Assembly: GCA_016744015.1 (NCBI GenBank)
Contig: JADGFD010000004.1
Location: 1 to 64,000, forward strand
From: Paracoccaceae bacterium
GTDB taxonomy: Bacteria > Pseudomonadota > Alphaproteobacteria > Rhodobacterales > Rhodobacteraceae
Direction of reading: 5' to 3'
DNA length: 64,000 nt
Below are positions 1-64,000 of the stretch, in pieces (position 1 is the first letter of the stretch; each line of letters begins with the position of its first letter). The notes beneath the pieces are model-generated. The model had not been told where the DNA came from, did no database searches, and saw only the letters and a program-made list of their open reading frames with translations. The position numbers were made by a program, and so were the translations under genes.

Positions 1-115
1 GCCGCCCTTTTTTGTGCCGGCTTCATTCTTCTTTAAATACTCAAAAGCCACAAGCGCTAAGGCCCCAGCGCGGCGCGGGTGGAGTATTGCCAAGCAAACA
101 AAGGGTCGCGCGCCG

Positions 116-1234
116 CTAGGAGTCTTCCCGCTTAAACGGGCCTATTTCAGCCAGTTCGTCAATATCCTCCTGAACAGCCTCGGCTTCCGCATTCAAGAAT
201 TTTTGCACGGCCTCAGCAAAGCCAGCATCTCTGATCCAGTGCAGCGAGTAGACCGGCGTTGGCATATAGCCGCGCGCCAGTTTGTGCTCGCCCTGTGCAC
301 CCGCTTCAACCCGTTTCAAGCCCCGCTCAATTGCAGCATCAATTGCCTGATAATAGCACAACTCGAAGTGCAAGTTTGGGTAATGCTCAACCGCCCCCCA
401 ATATCGCCCAAACAGCGTATCGGCCCCGATAAAGTTCAAAGCACCCGCAATAAAACGCCCGCCTCGCCTCGCGAGCACCAGTAAAATCTCATCCCGTAGC
501 GTCGCCTGCGCTTCATCAAAAAACGCACGGGTTAAATAAGGGCTCCCCCATTTGCGCGCACCGGTATCTTGGTAAAACTGCCAAAAGGCATCCCAGTGTT
601 CAGGTTGAATATCTTCCCCTGTAAGCGCCAATATCTCCCCGCCAAAGCCCTGCGCAGAGGCGCGTTCCTTGCGGATGTTTTTGCGCTTGCGCGACGATAG
701 TGCGGCCAAAAAATCGTCAAAGTGCCTATAGCCTTCATTCTCCCAATGAAACTGTGTACTCAGCCGTTGCATCAGACCCATCTCTCCCCCCAGTCGAAAT
801 TCATCTTCAGTGCAAAATGTCATATGAAACGAAGACAGCGCGTTTTGCTGCGTTATCTGCATAGCCCCCTGCAACAAGGCCCGCCGCGCAGCGTCATCTT
901 GCGCCAATAGCCGCGCGCCGGTCGCGGGGGTAAACGGCACAGCCGCCTGAAGCTTGGGGTAATATTCACCACCCGCACGCATATAGGCATCGGCCCAGTT
1001 GAAATCAAAAATGTATTCGCCCTGCGAATGGGATTTCAAATAAAGCGGCATCGCCCCTACAAGCTTGCCCTTAAAATGCGCCAGCATATGGCGCGGCTGC
1101 CACCCCGTGCCTTCACCCACTGAGCCGCTATCTTCCAGCGCCTTCAAAAACCGATGCGTGGTAAACGGGTTGCCCGTTGTCAGCGCATCCCAATCAGCCG
1201 CCCGCACCTCATGCAGGCCGCCAATCAGGGTCAT
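116..1234 (-). CDS. COG3146-type GNAT-like N-acyltransferase
   Basis: A 372-residue soluble protein of the COG3146 (DUF482) family, which has an acyltransferase-like fold and is often loosely labelled a peptidoglycan-biosynthesis or GNAT protein; its substrate is not established. The N-terminal NPFTTHRFLKALEDSGSV stretch, the central SSRKRKNIRKER basic motif and the C-terminal GAQGEHKLARGY motif are typical of the family as I know it. No signal peptide or membrane segment is visible. It is the last gene of a minus-strand run behind ridA and a glycerophosphodiesterase, 17 bases after the latter's stop. The arrangement resembles many Rhodobacterales genomes, so co-transcription is likely. The family call is firm; the function is not. 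Confidence 0.85.
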   Translation of the reverse strand: MTLIGGLHEVRAADWDALTTGNPFTTHRFLKALEDSGSVGEGTGWQPRHMLAHFKGKLVGAMPLYLKSHSQGEYIFDFNWADAYMRAGGEYYPKLQAAVPFTPATGARLLAQDDAARRALLQGAMQITQQNALSSFHMTFCTEDEFRLGGEMGLMQRLSTQFHWENEGYRHFDDFLAALSSRKRKNIRKERASAQGFGGEILALTGEDIQPEHWDAFWQFYQDTGARKWGSPYLTRAFFDEAQATLRDEILLVLARRGGRFIAGALNFIGADTLFGRYWGAVEHYPNLHFELCYYQAIDAAIERGLKRVEAGAQGEHKLARGYMPTPVYSLHWIRDAGFAEAVQKFLNAEAEAVQEDIDELAEIGPFKREDS

Positions 1235-1251
1235 TTCATAAGCGGTTTCGC

Positions 1252-1998
1252 TCAGGGTAAGTATCCCTCAAAGGTGATATTATCGGCCAAACGGCGGGCC
1301 TCATGCTCGTCCTCTTCCGACTTTATCGTCCAGCTTAGCACCGGGTCGCCCCCTTGGCGAATCCGTTTCACCGCTGGCAAATCTAGGCTCTCAAAATGGT
1401 GCGAGATAAAGCTCGCGCCCGTAGGCTCGAAATCCGGGATTTCCATCAACTCATTGGCCCGGGGCCTTGGCAGCAAAGGCCAGTTTTCCGCCGAAAAACT
1501 GCATGTTGTTAACCCCCGCGGCACATCAGGCGCCAGCCGTTGCATGTGGTAAACCGCGTGTGGGTTCAATGACATAACCGCCACCGGTCCTTGGTATTCA
1601 TTCAAAACCTCCGCCACCCGCGCTTCCAGCGGGCCAATATCAGCCCCCATCGCACCGTCTTGATCCTTGATCTCGACCAACACTCCAACCTGCCCCGAAA
1701 CCTGTTTTAGAACAGCCTCAAGGGTTGGAATATGTGAGCCATCCGAAAGCGCCAGCGCCCCCAGCTCCGCCGCACTTCGCTGCCGCGTAGATCCCTTATC
1801 CGAGGTCAGCCTCGATAGCTCATAATCATGAAAGACCATCGCCTCCCCATCGGAAGACATCTGGATGTCCAGCTCGATAGCATAGCCACGCTCAATGGCA
1901 GCAGCAAACGCATCTACCGAGTTCTCAGAACGCCCCTCACCGTGCAGCCCCCTATGGGCAATCGGCGGCAGCAAAAAGGCCGGATGAAGCTCAGGCAA
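1252..1998 (-). CDS. Glycerophosphodiester phosphodiesterase (TTG start)
   Basis: A 248-residue GDPD-family enzyme, which hydrolyses glycerophosphodiesters to glycerol-3-phosphate and an alcohol. The TIM-barrel signature is complete: AHRGLHGEGRSENS near residue 14, ELDIQMSSDGEAMVFHD around 42-58 (metal and catalytic His/Glu/Asp) and VLVEIKDQDG near 105. No signal peptide is present, so it is predicted cytoplasmic. The only plausible start upstream of the catalytic His is a TTG at 1998-1996, which overlaps the last eight bases of ridA; this suggests translational coupling. No ATG or GTG lies between it and the active site. Its neighbours are ridA upstream and a COG3146 gene downstream on the same strand. 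Confidence 0.9.
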   Translation of the reverse strand: MPELHPAFLLPPIAHRGLHGEGRSENSVDAFAAAIERGYAIELDIQMSSDGEAMVFHDYELSRLTSDKGSTRQRSAAELGALALSDGSHIPTLEAVLKQVSGQVGVLVEIKDQDGAMGADIGPLEARVAEVLNEYQGPVAVMSLNPHAVYHMQRLAPDVPRGLTTCSFSAENWPLLPRPRANELMEIPDFEPTGASFISHHFESLDLPAVKRIRQGGDPVLSWTIKSEEDEHEARRLADNITFEGYLP

Positions 1999-2455
1999 TC
2001 TCGAAAATCCCTTCGATCTCTACCGCAACCCCCAGCGGCAAGGCCGGCACACCCACAGCGGCCCGCGCATGGCGGCCCTTGTCCCCAAACACTTCAACCA
2101 TCAGGTCCGAGCAGCCGTTTATCACTTTAGGCTGGTCGGTAAAGCCGCCCGCAGAGTTCACAAATCCGCCCAATTTCACAACCCGCACCAGCCGCTCAAG
2201 GTCCCCCCCACACGCCGCCTGCAACTGCGCAATCAAAGAAAGCCCACAGCGCCGTGCCGCCGCGTATCCAGCCTCAGCATCCATATCCTCACCCAAGCGG
2301 CCCTTGATCAGCCCATCAGGCCCGTTGCTAATTTGCCCCGATACAAAAACAAGGTTTCCCGATTGCACAAAAGGCACATAATTGGCCGCAGGCTCAGGCG
2401 CCTCTGGCAAGGTGATTCCCAGCGCCTCCAGGCGCGATTGAATGGATTCAGACAT
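1991..2455 (-). CDS. RidA/YjgF family protein
   Basis: A 154-residue RidA-superfamily protein. RidA proteins deaminate reactive enamine/imine intermediates released by PLP enzymes. This one belongs to the longer subgroup with the motif NYVPFVQSGNLVFVSGQIS near residue 25 and a C-terminal ARAAVGVPALPLGVAVEIEG, where the catalytic Arg of RidA sits. An upstream ATG at 2479 is possible, but MSESIQSRLEALGI at 2455 is the usual start for this subgroup. It is the first gene of a three-gene minus-strand operon and its stop overlaps the next gene's TTG. Whether it is a true deaminase or a divergent paralogue cannot be told from the sequence alone. Confidence 0.88.
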   Translation of the reverse strand: MSESIQSRLEALGITLPEAPEPAANYVPFVQSGNLVFVSGQISNGPDGLIKGRLGEDMDAEAGYAAARRCGLSLIAQLQAACGGDLERLVRVVKLGGFVNSAGGFTDQPKVINGCSDLMVEVFGDKGRHARAAVGVPALPLGVAVEIEGIFEIA

Positions 2456-2645
2456 AACAGCCTCCGTTGAAAAATTCACGACACGTTAGCGCGGAAACTC
2501 AACGGGGAAAATAGGGAAAATGCACTGCGCGCAAATTCGTGATTAGCCGCAAGCACAAACGCTTCAGCGCGGCGCGAACGCAACCTCGCCAAACCATGCA
2601 ATGCCAGACGCGCCGCATCAGAACTTTTGGCGCAAAGCTCATGGC

Positions 2646-2671
2646 AAAAAAAGGCCGAGCTAAGCTCGGCC
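2646..2671 (-). terminator. Rho-independent terminator
   Basis: Read on the minus strand, a perfect 8-bp stem (GGCCGAGC / GCTCGGCC) with a three-base loop is followed directly by seven T. This is a textbook intrinsic terminator. It lies about 165 bases past the LysR stop at 2836 and 190 bases before ridA, so it ends either the LysR transcript or the separate small RNA proposed next to it. Confidence 0.85.
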
Positions 2672-2800
2672 CAAGTCCAACAGGGAGGTATGAAACGTTG
2701 CGAGCGAACTCGCTTGCTTCGATAGGTGATATAGGTATACCGAATGCAGCATTCAAGAATAAACCGCCACATGCGACGCATAACCGCTATCACCTACATG
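2646..2800 (-). ncRNA. Candidate small RNA or 3'-UTR-derived RNA
   Basis: The 380 bases between ridA and the LysR gene hold no convincing coding region. The minus strand shows, in order: a 9-bp long-range inverted repeat (TAGGTGATA at 2796-2788 against 2731-2723), a short hairpin GCGAG-TTCG-CTCGC (2713-2700), an unpaired CCTCCC (2688-2683) able to pair with Shine-Dalgarno sequences, and the intrinsic terminator at 2671-2646. This is the layout of an antisense-acting small RNA. A TATAAA-like -10 lies near 2825, but no clear -35 is seen. It could equally be the LysR 3' UTR. Inference only. Confidence 0.4.
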
Positions 2801-2835
2801 CATAGCTAAAGTAAAAACCTTTATAATAAGTAAAA

Positions 2836-3735
2836 TTATTCGCTTTCTCTCATGATTTTCCGATAAGCAATAATCTCATTTAATACAAAATCTTTAAATA
2901 CCGCCACCCGCTTGCTCTGCCGCAGCTCACCGGGATACGCTAGATAAACCGGCACCGGCACAGAAACCGACTCAGGCAGCACATTCACTAACTCAGGGAA
3001 GTCCACTGTCAAATAGTCCGGCAGCGCCCCAATCCCCAGCCCGTTTCGCACCGCTTGCAGGATGCCAAAATAGTTATTCACCGTCAGCAACGAGGTTTCA
3101 TTCTCATCAATAAACGGGGCCACCCAGGCCGCCCCGGCGCTCACCTGCGGCGCGCTTGGCGCTTGCGAAATCAGCCGGTGTTTACGCATTTCCGCAGCCG
3201 AAACCGGCTCGCCATGCGCCGCTAAGTAATCGCGCGAGGCGTAAAACTTCATGTTCACATCCATCAAACGGCGGCGAATAAGGTCGGCCTGTGATGGCTC
3301 TTTCATCCGAATAGCGACATCAGCCTCCCGCATCGGCAAGTCCAAAACCCGCTCTTCCAGCATCAGGTTTATCCGTAGGTTTGGGTATTTCTCATACAAA
3401 TGCGCCAGCCTTGGTGCCAGCCAGAGCGAGCCAAACCCCGTGGTCGTCGTCACCCGCAACTCGCCAAAAACCTCATCTTCGGAGTCCTTTATCTGGGCCG
3501 AGGCCGCGTCCAGCTGCTTGCTCATCGCCTTGGCCGCCTCAAACAGCAATTCCCCCTGCTCGGTGAGAATCAGCCCGCGCGCATGGCGATGAAACAGCGT
3601 CACGTTCAGGCTTTCTTCCAGTCCGCGTATCTGTCGACTCACGGCAGATTGGCTCAGGTGCAGCACCTCGCCCGCATGGGTCAGGCTGCCCGCATCGGCA
3701 ACCGCATGAAAAATCCTGACCTTATCCCAATCCAT
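2836..3735 (-). CDS. LysR-family transcriptional regulator
   Basis: A 299-residue LysR-type regulator. The N-terminal winged helix (residues 1-60, with DKVRIFHAVADAGSLTHAGE and LSQSAVSRQIRGLE) is followed by a LysR substrate-binding domain with the GELRVTTTTGFGSLWLAPRL entry strand. The ATG at 3735 gives the standard MDWDKVRIF start; an in-frame start 36 bases upstream would add an unusual tail. It is transcribed divergently from the PhyH dioxygenase across 129 bases, so that gene is its most likely target. The effector is unknown. A terminator about 165 bases downstream may end its message. Confidence 0.9.
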   Translation of the reverse strand: MDWDKVRIFHAVADAGSLTHAGEVLHLSQSAVSRQIRGLEESLNVTLFHRHARGLILTEQGELLFEAAKAMSKQLDAASAQIKDSEDEVFGELRVTTTTGFGSLWLAPRLAHLYEKYPNLRINLMLEERVLDLPMREADVAIRMKEPSQADLIRRRLMDVNMKFYASRDYLAAHGEPVSAAEMRKHRLISQAPSAPQVSAGAAWVAPFIDENETSLLTVNNYFGILQAVRNGLGIGALPDYLTVDFPELVNVLPESVSVPVPVYLAYPGELRQSKRVAVFKDFVLNEIIAYRKIMRESE

Positions 3736-3864
3736 TTGCCACTCCCGTTTTCCGTGCAGCTTATAGGGCAAGCCCCCGCTAAGGCAACGGCTATCAGCCC
3801 TCTCAAAAATCGCATTGCGTTTCTACGCAAAAAATGGCCCATTATCAAAACAAAGGAGCCCGCC

Positions 3865-4665
3865 ATGACCCACCCCCTTATTTCCCAAGACCATATTGCG
3901 GCCTACCAAAAAGACGGTGTGGTGCTCATTCGAGGCCTGCTTAAAGACCATGTTGAAACCTTGCGCCAAGGCGTCGCCAAAAACATGGCCGCCCCCAGCG
4001 ATTTTGGCAAACAAGCCAACCTCAAAGCGGGGGCTGCTGGCGCTTTTTTTGATGATTATTGCAACTGGACCCGCATAGAAGAATTTGAAGACGTCATCCG
4101 CAACGCCCCCGCCGCAGAGGTCGCGGCTGACCTTATGCAGTCAAACACCGTGCAAGTATTCCATGACCATGTGCTGGTTAAAGAACCCGGCACCGCTGCG
4201 GCCACCCCTTGGCACCAAGACGGCCCCTACTACTTTGTAGAAGGCCAGCAAAATGTGTCTTTCTGGACCCCGCTCGACCCCGTTGAAAACGCCACGCTGC
4301 GCATGGTCCCCGGTTCCCATCTGTGGCCAAAACCAGTGTTGCCGACAAAATGGCTTTCCGAGGAGGATTTCTACGCGGGCGAAGACATCTATATGCCAGT
4401 GCCGGACCCGGACGCCGAGGGCATGCCCATTGCTGAATGGCCGATGGAACCGGGTGACGCGGTTGCCTTTCACTACGGGGTGCTGCACGGCACGCGCGGC
4501 GAGGAGCTGCACAGCCGCCGCCGCGCGTTTTCCCTGCGGCTTTTGGGCGATGACGCCCGCTATGTCGAGCGCCCCGGCCCCACCTCGCCGCCGTTCGCAG
4601 GCCACGGCATGGCCCCGGGTGACCGCCTCCGCGAAGATTGGTTCCCGACGATTTTCAGGCGTTAG
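3865..4665 (+). CDS. Phytanoyl-CoA dioxygenase (PhyH) family protein
   Basis: A 266-residue Fe(II)/2-oxoglutarate-dependent oxygenase of the PhyH family. The facial triad is visible: His and Asp in PWHQDGPYYF near residue 116 and the distal His in FHYGVLHGTR near residue 208; the following Ser-Arg-Arg-Arg stretch could hold the Arg that binds 2-oxoglutarate. The ATG at 3865 follows AAAGGAG at good spacing; longer in-frame readings run through the divergent LysR gene and are not real. The bacterial family hydroxylates varied small molecules, so the substrate cannot be named. The divergent LysR gene probably controls it, and the indolepyruvate oxidoreductase follows on the same strand after 160 bases. 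Confidence 0.87.
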   Translation: MTHPLISQDHIAAYQKDGVVLIRGLLKDHVETLRQGVAKNMAAPSDFGKQANLKAGAAGAFFDDYCNWTRIEEFEDVIRNAPAAEVAADLMQSNTVQVFHDHVLVKEPGTAAATPWHQDGPYYFVEGQQNVSFWTPLDPVENATLRMVPGSHLWPKPVLPTKWLSEEDFYAGEDIYMPVPDPDAEGMPIAEWPMEPGDAVAFHYGVLHGTRGEELHSRRRAFSLRLLGDDARYVERPGPTSPPFAGHGMAPGDRLREDWFPTIFRR

Positions 4666-4685
4666 CCAACTTTTGCAAAAAGATA

Positions 4686-4806
4686 TTGCGCAAGCAGCAG
4701 CAAAATCTTTGCAAAGATTTGCGCGACCTCACGGGGGCGCGCAACATCTGAACAAATGTTCACTTCGTAAAGTTTTTCCTTGATAGGTCAAAGTTTCTGA
4801 CCAATA
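4686..4806 (+). promoter_or_regulatory. Palindrome-rich leader before the indolepyruvate oxidoreductase gene
   Basis: The gap between the dioxygenase and the oxidoreductase genes carries four inverted repeats: TTGCGCAA (4686-4693), a perfect 18-bp palindrome AAATCTTTGCAAAGATTT (4703-4720), AACAT-N8-ATGTT (4743-4760) and GGTCA-N7-TGACC (4786-4802), the last just before the ribosome-binding site. None has a T-run, so they look like operators or RNA structures rather than a terminator. The bound regulator is unknown. Confidence 0.5.
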
Positions 4807-4827
4807 ATGGCGGCGGAGGAACTCATC

Positions 4828-7800
4828 ATGGATCTGCAACCCGTTTCACTGGCTGACAAGCTGGACCTGTCTAAAAAGACGGTGCTGTTAAATGGCACCC
4901 AAGCGCTGGTGCGCCTGATGATGATGCAGAAACAACGAGATAAGGATGCGGGCCACAATACGGCAGGCTATGTCAGCGGCTATCGCGGCTCGCCTGTTGG
5001 CGCGGTTGACTTGCAAATGCAGCGCGCCGAAAGCCAGCTTGAGGCCGCAGATATCAAGTTTGAAGCGGGCCTGAACGAGGACATAGCCGCCACCGCGCAT
5101 TGGGGTGCACAATCAGCCGGGCTGCGCGGCGATGGCAAGTTTGAGGGCGTTTTCGGCCTGTGGTATGGCAAAGGCCCGGGGGTAGACCGCTCGGGCGATG
5201 TGTTTCGCCACGCCAATATGGCAGGCACCGCCGCACTGGGTGGTGTGGTGGCGGTGATGGGTGATGACCATACCGCAGAATCCTCCACCACCCTGCACCA
5301 ATCCGAGTTCGCTTTTGTTGATGCGCTGATGCCCATCCTTTCCCCCGCCGGCGTGCAGGAAATGCTGGATTACGGCATCTATGGTTATGCGCTCAGCCGC
5401 TATTGTGGCGCTTGGGTGGGCCTGAAAGCGCTGAAAGATACCATCGAGGTCACCCAAGTGGTGGACGGCAGCGCCAACCGCGTGCAGGTAAAACTGCCCG
5501 AGGGTTTTGACATCCCCGAGGGCGGGCTAAATATCCGCCTTGCGGATGACCGCGCAGAGCAGGAAGCCCGCATACACGATCACAAACGCTTTGCCGCCGA
5601 GGCCTTTGCCCGCGCCAACAAGCTTGATAAACGCATGCATGGCAAGGCGGGCGCGCGCATCGGGATTGTGTCTTCCGGCAAAAGCTGGCTCGACACCGCG
5701 CACGCGCTAGAGACGCTCGGAATTGACGAGGCCCAAGCCGAGGCGCTGGGGATGACGACTTATAAAGTGGCCATGGTTTGGCCGCTGGATATGCAGAGCT
5801 TCCGAGAGTGGGCCGACGGGCTGGACCTGATTATTGTGGTGGAAGAAAAGCGCAAGCTACTGGAAGTGCAAATAAAAGAAGCGATATTTAATGACCGCAA
5901 GGGCCGACGTGTGATTGGCTGGAAGAAAGAAAACGGCGAGCTATTGTTCACCGTAAAAGGCGCGCTTAACCCGATTCTCGTAGCCAAAAAGCTGGCCGAA
6001 ACCCTCACCGAAGAGGGCGCGTGCAATGGTAAGCTCACCGCTGCCGCCGCCGCGCTTGAGGCCGCTTCCCTGCCTGATAACTCCGCTCCGCTGGCCCAGC
6101 GCATCCCTTACTTTTGCTCCGGCTGCCCGCATAATTCCTCCACCAAAGTTCCCGAAGGCTCCCGCGCCTATGCGGGCATTGGCTGCCATTTTATGGTGCA
6201 GTGGATGGACCGTGACACGGTCGGATATACCCAGATGGGCGGCGAGGGAACCAACTGGATTGGCGAGGCGCCCTTTAGCAAAACCAACCATATGTTCCAG
6301 AACCTCGGCGATGGCACCTATAACCATTCCGGCAGCCTTGCCATTCGCGCCGCTTTGGCCGCAGGCACCAATATCACCTATAAAGTGCTTTATAATGACG
6401 CCGTGGCGATGACCGGCGGACAGGCAAACGAAGGCGGGCTAGATGCCCCGCGCATTGCCGCCGAGCTGGTGGCCATGGGCATTAAAAAGCTGGTGGTGGT
6501 GTATGACGAAAAAGAGGATATCGACAAAGCGGCTTTCCCCAAGGGCATTGAAATGACTGAACGCGCCGAGCTGGACCGCGTGCAGCGGGAAATGCGCGAA
6601 ATAGAAGGCACCACGGCCATTCTTTATGTGCAAACCTGCGCCGCCGAAAAGCGCCGCCGCCGTAAGCGCGGCACCTTTCCTGATATTGACAAACGGGTGT
6701 TTATCAACCCTGCCGTATGCGAAGGCTGCGGTGATTGCGGTGTGCAATCCAACTGTGTGTCCATCCTGCCGCTGGAAACCGAATTTGGCCGCAAGCGGAT
6801 GATTGACCAGTCGTCTTGCAACAAGGATTTCAGTTGCCTCAGCGGCTTTTGCCCGAGTTTTGTAACGCTGGAAGGCGCAACCCCGAAAAAACCAGCCTTG
6901 GCAGAGCTGGACTTACCAGACCTGCCGATGCCGGAAATTCCGGCCATAGACGGCACGTTTAATATTGTCGCCACCGGCGTGGGCGGCACAGGGATTGTGA
7001 CCGTGGGCGCGCTACTGGCCATGGCGGCGCACCTTGAAGGCAAGGGCGCGGGCATGATGGAAATGGCGGGCCTTGCACAAAAAGGTGGCGCGGTGCTGGT
7101 GCATTGCCGGATTTCCGAAAAACCTGAGGATATTAGCGCTGTGCGGGTAGCGCTGGGAGAGGCAGATGCCATAATCGGCGGGGATATTGTGACCACCGCA
7201 GGGCCGGGCACACTAAGCCTGATGCAGCGCGGAAAAACCGGCGTGGTGTGTAATTCGCACCAGATCATCACCGGGGAGTTCACCAAAAACACCGAGTTCA
7301 ACCTGCCTGTTGAGCGGCTCGAAGTGGCCATAGAAGGCAGGATTGGCGAAGAGGCACTGGCGATGGTGGACGCCACGGCGCTGGCCGAAAAATACCTCGG
7401 CGACGCGATATTTGCTAATGTATTAATGATGGGGGCAGCATGGCAAGCGGGGCTTTTGCCGCTGTCACTAGAGGCCTTGAAAAAGGCAATTGAGCTAAAT
7501 AAAGCAGGCGTTGAGGGCAACCTCAAGGCCCTGCAAATCGGCCGCTGGGCCGTGGCCTTCCCCGAGCAGGTGGCACCTGTTGAGTCGGCACCTGAAACGC
7601 CGAGCCTAGAAAGCATCATCGAAACCCGCGCCACGCATCTAGCCAAATACCAAGGCAGCGCTTTGGCGCGCAAATATCGCAAGCGGATTGCTAAAGTAGC
7701 TGACCCTGCCTTGGCCGAAGCCGTGGCACTGGGTTACCACAAGTTGCTATCTTATAAAGACGAATACGAGGTGGCGCGGCTGCACGTAGAAACGCTGGAA

Positions 7801-8232
7801 GCCGCGGTGGAGGCGAATTTTGACAACGTCAAATCCATGCGCTTCCATCTTGCGCCGCCGCTTTTCAGCAAAAAAGATGCCAATGGGCATTTGGTCAAAA
7901 AAGAATACGGCCCCGCCATGCTGGGCCGCTTTAAAATGCTCGCCAAGCTCAAGCGCCTACGCGGCACCCCGTTTGATCCGTTTGGCTACACAAGTGAGCG
8001 CAAGATGGAGCGGGCGCTGACAAAGCAATACCAAAAAGACATAAAAGAACTTGAGCCACTGCTCAATGATGAAACCCGCGATATTGCCATCGAGCTGGCC
8101 AAGCTCCCGCTTTCTATCAAAGGCTTTGGCCACGTAAAAATGCGCAATGCCGAGGCCGCCGCGAAACAGCGCGAGGCCCTGCTGGCAGCCCTGCGCCAGC
8201 CCTCCCCGCCTTTGCAACAGGCGGCGGAATAG
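4828..8232 (+). CDS. Indolepyruvate:ferredoxin oxidoreductase, fused alpha-beta chain
   Basis: A 1134-residue enzyme that oxidatively decarboxylates aryl-pyruvates from aromatic amino-acid transamination to acyl-CoA, reducing ferredoxin. N-terminal pyrimidine-binding domain (YVSGYRGSPVGAVD, residues 50-70), TPP domain with GDGTYNHSGSLAIRAA around 500, a cysteine-rich ferredoxin segment (CEGCGDCGVQSNC, then CNKDFSCLSGFC, about 630-680), and the gamma-type domain starting FNIVATGVGGTGIVTVG near 710. Archaea use separate IorA and IorB; the single fused chain of about 1150 residues is usual in Proteobacteria. An in-frame ATG at 4807 exists, but GGAGGA at 4815-4820 points to the ATG at 4828. A palindrome cluster upstream suggests specific regulation. 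Confidence 0.95.
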   Translation: MDLQPVSLADKLDLSKKTVLLNGTQALVRLMMMQKQRDKDAGHNTAGYVSGYRGSPVGAVDLQMQRAESQLEAADIKFEAGLNEDIAATAHWGAQSAGLRGDGKFEGVFGLWYGKGPGVDRSGDVFRHANMAGTAALGGVVAVMGDDHTAESSTTLHQSEFAFVDALMPILSPAGVQEMLDYGIYGYALSRYCGAWVGLKALKDTIEVTQVVDGSANRVQVKLPEGFDIPEGGLNIRLADDRAEQEARIHDHKRFAAEAFARANKLDKRMHGKAGARIGIVSSGKSWLDTAHALETLGIDEAQAEALGMTTYKVAMVWPLDMQSFREWADGLDLIIVVEEKRKLLEVQIKEAIFNDRKGRRVIGWKKENGELLFTVKGALNPILVAKKLAETLTEEGACNGKLTAAAAALEAASLPDNSAPLAQRIPYFCSGCPHNSSTKVPEGSRAYAGIGCHFMVQWMDRDTVGYTQMGGEGTNWIGEAPFSKTNHMFQNLGDGTYNHSGSLAIRAALAAGTNITYKVLYNDAVAMTGGQANEGGLDAPRIAAELVAMGIKKLVVVYDEKEDIDKAAFPKGIEMTERAELDRVQREMREIEGTTAILYVQTCAAEKRRRRKRGTFPDIDKRVFINPAVCEGCGDCGVQSNCVSILPLETEFGRKRMIDQSSCNKDFSCLSGFCPSFVTLEGATPKKPALAELDLPDLPMPEIPAIDGTFNIVATGVGGTGIVTVGALLAMAAHLEGKGAGMMEMAGLAQKGGAVLVHCRISEKPEDISAVRVALGEADAIIGGDIVTTAGPGTLSLMQRGKTGVVCNSHQIITGEFTKNTEFNLPVERLEVAIEGRIGEEALAMVDATALAEKYLGDAIFANVLMMGAAWQAGLLPLSLEALKKAIELNKAGVEGNLKALQIGRWAVAFPEQVAPVESAPETPSLESIIETRATHLAKYQGSALARKYRKRIAKVADPALAEAVALGYHKLLSYKDEYEVARLHVETLEAAVEANFDNVKSMRFHLAPPLFSKKDANGHLVKKEYGPAMLGRFKMLAKLKRLRGTPFDPFGYTSERKMERALTKQYQKDIKELEPLLNDETRDIAIELAKLPLSIKGFGHVKMRNAEAAAKQREALLAALRQPSPPLQQAAE

Positions 8233-8254
8233 CGGGCAAGTCTCTACGCTCCCG

Positions 8255-9217
8255 TTATTGGATCAGCGCCAGCACCACCGCGCCGGTTTTCCGGCCCGTA
8301 TCCACATGGGCATGGGCGCGCGCCACCTGCGCAAAGGGATAGCCGCGATCAATCAGCGGGAAAAACACGCCGTCTTTCACCAGCGCCATCAGCCTTTCAA
8401 GCCCGTCCCTGCTGCCCACAGATACCCCGCCAATCACGCGGCGGTTAAAGAGCATTCGCACCATGCTACCAAGCCCGCCAGACACCACCAAAAGCCGCCC
8501 GCGAGGGGTTAAAAGGTGGCGCACGCGCTGCCAAGGCGCGGTTTCTGTGGTGTCCAGAATTATGTCAAAACGCTCGGCCAGCTCAGCAATATCCTGAGTG
8601 TTGTAATCAACCACCTTTGCCGCACCCAGGTCTTTCACCAAAGCTGCATTGGCCGCGGAGCACACCCCTGTCACCTCGGCCCCAAAGTGGCGCGCTAGCT
8701 GCACCGCCGCGCTGCCCACAGCGCCCGACGCCCCCACAATCAACACCTTCTCGCCCGCCTTCAGCTGCCCTTTGTCACACAAAAATTCCAGCGCTGTAAG
8801 CCCGCCAAAAGGAATAGCCGCCGCCTCGGGAAAGCTCAGGCCCTCTGGTTTCGGAGCCAAAATACCTTTCGCTGGCATTCGCAAATATTCAGCATGGCCG
8901 CCCATTTTTGCGCTCGGGTAGGCCACCACGGCATCGCCAATGTCCCAGCCCTGCACGCCTGCCCCTTTTTCCACAATGACCCCAGCGGCATCACCGCCCA
9001 GCACCGGCTGTCGGGGGCGGGACCATCCCGCAAAAGCACGCACCGCAAGGCCAAACCCGCGCGGCACCTTCAGGCTGCGCAAGCGCCAATCCCCCGCGCT
9101 CACAGTGCAAGCATGCACTTTGATCAGCACTTCATTTTCCCCCGGCACTGGCCGTGGCATTTCAGCGATGGAAACAACTTCCGGCCCGCCATATTGATGA
9201 TAGGTTGCTGCTTTCAT
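8255..9217 (-). CDS. Zinc-free MDR family NAD(P)H:quinone oxidoreductase-like protein
   Basis: A 320-residue medium-chain dehydrogenase/reductase. GroES-like N-terminal half (GENEVLIKVHACTVSAGDWRLR, residues 25-48) and a Rossmann domain with VLIVGASGAVGSAAVQLA near 149. The catalytic- and structural-zinc Cys residues of alcohol dehydrogenases are missing, which places it with quinone oxidoreductase/enoyl-reductase-like members that use NADPH. No signal peptide. It is divergent from a LysR gene with 95 bases between the starts, a typical regulator-target pair, and convergent with the oxidoreductase upstream. The physiological substrate cannot be read from the sequence. Confidence 0.88.
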   Translation of the reverse strand: MKAATYHQYGGPEVVSIAEMPRPVPGENEVLIKVHACTVSAGDWRLRSLKVPRGFGLAVRAFAGWSRPRQPVLGGDAAGVIVEKGAGVQGWDIGDAVVAYPSAKMGGHAEYLRMPAKGILAPKPEGLSFPEAAAIPFGGLTALEFLCDKGQLKAGEKVLIVGASGAVGSAAVQLARHFGAEVTGVCSAANAALVKDLGAAKVVDYNTQDIAELAERFDIILDTTETAPWQRVRHLLTPRGRLLVVSGGLGSMVRMLFNRRVIGGVSVGSRDGLERLMALVKDGVFFPLIDRGYPFAQVARAHAHVDTGRKTGAVVLALIQ

Positions 9218-9312
9218 ATTCTTGCCCTTTTTTTTGCTTGATGCATCAAACCTAACCCCATGAATGTCCTATGCATATTGACTATCTTTTTAGTTCTGAT
9301 ATGCGTTTTTGT

Positions 9313-10206
9313 ATGGATTGGACATCTGTAACCTTTGACTGGAATCGCGCCCGCGCCTTTTTGGTCACCGCCGAAGAAGGCTCTCTTTCTGCAGCAGCGC
9401 GGGCGCTAAGCATGACCCAGCCAACGCTGGGCCGGCAGGTGGATGCGCTGGAGGCCGAGCTTGGCATGGCCCTGTTTGAGCGCGCCGGGCGTGGGCTTAT
9501 TCTCACCCCCAGTGGGCTGGAGCTGCTGAACCATGCGCGCGCCATGGGAGACGCTGCCACCAAGCTTTCTATTGCCGCGACGGGACAAAGCCAAAAGCTG
9601 GAAGGCAAGGTGACCGTTACCACCTCAGAGGTCTATGCCGCGCTTTATTTTCCAGCCATTCTGGCAGAGCTCAGGCGCGCCGAACCGGGCATTGAGATTG
9701 ACATAATAGCCACCTCTTCCACCCGTGATTTGCGCCGCCATGAAGCCGACATAGCCGTGCGCAATTTTCGCCCAATAGAGCCAGACCTGATTGCCCGCAA
9801 ACTGCGCGACACCGACGCGCACCTTTACGCAACCCCGCAATACCTCGCCCACATTGGCAACCCCGCTACGCCGCATGATCTCACGCGTGCCGAGTTCATC
9901 TCGATTGATCGTTCCGGCGCCCTGCTGAGCGGGCTAAACGCCATGGGGCTAAGCCTGACCGAGCAAAATTTCCCCATATTTACAGATAATTACCTAGTGA
10001 TGTGGGAATATGTGAAGCAGGGGCTGGGTATTGGGATATTGGACGGGCATATCGGAGATGCCGAGCCACTTGTGCGCCGCGTATTGCCCAATCTGGAGCC
10101 GCTCACCTTCCCGATCTGGCTGGTTTCACACCGCGATCTCGCCACCAGTCGTCGCATTCGGCGCGTGTTTGACCTGCTGGCAGCGGCCCTTGGCAAACGG
10201 CCCTAA
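9313..10206 (+). CDS. LysR-family transcriptional regulator
   Basis: A 297-residue LysR regulator. The winged helix covers residues 1-65 (WNRARAFLVTAEEGSLSAAA, MTQPTLGRQVDALE), then the effector domain begins with EGKVTVTTSEVYAALYFPAI. I chose the ATG at 9313 (MDWTSVTFDWNRARAF), which matches the usual N-terminus of this subgroup; ATGs at 9271 and 9301 are in frame but add a poorly conserved tail. It diverges from the MDR oxidoreductase gene, its likely target. It converges with the choline-kinase-like gene, with the two 3' ends overlapping by four bases at 10203-10206. Confidence 0.9.
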   Translation: MDWTSVTFDWNRARAFLVTAEEGSLSAAARALSMTQPTLGRQVDALEAELGMALFERAGRGLILTPSGLELLNHARAMGDAATKLSIAATGQSQKLEGKVTVTTSEVYAALYFPAILAELRRAEPGIEIDIIATSSTRDLRRHEADIAVRNFRPIEPDLIARKLRDTDAHLYATPQYLAHIGNPATPHDLTRAEFISIDRSGALLSGLNAMGLSLTEQNFPIFTDNYLVMWEYVKQGLGIGILDGHIGDAEPLVRRVLPNLEPLTFPIWLVSHRDLATSRRIRRVFDLLAAALGKRP

Positions 10207-11123
10207 ATCGCGCGGAGATGTCCCTGAAATTCGGGGGCTTGCATCAGGGTTTTGCAGCGCCTAAATCTATTCACAGCATAGGCCCAGAAATCCTCTGCAT
10301 CGTTGCCGTTGGCATGCTGTATGAGGCCCCATAATGTCCAGAGCAGATCACACATCGCTTTGTAAATCACCATGCGGCCGATTTGGGCGGCATTGGGCGG
10401 TTGGCCTAGATAGGCGGTGAGCATGTCCATGTCTTGCCGAGCGGTGAACTCGCCCTCAACCGATAGGTCTCCAATATCCCAAAACGGGTCGTTCATGCCG
10501 GAATATTCCCAGTCCACAATCCACATCTTAACGCCGTCATCAAGGAAGTTTTCGCAAAGCGGATCACAATGGCACGGGGCGAGCGGCAGGGGGCTGGCCT
10601 CAATCGCGGCTTTCACCGGCGCAGCGGCTTTTACCACATCGTGGTAGCCTTCAGGGAGGTCGACCTTCTTGCCTGCAAGCACAGCCAGATATTCATCAAT
10701 CATCGCAAATAACTCAAACCGGAACTCAAACGATTCACCGCAATTATGCAGCGCCGCCAAAGCCACCCCCGCCCGCGCGGCGGCGCCCTCCCGGCTGGCA
10801 AAAGACGCTGGCGTCATGGTTTCGATATTCTCAATACAACGGCTAATCATAACGCCGCTAGCGCCATCGGCCCAGATGATCTCCGCTGAAATACCGGACT
10901 TTGCCGCCGCGCTGGCATTATGCAATTCCACCGCGCGATCAATATATTCATTGGTGCCTTTGCCCGGAATGCGCACAATCAAGGTTTCAGCCGGCATTTC
11001 CACGCGGTAAACAAGGTTGGTCAGCCCACCCAAACGCGTGGTTTTGAGGTTACCCATGTCCAAATCAGCATATTTGACAATATTTTTGAGCGCGGCGCGG
11101 ATAGCATTTTGGTTTTCCGGCAT
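10203..11123 (-). CDS. Choline/ethanolamine kinase-like phosphotransferase
   Basis: A 306-residue LicA/choline-kinase-type enzyme of the APH fold, predicted to transfer the ATP gamma-phosphate to a small alcohol such as choline or a relative. The N-lobe has LGGLTNLVYRVEMPAETLIVRIPG (lysine position replaced in context of VRIPG). The catalytic loop is CHCDPLCENFLDD near residue 187 and the metal-binding stretch is WIVDWEYSGMNDPFWDIGDL near 203-222. It lies nine bases after a GcvT-type flavoprotein gene, which itself directly follows a DeoR regulator. A kinase inside an amine-demethylation locus is unusual: it may make the phosphorylated inducer or work on the substrate's alcohol moiety. AmgK-type sugar kinases share the fold but look different. 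Confidence 0.82.
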   Translation of the reverse strand: MPENQNAIRAALKNIVKYADLDMGNLKTTRLGGLTNLVYRVEMPAETLIVRIPGKGTNEYIDRAVELHNASAAAKSGISAEIIWADGASGVMISRCIENIETMTPASFASREGAAARAGVALAALHNCGESFEFRFELFAMIDEYLAVLAGKKVDLPEGYHDVVKAAAPVKAAIEASPLPLAPCHCDPLCENFLDDGVKMWIVDWEYSGMNDPFWDIGDLSVEGEFTARQDMDMLTAYLGQPPNAAQIGRMVIYKAMCDLLWTLWGLIQHANGNDAEDFWAYAVNRFRRCKTLMQAPEFQGHLRAI

Positions 11124-11132
11124 GAGGGCTCC

Positions 11133-13550
11133 TCAGGATTTCAGTCGGGTGTTTTGCGGGTCATAAAGCGGGGCTTGCACGCGTTTTATCTTGTGACGCG
11201 CGCCAAAAGCTTCGAGCATGAATTCGGTTTTCTCGGCGTTTTCGCTGGAGAGATAGCCAAACATTATGCTTTGCCTGACCGTGTGTCCAAAGGCCGTGCT
11301 GGTGACAAGTGAAACGGCGCTCTCCCCCAGCAAAATGGTCTCGCCACCAAAAAGCGGCAGGGTTTCATCCGATACAAAACAGCAAAGCTTTTGCTGGGTG
11401 CCGCCTAATTTTTGCGCTTCCAAAATGGTGCGCCCCGCGAAGCTCCCTTTGGATTTCAGGTGCACCCTAAAGCCAAGGCCAGCTTCGACAGGGCTATAAT
11501 CCGGTGTGATATCCGCACTCCAGTAAAGATAACCCTTTTCCATGCGCAGGCTGTCTATTGCGCGATATCCGACATCGCAAATGCCATGCCCCGCGCCCTT
11601 TTCGGCCAATATATCATAAACATGCAGCGCAAATTCGGTAGGGATGTGCAGCTCCCAGCCCAGCTCTCCGACATAGCCAATGCGCACAGCCCTCACCCTA
11701 GCGGCACCAATGGTGATGTTTTGTGCGGTGGCAAAGGGGAAGGCCTCGTTTGAGATATCCTCTTCACAGACCCGCGCCAGCACCTCACGTGCTTTCGGGC
11801 CAGCAATATTAATCACCGCGCGCGCTGAGGTGACTTCAACCAGATGCGTGGTGCCATCGGGGGGCAGATTGGTGCGAATCCAGTCGCTATCATGCACGCC
11901 AAAGCCCGCACCGGTCACAATATAAAAACGGTTCTCCGAAAGCCGCGTAATGGTGATATCTGCCTCGATGCCTCCGGTTTCATTGCAAAGCTGCGTATAA
12001 ATCACTGCGCCGTTTGGTTTGTCCATGTTAGACACACACATCTGCTGCAAAGCTTTCAGCGCCCCTGTGCCAAACAGCTCGAATTTTGAAAAGCTTGACT
12101 GGTCAACAAGCGTTACGCCTTCGCGCACGGCTTTATGCTCCTCAGCGGTAAACTTCTTCCAACCCGGGTTTATAAAATCAAGCTGGTCCACCGCTGGCAC
12201 GCCCTCAGGCGCAAACCAAAGTGGGCGCTCCCAGCCGTTTTTGGAGCCCATCACCGCGCCCTTTTCCTTGAGCCGCGCATGCAGCGGGCTTAGGCGCAAA
12301 TCACGGGCCACCTCGCTTTCGGTCCCGGGGTAGCGCAGCTTGTAATGGTGGGCATAATGCTCCACCGCGCGCGGATACATGAAGGCTTTGCTGCCATGAT
12401 GTGCCCCAAAGCGGCGGTTATCCAGCGGCCAAAGATCAAGGCTTGGGCGGCCATTTATCAGCCATTCGGCGATCATTTTCCCCGCACCACCCCCTGCGGC
12501 AATGCCGTATAAAAACCCCGTGGCCAGCATCAGGTTGCTCAGGCCCGGCGCTGGCCCCATCACAAAATCACCGTCGGCTGAATAGGGGATGGGGCCGTTG
12601 ATAACTTGGCGAATGCCGAGCTGATTAACCACAGGTGTCACTTCCGCCGCCTGCACAGCCAAAGGCTCAAACCTATCGAGATTTTCGGGCAGCAATTGCC
12701 GCACAAATTCCCCCGAAATACCGTCATTGCCAAAGGGCAGTGTGTTATTTTCATAGCCACCTATCACCAGCCGCCCGCCCGCATCGGGCTTATAATAAAC
12801 CAAGCGATCAGGGTCGCGCAGGGTGGGCAGGCCCTCGGGGCAATCGGGGATTGGCTCGGTTACGATATACTGGTGCTCCACCGCGCAAGCCGGAATTTTT
12901 AGGCCCAGCTTAGCACCAAGTTCGCGGCTCCACATACCTGTGGCAAGGGTGATGGTTTCGGCTTGATAGCTACCTTTATCGGTAAGCACCTCGGTGATCC
13001 GCCCATTTTTAACAATAAAATCCAACACCTTAACGCCTTGCTGCAAATCAGCCCCGTGCAGACGCGCGCCCGCGGCGATAGACTGGCACAGGCTTGCGGG
13101 GTCCACATGGCCATCGGTAGGAATAAACGCCGCGCCCTCTAGGCCATTTGTGTCTATATACGGGAACAGCTTTTGCGCCTCATCCGGTGTCAAAATGTTC
13201 ATTTCCAAGCCAAAACTGCGCGCCATAGTGGCGAGGCGACGGGTTTCCAACATCCGGTCGGGCGAGGCCGCGAGGCGCAGGCTACCGACCTTTTTCCAGT
13301 CGCAGGCCATGCCGGTTTCAGCTTCCAGCTTATCATACATTTCCACAGATTTTTGCAGCATACGCGTGGTATTGCGTGAAGAGCGCAACTGCCCCACCAG
13401 CCCCGCCGCGTGCCACGTAGCCCCTTCTGTCAGGGCGGCCTTTTCCAACAAAACTACATCTTTTTCGCCAGATTTCGCGAGATGATACGCGATCGAGCAG
13501 CCAATAATACCGCCACCAAGGATAAGGTGTTTTGCAGAATGTTCAGCCAT
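11133..13550 (-). CDS. GcvT-family FAD-dependent oxidoreductase (dimethylglycine/sarcosine dehydrogenase-like)
   Basis: An 805-residue two-part flavoprotein. The N-terminal DAO domain (about residues 1-400) starts with the dinucleotide motif LILGGGIIGCSIAYHLA and carries TWHAAGLVGQLR, the region where relatives bind FAD covalently through His. The C-terminal half (about 430-800) is a GcvT/aminomethyltransferase domain that in relatives passes the one-carbon unit to tetrahydrofolate. Such enzymes demethylate dimethylglycine, sarcosine or related N-methyl amines. It follows the DeoR gene with no gap and precedes a choline-kinase-like gene. A second copy of the same type (about 812 residues) sits at the end of the facing transporter operon, implying two successive demethylations or two substrates. 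Confidence 0.9.
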   Translation of the reverse strand: MAEHSAKHLILGGGIIGCSIAYHLAKSGEKDVVLLEKAALTEGATWHAAGLVGQLRSSRNTTRMLQKSVEMYDKLEAETGMACDWKKVGSLRLAASPDRMLETRRLATMARSFGLEMNILTPDEAQKLFPYIDTNGLEGAAFIPTDGHVDPASLCQSIAAGARLHGADLQQGVKVLDFIVKNGRITEVLTDKGSYQAETITLATGMWSRELGAKLGLKIPACAVEHQYIVTEPIPDCPEGLPTLRDPDRLVYYKPDAGGRLVIGGYENNTLPFGNDGISGEFVRQLLPENLDRFEPLAVQAAEVTPVVNQLGIRQVINGPIPYSADGDFVMGPAPGLSNLMLATGFLYGIAAGGGAGKMIAEWLINGRPSLDLWPLDNRRFGAHHGSKAFMYPRAVEHYAHHYKLRYPGTESEVARDLRLSPLHARLKEKGAVMGSKNGWERPLWFAPEGVPAVDQLDFINPGWKKFTAEEHKAVREGVTLVDQSSFSKFELFGTGALKALQQMCVSNMDKPNGAVIYTQLCNETGGIEADITITRLSENRFYIVTGAGFGVHDSDWIRTNLPPDGTTHLVEVTSARAVINIAGPKAREVLARVCEEDISNEAFPFATAQNITIGAARVRAVRIGYVGELGWELHIPTEFALHVYDILAEKGAGHGICDVGYRAIDSLRMEKGYLYWSADITPDYSPVEAGLGFRVHLKSKGSFAGRTILEAQKLGGTQQKLCCFVSDETLPLFGGETILLGESAVSLVTSTAFGHTVRQSIMFGYLSSENAEKTEFMLEAFGARHKIKRVQAPLYDPQNTRLKS

Positions 13551-14351
13551 TTAGGGTGCCTTTTCGGGAAGGGTATTGTCAGGCAATACCAGTGTAATCT
13601 CGTTGTTTTCCAGCATGGCTAAAATGGCCGTGTCTGGTGTTTTATCTGTTACCAAAATGTCAAAGCGGCTGGTTTCGGGCAGCGCAATGGGGGCGCGCAG
13701 ACCCATTTTTTCGCTATCCGCCACAATAATGCGGGTTTGTGCCCGCTTGGCCGCCTCGCAAGACATATCCGCCTCGGGCACATCATGCAGCATAAAGCCG
13801 GTATCAGCACTCACGGCAGTGACGGAAAGAATGGCATATTGAAAGGTGAAGCGCTGGACAAACCGGATGGCATCCAACCCGAAAGACCCGCCATCATGGG
13901 CACGCAGCTCCCCGCCAGCAAAAAACACGCGGTTGTTGTTTTTGCCCGCCAATGTGTTGGCCACCGCCATAGAATTGGTCACGATAAACAGGTCACGATG
14001 GTTGATCAGGGCCTCGGCCACATAGGCCGTGGTTGAGGCAATATCGAGAAACAGGGAATCGCCATCTTTGATCATTTCCGCCACTTTATGGGCGAGCACC
14101 TTTTTCACGGTGGCGTTCTCGTCCATTCGCGCCTGAAAGGGCTGTTCGGTGCGGGACACAGCGCCCGTAAGCACCACGCCGCCATGGTTTTTTTCTGCCA
14201 GCCCTTTGGCTTCGAGTGACCGGATATTGCGGCGAATAGTTTCATCCGACACATCCAACCGCCGCGCCAGATATGTGATTCGGCTAGAGCCGCCCGCAAG
14301 GCGAAGCTCACGCAATATCTCTTGCTCCCGTTGACTGGCATTGTTGTTCAT
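13551..14351 (-). CDS. DeoR-family transcriptional regulator
   Basis: A 266-residue DeoR-type repressor. The helix-turn-helix (residues 8-60: ILRELRLAGGSSRITYLARRLDVSDETIRRNIRSLEAKG) is followed by a DeoRC sensor domain with FLDIASTTAYVAEAL and NSMAVANTLAG. Members usually sense phosphorylated sugars or polyols. It starts a minus-strand operon with a GcvT flavoprotein and a choline-kinase-like gene and diverges from the ProXVW-type transporter operon across 156 bases, so it most likely controls both. The kinase next door could make its phosphorylated effector; that link is inference. Confidence 0.9.
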   Translation of the reverse strand: MNNNASQREQEILRELRLAGGSSRITYLARRLDVSDETIRRNIRSLEAKGLAEKNHGGVVLTGAVSRTEQPFQARMDENATVKKVLAHKVAEMIKDGDSLFLDIASTTAYVAEALINHRDLFIVTNSMAVANTLAGKNNNRVFFAGGELRAHDGGSFGLDAIRFVQRFTFQYAILSVTAVSADTGFMLHDVPEADMSCEAAKRAQTRIIVADSEKMGLRAPIALPETSRFDILVTDKTPDTAILAMLENNEITLVLPDNTLPEKAP

Positions 14352-14507
14352 AAAGCGTTAATCCCTGCTTATTTCCCTTATAACACAACACAAGTCCCAA
14401 TTTGTCCACATATTTTGCACTTTTTGTTGACTTTTACGGTTAATGCGTCAGGGTTTAGCCATCGGCGGGGCTTCTCGCCCAAACTTGCAAGCAATGGAGA
14501 CCTGAAT

Positions 14508-15458
14508 ATGAAGACCACTATTTCAAGATCCCTCATCGGTGCGGCTGCTGCCGCCGTGCTTTCAACCGCCGCAGTGGCAGAGGTTGAAAGCGCTGACCCG
14601 ATCAAGCTGACGCTGCATGACTGGTCCGGCCAGCTGATCAATACCCAAATCATGGGCGCCATATTGGAAGAGGCCGGTTATAATATTGAATATGTACAGG
14701 CGGACTATATTGCGCAATTTGCCGGCCTGAAAACTGGTGACCTTTCGCTCGCGATGGAAATTTGGGCAACCACCGGACAAGAGGCCCTAGACGAGGCCGT
14801 GGCGAGTGGCAATGTGGTGAACGCGGGTGAAACCGGCCTAAATGCAATCGAGGAATGGTGGTATCCGCTTTATATGAAAGAGCGTTGCCCCGGCCTGCCG
14901 GATTGGACAGCACTGCAAAACTGCGCCGAGGCTTTTGCCACCGCTGAAACCGCGCCAAAGGGCCGTTATGTGGGCGGGCCGGTTACGTGGGGCGGGTTTG
15001 ATGAAGAGCGGGTTGAAGCGCTGAGCCTTGATTTTGAGGTTGTGCATGCAGGCACCGATGCCGCGCTTTTTGCGGAGCTTGAATCAGCTTATCAGCGGGA
15101 AGCTCCGGTTATTTTGTGGGTTTACGTGCCCCATTGGGCCCCTGCCAAATATGAGGGCGAGTTTGTTGAATTTCCGCCGTATTCGGCAGAATGCTATAAT
15201 GACCCATCGGTTGGCCTAAACCCGAATGCGGCCTATGACTGCGGCAAGCCCCGCGGCCCGATCTGGAAAGCGGCTTGGGCTGGCTTTGCAGATAAGTGGC
15301 CGGGCGCATTTTCGGCGGTTCAGGCCTATACCCTGACCAATGACGAGATGAGCGCCATGGTGGCAGCCGTGGATATTGAAGGCCAGAGCATTGACGATGT
15401 TGTGGATGCGTGGATGGACGATAACGAGGCCCGCTGGATGGGCTGGATTGGCCAATAA
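14508..15458 (+). CDS. Glycine-betaine-type ABC transporter substrate-binding protein
   Basis: A 316-residue periplasmic OpuAC/ProX-family binding protein. A Sec signal peptide is clear (MKTTISRSLIGAAAAAVLST, cleavage near residue 25 after AVAEVE or just before). The mature part starts DPIKLTLHDWSGQLINTQIM, and many Trp/Tyr residues (EEWWYPLYM, WVYVPHWAP) are available for the aromatic cage that binds quaternary ammonium groups in this family. Two Cys pairs may form disulfides. The ATG at 14508 follows AATGGAGACC; a longer in-frame reading upstream runs into the divergent promoter and is rejected. It is the first gene of an operon with ATPase, permease and a demethylase-like flavoprotein. The ligand is probably a betaine or other N-methylated amine. 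Confidence 0.9.
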   Translation: MKTTISRSLIGAAAAAVLSTAAVAEVESADPIKLTLHDWSGQLINTQIMGAILEEAGYNIEYVQADYIAQFAGLKTGDLSLAMEIWATTGQEALDEAVASGNVVNAGETGLNAIEEWWYPLYMKERCPGLPDWTALQNCAEAFATAETAPKGRYVGGPVTWGGFDEERVEALSLDFEVVHAGTDAALFAELESAYQREAPVILWVYVPHWAPAKYEGEFVEFPPYSAECYNDPSVGLNPNAAYDCGKPRGPIWKAAWAGFADKWPGAFSAVQAYTLTNDEMSAMVAAVDIEGQSIDDVVDAWMDDNEARWMGWIGQ

Positions 15459-15472
15459 TCTAAAACCAATGT

Positions 15473-15500
15473 CGGGGTGGCTGCGGCGGCCCCGCCTTTT
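15473..15500 (+). promoter_or_regulatory. GC hairpin between binding-protein and ATPase genes
   Basis: A 6-bp stem (CGGGGT at 15473-15478 with GCCCCG at 15489-15494, one G-T pair) followed by CCTTTTCTT. It resembles a leaky terminator or mRNA-stabilising hairpin that would keep binding-protein message more abundant than that of the ATPase and permease. The stem is short, so this is only suggestive. Confidence 0.35.
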
Positions 15501-15523
15501 CTTCACTTACAGGTCGCACATCT

Positions 15524-16540
15524 ATGGCTGAAAATATCAAGCTGGCTTGCCGCAATGTCTGGAAGCTATACGGGCCACGGGCGGCTGAATTTCTGAAAGC
15601 CAACCCGAATGCGGACCTAGAGCAGGTTAGACAGGCGGGCTTTGTGCCAGCGGTGCGCGGTGCCAATGTAGACGTGCGGGATGGCGAAATCTTTGTGATT
15701 ATGGGGCTGTCTGGCTCTGGGAAATCAACGCTGGTGCGCTGCATGTCCCGCTTGATCGAGCCAACAGCCGGAGCGCTGTTTTTTGAAGGGCATGACCTAC
15801 GTAAGGCCTCTGAAAAAGCCCTGATAGATATTCGCCGCCACAAAATGGGGATGGTATTTCAGCATTTTGCTTTGTTGCCGCACCTGACAGTGCTGGAAAA
15901 TGTGGCCTTTCCGCTCACCATTCAAGGGCAAACCAAAGCAAAGGCAGCCGCACGCGCGGCTGAAGTGATAGAGCTGGTCGGCCTTGGCGGACGGGAGCAT
16001 TATTACCCGCGCGCGCTTTCAGGCGGGCAGCAGCAGCGGGTGGGCATTGCACGCTCGCTCGCCGTAGAGCCTGAGCTGTGGTTCTTGGATGAGCCGTTTT
16101 CGGCGCTGGACCCGCTCATTCGCCGCGAAATGCAGGATGAATTTTTGCGCCTGCAAGCGATGCTAAAAAAAACCATTGTGTTTATCACCCATGATTTTGA
16201 CGAGGCCATTCGGCTGGCGGACCGCATTGCCATTATGAAAGACGGGGCGATTATTCAGGTGGCCACACCCGAAGAGTTGGTAATGAATCCGGCTTCGGAT
16301 TATGTGGAGGAATTCACACGGCATGTGCCGCGAGACAAGGTGATCTCGGTTGGGGCTGTGATGCAAAAAGGGGCTGAGGGCGCGGGGGAAGGCCTGCGGA
16401 TGGAAGGCAAGATTGCGGATATCGCTGAGGCGGTTGTGTCTGCCAATGCCCCACAAATGGTGGTGGATAGCGCCGGAAAACCCGTGGGTGCCATTGACCC
16501 CGAAACCGTGATCAACGTTTTGATCGGGCGCGTGCGCTGA
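15524..16540 (+). CDS. Glycine-betaine-type ABC transporter ATP-binding protein
   Basis: A 338-residue ProV-type ATPase that powers uptake by the adjacent binding protein and permease. Walker A GLSGSGKST near residue 62, Q-loop VFQHFALLPH near 110, signature LSGGQQQRVGIARS near 166, Walker B WFLDEPFSALDP and switch FITHDFDEA. The N-terminal VWKLYGPRAAEFLKANPNAD is the extension characteristic of ProV/OpuAA. The C-terminal 60 residues after DYVEEFTRHVPRDKV replace the full CBS pair of osmosensing ProV with a shorter module, consistent with a nutrient rather than an osmoprotectant importer. Its stop and the next gene's ATG are one base apart (TGATATG). Confidence 0.93.
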   Translation: MAENIKLACRNVWKLYGPRAAEFLKANPNADLEQVRQAGFVPAVRGANVDVRDGEIFVIMGLSGSGKSTLVRCMSRLIEPTAGALFFEGHDLRKASEKALIDIRRHKMGMVFQHFALLPHLTVLENVAFPLTIQGQTKAKAAARAAEVIELVGLGGREHYYPRALSGGQQQRVGIARSLAVEPELWFLDEPFSALDPLIRREMQDEFLRLQAMLKKTIVFITHDFDEAIRLADRIAIMKDGAIIQVATPEELVMNPASDYVEEFTRHVPRDKVISVGAVMQKGAEGAGEGLRMEGKIADIAEAVVSANAPQMVVDSAGKPVGAIDPETVINVLIGRVR

Positions 16541-16541
16541 T

Positions 16542-18536
16542 ATGGAACGGATGTTCAAACCATCAATACTGGTGTTTGCAGCGCTATTTGCTGCCACTTG
16601 GCTGCTCGCCAAATTTGGCGGCGCATGGTTTGAAAGCCCCGCATTGGCGTGGCTTATGGAGTATCCAAAATCATGGGTGCTGCCGCTGAAAGACTATGTG
16701 TCCGCCGCCATGAAATGGCTGGTAGAAGACGCGAATTTCGGACTGTTTACCTTCACCGAATTTACACGCGCGATTGCGTGGCTTATTGAGCAGCCCTATG
16801 AATTTGTGCGCGCGGTGCTGGCCACCGGCTTTATGGATGGCGTGGGCCGCCGCGCCGAGCAGATTGTGCCCCCCTTAAGCTGGATAGCCGTAACAGCCGC
16901 TGTGGTGGCGCTGGGGCATTATGCCAAAAGCTGGGGGCTGGCTGCCATTGTGGGCCTCGCGTTCCTCTATCTGGCCGTTTTTGGCCAGTGGGAAAGCGCC
17001 ATGATCACGCTGGCCTCGGTGGTGATCGCGGTGCCATTTGGTGTGGTGGGCGGGCTGATGCTGGGCCTTCTGACCTACCGCCACAAGGCTTTTGAAGCCG
17101 TGCTGAAGCCGATTTTGGACTTGATGCAAACCATCCCTGTGTTTGCCTACCTCGTGCCTATTCTCTTTATGTTTGGCTTCGGCCCCGTTTCGGCACTGGT
17201 CGCCACCGTGATTTACGCCATGCCGCCCATGGCGCGCATTACCACTTTGGCTTTGCAAAACGTGGACCCCGAGATTGTGGATTTTGGCAAAATGACCGGC
17301 TGCACCCAGCGGCAAATGACATGGAAAATCCTTGTGCCCTCGGCCCTGAGCGGCCTGATGGTGGGGGTCAACCAAGTGATTATGCTGTCACTCAACATGG
17401 TGATTATCGCTTCGATGATTGGCGCGGGCGGCTTGGGATTTGACGTGCTGTCTTCCCTCCGCCGCCTCAATATTGGCGGCGGGTTTGAGGCGGGCATAGC
17501 CATTGTGGTGCTGGCCATCGCGCTGGACCGCCTGAGCCAAGCCCTTGCGGAACGCAGCACAACCTATGCTCCCGCCCCTGCCAAAACGGGCCTTTTTGTG
17601 CGCTATAAACGCAGCGGTGTGGTCGCCGTTATTCTAATAGCCACAATGGCGCTGGGGTTCTTCATTCCCGCTTTACAAACCTATCCGGAAGGGGCTGAAC
17701 TTTCCACGGGCGCATTTTGGACGGAGTCGGTTAAATACTTGAATATAAATTATTTTGACCAATTTGAGGCCGTAAAGATCTTCTTTTTGAATAATTTTCT
17801 TTTGCCGATAAAACGATTTTTCCTTGGCATCCCGTGGCCATGGGCCATAGCCATGCTCACCCTGATTGGCTGGAAATTTGGCGGCTGGAAGCTGGGACTG
17901 ATGAACCTAATCATGGCCACATTTATCGCCGCCACTGGCATGTGGGAAAAGGCCATGATCACGGTTTATCTCTGCGGTGCTTCGGTGATTATTGCCTCGG
18001 TCATCGGCATTCCCATTGGCATTTGGGCGGCCCTTAGCCCCCGCGCGGGGCGCGTTATTGGCGTGGTGATCGACACGCTGCAAACCCTGCCAAGCTTTGT
18101 TTACCTCATTCCGGTTGTTATGCTTTTCCGCATTGGCGATTTCACAGCGATGATCGCGATTGTGGCCTACGCCCTTGTGCCCGCTGTGCGCTATGCAGCC
18201 CATGGTGTGCGCCATGTAAGTGCTGAGTTGATTGAGGCGGGCGTGGTTTCCGGCTGCACCAAGTGGCAGATTTTACTAAAAATCCGCCTGCCACTGGCCC
18301 TGCCTGAAATTCTGCTCGGCATCAACCAAACCATCATGCTGGCGCTTTCCATGCTTGTGATCACCGCACTAGTTGGCACGCGAGACCTCGGCCAAGAGGT
18401 TTATATTGCACTCACAAAAGCCGACACTGGCCGGGGGCTGGTGGCTGGATTCGCCATTGCCTTTATCGCTATCATGGCTGACAGGGTAATCTCTGCCAGC
18501 GCCCGCAAAGCCAAGGCCCGCTATGGGCTCGACTAG
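16542..18536 (+). CDS. Fused double-domain ABC permease (glycine-betaine type)
   Basis: A 664-residue membrane protein carrying two complete BPD_transp_1 (ProW-like) domains, about residues 130-330 and 465-655. Each half has its own EAA loop: EIVDFGKMTGCTQRQMTWKI and ELIEAGVVSGCTKWQILLKI. About a dozen or more hydrophobic spans are evident. Usual ProW is near 300 residues and works as a dimer; here the two halves are covalently joined. The halves are clearly diverged, so this is an old fusion and not an assembly artefact. It works with the ATPase before it and the binding protein two genes upstream. A 24-base gap separates it from the second GcvT flavoprotein. Confidence 0.92.
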   Translation: MERMFKPSILVFAALFAATWLLAKFGGAWFESPALAWLMEYPKSWVLPLKDYVSAAMKWLVEDANFGLFTFTEFTRAIAWLIEQPYEFVRAVLATGFMDGVGRRAEQIVPPLSWIAVTAAVVALGHYAKSWGLAAIVGLAFLYLAVFGQWESAMITLASVVIAVPFGVVGGLMLGLLTYRHKAFEAVLKPILDLMQTIPVFAYLVPILFMFGFGPVSALVATVIYAMPPMARITTLALQNVDPEIVDFGKMTGCTQRQMTWKILVPSALSGLMVGVNQVIMLSLNMVIIASMIGAGGLGFDVLSSLRRLNIGGGFEAGIAIVVLAIALDRLSQALAERSTTYAPAPAKTGLFVRYKRSGVVAVILIATMALGFFIPALQTYPEGAELSTGAFWTESVKYLNINYFDQFEAVKIFFLNNFLLPIKRFFLGIPWPWAIAMLTLIGWKFGGWKLGLMNLIMATFIAATGMWEKAMITVYLCGASVIIASVIGIPIGIWAALSPRAGRVIGVVIDTLQTLPSFVYLIPVVMLFRIGDFTAMIAIVAYALVPAVRYAAHGVRHVSAELIEAGVVSGCTKWQILLKIRLPLALPEILLGINQTIMLALSMLVITALVGTRDLGQEVYIALTKADTGRGLVAGFAIAFIAIMADRVISASARKAKARYGLD

Positions 18537-18560
18537 ATATCAAACACCAAGGGAAACCCG

Positions 18561-20999
18561 ATGAAAACTCTGCCTTCCTCCAGCAAAACCGTTGTTATTG
18601 GCGGTGGAATTGTTGGCTGTTCTACGGCCTATCACCTCGCAAAAATGGGAGAGGAATGTGTGCTGCTGGAGCGCAAAAAGCTGACCTCAGGCACCACATT
18701 TCATGCGGCTGGCTTGGTGGGGCAGTTGCGCTCTAACGCCAATATCACCCAGCTTTTAGGCTATTCGGTTGAGCTTTATAACAGTATCGAGGCCGAAACC
18801 GGCCTTGGCACCGGTTGGAAAATGAATGGCGGCTTGCGGCTAGCCTGTAATGAGGAACGTTGGACCGAAGTAAAGCGGCAAGCGACCACTGCGCATTCTT
18901 TTGGGTTGCAGATGGACCTGCTCACCCCGCGAGAGGCCCAAGAATTGTGGCCGCTGATGAACGTGGATGACGTGGTCGGCGCGGCCTTTATGCCAACAGA
19001 TGGTCAGGCCAATCCGTCTGACATTACGCAGGCTTTGGCCAAGGGCGCGCGCATGGCAGGGGCGCAGGTATTTGAAGATTGCAAGGTGCTGGACCTTGAG
19101 ATTGAGAAAGGTGTTATTAAGGCCGTAATCACTTCGCTGGGCCGGGTTGAATGCGAAAAAGTGGTCGTATGTGCGGGGCAATGGACCCGCGATTTTGCCA
19201 CCCGTTTTGGCGTGAATGTGCCGCTGGTGAGCATGGAGCACCAATATATGGTGACCGAGCCAATAGCTAACATGCCCAAAAACCTGCCCACATTGCGCGA
19301 CCCCGACCGCCTGACCTATTACAAAGAAGAGGTTGGTGGCTTGGTGATGGGCGGCTATGAAAGCAACCCGATTCCGTGGGCCGTGAATGGCATTCCGAAG
19401 GGCTTTCATTACACGCTGATTGATAGCAATTTTGACCATTTCGAGCCGCTGATGGAGCTGGCTTTGGGCCGCGTGCCCGCGCTGGAAACGGCAGGCATTA
19501 AAACCCTGACCAACGGGCCAGAGAGCTTTACGCCTGACGGGAATTTCATAATCGGCGAAGCGCCTGAGCTTAGCAATTTCTTTGTCGGTGCGGGCTTTAA
19601 TGCCTTTGGCATTGCCGCTGGTGGCGGCGCGGGCATGGCGCTGGCCGAGTGGGTATCCAAAGGCGAGCCGCCGTTTGACCTTTGGTCGGCTGACATCCGG
19701 CGCTTTGGTCTGCCGCATTTTGATACCGACTGGGTGCGCACTCGCACGGTGGAAGCTTACGGCAAGCATTACACCATGGATTGGCCCTTTGAGGAAAACC
19801 AGAGCGGCCGCCCCTGTCGGAAATCGCCGCTCTATGACACCTTGAAAAACCAAGGCGCGGTGTTTGGGGAAAAGCTGGGCTGGGAGCGGCCAAACTGGTT
19901 TGCAACCGGCGGGGAAACGCCCGAGGATATCTATAGCTTTGGCCGCCAAAACTGGTTTGACGCCGTGGGCCGCGAGCATAAGGCCTGCCGCGAGGCGGCT
20001 GTTATTTTTGACCAGACATCTTTTGCCAAATTTGCGCTCAAAGGCCCCGATGCGCTGGCGGCGCTGAATTGGATCTGCGCTAATAACGTTGATAAGCCCG
20101 TGGGCGCGCTCACCTATACGCAAATGCTGAATGATGCGGGCGGGATCGAGTGCGACCTGACGCTCGCGCGCGTGGCGGAAGACGAATTTTACATTGTTAC
20201 CGGCACCGGTTTTGCCACCCATGATTTTGACTGGATCAAGCGGAATATCCCGAAGGGCGCCAACTGCCAGCTTTTTGACATCACCTCAAGCAACGCGGTG
20301 CTATCCCTGATGGGGCCGCGCGCGCGGGATATTCTTGAGCGGGTGACGCGGGCCGATATCAGCCATGAGGGCTTCCCCTTTGGCACGGTCAAAACCATCG
20401 GTATCGCGGGCTGCCAAGTGAAGGCCTTGCGGGTTACTTACGTGGGTGAGCTCGGCTGGGAGCTGCATTTGCCTGTTGAATTTGCCGATACGGTTTACGC
20501 GGCTCTGATGGAAGCGGGGGCGGAGCACGGGCTGACCAATGCGGGCTACCGCGCGATTGAAAGCTTGCGGCTGGAGAAAGGTTACCGCGCCTGGGGGGCT
20601 GATATCGGGCCTGATCACACCCCACATGAATCCGGCCTTGGCTGGGCGGTGAAACTGCGTAAAAACATGCCCTTTAAAGGGCGTGAGGCCGCCGCGACCC
20701 AAAAGGAAAAGGGCGTGAAGAAGATGATGGCCTGTTTCACTGTGCCGCCCGAAATCGTGCTGCAAGGCCGCGAAACCATTTATAGAAATGGTGAGCGCGT
20801 GGGCTGGCTCACCTCGGGCGGATTTGGCTATACCGTTAAAAAATCAATTGGTTATGGCTATGTGCGCCATGAAGACGGCGTGGACGCTGCCTTTGTGCTG
20901 AACGGTGAATACGAGCTGGAAGTGGCCACAAAGCGGGTGAAATGCAGCGCCAGCCTCACCCCGCTTTATGACCCAAAAATGGAAAAGGTTAAGGCGTGA
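18561..20999 (+). CDS. GcvT-family FAD-dependent oxidoreductase (dimethylglycine/sarcosine dehydrogenase-like)
   Basis: An 812-residue homologue of the flavoprotein at 11133-13550, with the same order: DAO domain beginning VVIGGGIVGCSTAYHLA, TFHAAGLVGQLR for the flavin region, then a GcvT half ending near LTPLYDPKMEKVKA. It probably oxidatively demethylates the imported amine and passes the carbon to folate. It is the last gene of the binding protein-ATPase-permease operon, so transport and catabolism are linked. Its 3' end overlaps the oppositely oriented serine-hydrolase gene by 34 bases. The two flavoproteins differ through most of their length, so they are old paralogues and not a recent duplication. 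Confidence 0.9.
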   Translation: MKTLPSSSKTVVIGGGIVGCSTAYHLAKMGEECVLLERKKLTSGTTFHAAGLVGQLRSNANITQLLGYSVELYNSIEAETGLGTGWKMNGGLRLACNEERWTEVKRQATTAHSFGLQMDLLTPREAQELWPLMNVDDVVGAAFMPTDGQANPSDITQALAKGARMAGAQVFEDCKVLDLEIEKGVIKAVITSLGRVECEKVVVCAGQWTRDFATRFGVNVPLVSMEHQYMVTEPIANMPKNLPTLRDPDRLTYYKEEVGGLVMGGYESNPIPWAVNGIPKGFHYTLIDSNFDHFEPLMELALGRVPALETAGIKTLTNGPESFTPDGNFIIGEAPELSNFFVGAGFNAFGIAAGGGAGMALAEWVSKGEPPFDLWSADIRRFGLPHFDTDWVRTRTVEAYGKHYTMDWPFEENQSGRPCRKSPLYDTLKNQGAVFGEKLGWERPNWFATGGETPEDIYSFGRQNWFDAVGREHKACREAAVIFDQTSFAKFALKGPDALAALNWICANNVDKPVGALTYTQMLNDAGGIECDLTLARVAEDEFYIVTGTGFATHDFDWIKRNIPKGANCQLFDITSSNAVLSLMGPRARDILERVTRADISHEGFPFGTVKTIGIAGCQVKALRVTYVGELGWELHLPVEFADTVYAALMEAGAEHGLTNAGYRAIESLRLEKGYRAWGADIGPDHTPHESGLGWAVKLRKNMPFKGREAAATQKEKGVKKMMACFTVPPEIVLQGRETIYRNGERVGWLTSGGFGYTVKKSIGYGYVRHEDGVDAAFVLNGEYELEVATKRVKCSASLTPLYDPKMEKVKA

Positions 21000-21946
21000 A
21001 CATCACGCCGAAAGCGCGCCATTTCTTCCATATTGCCCCTATGGCTGACCGCCGCGCGGTTGGTGAGGAGCACCACAATCAGCTCGCTTTTGGGATCAAG
21101 CCATAACGAGGTGCCGGTAAAGCCGGTATGCCCCACAGCCCCTGCGGGAAAATCTGGCCCGCAGCTTGCGGAATGCGCTTGTGTTTGCAGCTCAAACCCG
21201 ATGGTCCGGCCTACCGCAGGGGGCTGACTGGCAAACATTTCCGGCACGGGGTTTCGCAGCAGCCATTGCGCAAAGCGGTGCAGGTCAAGCGCAGTGGAAA
21301 ACAGCCCCGCATTGCCCGAAACTCCCCCCATGAGCCACGCGTTGCTATCATGCACGCCCCCCGGAGAGCGCCGCCCACTGGGCACAATGCAACTTGGGGC
21401 AATGCTATTTTGCAAAGGCAAAAACCCGCTTTCCAACATGCCCGAGGGCTTGGCGATATGCTCAAAAAACAGGCTTTGCAGCCTTTGACCCGAATGGGTT
21501 TCCAGCACTTTTCCCAGCAGCATATAGCCAAGGCAACTATAGGCCACGGCGCGCCCTGGCGCGGTTTCAAGTGGCACATTCAGCAGGGCTTCAAAAGTTT
21601 CCTCAGGCGTGGCGCAGGTTTCGATAAACCGCACGGTGGGCGGGAGGCCCGAGAGGTGCGCGGCGAGGTGGCGCAGCGTTACGGCTTCTTTTTTGCCGCC
21701 AGAAAAGTGAGGGAGGTAGGCTGACACTTCGCTATCAAGTGGCAGGCCAAGGGCACATAGAAGGCGGGCTGTCACCACGGGCTTGGTCAGGGATGCGACA
21801 TCAAAAACCGCGTTTTTGGGCAAGGGCCGACTGCCGTCATAGGTGCCGACAGCTTCGTGGAAAACCGTCTTTTCCCCCCGCGCCACCAGCACCTCTGCTC
21901 CATAAAATAAGCCCGTTTCGAGGGCGGATATCAGGAGCGCCTGCAT
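20966..21946 (-). CDS. AmiE/YbbE-like beta-lactamase-fold serine hydrolase
   Basis: A 326-residue class-C-like serine hydrolase. The catalytic SxxK is ASLTKP near residue 52, the YxN-equivalent is YSCLGYMLLGK near 136 (Cys where Asn is usual), and the KTG-equivalent is GHTGFTGTSLWLDP near 265. The NAWLMGGVSGNAGLFSTA stretch strongly recalls Bacillus YbbE/AmiE, an N-acetylmuramyl-L-alanine amidase encoded with murQ and murR. No signal peptide is visible, unlike the secreted Bacillus enzyme, so it should act in the cytoplasm. It is the last gene of the ABC-importer operon, three bases after the permease stop. AmiE-like amidase activity is inferred from fold plus context; a generic esterase is the alternative. 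Confidence 0.75.
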   Translation of the reverse strand: MQALLISALETGLFYGAEVLVARGEKTVFHEAVGTYDGSRPLPKNAVFDVASLTKPVVTARLLCALGLPLDSEVSAYLPHFSGGKKEAVTLRHLAAHLSGLPPTVRFIETCATPEETFEALLNVPLETAPGRAVAYSCLGYMLLGKVLETHSGQRLQSLFFEHIAKPSGMLESGFLPLQNSIAPSCIVPSGRRSPGGVHDSNAWLMGGVSGNAGLFSTALDLHRFAQWLLRNPVPEMFASQPPAVGRTIGFELQTQAHSASCGPDFPAGAVGHTGFTGTSLWLDPKSELIVVLLTNRAAVSHRGNMEEMARFRRDVHALTFSIFGS

Positions 21947-21949
21947 GGC

Positions 21950-22783
21950 TTACTTTATCGCCCCCGCCGTCATCCCCGCAATAAAGCGCTTGGATTGGAT
22001 GATAAACACGGCCACCACCGGCAGTGCGGCCAGCGTTAGCCCCGCGTAAAGCACACCAAAATTCACGCTGTATTCGCCAAAAAAGCTGGTGAGGCCCTGC
22101 GCGAGGGTTTTGTTTTCAGGGGTTTGGATAAAGATCAGCGGAAAGAAGAAATCATTCCAGATGGGCACCGCGTTATAAATGCCCGCAATCACCATGGCGG
22201 GGGTAATCAGCGGCACCATGATTTGCACCATAATCCGCAGCTCCGAGGCGCCATCTACCCGCGCGCTGTCTTCCAGCTCGCTGGGGAGGGCGCGCAGGAA
22301 CCCCGTGAGAATAAACACCGTGCTGGGCAGGCTCATGGCGGTGTAAATGAAGATCAACCCCAGCAGGTTATCCACCAAGCCCATCGCCTTGAGCTGCACA
22401 AAAAGCGGGATGATCGCAAGGCGCAGCGGCAGCATGAGGCCCGCGAGGAAAAACAGCGAAACCATGATCGAGCCGCGAAACTTGTAACGAGAGATGGCAT
22501 AGGCGGCCATGGTGCCCGTAATCAGCAGCACCGCCACTGAAATGGCGGTCACAATCGTTGAGTTCAGCAGGTAGCGCGGCACATCGGTGGTGTTCCAGAT
22601 CACTGCGTAATTGTCAAAATTCAGGCTTTTGGGCAAGGCAAAGGGTGTGCCGAAAATCTCGGCATTGGTTTTGAAGCCAGACATCACCATCATAAAAATC
22701 GGGTAAAGCACCACAAGGGCGCTGCCCCCCAAAAAGATGTGCATCAGCCATGTTTCAAAGCCCGCGTTGCGTTTCTTTTCCAT
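21950..22783 (-). CDS. Carbohydrate ABC transporter permease (MalG-like)
   Basis: A 277-residue inner-membrane permease of the CUT1 class, with six predicted spans. The EAA coupling loop is ELRIMVQIMVPLITPAMVIAG around residues 190-210, following SELEDSARVDGAS. It pairs with the MalF-like permease encoded immediately upstream (eight bases between the genes) and with the UgpC-like ATPase. Its stop lies three bases before the AmiE-like gene. Because the operon faces murQ and carries an RpiR regulator and an AmiE-like hydrolase, the likely cargo is MurNAc or a muropeptide-derived sugar. Confidence 0.92.
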   Translation of the reverse strand: MEKKRNAGFETWLMHIFLGGSALVVLYPIFMMVMSGFKTNAEIFGTPFALPKSLNFDNYAVIWNTTDVPRYLLNSTIVTAISVAVLLITGTMAAYAISRYKFRGSIMVSLFFLAGLMLPLRLAIIPLFVQLKAMGLVDNLLGLIFIYTAMSLPSTVFILTGFLRALPSELEDSARVDGASELRIMVQIMVPLITPAMVIAGIYNAVPIWNDFFFPLIFIQTPENKTLAQGLTSFFGEYSVNFGVLYAGLTLAALPVVAVFIIQSKRFIAGMTAGAIK

Positions 22784-22791
22784 TGCCGCCC

Positions 22792-23739
22792 CTAGCTCAT
22801 TTCCACTTCACGACTGGTCAAATACTTGGTCGCGATGATGGAGAAAACAAAGATGAAGATGAACATCAGCACTGCGAGGGCCGAGCCTGAGCCGAAATCG
22901 GAGCCACCCGCGCTGACAGAGCCAAAGGCCGTGCGGTAAAACAGCAGGCCAAGCATATCGGTGCTGCCTTGGGGGGAGCCCTCAAGCCCGTTCATAATAT
23001 AAGGAATTTCAAACCAGTTAAAGGAGCCGATAAACGTAAGCACCACAATAATGGTGACAGCGGGGGCCATAAGAGGCCAGATAATCTCCCGCGCGATGCG
23101 CCACTCGGAGGCGCCATCTAGCCGTGCGGCCTCGATAAAATCTTTTGGAATGCGGTGGATGGCGGCAAGGAACACCAGAGTCGGGAAGCCAAACCAGTGC
23201 CAGCTATTCACCAGCAGCATCGAGGGCAGCGCGGTTTCGGGCAGGCCGAGCCATGGCAGCGCCCAATCACTTAGCCCGACATAGTGTAGCGCTTTGTTCA
23301 CAAGGCCAAATACGGGGTTGAGGAACATTTTCCACTGGAAGCCGATGATAACAGTAGACAGGATAACCGGCACAAAAAACACCACCTGATAAAAGCGATA
23401 ACCACGCGGATTGCGCGCCAGCAAAAGCGCCAGCACCAAGGCAATGCCGTTTTGCACAATCATCAGCGAAAAAAACACCTTTACGTTGTTCCAAAAGGCA
23501 TTAAACAGCAGGGTGTTTTTGTTAGGGTTCAGCAGGATATCGGCAAAATTCTCCAAGCCGATAAATTCTTTGCGCACCAAGCCGTCCCACTCATAAAGGC
23601 TATAAAGCACAGCGCTAGCCATGGGGAGAAATACAAATACTATCAAAATAGCCGCGGGTGGGGCCAGCAAAAAAGCCAGCCATAGCTTGAGGTTACGGGC
23701 GCGGCGGCGTTTGGCGCGGGCGTAGTCAGCATCATCCAT
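22792..23739 (-). CDS. Carbohydrate ABC transporter permease (MalF-like)
   Basis: A 315-residue CUT1 permease. A basic cytoplasmic N-terminus (RAKRRRARNLK) is followed by six membrane spans, with the EAA loop EWRIAREIIWPLMAPAVTII near residue 225 after DFIEAARLDGAS. Its start overlaps the end of the ATPase gene by eight bases (23732-23739), indicating translational coupling. It forms the heterodimeric channel with the next permease. The CUT1 class typically carries di- and oligosaccharides or glycerol-phosphate compounds; the locus context points to an amino sugar or muropeptide. Confidence 0.92.
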   Translation of the reverse strand: MDDADYARAKRRRARNLKLWLAFLLAPPAAILIVFVFLPMASAVLYSLYEWDGLVRKEFIGLENFADILLNPNKNTLLFNAFWNNVKVFFSLMIVQNGIALVLALLLARNPRGYRFYQVVFFVPVILSTVIIGFQWKMFLNPVFGLVNKALHYVGLSDWALPWLGLPETALPSMLLVNSWHWFGFPTLVFLAAIHRIPKDFIEAARLDGASEWRIAREIIWPLMAPAVTIIVVLTFIGSFNWFEIPYIMNGLEGSPQGSTDMLGLLFYRTAFGSVSAGGSDFGSGSALAVLMFIFIFVFSIIATKYLTSREVEMS

Positions 23740-24826
23740 TGCGGGCGCTCACGCTTTGGCCATCGGGGCCAAACAGGTGCGATTGCGAGATTGAAAATCC
23801 GATTTCAACACGGTCTCCCACAGCGACCTGATGGTCGCCAGATACATGCACTACTATCTCTTTTTGGCTACCTGATGTGAGGTAAAGGTAAGTTTCGCCC
23901 CCCAGCCGCTCCACGGCATAGACGTCCCCGTTTAAGGTGCCATCCACCCCTTGCCCAATGCTGAAATGCTCGGGGCGCACACCAAATTCCACAGGGTCAC
24001 CCACCAAAAGCCCGCTACCTTGGCAAGGGAAAGTGATATTTGCGCCATCCGCCAGCTCTACCTCGACCGAGCCCTCAGAAAAAGCGGCCACTTGGCCTGC
24101 AAAAAAGTTCATCGCCGGAGAGCCGATGAAGCCCGCCACAAAGCGATTATTGGGAGCATTATAAAGATCAAGCGGCGCGCCGATTTGCTCCACCACACCA
24201 TCGCGCAGCACCACGATTTTGTCAGCCATGGTCATGGCTTCAATCTGGTCATGGGTTACGTAAATCATCGTCGCATTTAGTGTGCGGTGCAGCTTTGTCA
24301 GCTCAATTCGCATGGCTACGCGCAGCTTGGCGTCTAGGTTGGAAAGCGGCTCGTCAAACAGAAAAACCTTGGGGTTGCGCACGATCGCGCGGCCAATGGC
24401 CACCCGTTGCCGCTGCCCGCCCGAAAGCGCTTTTGGTTTGCGGTCGAGGTAATCCGTGAGCTGTAAAATCTCGGCGGCAGCGCGCACCTTTTTCTCTATG
24501 CTGGCTTTGCTTTCTTTGGCCACCCGCAGGGCATAGCCCATGTTTTGCCCCACGGTAAAATGCGGGTAAAGCGCGTAGCTTTGAAACACCATCGCAAGGC
24601 CGCGCGCGGCAGGAGCGAGGTGGTCTATCCGCGCATTATCAATATGAATTTCACCGGTTGTTAGCTCTTCCAGCCCCGCGATCAGCCGCAAAAGTGTTGA
24701 TTTCCCGCAGCCCGATGGCCCGACAAACACCACAAATTCGTTATCTTCCACCGTCAGGCTCACATCTTTGATGACCTTTACATCCCCAAACTGCTTGTTA
24801 ACCCCGCGCAATTTGATATTTGCCAT
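23732..24826 (-). CDS. UgpC/MalK-type ABC transporter ATP-binding protein
   Basis: A 364-residue CUT1 ATPase. Walker A GPSGCGKST near residue 37, signature LSGGQRQRVAIGRA near 135, Walker B VFLFDEPLSNLD near 156, and the switch His in YVTHDQIEA. A C-terminal TOBE/OB region (from about residue 240, GSPAMNFFAGQV onward) is present, as in MalK-type ATPases that can be shared between transporters. It sits between the binding-protein gene (62-base gap containing a strong hairpin) and the MalF-like permease (eight-base overlap). It energises the proposed MurNAc-type importer. Confidence 0.94.
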   Translation of the reverse strand: MANIKLRGVNKQFGDVKVIKDVSLTVEDNEFVVFVGPSGCGKSTLLRLIAGLEELTTGEIHIDNARIDHLAPAARGLAMVFQSYALYPHFTVGQNMGYALRVAKESKASIEKKVRAAAEILQLTDYLDRKPKALSGGQRQRVAIGRAIVRNPKVFLFDEPLSNLDAKLRVAMRIELTKLHRTLNATMIYVTHDQIEAMTMADKIVVLRDGVVEQIGAPLDLYNAPNNRFVAGFIGSPAMNFFAGQVAAFSEGSVEVELADGANITFPCQGSGLLVGDPVEFGVRPEHFSIGQGVDGTLNGDVYAVERLGGETYLYLTSGSQKEIVVHVSGDHQVAVGDRVEIGFSISQSHLFGPDGQSVSARNG

Positions 24827-24851
24827 GCTGCACCTGCCTTAAGGATATAGA

Positions 24852-24883
24852 ATAACCGGGGCGCTGGAGGGCGCCCCGGTTAT
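24852..24883 (-). promoter_or_regulatory. Strong intercistronic hairpin after the binding-protein gene
   Basis: A perfect 13-bp inverted repeat (ATAACCGGGGCGC and its complement) with a 6-base loop starts six bases after the binding-protein stop and lies before the ATPase gene. There is no T-run, so it is unlikely to be a full terminator. By analogy with ABC operons such as malE-malF it probably protects the upstream message and lowers downstream expression, making the binding protein more abundant than the rest. Confidence 0.7.
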
Positions 24884-24888
24884 GTGTG

Positions 24889-26103
24889 TTACTCTGCCGC
24901 TGCGATGCCCGCTGCCACGTCGGCCGCCACTTCGCTGGCGGTTTTAGAACCGGTCATCAGCTGTTGCAAGCCGTCTTGCAACAAGGTGGAGCCGGTTGGT
25001 TTATCAAACCGGAAGGCCACCAGCATGATGTAGGGCGTAGCGGCGGAATGGAAACTCGACACCTGTTGCAGCGTTGCATCCGAGGACACAGCCCCATCAA
25101 CCGCTGCGATATTGTTAAGCTTATCCGTTAGCATTTGTGCAAACGGCGTGGTGGCGGTGAAGCGAATAAACTCTAGCGCGGCGTCTTTATTTGCGCTCGC
25201 GGCGTTTACCCCGTAGCCACCATCCATCCATGTGGCGACCATGCGCTCGCCACCCGCATCGGCTGCCGGGCCGGGCATGATCCCGAAATTTACGCCTTCA
25301 TCACGAAAGCCGTTGATCTCCCAAGAGCCACCCACAAACATCGCGGCAGCACCCGAGGTAAACAGGGCCTTCATGGTGGCATAATCAACGCCCTCAAAGC
25401 CGACGGGCATGTAAGGCGCAAGCTCGGCCATTTTACCAAGGGCGGCTACATAACGCTCATCGTCAAAGGTTGTGGCACCGGAGGTGACCTCACCAAAGAA
25501 GCTGGATCCGTAGAAATTAGGCATAAACGCACCTGACATCACTTCAATCGTCCAGCCATCGGCGGTGCCATTGGCGAGCGGCGTAATGCCGGCAGCCTTA
25601 AGCTGCTCGGATACCGCGAGGAAGTCATCCCATGTTTCAGGCGGGTTAATGCCTTGGGCTTCAAAAATATCGCTGTTATAATAAACCAGCACGGTTTGCG
25701 AGGCAAAGGGCACAGCATAAACCTTGCCATCGGCGCGCAGGGTGGTGCCGAGTAGCTCATCAGCGCTGAGCAGGGAAAGGTCAACCTGCCCGCCCAGCGG
25801 CTCCAGATAGCCAGCACTGGAGATATTTTCCAAGCTGCCATAAGCGCGGGTGTGAATGATATCAGGGCCGGAGCCACCCGCCAAAGCCGTGGTCAGAATG
25901 GTATTATAGGCCTTGGCCTCATGGGCGGTATAGGTCACCGAAATTTCGGGGTGCTCGGCCTCAAAGGCCTCAATAATTTCACCATAGGCTGCCACATCTT
26001 CCTGCCGCCAACTCCAGAAGCTGAGCTCGGTTTGCGCAAATGCGGGTGCGGCGATCGAAAGTGCCGTAGCGGCGATGACCGCCTTTTTTAAGTTGGTTTT
26101 CAT
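24889..26103 (-). CDS. Extracellular sugar-binding protein of ABC transporter (family 1)
   Basis: A 404-residue periplasmic solute-binding protein. The signal peptide MKTNLKKAVIAATALSIAAP ends near AFAQ at residue 24. The mature part opens TELSFWSWRQEDVAAYGEII and carries the family-1 pattern GGSGPDIIHTRAYG near residue 75. It is the first gene of a five-gene operon (binding protein, ATPase, two permeases, AmiE-like hydrolase) whose promoter region holds a perfect TTGACA and a copy of the GGAAT-type motif also present before murQ. The ligand is inferred to be MurNAc or a MurNAc-containing fragment; nothing in the sequence alone fixes it. Confidence 0.92.
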   Translation of the reverse strand: MKTNLKKAVIAATALSIAAPAFAQTELSFWSWRQEDVAAYGEIIEAFEAEHPEISVTYTAHEAKAYNTILTTALAGGSGPDIIHTRAYGSLENISSAGYLEPLGGQVDLSLLSADELLGTTLRADGKVYAVPFASQTVLVYYNSDIFEAQGINPPETWDDFLAVSEQLKAAGITPLANGTADGWTIEVMSGAFMPNFYGSSFFGEVTSGATTFDDERYVAALGKMAELAPYMPVGFEGVDYATMKALFTSGAAAMFVGGSWEINGFRDEGVNFGIMPGPAADAGGERMVATWMDGGYGVNAASANKDAALEFIRFTATTPFAQMLTDKLNNIAAVDGAVSSDATLQQVSSFHSAATPYIMLVAFRFDKPTGSTLLQDGLQQLMTGSKTASEVAADVAAGIAAAE

Positions 26104-26184
26104 GATCTTTTCTCCCTAAAGAACAGTTTTTTTGCCTTAGGGCTGGTAAAAAGGACTCGTCTACCCACCCTGTCTCCACTCTCA

Positions 26185-26198
26185 GGAATTTAATATTC
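26185..26198 (+). promoter_or_regulatory. Operator-like GGAAT...ATTC site before the ABC operon
   Basis: GGAATTTAATATTC overlaps the expected -10 region of the minus-strand promoter, whose -35 is a perfect TTGACA at 26216-26211 (17 bases away). The same motif occurs twice in the murR-murQ gap. It is the likely binding site of the neighbouring RpiR regulator; inferred from repetition and position. Confidence 0.6.
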
Positions 26199-26226
26199 TT
26201 ATCTTGGATGTGTCAATAATTATTTA

Positions 26227-27063
26227 TTACCCAATCCGGCGCACCAGATCGTGGCTGTCAGTAATACGAGCGGCCACATCGCCCTGGCCTTGCACAAAGA
26301 GCACAAATAACAGATCAGTAATCGCCATTTGCGCGGTGCGGGTGGCAATTGAGGAGCTGCGGACGATGTTTTCATCGGCCACACAGTGCAACACCACATC
26401 GGGCGCAGGGGCCTGATGATATGCGCCAATATGCAACACCGGAATGCCGACCGCTTGGGCAAATTCCACCGCGACCTGCACCTCGCGTGTGGTGCCGGAA
26501 TAGGAGATCGAGATCAGCAGATCGCCTGCACCAAAGCTCGACAGGTTAGCGAGCTGGATGTGGCTGTCACCCCCCGCAATCACCGCTTTCCCGAATTTTG
26601 CCAGCTTAGAGGACAGGTCTTGTGCCACAAGGGCCGAGCCACCTACACCCAGAATCAAAATCCTATTGGCGGCACTTATCTGGCACACGGCGGCATCCAG
26701 CATGGCGTTGGGATTGGCTTTCATGGTTTCGGAGAGGGCTGCAATTTTGCTGGCAAACAGTTTTTTGGCCACCGCCCCCAGCGTATCATCACTAAAAATG
26801 CCCGCATGAATCTGCTGCGCATTTTCACTGCGCGCGGTTTCGGCACTTAGCGCAATTTTGAGCGCCGGAAAGCCCGGAAACCCAACCTTTTGGCAAAACT
26901 TGATAATGCTCGACTGGCTCACATTGCAGCGCGTTGCCAGCGCTTGCGAAGACAAGCCTACAACCTCCTGCGGGGTATCCAAAATCACCTCGGCAATCGC
27001 GCGCTCATTGGCAGACATGCCCTCCAGCCGCGCATTTAAGCTGGTTATCAAATTTGTGCTCAT
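26227..27063 (-). CDS. MurR/RpiR-family transcriptional regulator
   Basis: A 278-residue RpiR-type regulator. N-terminal HTH_6 domain (residues 1-75; MSANERAIAEVILDTPQEVV, NVSQSSIIKFCQKVGF) and a C-terminal SIS domain (ILILGVGGSALVAQDLSSKL near residue 130; SYSGTTREV near 175) that senses a phosphosugar. E. coli MurR binds MurNAc-6-phosphate, the murQ substrate. Here the gene diverges from murQ and precedes the ABC operon, both carrying the same GGAAT-type motif. The ATG at 27063 is preferred over a start nine codons upstream. Repression of both units with MurNAc-6-P as inducer is the simplest model. Confidence 0.88.
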   Translation of the reverse strand: MSTNLITSLNARLEGMSANERAIAEVILDTPQEVVGLSSQALATRCNVSQSSIIKFCQKVGFPGFPALKIALSAETARSENAQQIHAGIFSDDTLGAVAKKLFASKIAALSETMKANPNAMLDAAVCQISAANRILILGVGGSALVAQDLSSKLAKFGKAVIAGGDSHIQLANLSSFGAGDLLISISYSGTTREVQVAVEFAQAVGIPVLHIGAYHQAPAPDVVLHCVADENIVRSSSIATRTAQMAITDLLFVLFVQGQGDVAARITDSHDLVRRIG

Positions 27064-27091
27064 CACGCTTGCCTTTGCAAAACAACCCACA

Positions 27092-27105
27092 GGAATATTA
27101 TATTA
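27092..27105 (+). promoter_or_regulatory. Operator-like site 1 in the murR-murQ gap
   Basis: GGAATATTATATTA, 32 bases (about three helical turns) upstream of a second copy of the motif. It overlaps a TATAAT on the minus strand (27102-27097) that could serve murR, so a bound regulator would block its own promoter. Confidence 0.5.
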
Positions 27106-27135
27106 TTGACCTTCACTGAATTTGGAATATATAAT
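27106..27135 (+). promoter_or_regulatory. Promoter of murQ, predicted leaderless
   Basis: TTGACC (27106-27111), an 18-base spacer and a perfect TATAAT (27130-27135). Transcription would start about six or seven bases further on, essentially at the murQ ATG (27142), and no Shine-Dalgarno sequence precedes that ATG. A leaderless message is therefore predicted. Confidence 0.7.
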
Positions 27136-27138
27136 TCC
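27124..27138 (+). promoter_or_regulatory. Operator-like site 2 over the murQ -10 box
   Basis: GGAATATATAATTCC has GGAAT/ATTCC palindromic arms around a 5-base centre. It covers the TATAAT of the murQ promoter completely, which is an ideal repressor position. Together with 27092 and 26185 it defines a GGAAT-N5-ATTCC-type consensus. Confidence 0.6.
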
Positions 27139-27141
27139 CTC

Positions 27142-28089
27142 ATGACTGATACCGCAAATGCTGATCTTATTCAACTCGCACGCTCCCTGCAAAGCCTAGA
27201 TTCTGAAAAGGCCCATGCGGAGTCCGAGCAGTTGGACACCCTCTCTCCCCTTGAAATTGCGGCTTTAATGAACCGTGAAGACCAAAAAGTGGCCATAGCG
27301 GTGCAAAAGGTTTTGCCTGATATTGCCCGCACCATTGAAGCGGCGACCAAAGCACTGCGCAGAGGCGGGCGGGTAATTTATATCGGCGCGGGCACTAGCG
27401 GGCGGCTTGGCGTGCTGGATGCAGCCGAAGTGCCACCCACGTTTTCGGCCCCGCCTGATATGATTATCGGCCTGATCGCTGGCGGCGAAGCGGCTATGTT
27501 TCAGGCACAAGAGGGCATAGAGGATGACGCGGCTCAAGGGGCAGAGGATTTGCGGAATATTGCGCTTGCGGAACGTGATTTTGTGGTCGGTCTTGCCGCC
27601 TCTGGGCGCACGCCTTATGTGCTGGGGGCCCTTGGCTATGCTACGCAAATAGGCGTGCAAACCGCGGGGATTTCCTGCAATGCCAAAAGCCCGCTGGCGC
27701 AGCTGAGCGGCATTGCCATCACGCCAATAGTGGGCCCCGAAATCCTGTCCGGCTCCACACGGCTTAAATCTGGCACTGCGCAAAAGCAAATCTTGAATAT
27801 GATTTCGACCGGAGCCATGGTGCGCATAGGAAAGTGCTATGGCAACCGCATGGTGGACCTGAATGCCTCCAACAAAAAGCTGAAAGCCCGCGCTGTAAAT
27901 CTGGTGGCTGGCCTCACAAGCTGCACAAGCTCGGCGGCGCTACAGGCTCTTCTGGCCACGAAGTGGAACATCAAACCCGCCATTTTAATGCTCACAAGCA
28001 AGGATGCAATCGACGCGGAAAAAGCTATTGACCGGGTGGATGCCGCCAAGGGCCATCTCAGGAAAGCGATAGAAAACCTGCGCAGCTAA
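27142..28089 (+). CDS. murQ: N-acetylmuramic acid 6-phosphate etherase
   Basis: A 315-residue MurQ, which removes the D-lactyl ether of MurNAc-6-phosphate to give GlcNAc-6-phosphate. The SIS domain carries IYIGAGTSGRLGVLDAAEVP near residue 73 with the catalytic Glu region, GGEAAMFQAQEGIEDD with the second acidic site, and LAASGRTPYVLGAL. The C-terminus (VNLVAGLTSCTSSAALQALL) is the helical MurQ tail. The ATG at 27142 coincides with the predicted transcript start. It diverges from murR and overlaps the FliJ-like gene by four bases tail to tail. No MurNAc or anhydroMurNAc kinase gene is in the window, though an ABC importer would deliver unphosphorylated sugar. Confidence 0.94.
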   Translation: MTDTANADLIQLARSLQSLDSEKAHAESEQLDTLSPLEIAALMNREDQKVAIAVQKVLPDIARTIEAATKALRRGGRVIYIGAGTSGRLGVLDAAEVPPTFSAPPDMIIGLIAGGEAAMFQAQEGIEDDAAQGAEDLRNIALAERDFVVGLAASGRTPYVLGALGYATQIGVQTAGISCNAKSPLAQLSGIAITPIVGPEILSGSTRLKSGTAQKQILNMISTGAMVRIGKCYGNRMVDLNASNKKLKARAVNLVAGLTSCTSSAALQALLATKWNIKPAILMLTSKDAIDAEKAIDRVDAAKGHLRKAIENLRS

Positions 28090-28478
28090 CGGTCAGGCGC
28101 GCGGCCTTCTTCCTCGGCTTTGCGGCGGCTGTGGAGCAGCTCCTGATACTCGGCTTTTTCCAGCATATCCTTGATAACGCGGGTTTTGGCGTCAGAAATA
28201 GCGGCAAAACTGCGCGCAGATTCCGCCTGCTGCTCCTGAATATTACGGCGCATGGCAAGGCGGCTGTTTTCCTGGTCTGCCCAGCCCAGCCAGCGCGAAA
28301 TTATGGCCAGGTCTTCGGGCGGGGCATCTTCCAGATTGTCGCTCACCTCAGCCGCCAGCGCCGCCATTTGCGTGGCGGTGAGCGCAGTGGCCGCGTTGGC
28401 ACGGGTCAACTCGGCCATGTCTTTCAGCCGCTTTTGCTCGGCAAGATCATGCAAGATTTTCAGCTCGGCCGGGGTCAT
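28086..28478 (-). CDS. Small flagellar-cluster protein, possibly FliJ-like
   Basis: A 130-residue highly charged, almost wholly alpha-helical protein with long heptad-like stretches (AELKILHDLAEQKRLKDMAE; RRNIQEQQAESARSF). It has no signal peptide or membrane span. It overlaps the flhB stop by four bases (ATGA), so it is translated with the flagellar export genes. Size, helical content and position suggest a FliJ-type export chaperone or other flagellar accessory protein, but I see no diagnostic motif. Its 3' end overlaps murQ. Confidence 0.65.
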   Translation of the reverse strand: MTPAELKILHDLAEQKRLKDMAELTRANAATALTATQMAALAAEVSDNLEDAPPEDLAIISRWLGWADQENSRLAMRRNIQEQQAESARSFAAISDAKTRVIKDMLEKAEYQELLHSRRKAEEEGRAPDR

Positions 28479-29566
28479 GCGTTGCGCTCCTTGGCTTTGG
28501 CGCGCATCTCGGTGGCAAACCGGATGGCGGCCGCAATGGCGCGGTAATGCTCTGGGTCGATCTCGTGGCCGATTTCCACGGTGGCATGCAGCGCACGCGC
28601 GGTGGGCGGGTCGGAGTGAATGGGCACGCCAGAATCGGCTGCGACCTCACGAATGCGCCGTGCCACGTCATCTACCCCTTTGGCGATAACCACCGGCGCG
28701 GTGCCCGGTGTGCGCGCCCATTCCAGCGCCACGGCGTAATGAGTCGGATTTACGATGATCACATCGGCGCGGGGCACGTCATGCAGCATTTGATTGGTGG
28801 CAATTTCCTGCGCCCGCTGGCGGCGCTTGCCTTTCATGTGAGGGTCACCCTCGCTCTCTTTGCTTTCGTCCTGAAGCTCTTTGTGAGACATCCGGAGCTT
28901 TTGCAGGTGGTGGTATTTTTGCCAGAGAAAATCGACCAAGGCGATAAGCATGGCGATGGTCATCACAATCAGCAGCATCGAGGTGAGGATTTCGCCAAGC
29001 GCGAGCGCGACCTCGGCGGGGCCAGCATGCACCATACCCAAAATCTCGTCCTTTTTGCCGCGGAGCAGCAGATAAACACCCGTGGCCACTAGCATCATTT
29101 TACTAACGGTTTTCAGAAACTCCACAATGCCCTTGGTGCCGAATTTGTTTTTAAAACCCTGAAGCGGGGATATCCGGTTGCCCTTGGGTTTGATCTTGCT
29201 TGGGGCAAATACAAAAATCCGCTGGGCGAGCGAGACCAAAAGGGCCGCTGTAAACGGCAGTAAAAAGATGGGGATGAGCGCCACAAGCGCCTGCCCGAAA
29301 AGCTGTGCGGCCATGCCTGTGCCGCCCTTAGAAAGCAAGCTGCGGCTGAGGGTGTCGGCATTGGCAAACACCTGCGCCAGCACCTCAGCGCTTTTGGCGA
29401 TACCGTCGAGACCCACAAAGGTGAGCGCCACAAATAACCCGACATAACCCGCCGCAGCGGATACATCCATCGAGCGGGCGATATCTCCCTTTTTGCGGGA
29501 TTTCTCGATTTTCTGTTGGGAGGCGTCATGTGACTTTTCGCCTGATTCCTCGCCGCCCTCACTCAT
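28475..29566 (-). CDS. flhB: Flagellar type III export protein FlhB
   Basis: A 363-residue export-apparatus switch protein. The N-terminal cytosolic tail (KSHDASQQKIEKSRKKGDI) precedes four membrane spans. The C-terminal domain holds the autocleavage NPTH site in VIIVNPTHYAVALEW near residue 275, which switches export from rod/hook to filament substrates. It overlaps fliR upstream (ATGA, 29563-29566) and the small helical gene downstream. Part of the flhA-fliR-flhB block in the minus orientation. Confidence 0.96.
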   Translation of the reverse strand: MSEGGEESGEKSHDASQQKIEKSRKKGDIARSMDVSAAAGYVGLFVALTFVGLDGIAKSAEVLAQVFANADTLSRSLLSKGGTGMAAQLFGQALVALIPIFLLPFTAALLVSLAQRIFVFAPSKIKPKGNRISPLQGFKNKFGTKGIVEFLKTVSKMMLVATGVYLLLRGKKDEILGMVHAGPAEVALALGEILTSMLLIVMTIAMLIALVDFLWQKYHHLQKLRMSHKELQDESKESEGDPHMKGKRRQRAQEIATNQMLHDVPRADVIIVNPTHYAVALEWARTPGTAPVVIAKGVDDVARRIREVAADSGVPIHSDPPTARALHATVEIGHEIDPEHYRAIAAAIRFATEMRAKAKERNA

Positions 29567-30345
29567 TCCGGCATCCCCATCGGGTTGGCCAGCACCATGT
29601 CCAAACGATCATTCCAAACCGTGATAATGGCGGGGGCGGCCAGCAGCAGGATGAGCAGCGCACCTGCGGTGATAAGCGGCGCGCCAACAAAGGCCACCAT
29701 GAGCGAAGGCATGGCACGGTTGATGGCCCCAAGTGCAAGATTGTAAGCGAAAGACGCAATAACAAAGGGCGCAGCCATGGTAAAGCCAAAGGTAAACACA
29801 TTTGCCACCCGCGCGATGCCCCACTCAGCAATGTCTCCGGCCACGGGGATCGTGCCCAGCGGAAACAGCTTATAGGTGGAGGCTATGGCGAGGCTGGCCT
29901 TGATGTGCAGGCCGGTAACCAGCGCCAGCGTGAGGCCCGCGAGCATAAGGATATTGCCAATGGCGGGCATTGGGTCTGGTGTGACCCCCACGCCCGCGAC
30001 CTGCGTAATGGCGGTGGATTGTGCGGCGACCGAGCCGGCAAACTGGATAGCCATGACCATGAGCCGAAGCGAAATGCCGATGAGAAAACCGATGCCCGCC
30101 TCAATAACAATCAGCCCCGCCATGCTGGGCAGGCTGGGGTTTATTGGTGGGAGGCTGGGCGCAACCATGGGCCACACGACCATGGTAAACCCCAGCGCCG
30201 CCATTAGGCGCACCCGCGAAGGGATGGCCTGCTCCCCAAAGCCGGGCATAAGCGAAACCGCAGCCGCCACCCGCACAAACACCAAAATCAGCCCCGCGAG
30301 GCTAACATCACTTTCTGCCAGAATTTCTGCCAGCCCTTCCAGCAT
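29563..30345 (-). CDS. fliR: Flagellar type III export protein FliR
   Basis: A 260-residue membrane component of the export gate, with about six hydrophobic spans. Typical features are VAAAVSLMPGFGEQAIPSRVR near residue 27 and LALVTGLHIKASLAIASTYKLFPLG near 140. The ATG shares one base with the flhA stop (TGATG) and the stop overlaps the flhB start, so the three genes are translationally coupled. FliR forms the export gate with FliP and FliQ, which are not in the window. Confidence 0.95.
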   Translation of the reverse strand: MLEGLAEILAESDVSLAGLILVFVRVAAAVSLMPGFGEQAIPSRVRLMAALGFTMVVWPMVAPSLPPINPSLPSMAGLIVIEAGIGFLIGISLRLMVMAIQFAGSVAAQSTAITQVAGVGVTPDPMPAIGNILMLAGLTLALVTGLHIKASLAIASTYKLFPLGTIPVAGDIAEWGIARVANVFTFGFTMAAPFVIASFAYNLALGAINRAMPSLMVAFVGAPLITAGALLILLLAAPAIITVWNDRLDMVLANPMGMPE

Positions 30346-32432
30346 CAGGCCATGCCGACCAGTGCGGGCATAGCATTAGACCCCACCTCTTCAAAGCTGA
30401 AAACCGGATTGCGAATACCTTTGGCGCTCAGCACCGTATGGATAAACCGCCTGCGCCGCGCCGAGGTGATAACCGCCGGATAGCGCCCTTGCTCGCCCGC
30501 TTTGCCCACCTGCTCGGCCACCGCCGTGGCGAGGCGGTTAAACTCATGTGGCGGAAGAGCCACATCGGCCCCGCCTTGCTCACCCTCAAGCTGGTGCTTC
30601 TGAAACAGGGCTTCCCACTCGGGGGAAAGCTGCACCAAGGGCAGCGCGCCGTCTGGCTCCTGCATATCGGCGATCAGCTGGAAGCCCAGCCGCTGGCGCA
30701 CATATTCAGTGATGGCCTCAATGCCTGAAAGCGCCCCGTTGGCCTCGGCTATACTTTCCAGAATAAGTGGCAGGTTGCGAATGGAGACTTGCTCCTCCAG
30801 CAACAACCGCAACACCGATTGCAAAAGATCAATCGAGACCTTATCCGGCACAAATTCATCCAGTATCCGCCGGTTGGCGGCGGCGCGGGCCTGATCAGAC
30901 ACCGCGACAAATTCATCCAGCAATTTGCGCAGGGTGCGGCGGTTAAACAGGCGCCCGAAGTTTTGCTTGAGTACTTCAAGCAGGTGGGTGGCGATCACCT
31001 CCGTTGGCGTCACCACCGAAAGCCCCTGAAGCGCCGCTTCTTCCTGCATATCCGGCTCTATCCAGCGCGCGGGGGCACCGTACACCGGCTCCGACACATC
31101 GCGGCCTTTAGGCGGGCGGATGGTGTCATCAGCCAGGAGCACCAGCACCTTGCCGATCTCCACCTCCGAGCTTGCAATTTCAACGCCCTGAATGCGGATA
31201 ACATAGGTGCCATTGGGCAAAAGCGTGGAATCCGTGAGCCGGATTTCGGGGATCACCACGCCAAATTGCGCGGCGATATGGTTGCGCATATTCAAAATGC
31301 GCCTGTCCAGCCCCGCGCTGTCATCCATCACGGTGGAGACCAGATCAGAGGCAAACTCAAGGTGGATTTCGTCAAGGTCGAGCATATCGCCCAGCGTTTT
31401 TTGCGGCGTAGCCTTGGGGGCCTCAACGGCCTCTCCCAGCTTGGCTTCTTCGGCCTCGCGGGCTTTCCTTTTGAAAGCAACATAAGCTGCCGCTCCCAGG
31501 GCTGCCGCCCCCGCAAAAAACGGCAACATTGGCAGGCCTGGCACAAGGCCAAACAGCCCCAGCAGCACCGCCACTGTGGCCAAAGCCTCGGGGTAGGCCC
31601 CAAGCTGGCTGGTGAGCGCCTTATCTGCCGAACCAAGCACGCCGCCCTTGGAAAGCAAAAGCGCAGAAGCGATGGAGATAATAACCGAGGGAAATTGCGA
31701 AACGAGGCCATCCCCCACGGTGAGAATGGCGTAGGTTTCAAAGGCTTGCCCCACGGGCATGCTGTGCACAAACACCCCCATTACAAGGCCCATAATCAGG
31801 TTGAGCATGGTAATGAGCAGGCCGGCAATGGCATCCCCCTTCACGAATTTAGACGCGCCATCGAGCGAACCAAAAAACGTGGTTTCTTCCTGCTCGGTTT
31901 TGCGGCGTTTTTTGGCCTCGTCATGGTCTATCGCGCCTGCGGCCATGTCACTATCAATCGCCAATTGCTTGCCGGGCATGCCATCCAAGGCAAAGCGCGC
32001 GCCCACTTCAGCCATGCGGCCTGCGCCCTTGGTGATAACGATAAAATTCACAATGAGCAGCACGCCAAACACCACCAGCCCGAGGTAAACCGAGCCACCC
32101 ATGATAAACATGGCAAAGCCCTCAATCACATCCCCCGCCGCGCCGGTGCCGGTATGCCCCTCGCCAATTATTAGCTTGGTCGAGGACACATTGAGCGAAA
32201 GCCGTAGCATCAGGCTGGCGAGCAGGATGGTCGGGAAGGCCGAAAACTCCAGCGGGCGGCTGATAAACAGGGTGATCGTGAAGATCAGGATCGAAATCGC
32301 GAAACTGGCGGCAAGGCCGATATCCAGCACGGCGGCGGGCATGGGCAAGATCATCATGGCAATGACCGCCATCAAGGCAATGCTGAGCAAAACCGTAGGC
32401 TGATAAAGCGTTTGAATGCTGATTTTAGGCAT
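30345..32432 (-). CDS. flhA: Flagellar type III export protein FlhA
   Basis: A 695-residue export-gate protein. The N-terminal half has eight membrane spans with the family signature FPTILLASLMLRLSLNVSSTK near residue 66 and the conserved cytosolic FHIPEP-type loop around GARFALDGMPGKQLAIDSDM near 145. The C-terminal cytosolic domain (about 350-695) forms the nonameric ring that docks chaperone-substrate complexes. It follows the lytic transglycosylase gene by eight bases and couples to fliR. Length is standard. Confidence 0.96.
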   Translation of the reverse strand: MPKISIQTLYQPTVLLSIALMAVIAMMILPMPAAVLDIGLAASFAISILIFTITLFISRPLEFSAFPTILLASLMLRLSLNVSSTKLIIGEGHTGTGAAGDVIEGFAMFIMGGSVYLGLVVFGVLLIVNFIVITKGAGRMAEVGARFALDGMPGKQLAIDSDMAAGAIDHDEAKKRRKTEQEETTFFGSLDGASKFVKGDAIAGLLITMLNLIMGLVMGVFVHSMPVGQAFETYAILTVGDGLVSQFPSVIISIASALLLSKGGVLGSADKALTSQLGAYPEALATVAVLLGLFGLVPGLPMLPFFAGAAALGAAAYVAFKRKAREAEEAKLGEAVEAPKATPQKTLGDMLDLDEIHLEFASDLVSTVMDDSAGLDRRILNMRNHIAAQFGVVIPEIRLTDSTLLPNGTYVIRIQGVEIASSEVEIGKVLVLLADDTIRPPKGRDVSEPVYGAPARWIEPDMQEEAALQGLSVVTPTEVIATHLLEVLKQNFGRLFNRRTLRKLLDEFVAVSDQARAAANRRILDEFVPDKVSIDLLQSVLRLLLEEQVSIRNLPLILESIAEANGALSGIEAITEYVRQRLGFQLIADMQEPDGALPLVQLSPEWEALFQKHQLEGEQGGADVALPPHEFNRLATAVAEQVGKAGEQGRYPAVITSARRRRFIHTVLSAKGIRNPVFSFEEVGSNAMPALVGMA

Positions 32433-32440
32433 AATTGTCC

Positions 32441-33232
32441 TTAAAAAAGAGAGCCGTTGGTGCTGGTGAGGAGGGTCACGGTTGTACCCCCCAGCATGCC
32501 GGAGGCCAGTGAACCCATCAGCGCTGCGGGTGTTTCAGCAGCGCCTTCGCCAATAGCCCCCGCACGCGAGCTATAAGGCGAAACAGCCGCCACGGGCGGG
32601 GCGGACAAGAAGGCGTGCTGCACATCGGGGAAACGTGCCGCGCGGGCAACCAGCACCGTTGGGAGCTGAAGCGCTGGGGCCGGGGCCTCTCCCCCCAAGC
32701 GTCCACGAATACGGGCATAGCGGGTGCGATAGCGGCTGGCATAGGTCTCTGTGCGGGAGTGGTAGGCCCCGGCTGCTTTTGTCCAATCCCCAAATTCGTC
32801 ATAAAGGCCGGAAAGCATTTTGGCGGCATAGGTGGCGTTGGTCATCGGGTCAAACATCGCCTCGATGGACTCAAAATTCATGCCGTGCCATTTATAATTG
32901 AGCTGAAAGCAGCCCACGTCAAAACTGCGCGCACCAGCATTATAACGCTCCATTACATAGGCATAGGCCTCCTCACGGGTATCAAACCAAAAGCCGCGCC
33001 CTTCCATATTGACCGTCCAAGGCCAGGGGCGAAAAGCGCCATTGCGGGTGCGGCCGGTTTCGGTCAGGCTAATGGCATAAAGCGCGTCCGGCGGCATGTT
33101 TTGCGCGCGGGACGCGGCGGCGCTCACGGCATCACATATAGATGAAATCGGCACTTCGTCAGCAGATTCGGCTGCGCGCAGGGGCAAACCCGCCAAAAGC
33201 AGCAAAATAACCAAACGCCAAATAGTAACCAT
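32441..33232 (-). CDS. Lytic transglycosylase (SLT domain), flagellar-cluster associated
   Basis: A 263-residue secreted protein. A signal peptide (WRLVILLLLAGLPLRA, cleavage near residue 22) leads into an SLT-type domain with the catalytic Glu in ALYAISLTETGR near residue 58 and the substrate-groove motifs SFDVGCFQLNYKWHG and AGAYHSRTE. It should cut peptidoglycan to let the flagellar rod through; its place directly before flhA supports that role. The C-terminal 80 residues are low-complexity and Ala/Pro-rich. An alternative is a general peptidoglycan-remodelling enzyme. Confidence 0.85.
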   Translation of the reverse strand: MVTIWRLVILLLLAGLPLRAAESADEVPISSICDAVSAAASRAQNMPPDALYAISLTETGRTRNGAFRPWPWTVNMEGRGFWFDTREEAYAYVMERYNAGARSFDVGCFQLNYKWHGMNFESIEAMFDPMTNATYAAKMLSGLYDEFGDWTKAAGAYHSRTETYASRYRTRYARIRGRLGGEAPAPALQLPTVLVARAARFPDVQHAFLSAPPVAAVSPYSSRAGAIGEGAAETPAALMGSLASGMLGGTTVTLLTSTNGSLF

Positions 33233-33412
33233 TCGCGGATTCTCCCAAACAGTGATGCAAATAAGGGTTTAGGGCGATATGGTTACGAAAGGGTAACGGC
33301 CTCGCTGCAATATTTTCAGAAATTTCGAATTTTCCGGTTGAACCTCCCTGCCGAAGAGTTTAGCTAAGCCTCAACAACGAAAGTTGTTACACTAGGTGCA
33401 TCGCACCACTGT

Positions 33413-33489
<77 letters not shown>

Positions 33490-33616
33490 ATTTAACCTAA
33501 TAGTATCAGGCAGATACGCCGCCCGGCCGGTGGCACATTCCTGTGGTAGAAGCCTTACGGCTGCACACAGAGCAAAGCCTGACTTGGGGGGAATGGCCGC
33601 AGCTGTGGGCTGCGCC

Positions 33617-33883
33617 CTATTCTATATCAAGGCTCCAGTTTTTTACAAAATCGGGATAGGCGTGGTAGAATTCGGACAGTTCTTCTCCTGTCACCCGCCG
33701 AAAGCATCCGGTTTCGTCCTCTACCAGCAAGATGCCTTCGAGCGCACGAGCATTTCCAAAGGTCACGCTAGTATTGATAGCGTGATAGGTAATGCCGACA
33801 GGCAAAGGCACCCTTACCCTGCCACGGGTATTCACCGTGTCTTGAGGGATCAAAGCGCTGAACAAATCTTCACCTGTTTTCAT
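33617..33883 (-). CDS. Small protein of unknown function downstream of the restriction-methylase remnant
   Basis: An 88-residue soluble protein (MKTGEDLFSALIPQDTVNTR...) with no domain I recognise. Its ATG overlaps the methylase stop by four bases (ATGA), so it was translated together with the restriction-methylase and probably belonged to the same system. It contains one Cys and no signal peptide or membrane span. With the methylase gene broken, it may survive only as a passenger. Confidence 0.55.
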   Translation of the reverse strand: MKTGEDLFSALIPQDTVNTRGRVRVPLPVGITYHAINTSVTFGNARALEGILLVEDETGCFRRVTGEELSEFYHAYPDFVKNWSLDIE

Positions 33884-35375
33884 AGCACCACCTCGGCATC
33901 GGGGTTTCCGGCATTAAGGGCGTTCATATAAGCGAGGCACAGATCGCGAGAGCGGAAGCAGCCATGGGCAGCAATTTCCTCACGCTCGACAATCGGAAAG
34001 GTCGAATAGATATAGCGCACGTCGTCACGGTCGGTGATCCCATAGAGAAGGAAAAACATCGCATCCAGCTTGGCACGCAGGGCCAGCCGGCGCTCAGCAT
34101 CCCAGATAAAGGGTGGCTTGACCTCTCCGCTGTCATCGACATAGCCCATGTCACGGGCAAAGGGGGCCATATCATGGGCAGTATAGGTTAGCTCCAGCAC
34201 CGCTGCGCGGATGATCTCGGCAGCCGATTTCGGGCCGAATTTGGTTTGCTCGAATTGTGCTGGGGGAATGACGGGAAGTTGTTCGACAATGAACCAGTTA
34301 ATACTTGTGCTGTGCACCTTTGCGCGTGCTACAAAGTCCATGACTATTGCGTTCATGTTCGCAAGCATTAGATATCCATATTGACGATACTCATCGTTAT
34401 CTGTTGGGAATAATAGCGGTGCCTTATTCCCAAATCCTGCTTTTGGTGTCGCTGAAGTAATAATTGTTCTAGCATCCGTTGCGCGTGCAATATCACGAAA
34501 AAAAAGTATCCAGTCAAAACTATCAGGCAGATTTATCTCACTTTCAGGCACCCAAAACTGGGATATTGGAACAAAGGATGGATCGGATTTTTGTTCATCC
34601 GTCACAGTGCCGCTGAGTGCCGCGTTGTGAAGGTTGGCCTCGTTCACTTTCACGCTTGCTGCCCGATGGTCAAACTGGTGAATCATGCGCCCAACATAAA
34701 GCGGCAGCCAGTTGCCGGAGGGGCTGCCGAACACGTTTCCGCCGGTCGGGTAAGCGCCCTCTTGCTCATCCAGCTCAACCCTTGTGCGAAACAGGCCGGA
34801 ATCATTGGTCATGTGGAACATGGTTGAATATTTCACCGGCCACGCCTTCACTTCTTTACCGCTGGAACGGCCCACCAGAATGGGCAAGCGTTTGTAAATG
34901 GCGGTGGTCAGGTCGGCGTCGCGGCGGGTTCTGAATATCGGGGCGGTGCCGGTGTTGGGGTTTATGCGGGCAAAATCCTCTGCGCTGAGAGCAAAGCGCC
35001 GGTTTGGGTCTGCCAGCTCGGCCACCTTATGCAGATAAAATGCGCATTGAGCGGGGGCGGCAAAGGGCTGGGGGCTGGCCACGAAGATGCAGAATTTGAA
35101 CGAGGCATAAACATCAGGAAAAAACACCTTTTTGTTTTCAAAATCATACAGCGCCTTGAGCCGCCCTGCGGTGGAAACGCCCTTAAAAAAACCTAGAGGC
35201 GGTTTTGTCAGAGGCAATGCCGGAGGGCACCAAGAGGCCAATAATGCCATCGGGCTTTACCAGTGTCATTGCCCGTTCGACAAATAGCGAATAGAGGTTA
35301 ATATCACCGCCCGAAAGCAGCGGGTAATCGCCGCCTTTGCGTGCCATGCGGGTGGCGTCACTCGCCCATATTCCC
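33880..35375 (-). pseudogene. Truncated, frameshifted Eco57I/type IIG-like restriction-methylase
   Basis: Two overlapping frames encode the C-terminal part of a large N6-adenine methylase/restriction enzyme. The first (DYPLLSGGDINLYSLFVERA, LLVPSGIASDKTASRFF) is the end of the methylase domain. It runs into a stop at a seven-T run (35191-35185 on the minus strand); one base fewer would continue into KGVSTAGRLKALYDFENKKV and a further 440 residues resembling a target-recognition region (NGYLMLANMNAIV-like and HGCFRSRDLCLAYMNAL segments). The N-terminal half, including the NPPY catalytic motif, is missing and replaced by IS21-like sequence. It is probably dead. Homopolymer slippage or a base-call error could explain the frameshift, but not the missing N-terminus. 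Confidence 0.8.
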
Positions 35376-36120
35376 GCTTTCCCGCGTCTTGCCCTGCCTT
35401 GCCTCTCGCAGCCGCTGGAGCGTCCCGAAGGCTTTTGGCAATTCCCAGCCCTGCAAGGGCGCGGCAGGTTATGCAGCGGGTTAAACACCATGTCATCCGC
35501 CTCATAAGCGAGAGGTCGCCAAAGGCAGCCGGCACCGAATAATCATGGCTTTGAAAGCGCAGCATCAAGGCCGAGGTCACCTGCCCGCTCTGCACCCTGC
35601 CGCTTCAAGCACTGCGCTTCCAGATAATCGTTGAACATCTCCCAACTGGCAAAGCGCAGCAGCGATCATCAATCGACAGCATGGCGCCGAAGCGTTGCCC
35701 GCGTTTACGCGTTTTGTCCGGCATAATGCTGGCCACAAAACACCGGTCATTATCGTAAGGGACCAACTGCGGAACCGCGCCAAAGAAGGCGAACGCATGC
35801 ACATGGCCATCCCGCCACGCCTCGGCATTGGCTGCCCGATAGGCCCTGATATAGCCAGCATCACCCTGCCGCAGATCAAAGGCAAAAGTAGGCTTTCGGC
35901 TCAACACCACCGCTCACAAGCAACGCCGCTTGACCGCAGGGCGTTGCTGGCGTGGCTGCCCCCTGTCCTCAGCAAGCCAGATATCAATCTGATCCGTAAA
36001 CGCAGCCACCTTAGATCGCTTGACCAATGCCGTGCGACGATACCCAGGAGGCCCCAAATAAGCCAACATCTTCGCACCCCTATCCCAGCATATCCCAAAA
36101 CCCCGAGCAATAACCCACCC
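35360..36120 (-). pseudogene. Decayed IS21-family istA transposase remnant
   Basis: Pieces of an IS21 IstA occur in order but in different frames: MLAYLGPPGYRRTALVKR near 36090, AFAFFGAVPQLVPYDNDRCF near 35770, IMPDKTRKRGQRFGAMLS near 35700, FASWEMFNDYLEAQCLKRQG near 35640, QSHDYSVPAAFGDL near 35550, DDMVFNPLHNLP near 35485 and WELPKAFGTLQRLREARQGK near 35440. The HYLxRDRYGRPGKGNDKG core is deleted and no istB follows. The last piece abuts the methylase remnant at about 35360-35380, so insertion or deletion through this element removed the methylase N-terminus. Confidence 0.8.
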
Positions 36121-36203
36121 GCTCAACCCATCATGACAATGGGCACGGCGCACACGTAAATAGCACACGTAAATACAAGTCCACTGTATAAACCCTCCCA
36201 TAA

Positions 36204-36587
36204 ATGAAAAACCAAAACGGCCACCTTTCACACCACCCGCAAACGCATGATAACACCACAACCAAAACCAATATCGCGCCGACGCTTACAGCCGAAGATC
36301 GCAAAGTGACGATGGTTATGCCTGACCTTGATCAAGCCAAAGAAACCGCCTGCCGGGTGGTCGCTGACCCACTGCACGCATTGATTGAGCATTTTGAACG
36401 ACTAGCGATTGAAAAACAGGAGGTTGCAGACCATAAAAAGGAGGTCATGGCCGAAGCCAAATCACGCGGTTACGACACCAAAACACTGCACAAAATTGTC
36501 GCCCTGTGCAAAAAAGACCCACAGAAATCATCCGAAGAACAAGCGGTGCTGGACCTTTATTGCGAAGCGTTAGGAATGTGGAAATGA
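36204..36587 (+). CDS. DUF2312 (GapR-like) DNA-binding protein
   Basis: A 127-residue protein with a divergent N-terminal 55 residues and a C-terminal DUF2312/UPF0335 domain (DPLHALIEHFERLAIEKQEV; KEVMAEAKSRGYDTKTLHKI). The family includes Caulobacter GapR, which binds overtwisted AT-rich DNA, and is also common on phages and integrative elements. The usual domain is 80-90 residues; the Thr/His/Asn-rich tail here may be a false extension, and a start at the ATG at 36312 or 36318 is possible. It lies in the eroded island beside an integrase remnant, so it is probably a mobile-element copy rather than the host gene. Confidence 0.8.
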   Translation: MKNQNGHLSHHPQTHDNTTTKTNIAPTLTAEDRKVTMVMPDLDQAKETACRVVADPLHALIEHFERLAIEKQEVADHKKEVMAEAKSRGYDTKTLHKIVALCKKDPQKSSEEQAVLDLYCEALGMWK

Positions 36588-36670
36588 GGCATTCAGGCCA
36601 TATAGACAAATTCATTGACAAGCTGCAAACCACTGTCGAAACCTGCGAAGGATGGGAAGACATTGGATAA
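36584..36670 (+). CDS. 28-residue peptide gene overlapping the DUF2312 stop
   Basis: An ATG overlapping the DUF2312 stop (ATGA) opens a 28-residue frame, MRHSGHIDKFIDKLQTTVET and a short tail, ending at the start of the integrase remnant. Seventeen of its bases (GCCATATAGACAAATTC) recur at 37198-37214 inside the integrase remnant, giving HIDKF in both. It may be a real tiny gene or a rearrangement scar. Confidence 0.3.
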   Translation: MRHSGHIDKFIDKLQTTVETCEGWEDIG

Positions 36671-37608
36671 AGATTTGCGCTTTAACCTGAAATGTATAGA
36701 CCGAATCCGCGCGCGTGACGGTTCATTTCGCTACCGCTTCCGGCGCGGCACAGTGCGCAAATAATTGCCCGGCAAACCGCACAGCCCCGAATTTATGGCC
36801 GCATATAATTCTTTGCTAAATGATACTGTTGCCGCCGGCAAAGCGCCGCATACACTGGCAGAAACACGCGGGGCAATTAAATGAATGATAGAGCTTTATA
36901 CCCGCCACATGGCCAGCGCCATTAAGGCGGACACCATGTCACCCCTCACCCACAAGCAGCGCGCCAATATTTTGGGAAGATTTGCACTGGAACACGGCGA
37001 TAGGGATGCATTGAACATACTAACAAAGGGAATTAGGATCATTATTAACAAAATGGCTGACAAACCCGGCGCAGCCAATAATCTACTAAAGAGCTTGCGT
37101 GCAATGTGTAAGCAGGCCGTAGAAACCGGCCTTTGCGATAGCGAAGACATTCGTAAAGTCCGCACAAATTCTGCGGGCTTTGTTGCTTGGGATAGCAGCC
37201 ATATAGACAAATTCCAAAAGGCTTACCCCACCGAGAAAAACCGCAAACTTTGCGCTAATGATTTTGATTTTCACCGCCTGCCGCCGCTTCATAAAGCCAT
37301 CACCGCGCCACCATCTGGCGAAATGACCCTTCTAATGTCCGAACAAGGCAAGCCATTTTCAACAGCCGGATTTGGCGTGCGATTCAAGAAATGGACCCTG
37401 CAAGCTGGCCTATAAAACCGCTCTGCACATGGAATCAGGAAGGCAGCAGGTGCATTGCTGGCGAAAGCAGGTTGCACATAACACGAGATCATGGCCATTC
37501 ACGACCACGCCGATGCACGCACTAGCGACATTTACACGCACAGCGGACCGCCTAACGCTAGCAAGGTCGGCAATGGATAAGCTGGAAAAGATCGAATGGG
37601 GAACATAA
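36663..37608 (+). pseudogene. Decayed phage-type tyrosine integrase
   Basis: One reading frame from the TTG at 36663 gives an integrase interrupted by stops at 36762, 36882, 37413 and a further TAA near 37479. Visible parts are an N-terminal arm (DRIRARDGSFRYRFRR, LPGKPHSPEFMAAYNSLL), a core-binding stretch (GRFALEHGDRDALNILTKGI), and the C-terminal catalytic remnants HGIRKAAGALLAKAG (the HxxR box) and DIYTH (the Tyr nucleophile). The last segment (RLTLARSAMDKLEKIEW) is in another frame. The part carrying the first catalytic Arg appears deleted. At least two stops look like single transitions (W to TGA, Q to TAA). It ends 75 bases from the 3' end of a tRNA gene. Confidence 0.85.
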
Positions 37609-37682
37609 AGTGGCCCACAGATACGGGTCCTGCGGGCCGCTTTATATGTTTTACCAATATTTTCAATGACTTATCTTTTCTT

Positions 37683-37759
37683 TGGTAGGCCCGGTAGGAC
37701 TCGAACCTACGACAAAAGCGTTATGAGCGCTCTGCTCTAACCAACTGAGCTACAGGCCC
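37683..37759 (-). tRNA. tRNA with CAT anticodon, probably tRNA-Ile2
   Basis: A 77-nt cloverleaf with encoded CCA on the minus strand. The anticodon loop is CTCATAA inside GCG/CGC. Acceptor positions C4 and C5 pair with G, the pattern TilS uses to recognise tRNA-Ile2 for lysidine modification, so isoleucine (AUA) is more likely than elongator methionine. G1 would pair with T72 as a wobble. The 3' end points at the integrase remnant, the usual geometry of a tRNA attachment site. Confidence 0.9.
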
Positions 37760-37874
37760 GCCTGTGCTGTGTGTATATTGGCAAAAAGCGATGGTCAACC
37801 ACCCTTTGGGTGGTTTTCTTTTGCCTGATGATGCGGTAAAGCTGCCCCATCTTTCCCAGTATAAGGATAGCCAC

Positions 37875-38921
37875 ATGACACACCCCAAAAACAGCCTCAC
37901 CTATGCCGATGCAGGCGTGGATATTGAGGCGGGCAACGCTTTGGTTGACAAGATCAAGCCCGCTGCTGCCACCACCAAACGCGCGGGGGTGATGGATGGT
38001 TTGGGCGGCTTTGGCGCGATGTTTGACCTGAAGGCGGCGGGATATTGTGACCCGATTTTGGTCGCGGCCACCGACGGTGTGGGCACCAAGCTACGCATCG
38101 CCATTGATACCGGCATTCTGGATACTGTTGGCATTGATCTGGTTGCGATGTGCGTCAATGATCTTGTGTGTCAAGGAGCAGAGCCGCTGTTTTTCCTTGA
38201 TTATTTTGCGACAGGCAAGCTTGATGTTGACGAGGCCGCTGCCGTGGTTACTGGCATTGCCGAAGGCTGCAAACGCAGCAATTCGGCGCTGGTGGGCGGC
38301 GAAACCGCCGAAATGCCGGGCATGTATGCCAAGGGAGACTTTGACCTTGCGGGCTTTAGCGTGGGGGCTATGGAGCGGGGCAATAGCCTGCCAAGCGGTG
38401 TGGCCGAGGGCGATGTGCTGCTTGGGCTGGCCTCAAGCGGCGTGCATTCCAACGGGTATTCGTTAGTGCGTAAAATTGTGGAACAATCAGGGCTGGGCTG
38501 GGAGGCCGACTCGCCGTTTAGCGATGGCACACTCGGCTGCGCTTTGCTGGAGCCGACAAAGCTCTATGTGCGCTCCGGCCTCGCGGCGCAACGCGCGGGC
38601 GGGCTACATGCTTTGGCGCATATCACCGGGGGCGGGTTAACCGAAAACCTGCCACGCGCCCTGCCCGATGGGCTTGGGGCTGATGTGGACCTATCATCTT
38701 GGGCACTGCCGCCCGTTATTAAATGGTTGGCTACGCAAGCAGGATTGAGCGAAGCCGAAATGCTGAAAACATTTAACTGTGGCATTGGCATGGTGGCCAT
38801 TGTGGCCGCGGATCAAGCCGCCGCGCTCACTCAGGTTTTTGAAAAAAATGGTGAGACGGTCACGCCCATCGGCACCGTGACCAGCGGCAGCGGTGTTACG
38901 TATTCCGGCAGTCTTACATGA
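37875..38921 (+). CDS. purM: Phosphoribosylformylglycinamidine cyclo-ligase
   Basis: A 348-residue AIR synthetase: it closes the imidazole ring of FGAM with ATP in purine synthesis. Signature segments are [20 protein letters not shown] at the N-terminus, [10 protein letters not shown] near residue 66, [11 protein letters not shown] near 140 and [16 protein letters not shown] near 185. The ATG at 37875 follows AAGGATAGCC at good spacing; a longer in-frame reading starts inside the tRNA. It overlaps purN by four bases (38918-38921), the common purMN operon. Confidence 0.96.
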
Positions 38922-39517
38922 AAAAGCGGGTGGCGATTCTGATCTCGGGCGGCGGCTCCAATATGGAGGCGCTGGTGCGGGATATGAAAGCAAGCCACCC
39001 TGCCGAACCGGTTTTGGTGCTGGCTAATAATGCAGACGCTGGTGGGCTGGCCAAGGCCGCCGCGCGGGGCATTCCGACCGCCACTGTGGACCACCGCCCC
39101 TTTAAAGGCAACCGACCTGCTTTTGAGGCTGCGCTTACGGTTGAACTAGAAAAAGCCGCGCCAGATATCATTTGCCTCGCGGGCTTTATGCGGATTTTGA
39201 CGCCTGAATTCATTGCCCGCTGGCAGGGGAAAATGCTCAATATCCACCCCTCTATCCTACCGCTTTTTCGCGGACTGCACACACATCAACGGGCGCTGGA
39301 TGCCGGCATGGCTGTGCATGGCTGCACAGTGCATGAGGTGACGGGGGAGCTGGATGGTGGCCCCATTTTAGGGCAAGCTGTGATTTCGGTAAATGCCGGA
39401 GACATGCCGGACGATCTGGCCGCGCGGTTGCTACCGATGGAGCATCAGCTTTATCCGGCCGTATTGCGGCACTTCGCGGCTGGTGAGCGCGGGCCGGTTT
39501 CGCTGATGGCAGGGTAA
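38918..39517 (+). CDS. purN: Phosphoribosylglycinamide formyltransferase
   Basis: A 199-residue GAR transformylase using 10-formyl-tetrahydrofolate. Motifs: [18 protein letters not shown] at the N-terminus, [13 protein letters not shown] near residue 85, the folate site [20 protein letters not shown] near 106 with catalytic His and Asn, and [16 protein letters not shown] near 133 with the catalytic Asp. It is coupled to purM through an ATGA overlap. Length and motifs are standard. Confidence 0.96.
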
Positions 39518-39526
39518 AACCCCACC

Positions 39527-39979
39527 CTACTTGCGGTAGGCTTTTAGATACAAGCCTTCAAATGCCCGCTTTGCCCAATGCCTTAGCTTTGAAGTCGGCA
39601 AGAAGACGCTTTGTTTTTCACTACGATAAACCACAATGCCAGTGTCCAGCGTATCTACAATACAAATTAGCTCGGCTTTAAAATTGTGGCTCGGGGCTTC
39701 GCCTTTGATCACGTTAAGAATATTCGCCACCGCGGCAAAACCACCGGAGGAACGCGGAAGCTCGGTGTTGTCAAGCCAAAGCGGGCCCGTAAGACCGAGC
39801 ATCATTAACACCAGATCCGCCGGAATTTCTTCGCGCTCGGTAATCACCTTATCGGCTTCAATGCGAATAGGCTTCGCGCCTAAATGGGTCTCAATTCCGC
39901 GTTTTTTCATTTGCGCCAGCAAGCAAGTTTCGCGGCACATAACACAGCGTTGCACTTCGTGCCTGTCAGCGCCTACCAT
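39527..39979 (-). pseudogene. Remnant of SQR-like FAD/NAD(P)-dependent oxidoreductase
   Basis: The 150-residue frame matches the C-terminal third of sulfide:quinone-oxidoreductase-like flavoproteins: MKKRGIETHLGAKPIRIEAD, EEIPADLVLMMLGLTGPLWL, then AELICIVDTLDTGIVVYRSE and HWAKRAFEGLYLKAYR. The N-terminal FAD and NAD(P) Rossmann motifs are absent, and between PRSSGGFA and AVANILNVIKGEAP the usual segment of about 50 residues with the second FAD contact (GDSGS-like) is deleted. The first 23 residues look unrelated. The upstream DNA belongs to the divergent saccharopine-dehydrogenase gene. This is a decayed gene, not an enzyme. Confidence 0.7.
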
Positions 39980-40009
39980 GGCACAAATCTAGCCAACGGG
40001 AATCATCTT

Positions 40010-41044
40010 ATGAAAATCATCCTCCGCTCCGAAGCCCGCCTCACCGAGCGTCGCACGCCGCTCACCCCGAAAAACGCCAAAACCCTGCTAGAGGCCGGGT
40101 TTGATCTTTCGGTTGAGCATAGTGACCGCCGGATATTTCCGGATGCCGAATATGCTACCGCTGGCTGTGAGATTATCCCTGAGGGAAGCTGGACGACAGC
40201 TCCGGCAGAGACCACCATCTTGGGCCTGAAGGAGCTACCTGAAGCTCCTGCCCAGCTCACCAACCCCTTCATCCATTTTGCGCATCTTTTCAAAGAGCAA
40301 GCTGGCTGGGAGGCCGAAATTGAGCGCTTCACCAAGGGCGGCGGTTGGCTCTATGATATTGAGTACCTTACGGTTAATCGCCGCCGCGTAGCCGCTTTTG
40401 GCTATTGGGCCGGCTGGATGGGTGCGGCGCTGGCCGCTTGGCGGCAGTTGGCCGGGGCCGTGGGGCAAACCGGCCCCGAAAACGGCGTTTCCGGCTTTGA
40501 AAGCCGCGCCGAAGTAGAGGGCATTTTGCAAGCTCTGGCGGCGGGCCACGGCAAAAAAGCCATAGTAATAGGGGCCAAGGGCCGCTCTGGCCAAGGGGCC
40601 AGCGAGGCGCTTAAGCTTGCGGGCTATGCCGTTACCGAATGGGACATTGAGGAAACCCGCAATTTGGACCGTGTCTCCCTACTCGACCACAACCTCTTGG
40701 TAAATTGTGTGCTGATGACCAGCCCCGGCCTGCTGCTGCTTCGCCCAGAAGATCTCGGGAAAGGCAAGCTCCGCATGATTTCCGACGTGTCTTGCGACCC
40801 GTTTTCCGATTTTAACCCGCTGCCAGTTTACAGCACGCCCAGCACGTGGGAGGCCCCTTTCGAAGCCCTAGCGGGCGGTGTTGAGATCACCTCGATAGAC
40901 AACCTGCCCTCCCTCCTCCCCCGCGAAGCCTCGGAAGACTTTTCAGACCTCATCCTCCCCACGCTGCTAGCCTACCCTGATGGCGAGGCTTGGCAAGCGG
41001 CCCGCGCTAGCTTTGATGATGCGGTCAAGCGCGCCAATGGCTGA
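40010..41044 (+). CDS. Saccharopine dehydrogenase-like protein (LYS1 type)
   Basis: A 344-residue enzyme of the alanine-dehydrogenase/saccharopine-dehydrogenase (lysine-forming) family, which interconverts saccharopine with lysine and 2-oxoglutarate using NAD. The N-terminal RSEARLTERRTPLTPKNAKT and the Rossmann motif AIVIGAKGRSGQGASEALKL near residue 185 support this. The ATG at 40010 follows CGGGAATCATCTT; an in-frame start 126 bases upstream would lie in the oppositely oriented remnant. The last bases overlap the TfoX-C gene (ATGGCTGA). A partner saccharopine dehydrogenase or reductase gene is not in the window. Confidence 0.85.
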   Translation: MKIILRSEARLTERRTPLTPKNAKTLLEAGFDLSVEHSDRRIFPDAEYATAGCEIIPEGSWTTAPAETTILGLKELPEAPAQLTNPFIHFAHLFKEQAGWEAEIERFTKGGGWLYDIEYLTVNRRRVAAFGYWAGWMGAALAAWRQLAGAVGQTGPENGVSGFESRAEVEGILQALAAGHGKKAIVIGAKGRSGQGASEALKLAGYAVTEWDIEETRNLDRVSLLDHNLLVNCVLMTSPGLLLLRPEDLGKGKLRMISDVSCDPFSDFNPLPVYSTPSTWEAPFEALAGGVEITSIDNLPSLLPREASEDFSDLILPTLLAYPDGEAWQAARASFDDAVKRANG

Positions 41045-41372
41045 GCCCGTCTCCTCCATCCGCAACCTCGGCCCCGCTTCCGACAAAAGCTTTGCGCGGG
41101 CTGGGATAAAGAGCGCGGATGCGCTGCGGGAAATGGGGGCAGATGCGGCCTATGCCGCGCTGCTAAAAACCGGCACCCTGCCCCATTTTATTGGCTATTA
41201 TGCCTTGGTTATGGGCCTGCAGGGACGCCCGTGGAATGATTGCCAAGGGGCCGAAAAACTGGTTCTGCGCAAGCGGTTTGATGAAATCAAGGCGGCCGCC
41301 AGCTCCGAGTTAGGATCAATACTTGAAAAAGATCTGGATGCGCTGGGGGTTGGCATTCATCAAAAATCCTAA
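41037..41372 (+). CDS. TfoX C-terminal domain protein
   Basis: A 111-residue protein made up of the TfoX/Sxy C-terminal domain (SIRNLGPASDKSFARAGIKS, ALLKTGTLPHFIGYYALVMG). In gamma-proteobacteria full TfoX activates competence genes; the stand-alone C-terminal domain is common in alphaproteobacteria with unknown role. The helix-hairpin-helix-like NLGPAS segment suggests nucleic-acid contact. The ATG overlaps the end of the saccharopine-dehydrogenase gene by eight bases, implying coupled translation. Confidence 0.85.
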   Translation: MAEPVSSIRNLGPASDKSFARAGIKSADALREMGADAAYAALLKTGTLPHFIGYYALVMGLQGRPWNDCQGAEKLVLRKRFDEIKAAASSELGSILEKDLDALGVGIHQKS

Positions 41373-41419
41373 CAACCGCCTTGATAATTCTGCTTTCTCC
41401 CGCCAAAAGGAAATACTAC

Positions 41420-42337
41420 ATGTTCAAAAGTAAGGCACTTATCACCGTTTTAGTTGTTGCCGGCATAACCGCTCACGGTGAAACCAGAATTGGTGAAGCG
41501 GTGATGCAGGATACATGCGTCGAGTTTTGTAATCTGGAATTCTGGCAATCCGCCACACCTCAAACACTTAAAGAAACTCTAGCAAATGGTGCCAATGTAA
41601 ACGCGCATGATGCACGCGGAGATACCCCTCTTCATTGGGCCTCGGCTTCAAATACCCCTGAATTAGCAGAAATTCTTATTAACGCTGGTGCGGTTGTTAA
41701 TGTGATTAATGAGGCAGGATTTACACCACTTTCTGTAGCGCTTGATAGCGAAAACCTGGAGCTCATGAAAGTATTATTGAGAAATGGCGCCAACCTTTTT
41801 GAAAGGGTGGACCAAGGCGGGTCACTACTACATTCTGCTATTTCTTGGCAACATGAAGAAATTGTTGAATACCTATTGGATGCGGGGCTTTCACCACTCG
41901 ATACCAACACCAAAGGTAACACACCTTTACAAGTGGCTGCACATCGTCAAAACACAACAATCATGGCTATGCTGATTGACCGGCTAGATCCACTGCTGAC
42001 GCAAGTAATGCCCGAAAACAACATTGACCACACAAACTGGAATGGTGAAACAGCACTGCACTGGGCTGTTTTCTTTGGAGATAGCGGGCTAGAAGTTACG
42101 CAGATGCTATTGGATGCAGGAGCAGACCCTAATATTCAAGATGAAAATGGGCGAGCATCTCTTCATAAAGCCGTAAGGGTTGGCAGCCCTGTAATCGTTT
42201 CACTTTTACTCCAGTTTGGAGCCGATGCTTCTTTGCTTGACAGAGATGGAAAAACACCATTTGACTTATCGCACGAAAATAATCGTCTTGCAGGAACAGA
42301 TATCTTTAATGTTCTCGAAGCTGCGACACTCAATTAG
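41420..42337 (+). CDS. Secreted ankyrin-repeat protein
   Basis: A 305-residue protein with an N-terminal signal peptide (SKALITVLVVAGITAHGE, cleavage near residue 19) followed by about seven ankyrin repeats from residue 40 on (GANVNAHDARGDTPLHWASA; GADPNIQDENGRASLHKAV). A Cys pair (DTCVEFC) sits just after the signal peptide. The base composition is visibly more AT-rich than in neighbouring genes, suggesting acquisition. It probably acts in the periplasm or outside the cell as a binding scaffold; the partner is unknown. It stands alone between the TfoX-C gene and the convergent ndk. Confidence 0.88.
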   Translation: MFKSKALITVLVVAGITAHGETRIGEAVMQDTCVEFCNLEFWQSATPQTLKETLANGANVNAHDARGDTPLHWASASNTPELAEILINAGAVVNVINEAGFTPLSVALDSENLELMKVLLRNGANLFERVDQGGSLLHSAISWQHEEIVEYLLDAGLSPLDTNTKGNTPLQVAAHRQNTTIMAMLIDRLDPLLTQVMPENNIDHTNWNGETALHWAVFFGDSGLEVTQMLLDAGADPNIQDENGRASLHKAVRVGSPVIVSLLLQFGADASLLDRDGKTPFDLSHENNRLAGTDIFNVLEAATLN

Positions 42338-42347
42338 AGCTATAGTT

Positions 42348-42377
42348 AAAAAGCCGCGCCCGAAGCTCCGGCGCGAC
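42348..42377 (-). terminator. Rho-independent terminator of ndk
   Basis: On the minus strand, GTCGCGCC and GGCGCGGC form an 8-bp stem with one G-T pair around an 8-base loop, followed by TTTTT. It lies 25 bases past the ndk stop. Confidence 0.75.
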
Positions 42378-42401
42378 TATTTCTTGCTTTAGGTTTAAAG
42401 C

Positions 42402-42824
42402 CTAGCCAACCAACTCTAGCCCGCTAAAGAAGAATGCGATTTCTTCGGCAGCAGTTTCTGGGGCGTCTGAGCCGTGCACCGAGTTTTCGCCGATCGAAAG
42501 TGCAAATTCTTTGCGGATGGTGCCTGCATCGGCATCGGCCGGGTTGGTTGCGCCCATCACTTCACGGTTTTTCGCAATTGCGTTTTCGCCTTCAAGTACC
42601 TGCACCACAATCGGCTCGGAAATCATGAATTCGCAAAGCTCGCCAAAGAAAGGCCGCTCAGAATGCACACCGTAAAACTGCTGGGCTTGTGCCAGTGAAA
42701 GCTGGATGCGCTTTGAAGCTACAATGCGTAGGCCGGCTTCTTCGAATTTGGCCACAATCGCGCCCGTAAGGTTGCGCTTAGTGGCATCGGGCTTGATGAT
42801 CGAAAATGTGCGTTGGATAGCCAT
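42402..42824 (-). CDS. ndk: Nucleoside diphosphate kinase
   Basis: A 140-residue NDK that transfers the gamma-phosphate of ATP to other NDPs through a phosphohistidine. The active-site His is in [16 protein letters not shown] near residue 117; [20 protein letters not shown] is the conserved N-terminus. The ATG at 42824 (MAIQRTFSI) is preferred over one two codons upstream. It is transcribed towards the ankyrin gene and ends at a clear terminator; it diverges from an ABC-F gene. Confidence 0.97.
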
Positions 42825-42950
42825 GGTCATGGTCCTTTTTAGCGGGCCATTTTGGCCCCGTTCAATGATGCCGCGCGTCTAGCACGCATAGGCGCGTTTG
42901 GAAAGCCCCCACTTGTTGACACCCCCGCTTGCTTAAGGCAAAAGCCCCTC

Positions 42951-44801
42951 ATGTTAGCTATCAAAAATATTACGTTCCGGCTGGAAGGCCGCGTGCTGCT
43001 GGATGATACCACGGCAATGATCCCCTCTGGCCATAAGGTGGGCATTGTTGGCCGCAATGGCACCGGCAAAACCACGCTTTTTAAGCTCATTCGCGGCGAG
43101 TGGGTGCTGGATGACGGTGCCATCAGCATTCCGCGCGGCACCCGCATTGGCGGTGTGGCACAGGAGGCACCTGCCAGCGATCTTTCGCTGCTCGAAACTG
43201 TGTTGGAGGCCGATCTTGAGCGCCATGCGCTGCTTCAGGAATCCGAGACGGCAACCGACGAAATGCGGATTGCCGAGATCCACACCCGCTTGGCCGATAT
43301 CGAAAGCCATTCGGCTGAGTCTCGTGCAGCTGCCATTTTGAACGGCCTTGGCTTTAATGCCGAGGCCCAAGCCCGCCCCTGCAAAGATTTCTCGGGCGGT
43401 TGGCGCATGCGGGTGGCCCTTGCGGCCGTGCTCTTTGCCAAGCCAGACTTTTTGCTGCTTGACGAGCCAACAAACTATCTCGACCTTGAGGGCACCATCT
43501 GGCTGGAAAATTTCCTTGTGAAATATCCTTACACCGTGCTGATCGTGAGCCATGATAAAGACCTGCTGAACCGCTCGGTAAATGCCATTCTGCACCTAGA
43601 CCAGCAAAAGCTGACGCTGTATCAGGGCAATTACGATAATTTTGACAACCAGCGTCGTGCGAAAATCGAGCAGCAGGTTGCGGCGAAAAAGAAGCAGGAT
43701 CGCGAGCGTGAGCATATGCAAAGCTTTGTGGACCGCTTCAAGGCGAAGGCCTCCAAAGCCAAGCAAGCGCAAAGCCGCGTGAAGGCGCTGGAGCGGATGA
43801 AGCCGATTGCCGAGATTGTGGGTGACGCGGTGGCCAGCTTTAACTTCCCCACGCCAGAGGAGCTTTCCCCGCCAATTGTGCGGATGGAAAATGCCAGCGT
43901 GGGCTATGATGGCAAAGCCATTTTGCGCGGGCTGGATTTGCGGATCGACCAAGATGACCGAATTGCGCTGCTCGGGGCAAACGGGCAAGGCAAATCAACG
44001 CTTTCCAAGCTTATTGCCGGGCGACTTGGCATTATGGGTGGCACTCTGCACAGCTCCAATAAGCTGCGCATTGGCTACTTTGCCCAACACCAAGTAGACG
44101 AGCTATTCCTCGACGAAACCCCGATACAGCACGTTATGCGTGAGCGGCCGAAAGAGACCCCCGCAAAAATTCGGGCGCGGCTGGCTTCGGGTGGGCTCGG
44201 GAATGAAGCACACGAAACTCTCGTTGCTAAGCTTTCAGGTGGGCAAAAGGCACGGCTTTCTATGCTGCTGGCCACCATTGATGCACCACACCTGATCATC
44301 CTCGATGAGCCGACAAACCACCTTGATATCCAATCCCGCGAGGCCTTGGTGCAAGCCCTTACGGCGTATAACGGTGCGGTCATTTTGGTGAGCCACGACT
44401 CAAGCCTTGTAGAGCTGGTGGCTGACCGCCTTTGGCTGGTGAAAGACGGCGCTGTGAAACCTTATCATGACGATATGGACGCCTATCGACGGATGCTTTT
44501 GAGCGAGCGTGGTGGGGCCGTAAAAGATGTGGCCAAAAAGCCGAAACCCGTAAAGCAGGCTCCTAAACCAAAGCCCGGTGCCGGGCTGCGGGCCGAGGTG
44601 GCCAAATGCGAAATGCGGGTGAACAAGCTGGAAGAAATGCGTGATAACATCGACCGCCGCTTGGGCAATAAAGCGCTTTATGAGCGCGGCGACCATGAGG
44701 AAATTGAAATGTGGACCAAGAAGCGCAAAGAGGTCATGAAAGGCCTTGAGCGCGCCGAAAGCCTGTGGATGAAAGCGCTGGAGCGGGTCGAACGGCGCTA
44801 G
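42951..44801 (+). CDS. ABC-F family ATPase
   Basis: A 616-residue cytosolic ABC-F protein with two nucleotide-binding domains and no membrane part. Domain 1: Walker A GRNGTGKTT near residue 34, signature FSGGWRMRVALA, Walker B LLLDEPTNYLD. The charged linker (RREHMQSFVDRFKAKAS region, about 245-290) is followed by domain 2: GANGQGKST near 346, LSGGQKARLSM, LIILDEPTNHLD. Such proteins act on ribosomes (YheS/EttA type). The C-terminal 90 residues are Lys/Pro-rich, then helical. The ATG at 42951 matches the family start MLAIKNITF. It ends convergently with a small gene, overlapping by four bases. Confidence 0.94.
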   Translation: MLAIKNITFRLEGRVLLDDTTAMIPSGHKVGIVGRNGTGKTTLFKLIRGEWVLDDGAISIPRGTRIGGVAQEAPASDLSLLETVLEADLERHALLQESETATDEMRIAEIHTRLADIESHSAESRAAAILNGLGFNAEAQARPCKDFSGGWRMRVALAAVLFAKPDFLLLDEPTNYLDLEGTIWLENFLVKYPYTVLIVSHDKDLLNRSVNAILHLDQQKLTLYQGNYDNFDNQRRAKIEQQVAAKKKQDREREHMQSFVDRFKAKASKAKQAQSRVKALERMKPIAEIVGDAVASFNFPTPEELSPPIVRMENASVGYDGKAILRGLDLRIDQDDRIALLGANGQGKSTLSKLIAGRLGIMGGTLHSSNKLRIGYFAQHQVDELFLDETPIQHVMRERPKETPAKIRARLASGGLGNEAHETLVAKLSGGQKARLSMLLATIDAPHLIILDEPTNHLDIQSREALVQALTAYNGAVILVSHDSSLVELVADRLWLVKDGAVKPYHDDMDAYRRMLLSERGGAVKDVAKKPKPVKQAPKPKPGAGLRAEVAKCEMRVNKLEEMRDNIDRRLGNKALYERGDHEEIEMWTKKRKEVMKGLERAESLWMKALERVERR

Positions 44802-45001
44802 CGGCGAACAGCTTTAACGCTGAGCGCCCGCCGATCAACCCTCACCTCCAGATGGCCATACTCAAATTCCTCTTCCGCAGGGTTATAAAAGGTTGTGGGC
44901 ACAAGAAATAGCGTTCCAAGGCCTTCTCTCGTGCCAAGTTTCAAGCCTTCCAGCGTCATATCCGGAAACCCGTGTGCGGGTTCATGAGTGTCCATAATCA
45001 C
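44798..45001 (-). CDS. Hypothetical protein, possibly the tail of a broken gene
   Basis: A 67-residue frame (MIMDTHEPAHGFPDMTLEGL..., ending DRRALSVKAVRR) that looks like genuine coding sequence but with no family I can name. The same frame upstream reads KANTRSFADGQIRIV without a start codon before a stop at about 45049, while another frame holds ENGGIFPYETTALAMKSQHA. The gene may therefore be the 3' part of a longer one damaged by a frameshift. The ATG at 44995 is the alternative start. Confidence 0.45.
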   Translation of the reverse strand: MIMDTHEPAHGFPDMTLEGLKLGTREGLGTLFLVPTTFYNPAEEEFEYGHLEVRVDRRALSVKAVRR

Positions 45002-45228
45002 AATGCGGATTTGCCCATCCGCAAAGCTGCGCGTGTTGGCTTTTCATGGCCAGCGCTGTGGTTTCATAAGGAAAGATGCCGCCGTTTTCGCAGGGCTGCA
45101 CCTGTTGGGCCGCCAGCGGGCCAGCGCCATCGGCAAATATTTAAACAATCTTTTATCCATGGCTTGCATCATGGCGTAAAAACCGCCTAAATCAAGCAAA
45201 ATGAGCTTCGCCAAATAAAAGGGTGTTT

Positions 45229-45840
45229 ATGGAACTTGATCTCGCTATCATGGCGTTTGTATCCCTGTTTGTGATCATTGATCCCATCGGGCTGGCCCCG
45301 CTTTTTGTGGCGGTCACCAAAAACAACACAAAGGCCGAGCGCCGCGGCATTGCCATTCGTGCCTGCCTTACCGGCATTGCGATACTGGCCCTTTTTGGTG
45401 TGGCGGGCGAGGCTGTGCTCTCGGTCATCGGCATTGGTATGCCTGCATTCCGAATCTCCGGTGGCCTGCTCCTCTTTCTGACGGCCATAGAAATGCTGTT
45501 TGAAAAACGCACTGAACGGCGAGAAAACCAAGCTGAGCCAGCGCCCGACCCATCTGTCTTTCCGCTCGCTATGCCACTTATTGCCGGCCCCGGGGCTATG
45601 ACAACCATGATCCTGCTCACCGGCCAGCAAAGCGATATTGTAGGGCAAGCCATGATCTTTGGTGTAATGGTCGCGGTTATTTTGATAGTTTTCATCCTAT
45701 TTATGCTCAGCGGCGTTTTGGAGCGCCTGCTAGGGCAAACCGGCATTAACCTTGTTAGCCGCCTTTTGGGCATGTTTCTGGCTGCCCTTTCGGTGCAATT
45801 TGTGATAGACGGGATAAAAGACATTGGGCTGGGGATATAA
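45229..45840 (+). CDS. MarC family membrane protein (UPF0056)
   Basis: A 203-residue inner-membrane protein with six spans. The first helix pair contains MAFVSLFVIIDPIGLAPLFV, the family signature, and a central loop has FPLAMPLIAGPGAMTTMILL near residue 107. The family was once linked to multiple-antibiotic resistance and some members move amino acids; the role of this one is unknown. The ATG at 45229 is chosen over a GTG two codons upstream. It is directly followed by the aspartic protease gene with no gap (TAAATG). Confidence 0.9.
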   Translation: MELDLAIMAFVSLFVIIDPIGLAPLFVAVTKNNTKAERRGIAIRACLTGIAILALFGVAGEAVLSVIGIGMPAFRISGGLLLFLTAIEMLFEKRTERRENQAEPAPDPSVFPLAMPLIAGPGAMTTMILLTGQQSDIVGQAMIFGVMVAVILIVFILFMLSGVLERLLGQTGINLVSRLLGMFLAALSVQFVIDGIKDIGLGI

Positions 45841-46431
45841 ATGCGTGACCTGAATAGCGATGATCATGCAGTATTGGTTTACCTGATTTTGATCCTGCTC
45901 GTAGTGGGCGGGTCCATGATTATTTCCAGCCGTGGACAGCTGAATAAAACCCTCCAGCAAGCCGCCATTTGGGGGCTGATCTTTGTGGGGGCCGTTGGGG
46001 CCTATAGCCTAAAAGACCGTATCGAATCCTCGCTCTACCCTGAGCGCGCCTTGATTTCAGAGCGTGGCACCGTCAGCTTTAACCGCGCGCGTGACGGGCA
46101 TTTCTATGCCGAGCTGGAGGTAAACGGCAAAAAGGTTGAATTTGTGGTTGATACCGGCGCCTCTGATATTGTGCTCTCACAACAAGACGCCGAATATTTG
46201 GGTTACGCAACTAGGGATCTAATTTACTCTGGCCGCGCCAGCACGGCTAATGGCGTGGTACCCATGGCGCGCATAACGCTCGACAGTGTGCTTCTCGGCC
46301 GCTTTGCCGACCAAAACATCGTCGCCACTGTAAACGGCGGAGAGTTGGATACCTCGCTCTTGGGCATGCGCTACCTAAAGCGCTTTCGCAAAATAGAGAT
46401 CGCCGGCTCGCGCCTAACACTCACACGCTGA
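45841..46431 (+). CDS. TIGR02281-type clan AA aspartic protease
   Basis: A 196-residue membrane-anchored retropepsin-like protein. Two hydrophobic N-terminal segments (VLVYLILILLVVGGSMIISS; AAIWGLIFVGAVGAYSL) are followed by a single protease lobe with the catalytic DTGASD at about residue 105 in EFVVDTGASDIVLS. One lobe means it would act as a dimer. The family is widespread in alphaproteobacteria, and its substrates are mostly unknown. It is immediately downstream of the marC gene. Confidence 0.9.
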   Translation: MRDLNSDDHAVLVYLILILLVVGGSMIISSRGQLNKTLQQAAIWGLIFVGAVGAYSLKDRIESSLYPERALISERGTVSFNRARDGHFYAELEVNGKKVEFVVDTGASDIVLSQQDAEYLGYATRDLIYSGRASTANGVVPMARITLDSVLLGRFADQNIVATVNGGELDTSLLGMRYLKRFRKIEIAGSRLTLTR

Positions 46432-46502
46432 CCTATATCAAGGCGCCCCCGAAACCAATTTCCTAACATGCCCTCATAGGCAACCTTTTGGAGGACAAAC
46501 CG

Positions 46503-47321
46503 ATGACCATCAAAAACATTCTTGTTTCTTTTAACGGCGGCGCACCAGCGGTGAGCGCGTTGGAAATGGCGATAACCCTCGCCGATCGCACGGGGGCGCA
46601 CCTAACGGGTGTGCTCACCCACGGCTTGCCGAATATGCTTTACGCGTATGGAGGCCACATTCCACAGGCGGCGATGGACCAGCTAGAGGAGGCCGACAAG
46701 CTGCATCGGGATGAGGTTTGCAAAACCTTTATGGAGATGACGTCCTCACGGCCAGCCGACCACACCCACTTTCTGGACATTTACGGCGAAGCCGATGAAA
46801 TGCTTATGGAAACCGCGCTCAGCTATGATCTCGTGGTCATGGGGCCACCCGAGAAAAGCGCGAACTTTCCGCATATGGAAGCCCATGCGGATGTGGTGGC
46901 CCGCAATAGTGGTAAGCCCGTTTTGGTGGTGCCAAAGGGCTACGATGCCGCGCAGTTTAATGGCAATGTGCTACTGGCCTGGGATGGGAAACGCGCCGCC
47001 TCACGCGCTATGTCTGATGTGGTTAAGCTGCTGGATTCCAGCGCAAAAATTGCGGTGCTTTGCATTGGTGAGACAAAAGCCACCACCAAAAAGGCCCAAC
47101 CTGTAATGACCCATCTGGCGCGACACGGCTTTGAAACTGAGCTTATATGTGAGAAATCCCGGAAAATTGCAAAAACCATTTTGGCAACAGCCAAAGAGCG
47201 GGAGGTCGGCGTGCTGGCCATGGGGGCCTACGAGCACGCCAAACTGGCCGAAGACCTGTTTGGCGGCGTTACCAATACTGTCCTGAAAAAGGCAAAAGTG
47301 CCCGTGCTGCTTTCGCACTAG
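46503..47321 (+). CDS. Universal stress protein (tandem UspA domains)
   Basis: A 272-residue cytosolic protein with two UspA-like halves. The first begins MTIKNILVSFNGGAPAVSAL; the second carries VLLAWDGKRAASRAMSDVVK near residue 158 and ends GVTNTVLKKAKVPVLLSH, with a GAYEHAKLAEDLFGGVTN nucleotide-site-like motif. Double-domain members bind ATP or other ligands under stress. The ATG at 46503 follows GGAGGACAAACCG. It is a single gene between the protease and the convergent TerB-like gene. Confidence 0.9.
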   Translation: MTIKNILVSFNGGAPAVSALEMAITLADRTGAHLTGVLTHGLPNMLYAYGGHIPQAAMDQLEEADKLHRDEVCKTFMEMTSSRPADHTHFLDIYGEADEMLMETALSYDLVVMGPPEKSANFPHMEAHADVVARNSGKPVLVVPKGYDAAQFNGNVLLAWDGKRAASRAMSDVVKLLDSSAKIAVLCIGETKATTKKAQPVMTHLARHGFETELICEKSRKIAKTILATAKEREVGVLAMGAYEHAKLAEDLFGGVTNTVLKKAKVPVLLSH

Positions 47322-47399
47322 ATTTCTGGAAAAGCGGGCGGGGTTTGCTATGGTTTCCGAATTGAATCCTTGCCCGTGTTTTCTGAAACCCGCGCCGTA

Positions 47400-47921
47400 T
47401 TAGCTTATCCGAAAGGCCCGCTTTACGTCATTCAGCGCCGCAATCTGCGCATCACTCCAGTCATCTTTTAACAGGTTTTTGAGCAGTTCCATCAGTTCTT
47501 GAAAGCCGTCAACGCCCGCAATCCTGTTCAGCCGCCTTGAAAGCCGCAATATCCCCGCCTCCGGTCCGCCGCTCTCAGAAGCCAGCCAGCGGCCCAGTAC
47601 CAGAAGCTCCTCAGCCTCGGCCTCGGACAGCTCCAACACAGACCGCACCTGAAGCGCTAGCATCCGTCGTTGTTCTTCGGTGGGCAGCGCGCCAAGCTCA
47701 AAAAAGCTATTGGCGATACCGGCGATTGCCAGCTTGGGGTCATCCACACTTTCAACCGGGTGTACATTCATGCGCCGCCTAAAACCAAAGCGGCGCGCAG
47801 CGGCTTTAATGTCTCCTGGCACTTCAGCGACAGCCTTAGCGATTTCTGCCGCATTGCGCGCCCTTTGTGCCCAAAAGTAGGCAGCCGCAATGATTCCGAT
47901 AATAGCGATAACAAATGGCAT
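47400..47921 (-). CDS. Membrane-anchored TerB-like protein
   Basis: A 173-residue protein with one N-terminal membrane helix (MPFVIAIIGIIAAAYFWAQR) and a helical domain resembling the TerB/DjlA tellurite-resistance fold (DPKLAIAGIANSFFELGALP, MLALQVRSVLELSEAEAEEL). The ATG at 47921 puts the membrane helix at the very start, which is the natural arrangement; an upstream start adds 20 residues of unlike sequence. It diverges from parE. The function of single TerB-like proteins is unknown. Confidence 0.75.
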   Translation of the reverse strand: MPFVIAIIGIIAAAYFWAQRARNAAEIAKAVAEVPGDIKAAARRFGFRRRMNVHPVESVDDPKLAIAGIANSFFELGALPTEEQRRMLALQVRSVLELSEAEAEELLVLGRWLASESGGPEAGILRLSRRLNRIAGVDGFQELMELLKNLLKDDWSDAQIAALNDVKRAFRIS

Positions 47922-47986
47922 GTTTCCCCCAAGGTGTCGCGTTAAACGGTAGGTCAAAAGGGCTGGCGCTTCAAGGCACAAATTAA

Positions 47987-50720
<2,734 letters not shown>

Positions 50721-50830
50721 CCTCCCTAAACAACACCCCCCCCACCCTATTGTAACATCCCCGTGAGCCCTATTGCTCCGCGCCGTCCGCCTCGCTAGCC
50801 TCTCCCTATAAACCATAGGGAGAAAGCATC

Positions 50831-51157
50831 ATGCAACGTCGTTCATTTTTGAGAATTCTTAGCGCTACGGGGGCTGCGGCCGCTTTGCCGCAGTTGGCCA
50901 GCGCGGCCACTACGCATCAAGTTTCGATTGAGGGGTTTGCCTTTAATCCGGCCTCATTGGCCGTGGCGGCGGGTGATACCGTGGTGTTTACCAATAATGA
51001 CCGTGCGCCACACACGGCCACGGCGAATGACCAGTCTTGGACCACGCCGACTTTGCGCAATGGGCAGTCTGCCGAGGTGGCTGTTGTTGCGGGCATGGAG
51101 GGCGGTTATTTTTGCGCCGTTCACCCCAATATGAAGGGTGCACTAACTGGCGTTTAG
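50831..51157 (+). CDS. Tat-exported cupredoxin
   Basis: A 108-residue blue-copper protein. A short twin-arginine signal (MQRRSFLRILSATGAAAALP) is followed by an amicyanin/pseudoazurin-like fold. The type-1 copper ligands are visible: His in DRAPHTATA near residue 62 and Cys, His, Met in FCAVHPNMKG at the end. It should carry electrons in the periplasm; the partner is not encoded nearby. Its 3' end overlaps the convergent ABC-F gene by 15 bases. Confidence 0.92.
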   Translation: MQRRSFLRILSATGAAAALPQLASAATTHQVSIEGFAFNPASLAVAAGDTVVFTNNDRAPHTATANDQSWTTPTLRNGQSAEVAVVAGMEGGYFCAVHPNMKGALTGV

Positions 51158-52945
51158 CTCTTCCAGTTCCATCCACTCGGCTTCGGCATCTGAAAGCATT
51201 TCGTGGCGCATGACCAGCGCGTCACTGGCTTTTTGAAACCTGTCAGGCTGAGTGGTGAAAAGCTCGGGGTCGGCCATCAGCCCTTCCAGCTTGGCGATCT
51301 CGGCTTCGAGCTTTTCAATCACTTCGGGCAGCGCTTTTAGGCGGTGCTCTTGCTTGAAGCTGAGGCCAGATTTGGTTGCGGTGATTTTCACCTGCGCGTC
51401 ACCTTTTTTCTTTGCCTTTTCCTGAATTTCCTCTGCCACCACGCCGCGCTGAGACTGGTAATCCGTCCAGCCGCCCGCATAGACAATCGCATTGCCGTCG
51501 CCTTCCATGGCGATGGTGGTATCGGCTACGCGATCAAGGAAATCTCGGTCGTGGGAAACGAGAATAACTGTGCCATCGTAGTCGTTTATCAGTTCTTGCA
51601 GCAGGTCAAGGGTTTCGACATCTAGGTCGTTGGTTGGCTCGTCGAGGATAAGCACGTTGCTTTCTTGCGCCATGATGCGGGCCAGTAGTAGGCGGGCTTT
51701 TTCGCCGCCGGAAAGGCTGCGGATAGGCGCGCGGGCTTGGGCCTCGGAAAACAGGAAATCCTTCAAATAGCCAACAACGTGGCGCGGATTGCCCCGCACC
51801 ATAACTTGGTCATTATTGCCAGAAACGCCAAGGGCCGGATCTCCGGTCAGGGCATCCCAGAGGGATTGGTTTGGGTCAAGCGCTTCACGGTTTTGGTCAA
51901 ACACCGCAAGCGAAAGATTCGTGCCGAGCTTAATCTCGCCGCTATCGGGCGCCAACTCTCCGGTGAGCATTTTCAAGAGCGTGGTTTTGCCGGTGCCGTT
52001 GGGGCCAACCAGCGCAATGCGGTCTCCGCGCATCACCCGCAGGCTGAAATCCTGCACGATGGGTTTGGCGAAGGCTTTTGATATTTCGCGGGCCTCAACC
52101 ACAAGGCGGCCTGATTTAGGACCACCTTCAAAGGCCATAGCCGCGCTGCCGATTTGCTTGATCTCGGCTGATTTTTGCGCGCGCATATCTTGCAAGCGGC
52201 GCACGCGGCCCATGTTCCTTTTACGGCGGCCAGAAATGCCCTCAACGGCCCAGCGAGCCTCGGCTTTTATCAGGCGTTTAAGCTTGTGGCGCTGCATGTC
52301 TTCGTCTTCAAAAACCTTGTCGCGCCATTCTTCAAAGCCCTCAAAACCGGTGTTTTGGCGGCGCACGATGCCGCGATCCACCCATAGGGTGGTGCGGGTG
52401 AGCGCGCGCAGGAAGGCCCGGTCGTGGCTTATCAGCACAAAAGCTTTGCGGGTTTGGGCAAGATGGCCCTCGAGCCACGCAATCGCCTCAATGTCGAGGT
52501 GGTTTGTCGGCTCATCAAGCAGCAACAGATCGGCCTCGGAGGCGAGGATTTGGGCAATGGCGGCGCGGCGACGCTCTCCGCCTGAAGCGTCAACACAGCG
52601 GATATCGGGGGAAAGCTTGATGCCTTCCATGGCGATCTCTACGCGGTAGAAGTCAGCGGGGTCGAGGCCCGCCGTGGCATAATCAAAGAGGGTTTCGAAG
52701 CCCGTGAAATCAGGGTCTTGCGCCATATAAGCCACGGCCATGCCGGGCTGCACAAAACGGCCGCCAGCGTCTGGCTCCATCAGGCCGGCCATCACTTTAA
52801 GCAGGGTTGATTTGCCCGAGCCATTGCGGCCCACAAGGCAAATGCGTTCGCCCGCGTGCACGGTCAGCTCCACCCCGTCAAACAGCGGGTGGCCGCCAAA
52901 GGTGAGCATAATATCGGATAGGGTCAGGATCGGTGCAGGTGCCAT
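51143..52945 (-). CDS. ABC-F family ATPase (Uup-like)
   Basis: A 600-residue two-domain ATPase without membrane spans. Domain 1: GRNGSGKST near residue 38, signature VDASGGERRRAAIAQIL, Walker B LLLDEPTNHLD. Domain 2: GPNGTGKTT near 317, LSGGEKARLLLARI near 420, LILDEPTNDLD. A C-terminal helical hairpin (ALPEVIEKLEAEIAKLEGLM) resembles the DNA-binding tail of Uup. It differs clearly from the other ABC-F gene in the window. It may act on ribosomes or, as for Uup, in genome stability. Confidence 0.93.
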   Translation of the reverse strand: MAPAPILTLSDIMLTFGGHPLFDGVELTVHAGERICLVGRNGSGKSTLLKVMAGLMEPDAGGRFVQPGMAVAYMAQDPDFTGFETLFDYATAGLDPADFYRVEIAMEGIKLSPDIRCVDASGGERRRAAIAQILASEADLLLLDEPTNHLDIEAIAWLEGHLAQTRKAFVLISHDRAFLRALTRTTLWVDRGIVRRQNTGFEGFEEWRDKVFEDEDMQRHKLKRLIKAEARWAVEGISGRRKRNMGRVRRLQDMRAQKSAEIKQIGSAAMAFEGGPKSGRLVVEAREISKAFAKPIVQDFSLRVMRGDRIALVGPNGTGKTTLLKMLTGELAPDSGEIKLGTNLSLAVFDQNREALDPNQSLWDALTGDPALGVSGNNDQVMVRGNPRHVVGYLKDFLFSEAQARAPIRSLSGGEKARLLLARIMAQESNVLILDEPTNDLDVETLDLLQELINDYDGTVILVSHDRDFLDRVADTTIAMEGDGNAIVYAGGWTDYQSQRGVVAEEIQEKAKKKGDAQVKITATKSGLSFKQEHRLKALPEVIEKLEAEIAKLEGLMADPELFTTQPDRFQKASDALVMRHEMLSDAEAEWMELEELNAS

Positions 52946-52976
52946 TCGCGTGCTATCGCCTGCCCAGCGAGGAAGG

Positions 52977-53351
52977 TCAAGCGGTATGATAGGTGAGTGC
53001 GGCGCGGATCAACATATCTATCGCCTCGGGCGGCGTTTCACCGGCTAAAAAATGCACGGCGCGATTGCCTTCAAAATTCAGATCAGGGCAAAGGGCACGA
53101 AAATCTGACATGAGGGACGATTGGCAATGGGTATAGATAGCAAAACCACCGGTTTTGGGCACGCCTAGCCGAATGGTGGAGCCTTTGGGCGCAAGATAAG
53201 CGGGCTGCCCCCAGCGCAGGGCTTCCTCCAGCGGGATATTCTCCGCCAGAGCAATCCCGAATATACGCGCCCGCAGGCCCAGCAGCCCCGCCCGCACCTC
53301 CGCAGGAAACGCAGCAAAAGCCGCCGCTACATTTGCATTCTCAATGTCCAT
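52977..53351 (-). CDS. DUF1801 domain protein
   Basis: A 124-residue protein of the DUF1801/YdhG-like fold, recognised by EEALRWGQPAYLAPKGSTIR near residue 42 and the late GNRAVHFLAGETPPEAIDML. The fold is small and alpha/beta; its biochemical role is unknown. It lies 31 bases downstream of nothing on its own strand that looks coupled, with its stop facing the start region of the ABC-F gene (same strand), so the two may be co-transcribed with this gene first. Confidence 0.85.
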   Translation of the reverse strand: MDIENANVAAAFAAFPAEVRAGLLGLRARIFGIALAENIPLEEALRWGQPAYLAPKGSTIRLGVPKTGGFAIYTHCQSSLMSDFRALCPDLNFEGNRAVHFLAGETPPEAIDMLIRAALTYHTA

Positions 53352-53373
53352 AAGCTTCCCTACTATATCAATC

Positions 53374-53452
53374 CTGACAAATCACGTCAGCAGTGTCCCA
53401 TATCGCTTGCGATATGTCGATTGTGAGGGGGTCGCCCCCCCCGATCAATCGA
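53374..53452 (+). promoter_or_regulatory. Cluster of three inverted repeats before ppiD
   Basis: CTGAC-N7-GTCAG (53374-53390), CATATCGC-TT-GCGATATG (53399-53416) and a larger repeat TCGATTG/CAATCGA (53417-53452) enclosing a G-run facing a C-run. All lie in the 189-base gap between the divergent DUF1801 and ppiD genes. They may be a structured leader, an operator array or a small repeat element; no T-run makes any of them a clear terminator. Confidence 0.5.
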
Positions 53453-53540
53453 AGCTCGCGGCCAATCCTGCCCTTTTGGCTTGCCACCCCCCGCAACCCG
53501 CCATAAAACGGCTTAAACAGTTTATGCAGGGGTGAACCAA

Positions 53541-55421
53541 ATGACTGAAACGCGCAAAAAGAAATCCGGTGTTTTTGTCTGGGCTGTGATGGGCTTTCTC
53601 ATCCTTGGCCTTGGTGGCTTTGGCCTGACAGGCGCGTTTCAAACCAGCGGCGGCAGCACGGTGGCCTCGGTGGGTGATGAGGAAATCTCGGCAGATAGCT
53701 ACCTCAATACACTTCAGCAAGATTTGCAGCGCGCTTCACAGCAATTCGGCCAAAATATTACGCTCGACCAAGCGCGGCTTTTCGGGATTGACCAATCAAG
53801 CCTGCGCCGCCAGCTTACGCTTGCGGCCCTGACCAACGAGGCCAAGCGGCTTAACCTTTCCGTGGGGGATGAGGCCGTGCGCGAGGCCTTGCTTGCGAGC
53901 CCCGCGTTTCAAATCACCAATGGGGTGTTTTCAGAAGCCGCCTATGATCTTGTGCTTAACCAGCAGCGCATGACTCGCGAAGAATACGAAACTTTACTCC
54001 GCAACGACCAAACGCAAAACGTGATGAGTGGCGCGATTTCCGGCGCCATTGGCCCGCAGGAAACCGCCGCCCGCGTGCTGCTGGATTTTGTGGGCGAAAC
54101 ACGGGATGTTATCTGGGCCGAAATAGATGCTTCTGTGCTCCCGAGCGCGGTCGAAACGCCTGACGAGACCGCAGTCAAGGGTTTTTATGATGCCAATCCA
54201 GAAGCCTTTACCACCCCCGAAACCCGCAAAATAACCTATGCAATGCTAACGCCCGCAATGCTGGCCGCTGATGTCGAGATTTCTGACGAGGCCATTCAGG
54301 AGGTTTATGACGCGCAGGCAGATTTTTACAACACACCTGAGCGGCGGATTGTGGACCGGATCATTTTTGGCAATGCCGATGACGCGGCCGCGGCCATGGC
54401 GCAGCTAAATTCAGGCGAAGCCAGTTTCGAAGATATCGCCGCCGAGCGCAACCTGACCGCCAATGAATATGCCGTGGGCGTGGTGCGGGCCAACCAGCTT
54501 TCCACCGCGGCCGCCGAGCTGCTTTTTGCCAGCAGCGAGCCCGGGCTTTATGGCCCGGTAGCCGCCACACTTGGCCCGGCTATTTTCAGAGTTAATGCTG
54601 CGCTTGATGGCAATACCGTGCCGCTGGAAGAAGCCCGCGGGGATATCCGCGATGCTTTGGCTACAGAACAGGCCGAAACCCTCATGCTGACAAAAATCGG
54701 TGATATTGATGACCTGATTGCAGGCGGAGCATCTCTGGAAGAACTGGCAGACGAAACCGATATGGTGCTTTTCACCATTGACTATAACACGGACTCTGCC
54801 GAAGACGTTACCACCGACCCCGCCTTCAACCTTGAGGCCGTAACGGCGGAAGTTGCGGAAGAGCGAGACCTGATCGAGTTGGAGAATAACGGCATATTGG
54901 CGCTGCGCGTCGATGAGGTTATCCCCGCCACCCTGCGCAGCCTTGAAGACGCACGCGCGCAAGCGGTTGAGGGTGCCACGGCAGCGGCGACCTTGCTGAA
55001 AGTGCAAGATTATGCGGATGAGTTGGTGGCACAAATCGAAGCGGGGGCTGACCTTTCGGCCACGCTAGGCGCACTTGGCATTACGCCCCACATTGATGCG
55101 CGCGTTACCCGCACAGCGCCGCCCGCTGGCCTGTCTCCGCTGCTGGCGCAAGAGATGTTTATCCAAAATGAAGGCAAGACCAAAGCGTACGAGACAGACG
55201 CTGGCGCGATCATCATTGAAGTAAGCCGCGTTCAGGCGTTTGACCCGCTCTCAGACGACGGCAAGACCTTCCTTGCACAGGCACAGACCCAGATTGAAGA
55301 GGATATTGCCTCGGACGTTTACATCCTGTTTGCCAATGGCTTGCTTGGTGGCGCCGAAGTTACGGTGAACCAAGGCATGATTGACCAAATTCTTGCGAGC
55401 CTCGGCGGCAATGGGTACTAA
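53541..55421 (+). CDS. ppiD: PpiD-like periplasmic folding factor (SurA_N domain)
   Basis: A 626-residue inner-membrane-anchored chaperone/peptidyl-prolyl isomerase. A Lys-rich start (TETRKKKSGVFVW) and one membrane helix (AVMGFLILGLGGFGLTGAF) precede a SurA_N-type chaperone region (about 45-170) and a parvulin-like part (around 240-350). It probably helps outer-membrane and periplasmic proteins fold. The ATG at 53541 (MTETRKKK) is preferred over one three codons upstream. It is three bases from trpE, a ppiD-trpE arrangement familiar from Rhodobacterales. Confidence 0.9.
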   Translation: MTETRKKKSGVFVWAVMGFLILGLGGFGLTGAFQTSGGSTVASVGDEEISADSYLNTLQQDLQRASQQFGQNITLDQARLFGIDQSSLRRQLTLAALTNEAKRLNLSVGDEAVREALLASPAFQITNGVFSEAAYDLVLNQQRMTREEYETLLRNDQTQNVMSGAISGAIGPQETAARVLLDFVGETRDVIWAEIDASVLPSAVETPDETAVKGFYDANPEAFTTPETRKITYAMLTPAMLAADVEISDEAIQEVYDAQADFYNTPERRIVDRIIFGNADDAAAAMAQLNSGEASFEDIAAERNLTANEYAVGVVRANQLSTAAAELLFASSEPGLYGPVAATLGPAIFRVNAALDGNTVPLEEARGDIRDALATEQAETLMLTKIGDIDDLIAGGASLEELADETDMVLFTIDYNTDSAEDVTTDPAFNLEAVTAEVAEERDLIELENNGILALRVDEVIPATLRSLEDARAQAVEGATAAATLLKVQDYADELVAQIEAGADLSATLGALGITPHIDARVTRTAPPAGLSPLLAQEMFIQNEGKTKAYETDAGAIIIEVSRVQAFDPLSDDGKTFLAQAQTQIEEDIASDVYILFANGLLGGAEVTVNQGMIDQILASLGGNGY

Positions 55422-55424
55422 CCT

Positions 55425-56936
55425 ATGAGCCTGAACCCTGCCTTTTCCGACTTTGAGAAAGCCTTTAATGCAGGGCAAAATCAGGTGGTTTGGTCACGCA
55501 TAGTAGCGGATCTGGATACACCGGTTTCGCTGATGTTAAAGCTGACGCAGGGACGCAAGGATAGCTTTATTCTTGAATCGGTAACTGGTGGCGAAGTACG
55601 CGGGCGCTATTCAATTATCGGCATGAAGCCAGACCTGATTTGGCAGTGCCACGGCACCAAGGCCAGCCTAAACCGCGATGCTCGGTTTAACGAGGATGCT
55701 TTTGTGGAGGAGGCAACGGACCCGCTGACCTCGCTTCGCGCCCTGCTCGCCGAAAGCAAAATTGAGCTACCTGAGGAACTGCCGCCTATGTCGGCGGGGC
55801 TATTTGGCTTTTTGGGATATGATATGATTAGGCTGGTGGAGCACCTGCCCAACGTGAACCCGGATCCGATTGGCTTGCCGGATGCGGTAATGCAGCGGCC
55901 ATCGGTTGTGGTGGTGGTTGACGGGGTCAAGGGTGAGGTGATTGTGATTTCGCCGGCATGGGCCAATTCGGGCCTGACGGCGCGCGCGGCCTATGCCCAA
56001 GCCGCTGAACGGGTGGCCGACGCCCTGCGTGAGCTGGACCGCCCCGCGGTGGCGGGGATTAACGAGGTTTCAGAGGTGGCCCCTTCTGAACCTGTCAGCA
56101 ATATGAGCAAAGACACCTATTTCGAGATGGTCGAAAAGGCCAAAGAATACATCCGTGCGGGGGATATCTTTCAGGTGGTGCCTTCGCAGCGCTGGTCACA
56201 AGATTTTACACTGCCGCCCTTTACGCTATATCGCGCATTGCGGCGCACCAACCCCTCGCCCTATATGTTTTATTTCAATTTTGGCAATTATCAGGTGGTG
56301 GGAGCCAGCCCCGAGATTTTGGTGCAAGTGGCAGGTGAGCGGGTGACCATTCGCCCGATTGCAGGCACGCGCAAGCGCGGGGCGAACGAGGCCGAAGATG
56401 TGGCGCTGGAGCAGGATTTGCTGGCCGACCCAAAGGAATGCGCGGAGCATCTGATGTTGCTTGACCTGGGCCGCAATGACGTGGGCCGTGTAGCCAAAAT
56501 TGGCACGGTGGACCCAAATGAGCAGTTCATTATTGAGCGCTATAGCCACGTGATGCATATTGTTTCCAACGTAAATGGCCAGCTTTCTGATGAGCATGAC
56601 GCGCTTTCAGCCCTGCTGGCGGGCTTGCCTGCGGGCACGGTTTCAGGCGCACCCAAAGTGCGGGCGATGGAAATTATTGACGAGCTGGAAAGCGAAAAGC
56701 GAGGCGTTTATGGCGGCGGCGTTGGCTATTTTTCCTGCAATGGAGATATGGATATCTGCATCGCCCTGCGCACAGCGGTGATAAGTGATCAAACGCTCTA
56801 TGTGCAGGCCGGTGGTGGCATTGTCTATGACAGTGACCCCGAGGCGGAATTTGAGGAAACAGTCAACAAATCCAAAGCCTTGAAGCAAGCCGCCCATGAG
56901 GCCGCTCTTTTTGGCAGCACAAGCGGAAACCGCTAA
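55425..56936 (+). CDS. trpE: Anthranilate synthase component I
   Basis: A 503-residue chorismate-using enzyme that makes anthranilate with TrpG. The catalytic half has RPIAGTRKRGANEAED near residue 310, LMLDLGRNDVGRVA near 345, HVMHIVSNVNGQLSDEHD near 370 and the C-terminal YFSCNGDMDICIALRT. The N-terminal half carries the LLKLTQGRKDSFILESV-like regulatory site for tryptophan (seen here as LMLKLTQGRKDSFILESV). Its ATG is three bases after the ppiD stop, so no leader peptide precedes it. It converges with an ArsR-type gene, overlapping by four bases. trpG is 2.8 kb away. Confidence 0.96.
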   Translation: MSLNPAFSDFEKAFNAGQNQVVWSRIVADLDTPVSLMLKLTQGRKDSFILESVTGGEVRGRYSIIGMKPDLIWQCHGTKASLNRDARFNEDAFVEEATDPLTSLRALLAESKIELPEELPPMSAGLFGFLGYDMIRLVEHLPNVNPDPIGLPDAVMQRPSVVVVVDGVKGEVIVISPAWANSGLTARAAYAQAAERVADALRELDRPAVAGINEVSEVAPSEPVSNMSKDTYFEMVEKAKEYIRAGDIFQVVPSQRWSQDFTLPPFTLYRALRRTNPSPYMFYFNFGNYQVVGASPEILVQVAGERVTIRPIAGTRKRGANEAEDVALEQDLLADPKECAEHLMLLDLGRNDVGRVAKIGTVDPNEQFIIERYSHVMHIVSNVNGQLSDEHDALSALLAGLPAGTVSGAPKVRAMEIIDELESEKRGVYGGGVGYFSCNGDMDICIALRTAVISDQTLYVQAGGGIVYDSDPEAEFEETVNKSKALKQAAHEAALFGSTSGNR

Positions 56937-57205
56937 GGGGCTGGAAATGCGGCAAAAGGCGCTGTGTTTAGCCGCAGCCATGTTTCTACCCCTTTGATTT
57001 TACGGTCTAAAATTCGGCCCTCTTGCATTTTTTTGAGATGAAACGCGAGGGTGGTAGGGGTGAGGCCCGTGCGCTTTTTCAGGTGATGAAATGCCATTCC
57101 TTCCCACCCTGCATCTTGCAATATCTGAAATAACATTTGCCGTCGCGGGTGCGAGAGCGCAGTAAATAGCGCCGCTAAGGACTCCTGCTTAGCTGTTGGT
57201 TTCAT
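56933..57205 (-). CDS. ArsR-family winged-helix regulator without cysteines
   Basis: A 90-residue ArsR-type regulator: ALFTALSHPRRQMLFQILQD at residues 12-32 and the recognition helix GLTPTTLAFHLKKMQEG near 47-63. It has no Cys, so the classic metal- or thiol-sensing sites are absent and another signal must be sensed. It diverges from a TDT-family transporter across 228 bases that contain a 10-bp palindrome (ATTCTAGAAT), so it probably controls itself and the transporter. Confidence 0.85.
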   Translation of the reverse strand: MKPTAKQESLAALFTALSHPRRQMLFQILQDAGWEGMAFHHLKKRTGLTPTTLAFHLKKMQEGRILDRKIKGVETWLRLNTAPFAAFPAP

Positions 57206-57219
57206 GACATATTCCTTCG

Positions 57220-57229
57220 ATTCTAGAAT
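57220..57229 (+). promoter_or_regulatory. Palindrome in the ArsR-transporter gap
   Basis: ATTCTAGAAT lies 15 bases before the ArsR-type gene's ATG in an AT-rich divergent region. It is a plausible operator for this regulator, but short. The rest of the 228-base gap shows no other clear structure. Confidence 0.35.
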
Positions 57230-57433
57230 TTATTCACCTAGGTTAATAGGTTAAGCTAAAGATTGTGTTACCAGCAAAATTTGAGGGCTGTAGTCAGCGG
57301 AGGCAAAAGGGGAGGCCGGTCATTGAAATTGACTCATCATCATCAAAGTCAGTTGCAAACGCTCAAAGCGTCAGCAAAAAACTTGATCTAACTCAATTTA
57401 TGCCTAAGCTGACCAAAAACAGCGAGGACAGTT

Positions 57434-58396
57434 ATGCTTTTAGACACCCCCCTTTGGCGGCAAACCCCACCTGCCGCCTTTCCGGTTTGCCTTGGTTTCT
57501 TGGCACTTGGCATAGCCTGGCAGCACGCCGTAGATATCTTACCATGGGTCTCAGAAGACATGAGCCACCTGTTGCTGGCCGCCGCAACGGGATATTTCCT
57601 TTGGTTTTTCGGGTTTTACCTCGCCAAAATCATCGCCCGCCCATCGGTTCTATTCGAGGACATGCGCACGCCACCCGCCCGCGCAGGTATTGCGGCCATG
57701 GCCATGTCAATGATGCTGCTGGCCTTGGCGCTCCTGCCATTTAACCTTTATGTGCCCCAAGTATGGTGGACAGGGGTTACGCTGCAAATCCTGGCCTCTG
57801 CCATTGTTCTATATGCCATCTGGCAAGACCCGCCAGAAAAACGCCATTTTTCAACCTTTCAATACCTCACCTTTGTCGGGCCGGTGGTAGGGCCGTTTAC
57901 CGGAGTGCCGCTGGGCTATATCTGGCAAAGCTATTGGCTGATAATGGCTTCGCTTGTGGCCTACGCAATCGTCACAATCGGGATTTTTTTGACCTTAAAA
58001 AAAGACCCTACTCCCAAAGCTCTACGCCCTTCTAACACCATCTTTCTGGCCCCGCTTTGCATGTTTGCCCTTGGGTTTAATGCGCTTGGGTATCAGGATA
58101 TATTTGGTTATTTTTACTGGGCGAGCAACATTGCAGCCGTGATCCTGCTTTTGATGGCGCCTTGGATGATGCGCGGCGGATATACACCGGTTTGGGGCGC
58201 CTTTACCTTTCCTGTGGCCGCGTTTTTGAATGTGCAGCTGGTTGCGCTCGCAAATGATTATGGCACCATTGCTTTGGTTGGCACGTATGCGGCGATGGCC
58301 ATTGGCACGCCGATGATTTTTTACATGGTGTATCGCACAGTTATGGAGTGGGTAACGGGCGACCTTGCCAGAAAATCACACGCCGCTTCGGCTTAG
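57434..58396 (+). CDS. TDT/SLAC1-family transporter
   Basis: A 320-residue integral membrane protein with about ten spans, resembling the tellurite-resistance/dicarboxylate transporter (TehA/SLAC1) family of anion channels and exporters. Spans include FPVCLGFLALGIAWQHAV at the start and VGPFTGVPLGYIWQSYW near residue 160. Family members move C4-dicarboxylates, sulfite, chloride or nitrate; the ion is not predictable here. It is divergent from the ArsR-type gene and stands between trpE and trpG, with its own promoter region. Confidence 0.8.
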   Translation: MLLDTPLWRQTPPAAFPVCLGFLALGIAWQHAVDILPWVSEDMSHLLLAAATGYFLWFFGFYLAKIIARPSVLFEDMRTPPARAGIAAMAMSMMLLALALLPFNLYVPQVWWTGVTLQILASAIVLYAIWQDPPEKRHFSTFQYLTFVGPVVGPFTGVPLGYIWQSYWLIMASLVAYAIVTIGIFLTLKKDPTPKALRPSNTIFLAPLCMFALGFNALGYQDIFGYFYWASNIAAVILLLMAPWMMRGGYTPVWGAFTFPVAAFLNVQLVALANDYGTIALVGTYAAMAIGTPMIFYMVYRTVMEWVTGDLARKSHAASA

Positions 58397-58426
58397 CGAG
58401 TAAACAAAGCGGCGCGTGTGGTGAGA

Positions 58427-59587
58427 TTAGTTTGACGGGCGTTGTAACACCACACTCACCGGCACAATCTCGACTTGGCCGGCTCTGGCAGACTGGAACC
58501 AGCGCAGGAGCGCGGCAATCGTGGTCGGGCGGGTTTTTGCAAAAATAATCGCACGGTCATTAGTGCCCGCCACAAAGGCGGCTTGGTTGAGCGCTTGGAT
58601 GATCAGCTCTTCATCCTGCAATTCATCTGAAATTTGCAGCGCACTCCCAAATAACACACCTGCCTCTTCGGCCTGCGACCGCGCCACAAGCTCACCGTTT
58701 TTGGCAAAAGTTATGAGCCCAAGGCCAGCTGGCTTACTGGTTTCTATAACCACCTGCATGGAATCACGGTTTAGCATCAACGCGGGGGTGCTGGCATCCA
58801 TAAGTGCAACCGCTACAGGCACATTTTGCATGAAACGCGCGATGTTTTCGGCCACGCCTTCCGTGCGGCTAGCGCCTTCAGGAATGAGGGCAACCACCTC
58901 AAACCCCTCCCCTCGGATAGATTGCGCGGTGATGCTGTTCTCGATATTTGCTGGCACGGCAAAGGAGATGGGCACGCCTGAATCCACCAATGGTTGGAGC
59001 GAGGCTTCCAAGGTATCTTCCAGCACAATAGCCATCATTGGCTTGCTGGTATCACCTGAAAATGCGGTGGCAAACACCTCAATCGCGGGGCCAGAAACGC
59101 CACTTCCCAATTCAGATGGGGGCGCTACGGTGGTATTGGATGCAACTTCTGCTGCTGTGGTAACAGGCACTGTTGTATCCGCACCGGGTGCGGCTGTTTC
59201 TTGTGTTGGGGTGCCGATATCGGGCACATCTGCGGGCTCTGTTGCGACCGCGGGTTCGCTCACAGCCTCAGTGCTTGCAATTTGCGTGCCAGCAGTGGGC
59301 GCTGGCCCGGAATCTCCAGCCCCGCCAACGGCGATGGTCTCATTTGCACCAACATCTGGCTGGGCGAGCGCAGGCGCGGCAACATCTGGCGCGCTGGCAT
59401 CCGGCACGGTGCTTGAGCCCACAGCATCCATAACCACTGGAGCGCCACTATCAGCGCTTACCATCGGCGCTGGCTCAAGATTGGTTGGAAACAAATAACA
59501 CAAAACTAGATACAACGCTGTGCTGGCAATCAGCCCGTAGATAACTCCTACGAGAAAACCGCCGCCTCGGGTGCTTGACGCCGTCAT
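58427..59587 (-). CDS. Divergent polysaccharide deacetylase family protein
   Basis: A 386-residue membrane-anchored protein. After a short cytosolic start comes one membrane helix (FLVGVIYGLIASTALYLVLC), a 130-residue Ala/Thr/Pro/Val-rich spacer, and a COG2861 domain from about residue 178 (KPMMAIVLEDTLEASLQPLV, FEVVALIPEGASRTE, AVALMDASTPALMLNRDS). The usual metal-binding His residues of real deacetylases are not evident in those motifs. The family's role (envelope-related) is not settled. It diverges from trpG over 114 bases. Confidence 0.85.
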   Translation of the reverse strand: MTASSTRGGGFLVGVIYGLIASTALYLVLCYLFPTNLEPAPMVSADSGAPVVMDAVGSSTVPDASAPDVAAPALAQPDVGANETIAVGGAGDSGPAPTAGTQIASTEAVSEPAVATEPADVPDIGTPTQETAAPGADTTVPVTTAAEVASNTTVAPPSELGSGVSGPAIEVFATAFSGDTSKPMMAIVLEDTLEASLQPLVDSGVPISFAVPANIENSITAQSIRGEGFEVVALIPEGASRTEGVAENIARFMQNVPVAVALMDASTPALMLNRDSMQVVIETSKPAGLGLITFAKNGELVARSQAEEAGVLFGSALQISDELQDEELIIQALNQAAFVAGTNDRAIIFAKTRPTTIAALLRWFQSARAGQVEIVPVSVVLQRPSN

Positions 59588-59701
59588 AGATATTCCTTTG
59601 TTTTCGGGAGTTCCCCTTCTCCCCAGTTCCTGTTAACACTCTATCTTTAAGTTGGGGCGGCTGGAAGCCCTTAGAAAGAATATTTTCGTGAAAGTTGGCT
59701 T

Positions 59702-60283
59702 ATGCTGCTGCTGATAGATAATTACGACAGTTTTACCTATAATCTGGTGCATTATTTGGGTGAGCTTGGCGAGAATGTGCGGGTAAAGCGCAATGACGAG
59801 CTGAGCGTAGCGGAAGCGATGGCTATGAACCCCTCGGCGATTCTATTATCTCCCGGCCCGTGTGACCCTGATCAGGCGGGCATTTGCTGCGCGTTGATCG
59901 AAGCCGCGGCTGCCGCACGCACCCCGCTGATGGGCGTGTGCCTTGGGCATCAAAGCATCGGGCAGGTTTTTGGTGGTAAGGTTGTGCGGGCTGATCAAAT
60001 AATGCACGGAAAGATTGATGCGATTTCGCACACGGGCAACGGAGTGTTTGCTGGTTTGCCCAGCCCGTTTAAGGCCACGCGCTATCATTCACTTACCGTT
60101 GCGCCGGAAAGCTTACCGGACAGCCTTGAAGTGACGGCGACTGTGGCAGATGGCACAATTATGGGCCTGCAACACCGCGAATTGCCCATCCATGGCGTGC
60201 AATTTCACCCTGAAAGCATTGCCACCGAGCACGGCCATGCCATGCTGAAAAACTTCCTGAACGAGGCCAAGGAGCCAGCATGA
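59702..60283 (+). CDS. trpG: Anthranilate synthase component II (glutamine amidotransferase)
   Basis: A 193-residue class I amidotransferase that supplies ammonia to TrpE, and may also serve PabB. The nucleophile Cys is in [17 protein letters not shown] near residue 80, the His-Glu pair in [14 protein letters not shown] near 165, and the oxyanion loop is [13 protein letters not shown] near 50. It overlaps trpD by four bases (ATGA). It heads a trpGDC-moaC operon. Confidence 0.95.
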
Positions 60284-61293
60284 GCGACGCGCTAAAACCG
60301 ATTATTGCCAAAGCCATTGATGGGCCTTTGACCCGCACCGATGCGCAAATGGCGTTTGACATTATCATGGATGGCACGGCGACGCCCTCGCAAATCGCCG
60401 GTTTTTTGATGGTTTTACGCACCCGTTCCGAAGGGCCAGTCGAAATTACCGCCGCCGCACGGGCGATGCGGGCGCGCTGCAAACCGGTTTCGGCCCCATT
60501 GGGCGCAATGGATATTGTCGGCACGGGCGGCACCGGTAAAGCGACGCTGAATATCTCAACCGCCACGGCCTTTGTGGTGGCGGGCGCGGGGGTGCCTGTG
60601 GCAAAACACGGCAACAAAAACATCTCTTCCCTTTCTGGCGCGGCAGATGCCCTTGGGCAAATGGGCGTAAAGACTATGGTGGAGCCGAAGGTAGTGGAGC
60701 GCGGACTCGCAAAAGCCAATATCGGCTTTATGATGGCCCCGATGCACCACCCTGCGATGCGCCACGTAATGCCCGCGCGGCTAGAGCTTGGCACGCGCAC
60801 TATTTTTAATATCCTCGGGCCGCTAACAAATCCGGCTGGTGTGAAGCGCCAGCTTACCGGCGTTTTCACCCCGCATTTGCTAGTGCACATGGCCGAAACC
60901 CTGCAAGACCTCGGCTCGGAGCGCGCATGGTTGGTGCATGGCTCAGACGGCACCGACGAAATTACCATTTGCGGGCCAACGGCTGTGGCCAAGCTGGAAA
61001 ACGGAGTGATTTTGCAAAGCGAGATCCACCCCGAGGATGCGGGCCTGCCGGTGTATCCGTTTGCCGACATCACTGGCGGCACGCCGGAATATAACGGCAA
61101 AGCCCTCCGGGCAGTGTTGAGCGGTGAAAAAGGTGGCTATCGCGATGCGGTGTTGCTGAATGCCGCCGCGGCACTGGTGATCGCGGATAAGGCTGGCAAC
61201 CTGACAGGTGGTGTTGAAATTGCAGCGGAAAGCATTGATTCTGGCAAGGCGATGAAGGCTGTTGAGGTTTTGGCGCGGGTGACCAGCGCTTAA
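60280..61293 (+). CDS. trpD: Anthranilate phosphoribosyltransferase
   Basis: A 337-residue enzyme joining anthranilate and PRPP. Motifs: [20 protein letters not shown] near residue 80 (PRPP loop), [20 protein letters not shown] near 108, and [20 protein letters not shown] near 177. Length and order are standard. It is coupled to trpG and followed by trpC after 101 bases, in which no strong terminator is seen. Confidence 0.96.
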
Positions 61294-61394
61294 AAAACGG
61301 CTCCTGCCCGCTGTAGGGCATTGCGTGGATAATGTTTTGCGATGTCTGGAAATCGTAATTGCGTATATGTGGGAAAAGCAGCTACAATCGCCTT

Positions 61395-62186
61395 ATGGAT
61401 ATACTAGACAAAATCAAAGCGTATAAGCTTGAGGAAATTGCGGCGCAGAAGGCCGAGACTTCGCCTTCTGAAATGGATGCTATGGCCAAGGCAGCTAGCC
61501 CTGTGCGCGGGTTTACGGATGCGCTGGTGAAGGCCAGCCAAAGCGGCTATGCGCTGATTGCCGAGGTGAAAAAGGCTAGCCCTTCCAAGGGGTTGATACG
61601 GGCGAACTTTAACCCCGCCGAGATTGCGAAGGCTTACGAGGCGGGCGGGGCAACCTGCCTTTCGGTGCTGACCGACACGCCTTCTTTTCAGGGCGCACCT
61701 GAGTTTCTGGTAGAGGCCCGCGCGGCTACCAGCCGCCCTGCCCTGCGCAAAGATTTTATGTATGACCCGTATCAGGTGGCGCAGGCGCGCGCGTGGGGGG
61801 CTGATTGCATTTTGCTTATTATGGCGAGCATTTCGGATGCGCAGGCGACTGAGCTGGAGGACGCCGCGCTGGGTTGGGGCATGGATGTGCTGGTGGAATC
61901 CCACAACGCCGAGGAGTTGGAGCGTGGGCTGAAGCTGCGCTCGCCCCTGATGGGGGTGAACAACCGGAATTTGAAGACGTTTGAAACCTCGCTTGAGACC
62001 ACCAAAGAGTTGGCGAAGATGATCCCTGAGGATCGGCTGATTATTTCGGAAAGCGGCCTGTTTACGCCCGCTGACCTCGCCGACATGGCCGCACATCGCG
62101 CCCGCACCTTCCTGATTGGCGAAAGCCTGATGCGGCAAGACGATGTGGAATCGGCCACGCGAGCTTTGCTAGAACTGGAGAGCTAA
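61395..62186 (+). CDS. trpC: Indole-3-glycerol phosphate synthase
   Basis: A 263-residue TIM-barrel enzyme that makes indole-3-glycerol phosphate. Conserved segments: [20 protein letters not shown] near residue 56 (catalytic Lys), [20 protein letters not shown] near 93, [20 protein letters not shown] near 117, and [17 protein letters not shown] near 190. The ATG at 61395 matches the family start; an upstream in-frame ATG adds 12 unlike residues. It is not fused to trpF. The moaC ATG immediately follows its stop. Confidence 0.96.
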
Positions 62187-62657
62187 ATGTCTGATTTTAC
62201 TCATTTTGATGAGAGTGGCGCGGCCCATATGGTGGATGTATCGACCAAGGCGACTACCAGCCGCACGGCGATTGCCAAGGGCTTCATTTCGATGCAGCCT
62301 GCGACGCTGGCGATGGTGGCCGAGGGCACGGCCAAAAAGGGTGATGTGCTGGGTGTGGCGCGCTTGGCGGGCATTATGGCCGCCAAAAAAACCCATGATC
62401 TTATTCCGCTTTGCCACCCGCTGGCGCTTTCCAAGGTTGCGGTGGAGCTTGACGTGGCCGAAGGCGGCATTGCCATTACCGCGACCGTGAAAAACACCGG
62501 CCAAACGGGCGTGGAGATGGAGGCACTTACAGCTGTGAGCCTCGCGGCGCTCACGGTTTATGACATGGTGAAAGCGGTGGATAAAACCATGGTGATTTCC
62601 GAAACCCGCCTTGTGCTAAAGGACGGCGGCAAATCGGGCTTATTTGAGGCGGAATGA
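62187..62657 (+). CDS. moaC: Cyclic pyranopterin monophosphate synthase
   Basis: A 156-residue molybdenum-cofactor enzyme that converts the MoaA product to cyclic pyranopterin monophosphate. The signature [18 protein letters not shown] near residue 65 and [20 protein letters not shown] near 112 include the active-site residues; ending [10 protein letters not shown] is typical. It abuts trpC (TAAATG) and overlaps the GIY-YIG gene by four bases. Confidence 0.97.
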
Positions 62658-63550
62658 TGGGCAAAGGGCGGTCACTAGAGCTATACTTCGTTGACGGAAA
62701 GCCCGACGGTATGCTGACCGCCGAGGTGTTTAACTGGACCGGCCATGTTCTGAAAATTCCGCGCACGCGGATTGCGGATGCGCTAAAACGACCTGAAACC
62801 GAGTATACAGGTGTGTATATTTTGCTGGGAGATGCTGAGGGGCAGCCGCAGGCCTATATTGGTGAGGCGGAGGACCTAAAGGCGCGTATTCGCGGGCATG
62901 TGGCCAAAAAGGACTGGTGGGAAACGGCGGTGCTGATAACGTCTGCCGCCAACAACCTGCATAAAGCCCATGTGAAATATCTGGAAGCTCGGCTGGTGGA
63001 ACTGGCGTTGGAAGCCAAACAGATGCCCTTGGAAAACGGGAATGCGCCAGCGCGGAGTAGCCTGTCCGAGTCTGGCGTGGCCAATATGGAAGGGTTTCTG
63101 GATACGTTGATGATGGTGCTGCCGGCCATTCAGGTGGATATGTTTGTTAATAAGTCTTTTGAAAAAAGCGCAGCTAGATCGACCACAGCTGAATTGCCCC
63201 CCGCTCTTTTTGAGCTATCAACGCCTAAACGCGGTGTTCAGGCTACTGCCGAACTAAGAGATGGCGAGATAGTTGTTTTGGCGGGCTCCATAGCGCGCGC
63301 TCAATGGCCACGAAAACATGGTCTAAACAGAGGATACCAAAAGCTTCACAGCGATTTAATTGAGCTTGAAATGCTGAAAGTATCAGGAGAGCATGCTGTT
63401 TTCGCAAACGACTATGCCTTTTCTAGCCCAAGTGCAGCCGCAGCCATTTTGAACGGCCGAGCCGCCAATGGCCGAACAGCGTGGAAGCTCAAAGGCACCA
63501 ACAAAACCTATGCTGACTGGGAAGCCGAGCAGTTAGAGAAAGACGATTAA
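62654..63550 (+). CDS. GIY-YIG nuclease-like protein with DUF4357-type C-terminus
   Basis: A 298-residue protein. The GIY-YIG domain is at about residues 50-120: [20 protein letters not shown], then [20 protein letters not shown] with the catalytic-type Arg, and [14 protein letters not shown] with the metal-binding Glu. The C-terminal 60 residues ([34 protein letters not shown]) match the DUF4357 pattern. The second methionine is an alternative start. It sits between moaC and moeA, coupled to moaC by ATGA. The family appears in phage and defence contexts, and the biological target is unknown. Confidence 0.87.
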
Positions 63551-63551
63551 C

Positions 63552-64000
63552 ATGGCGCTTACCCCTGTTTCTGAGGCGCTCGAACGTGTGCTGAACCTTT
63601 GCCCTATTATGCGCGCTGAAACCGTGCCCTTGGCAGAGGCCGTGGGCCGCGTGCTGGCAACGCCCGTGGCCGCTACGCGCAACCAGCCGTCGTTTCGAGC
63701 GTCAGCAATGGATGGCTATGCGATCAGGGCGGAGGATTTAAAGCCAGATGCGCGACTTAAGCTGATTGGGGAGTCTCCAGCCGGGGGGCAATTTTCAGGG
63801 GGTGTGCACGCGGGCGAGGCGGTGCGGATATTTACTGGTGGGGCGGTGCCTGAGGGCGCGGACCGCGTAGTAATTCAAGAGAATGTGAGCCGTGAGGGGA
63901 AGACGGTTATTCTCAATGATGCGCCGGGGGACGCGCTAAATCTGCGGCCCGTGGGGGCAGATTTTAAGGTCGGCGATACGCTAAGCGCGCCGCGCCGGCT
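63552..64000 (+). CDS. moeA: Molybdopterin molybdenumtransferase, 5' part
   Basis: The first 149 codons of MoeA, which inserts molybdate into adenylylated molybdopterin. Visible motifs are ETVPLAEAVGRVLATPVAA, FRASAMDGYAIRAEDL near residue 53, and RIFTGGAVPEGADRVVIQEN near 92. It starts one base after the GIY-YIG gene's stop. The gene runs off the right edge of the window, so the catalytic domain is not seen. Confidence 0.95.
   Translation, partial: MALTPVSEALERVLNLCPIMRAETVPLAEAVGRVLATPVAATRNQPSFRASAMDGYAIRAEDLKPDARLKLIGESPAGGQFSGGVHAGEAVRIFTGGAVPEGADRVVIQENVSREGKTVILNDAPGDALNLRPVGADFKVGDTLSAPRR

Follow-up and report, generated by a model that had tools for sequence, protein, structure and literature searches.

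A probable palindromic operator shared by murQ, a MurR-type regulator gene and an ABC sugar transporter operon in a Paracoccaceae bacterium

The DNA analysed here, called the window, is a 64 kb stretch of contig JADGFD010000004.1 from the Paracoccaceae bacterium assembly GCA_016744015.1, a genome of 3.14 Mb. It contains a murQ gene, a regulator gene (murR) that is divergent from it, and an ABC transporter operon that lies downstream of murR on the same strand. The genes are:

27142..28089, plus strand: murQ, MurNAc-6-phosphate etherase, 315 aa (TIGR00274, 380.8 bits, cut-off 302)
26227..27063, minus strand: murR, MurR-type regulator of the RpiR family, 278 aa, with an N-terminal HTH_6 domain (Pfam, 2e-23) and a C-terminal SIS domain (5e-15)
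24889..26103, minus strand: ABC transporter sugar-binding protein (PF01547, PF13416)
23732..24826, minus strand: ABC transporter ATPase, MalK/UgpC type (NF008653, 471.7 bits, cut-off 432)
22792..23739, minus strand: ABC permease 1 (PF00528)
21950..22783, minus strand: ABC permease 2 (PF00528)
20966..21946, minus strand: serine hydrolase with a beta-lactamase fold, final gene of the ABC operon (PF00144, 4e-48)

The sugar-binding protein has weak NCBIfam matches that include NgcE-type and CPR_0540-type binding proteins. For the serine hydrolase the nearest NCBIfam model is PBP4B (YfeW; PRK03642, 8e-25), with a score below the cut-off of that model. No murP-like gene was seen at the murR-murQ-ABC locus, and an Rfam search of positions 20000-28500 gave no matches.

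The locus was compared with six orthologs from other genomes, which gives seven loci in total. By identity of the MurR protein, these orthologs come from three genomes of the same genus (94, 89 and 88%), a MAG labelled as Hyphomicrobiales (87%), an Albidovulum MAG (76%) and an alphaproteobacterial MAG (67%). The presence of an 87% identical copy in the Hyphomicrobiales-labelled MAG (L077) makes transfer or mislabelling possible. The distribution of the locus (20966-28089) is patchy, with a MurR ortholog in only three of 12 other same-genus genomes searched. Among 385 sampled genomes of the class there was no close MurR ortholog besides the window's own, only RpiR proteins of about 30% identity, and the viral contigs searched contained no MurR ortholog.

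In the two intergenic regions flanking murR there are four sites of one palindromic form, GGAAT-N5-ATTCC, together with two outward-facing promoters:

26185..26199, no strand: operator O1, GGAATTTAATATTCT, one mismatch, over the -10 of the ABC-operon promoter (24.1 bits, top match in 64 kb; seven of seven loci)
26216..26230, no strand: weak operator O1', ATAATTATTTATTAC (18.2 bits, fourth in 64 kb; same place in seven of seven loci)
27092..27106, no strand: operator O2, GGAATATTATATTAT, two mismatches in one half-site (22.5 bits)
27124..27138, no strand: operator O3, GGAATATATAATTCC, perfect, over the murQ -10 (23.8 bits; seven of seven loci)
26187..26216, minus strand: ABC-operon promoter, TTGACA-18-TAAATT (consensus scan 10/12; TTGACA in seven of seven loci)
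27106..27135, plus strand: murQ promoter, TTGACC-18-TATAAT (consensus scan 11/12)

An earlier note on this DNA had reported the motif at 26185, 27092 and 27124, and all three occurrences are found there. The perfect TTGACA that it described beside the first occupies 26216-26211 of the minus strand, and the TAAATT of the same promoter is inside O1; the other two sites are, as it said, 32 bases apart in the murR-murQ gap, the second covering a TATAAT at 27130-27135. This TATAAT is the murQ -10, separated by 18 nt from the TTGACC at 27106-27111. The weak half of O2 reads ATTAT in place of ATTCC; this site overlies the murR -10 (TATAAT, 27102-27097 on the minus strand, directed toward murR) and abuts the murQ -35. 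A clear conserved -35 for murR was not seen. What the earlier note overlooked is O1', as well as the tie to the known E. coli operator described below. On the minus strand O1' reads GTAATAAATAATTAT, with the TGACA of the ABC promoter -35 coming immediately after, and it overlaps the murR stop codon. The murQ -35 has O2 at the corresponding place (GGAATATTATATTAT-TGACC). The two outward promoters are thus built alike, with a weaker site at the -35 (O2 and O1') and a stronger one over the -10 (O3 and O1). The O2-O3 pair has a 15-17-15 geometry and covers 47 bp (27092-27138), while the offset between O1 and O1' is 30 or 31 bp across the loci, so that this pair spans 45-46 bp.

The murQ ATG lies 3 nt past O3 and about 7 nt past the TATAAT, and the murQ message is therefore predicted to be leaderless, with transcription probably starting at or beside the ATG. 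The distance from operator to ATG is 3 nt in most of the orthologous loci and 4 nt in one of them (L078). In the leader of the binding-protein gene (26101-26184) a hairpin of 10 pairs with a T-rich loop could form in the five closest loci. As a conserved RNA element this hairpin was rejected: no pair has changed on both sides, so covariation gives it no support, and the leader has diverged in the remaining loci L078 and L079.

Counting the motif does not by itself say much. The bare pattern GGAAT-N5-ATTCC with two mismatches allowed is found 24 times in the 64 kb, against 32 expected, which is no enrichment; the count alone is therefore no evidence, and it is the quality of the sites and their position that carry the case. 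A position matrix trained solely on the six other loci and then run over the 64 kb window puts O1 (24.1 bits), O3 (23.8) and O2 (22.5) in the first three ranks and O1' (18.2) in the fourth, with the next match at 8.8 bits. Across 60 dinucleotide-shuffled versions of the window the best score was 18.9, below those of the three sites, and in 5000 shuffles of each gap none reached the best real score of that gap. Genome-wide, where patterns were used in place of the matrix, a tighter version (at most one mismatch in 3.14 Mb) gives eight places, three of them at the murR-murQ-ABC locus. None of the remaining five is at a promoter: four fall in reading frames and one between the ends of convergent genes, and a wider regulon in this genome was rejected on these grounds.

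One could argue that these are promoter elements rich in AT (-10 boxes or UP elements) which are palindromic in looks only. Every site does overlap a promoter hexamer or sit in AT-rich DNA, and the gaps have 36-37% GC compared with 55.7% in the window. However, the GGAAT and ATTCC flanks are not part of any promoter consensus, the shuffles of these same AT-rich gaps never produced a site as good as the best one, and the spacing and the order of strong and weak sites have been kept in seven loci. We regard this as the least credible of the explanations considered here, though for the weak site O1' the doubt is real. When each locus is scored with a matrix from which its own species was left out, the place of O1' is in every one of the seven the best or second-best site near the ABC promoter, and its score is reached in 0.1 to 1.1% of resamplings of the same AT-rich stretch, depending on the species. 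O1' is thus a predicted, weak binding site of the regulator.

All six orthologous loci keep the three sites, over the ABC -10, in the murR -10 region and over the murQ -10, so the motif is conserved in orthologous gaps, which the earlier note had put forward as the way to check its proposal. The offset between O2 and O3 is 32 bp in six of the seven loci and 33 bp in one, despite a diverged spacer, and in every locus it is the same half of O2 that is weak. In two relatives, a further MurR-like site (23.2 and 18.5 bits) is found between an ABC operon and a gene for a GntR/UTRA regulator that is accompanied by a GH20 gene; the site positions at this GntR/GH20/ABC operon are 1827-1841 in L093, 1371-1385 in L094 and 1371-1385 in L095. 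The window's own genome has AGAATAAAACCTTCC at this place, with 7.2 bits, an apparently decayed site. In a distant alphaproteobacterium (G130, loci L068 / L089), an RpiR gene on a long tree branch adjoins a 44% identical murQ, and no recognisable site was seen upstream of that murQ.

The same word reaches beyond the alphaproteobacteria. The murR-murQ gap of E. coli K-12 contains AGACTCAATGATTCC and GGGATATATGATTCC, 32 bp apart, and none of 20000 shuffles of that gap gave an equally good pair at that exact distance. Adjacent inverted repeats spaced by 17 bp over divergent promoters are thus found in E. coli K-12 as well as in six of the seven loci. The word also occurs in most of the other gammaproteobacterial gaps of the murR type that were examined, as GGAATATATTATTCC, AGAATAAATTATTCC, GGAATAAATAATTAT, TGAATAAAATATTCA and AGAATATATGATTCC, with shuffle P values from 0/2000 to 0.003; adjacency to murQ is confirmed for L083-L086, not for L081 or L082. 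In the gaps of L083 and L084 no partner site was seen at 32 bp, and in L082 no site was found in the 260 bp searched.

Which protein would use these sites? The regulator matches the effector domain of EcMurR in the PDB with 1e-27. On the NCBIfam MurR equivalog model (NF012026) it scores 168.7 bits, below the cut-off of 408, and on a YfhH-type model it scores 220 bits, above its MurR score yet below the cut-off of 355. The tree gives strong support to its clade and places it within the large branch that also holds EcMurR and YfhH, without a settled order inside that branch. Given scores under the MurR cut-off and a tree that does not settle the tie to EcMurR, the protein is called MurR-type. 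Its recognition helix SQSSIIKFCQKVG matches that of EcMurR (SQSSIVKFAQKLG) and of other MurR proteins linked to murQ, and differs from that of other alphaproteobacterial RpiR proteins, for example SQPTVVRFCRSIG. In the effector segment, RSSSIATRTAQ aligns with RSSSMSTRTAQ of EcMurR, and the form RSSSxxTRTAQ is absent from YfhH, NanR and RccR. Like MurR, the regulator is encoded divergently from murQ (26227-27063 on the minus strand, 27142-28089 on the plus strand). The genome contains only one other RpiR-type HTH gene, on contig C14, adjoining another kind of transporter.

It is conceivable that this second RpiR protein, or one of GntR type, uses the sites instead, since related words are used by other RpiR proteins; as an example, the alphaproteobacterial IolR motif is GGAA-N6-TTCC (PMC2597717). 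However, the spacing in IolR is one base shorter than that of the window sites, which are GGAA-N7-TTCC and stand beside murQ, the family of sites is found with murR-murQ in gammaproteobacteria too, and the transporter next to the sole other RpiR gene is of a different type. A different regulator is thus very improbable. The suggestion of the earlier note that one regulator, most simply the RpiR protein, is common to the three promoters gains support from the conservation of the sites, the word shared with E. coli and other gammaproteobacteria, the shared helix, and the single alternative RpiR HTH gene.

It is very likely, in our judgement, that a MurR-type protein represses murQ, murR and the ABC operon that ends in the PBP4B-like hydrolase, and that MurNAc-6-phosphate relieves this repression. 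MurNAc-6-phosphate is the established ligand of E. coli MurR. A repressor dimer would sit on each 15-bp palindrome. A tetramer would most likely bridge O2 and O3, as proposed for EcMurR, and so shut the murQ and murR promoters together, and the second strong/weak pair, O1 and O1', would shut the promoter of the ABC operon. As MurNAc-6-phosphate builds up it would loosen the repressor, so that importer, etherase and repressor would be induced together. The ABC substrate would be MurNAc or a MurNAc-containing fragment, and the ABC operon probably substitutes for MurP, the importer of PTS type.

An ABC importer leaves its sugar unphosphorylated, and this route would therefore need a separate kinase. 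In L077 the ABC operon runs on into a gene for a BadF-type kinase, and in L078 it is followed by an amidohydrolase gene, read by eye as nagA. AnmK is absent from the window's genome. The only BadF-type kinase of this genome (contig C49, 49686-50573; L088, 7687-8574) is found beside an oligopeptide-type ABC operon and is a candidate MurNAc kinase; no MurR site was found by it on contig C49. A wider reading can be offered more tentatively, and with some doubt on our part: a non-PTS route for MurNAc (ABC import, a separate BadF-type kinase, MurQ) under two tandem strong/weak pairs, with a repressor that might bridge the pairs about 0.9 kb apart and, in some relatives, a chitin-sugar operon as a further target.

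The signal or the sugar may also be something other than MurNAc, even with MurR bound to the sites, for example GlcNAc-6-phosphate as effector and a disaccharide or muropeptide as ABC substrate. This would fit the similarity of the binding protein to models that include NgcE (GlcNAc/diacetylchitobiose), far under the cut-off, as well as the MurR-like site at the GH20/GntR/ABC operon of two relatives, and the lack of AnmK with the only BadF kinase located elsewhere, beside the oligopeptide-type operon. However, the substrate of MurQ is MurNAc-6-phosphate, and RSSSxxTRTAQ agrees with EcMurR, not with NanR, RccR or YfhH. We consider a different sugar or signal unlikely and prefer relief by MurNAc-6-phosphate.

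As gene regulation goes, this is a clear but fairly ordinary local case. It adds the ABC operon as a target and includes a fourth, weak site. Through the shared operator, an ABC sugar importer that had no assigned role becomes linked to the catabolism of cell-wall sugars, which offers a testable non-PTS MurNAc route in Rhodobacteraceae-type bacteria; in the open-licence papers searched, no account of ABC import of MurNAc under MurR was found for this group. Moreover, the MurR operator word has been kept, with its spacing of 32 bp, between alpha- and gammaproteobacteria.

The closest known system is MurR of E. coli, for which MurNAc-6-phosphate is the ligand and bridging by a tetramer has been proposed, across two sites with 17 bp between them that together take up 47 bp and overlap -35 and -10 boxes (PMC12713135, a 2025 preprint). 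Both systems have divergent murR and murQ genes, two 15-bp sites 17 bp apart within 47 bp, and the same recognition helix and effector segment in the regulator; as in the E. coli murQ-murP-yfeW arrangement, the regulated operon of the window also ends in a PBP4B-type gene. In contrast to E. coli, the sites of the window deviate much less from a perfect palindrome, the place of the PTS gene murP is taken by an ABC operon that has an operator pair of its own, and the regulator scores below the NCBIfam MurR cut-off. IolR is likewise an RpiR protein with a similar half-site, acting at multiple promoters within a single pathway, among them that of an ABC operon, but its spacing is one base shorter and it belongs to inositol genes at another locus (PMC2597717). 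NanR of Streptococcus pneumoniae and Vibrio vulnificus shares the RpiR family, a phosphosugar effector, a tetramer model and several sites per cluster; it differs in its operator word (SpNanR consensus TCTGAAACTACTTTCAAA) and in its sialic acid genes, and SpNanR is an activator (PMC12713135).
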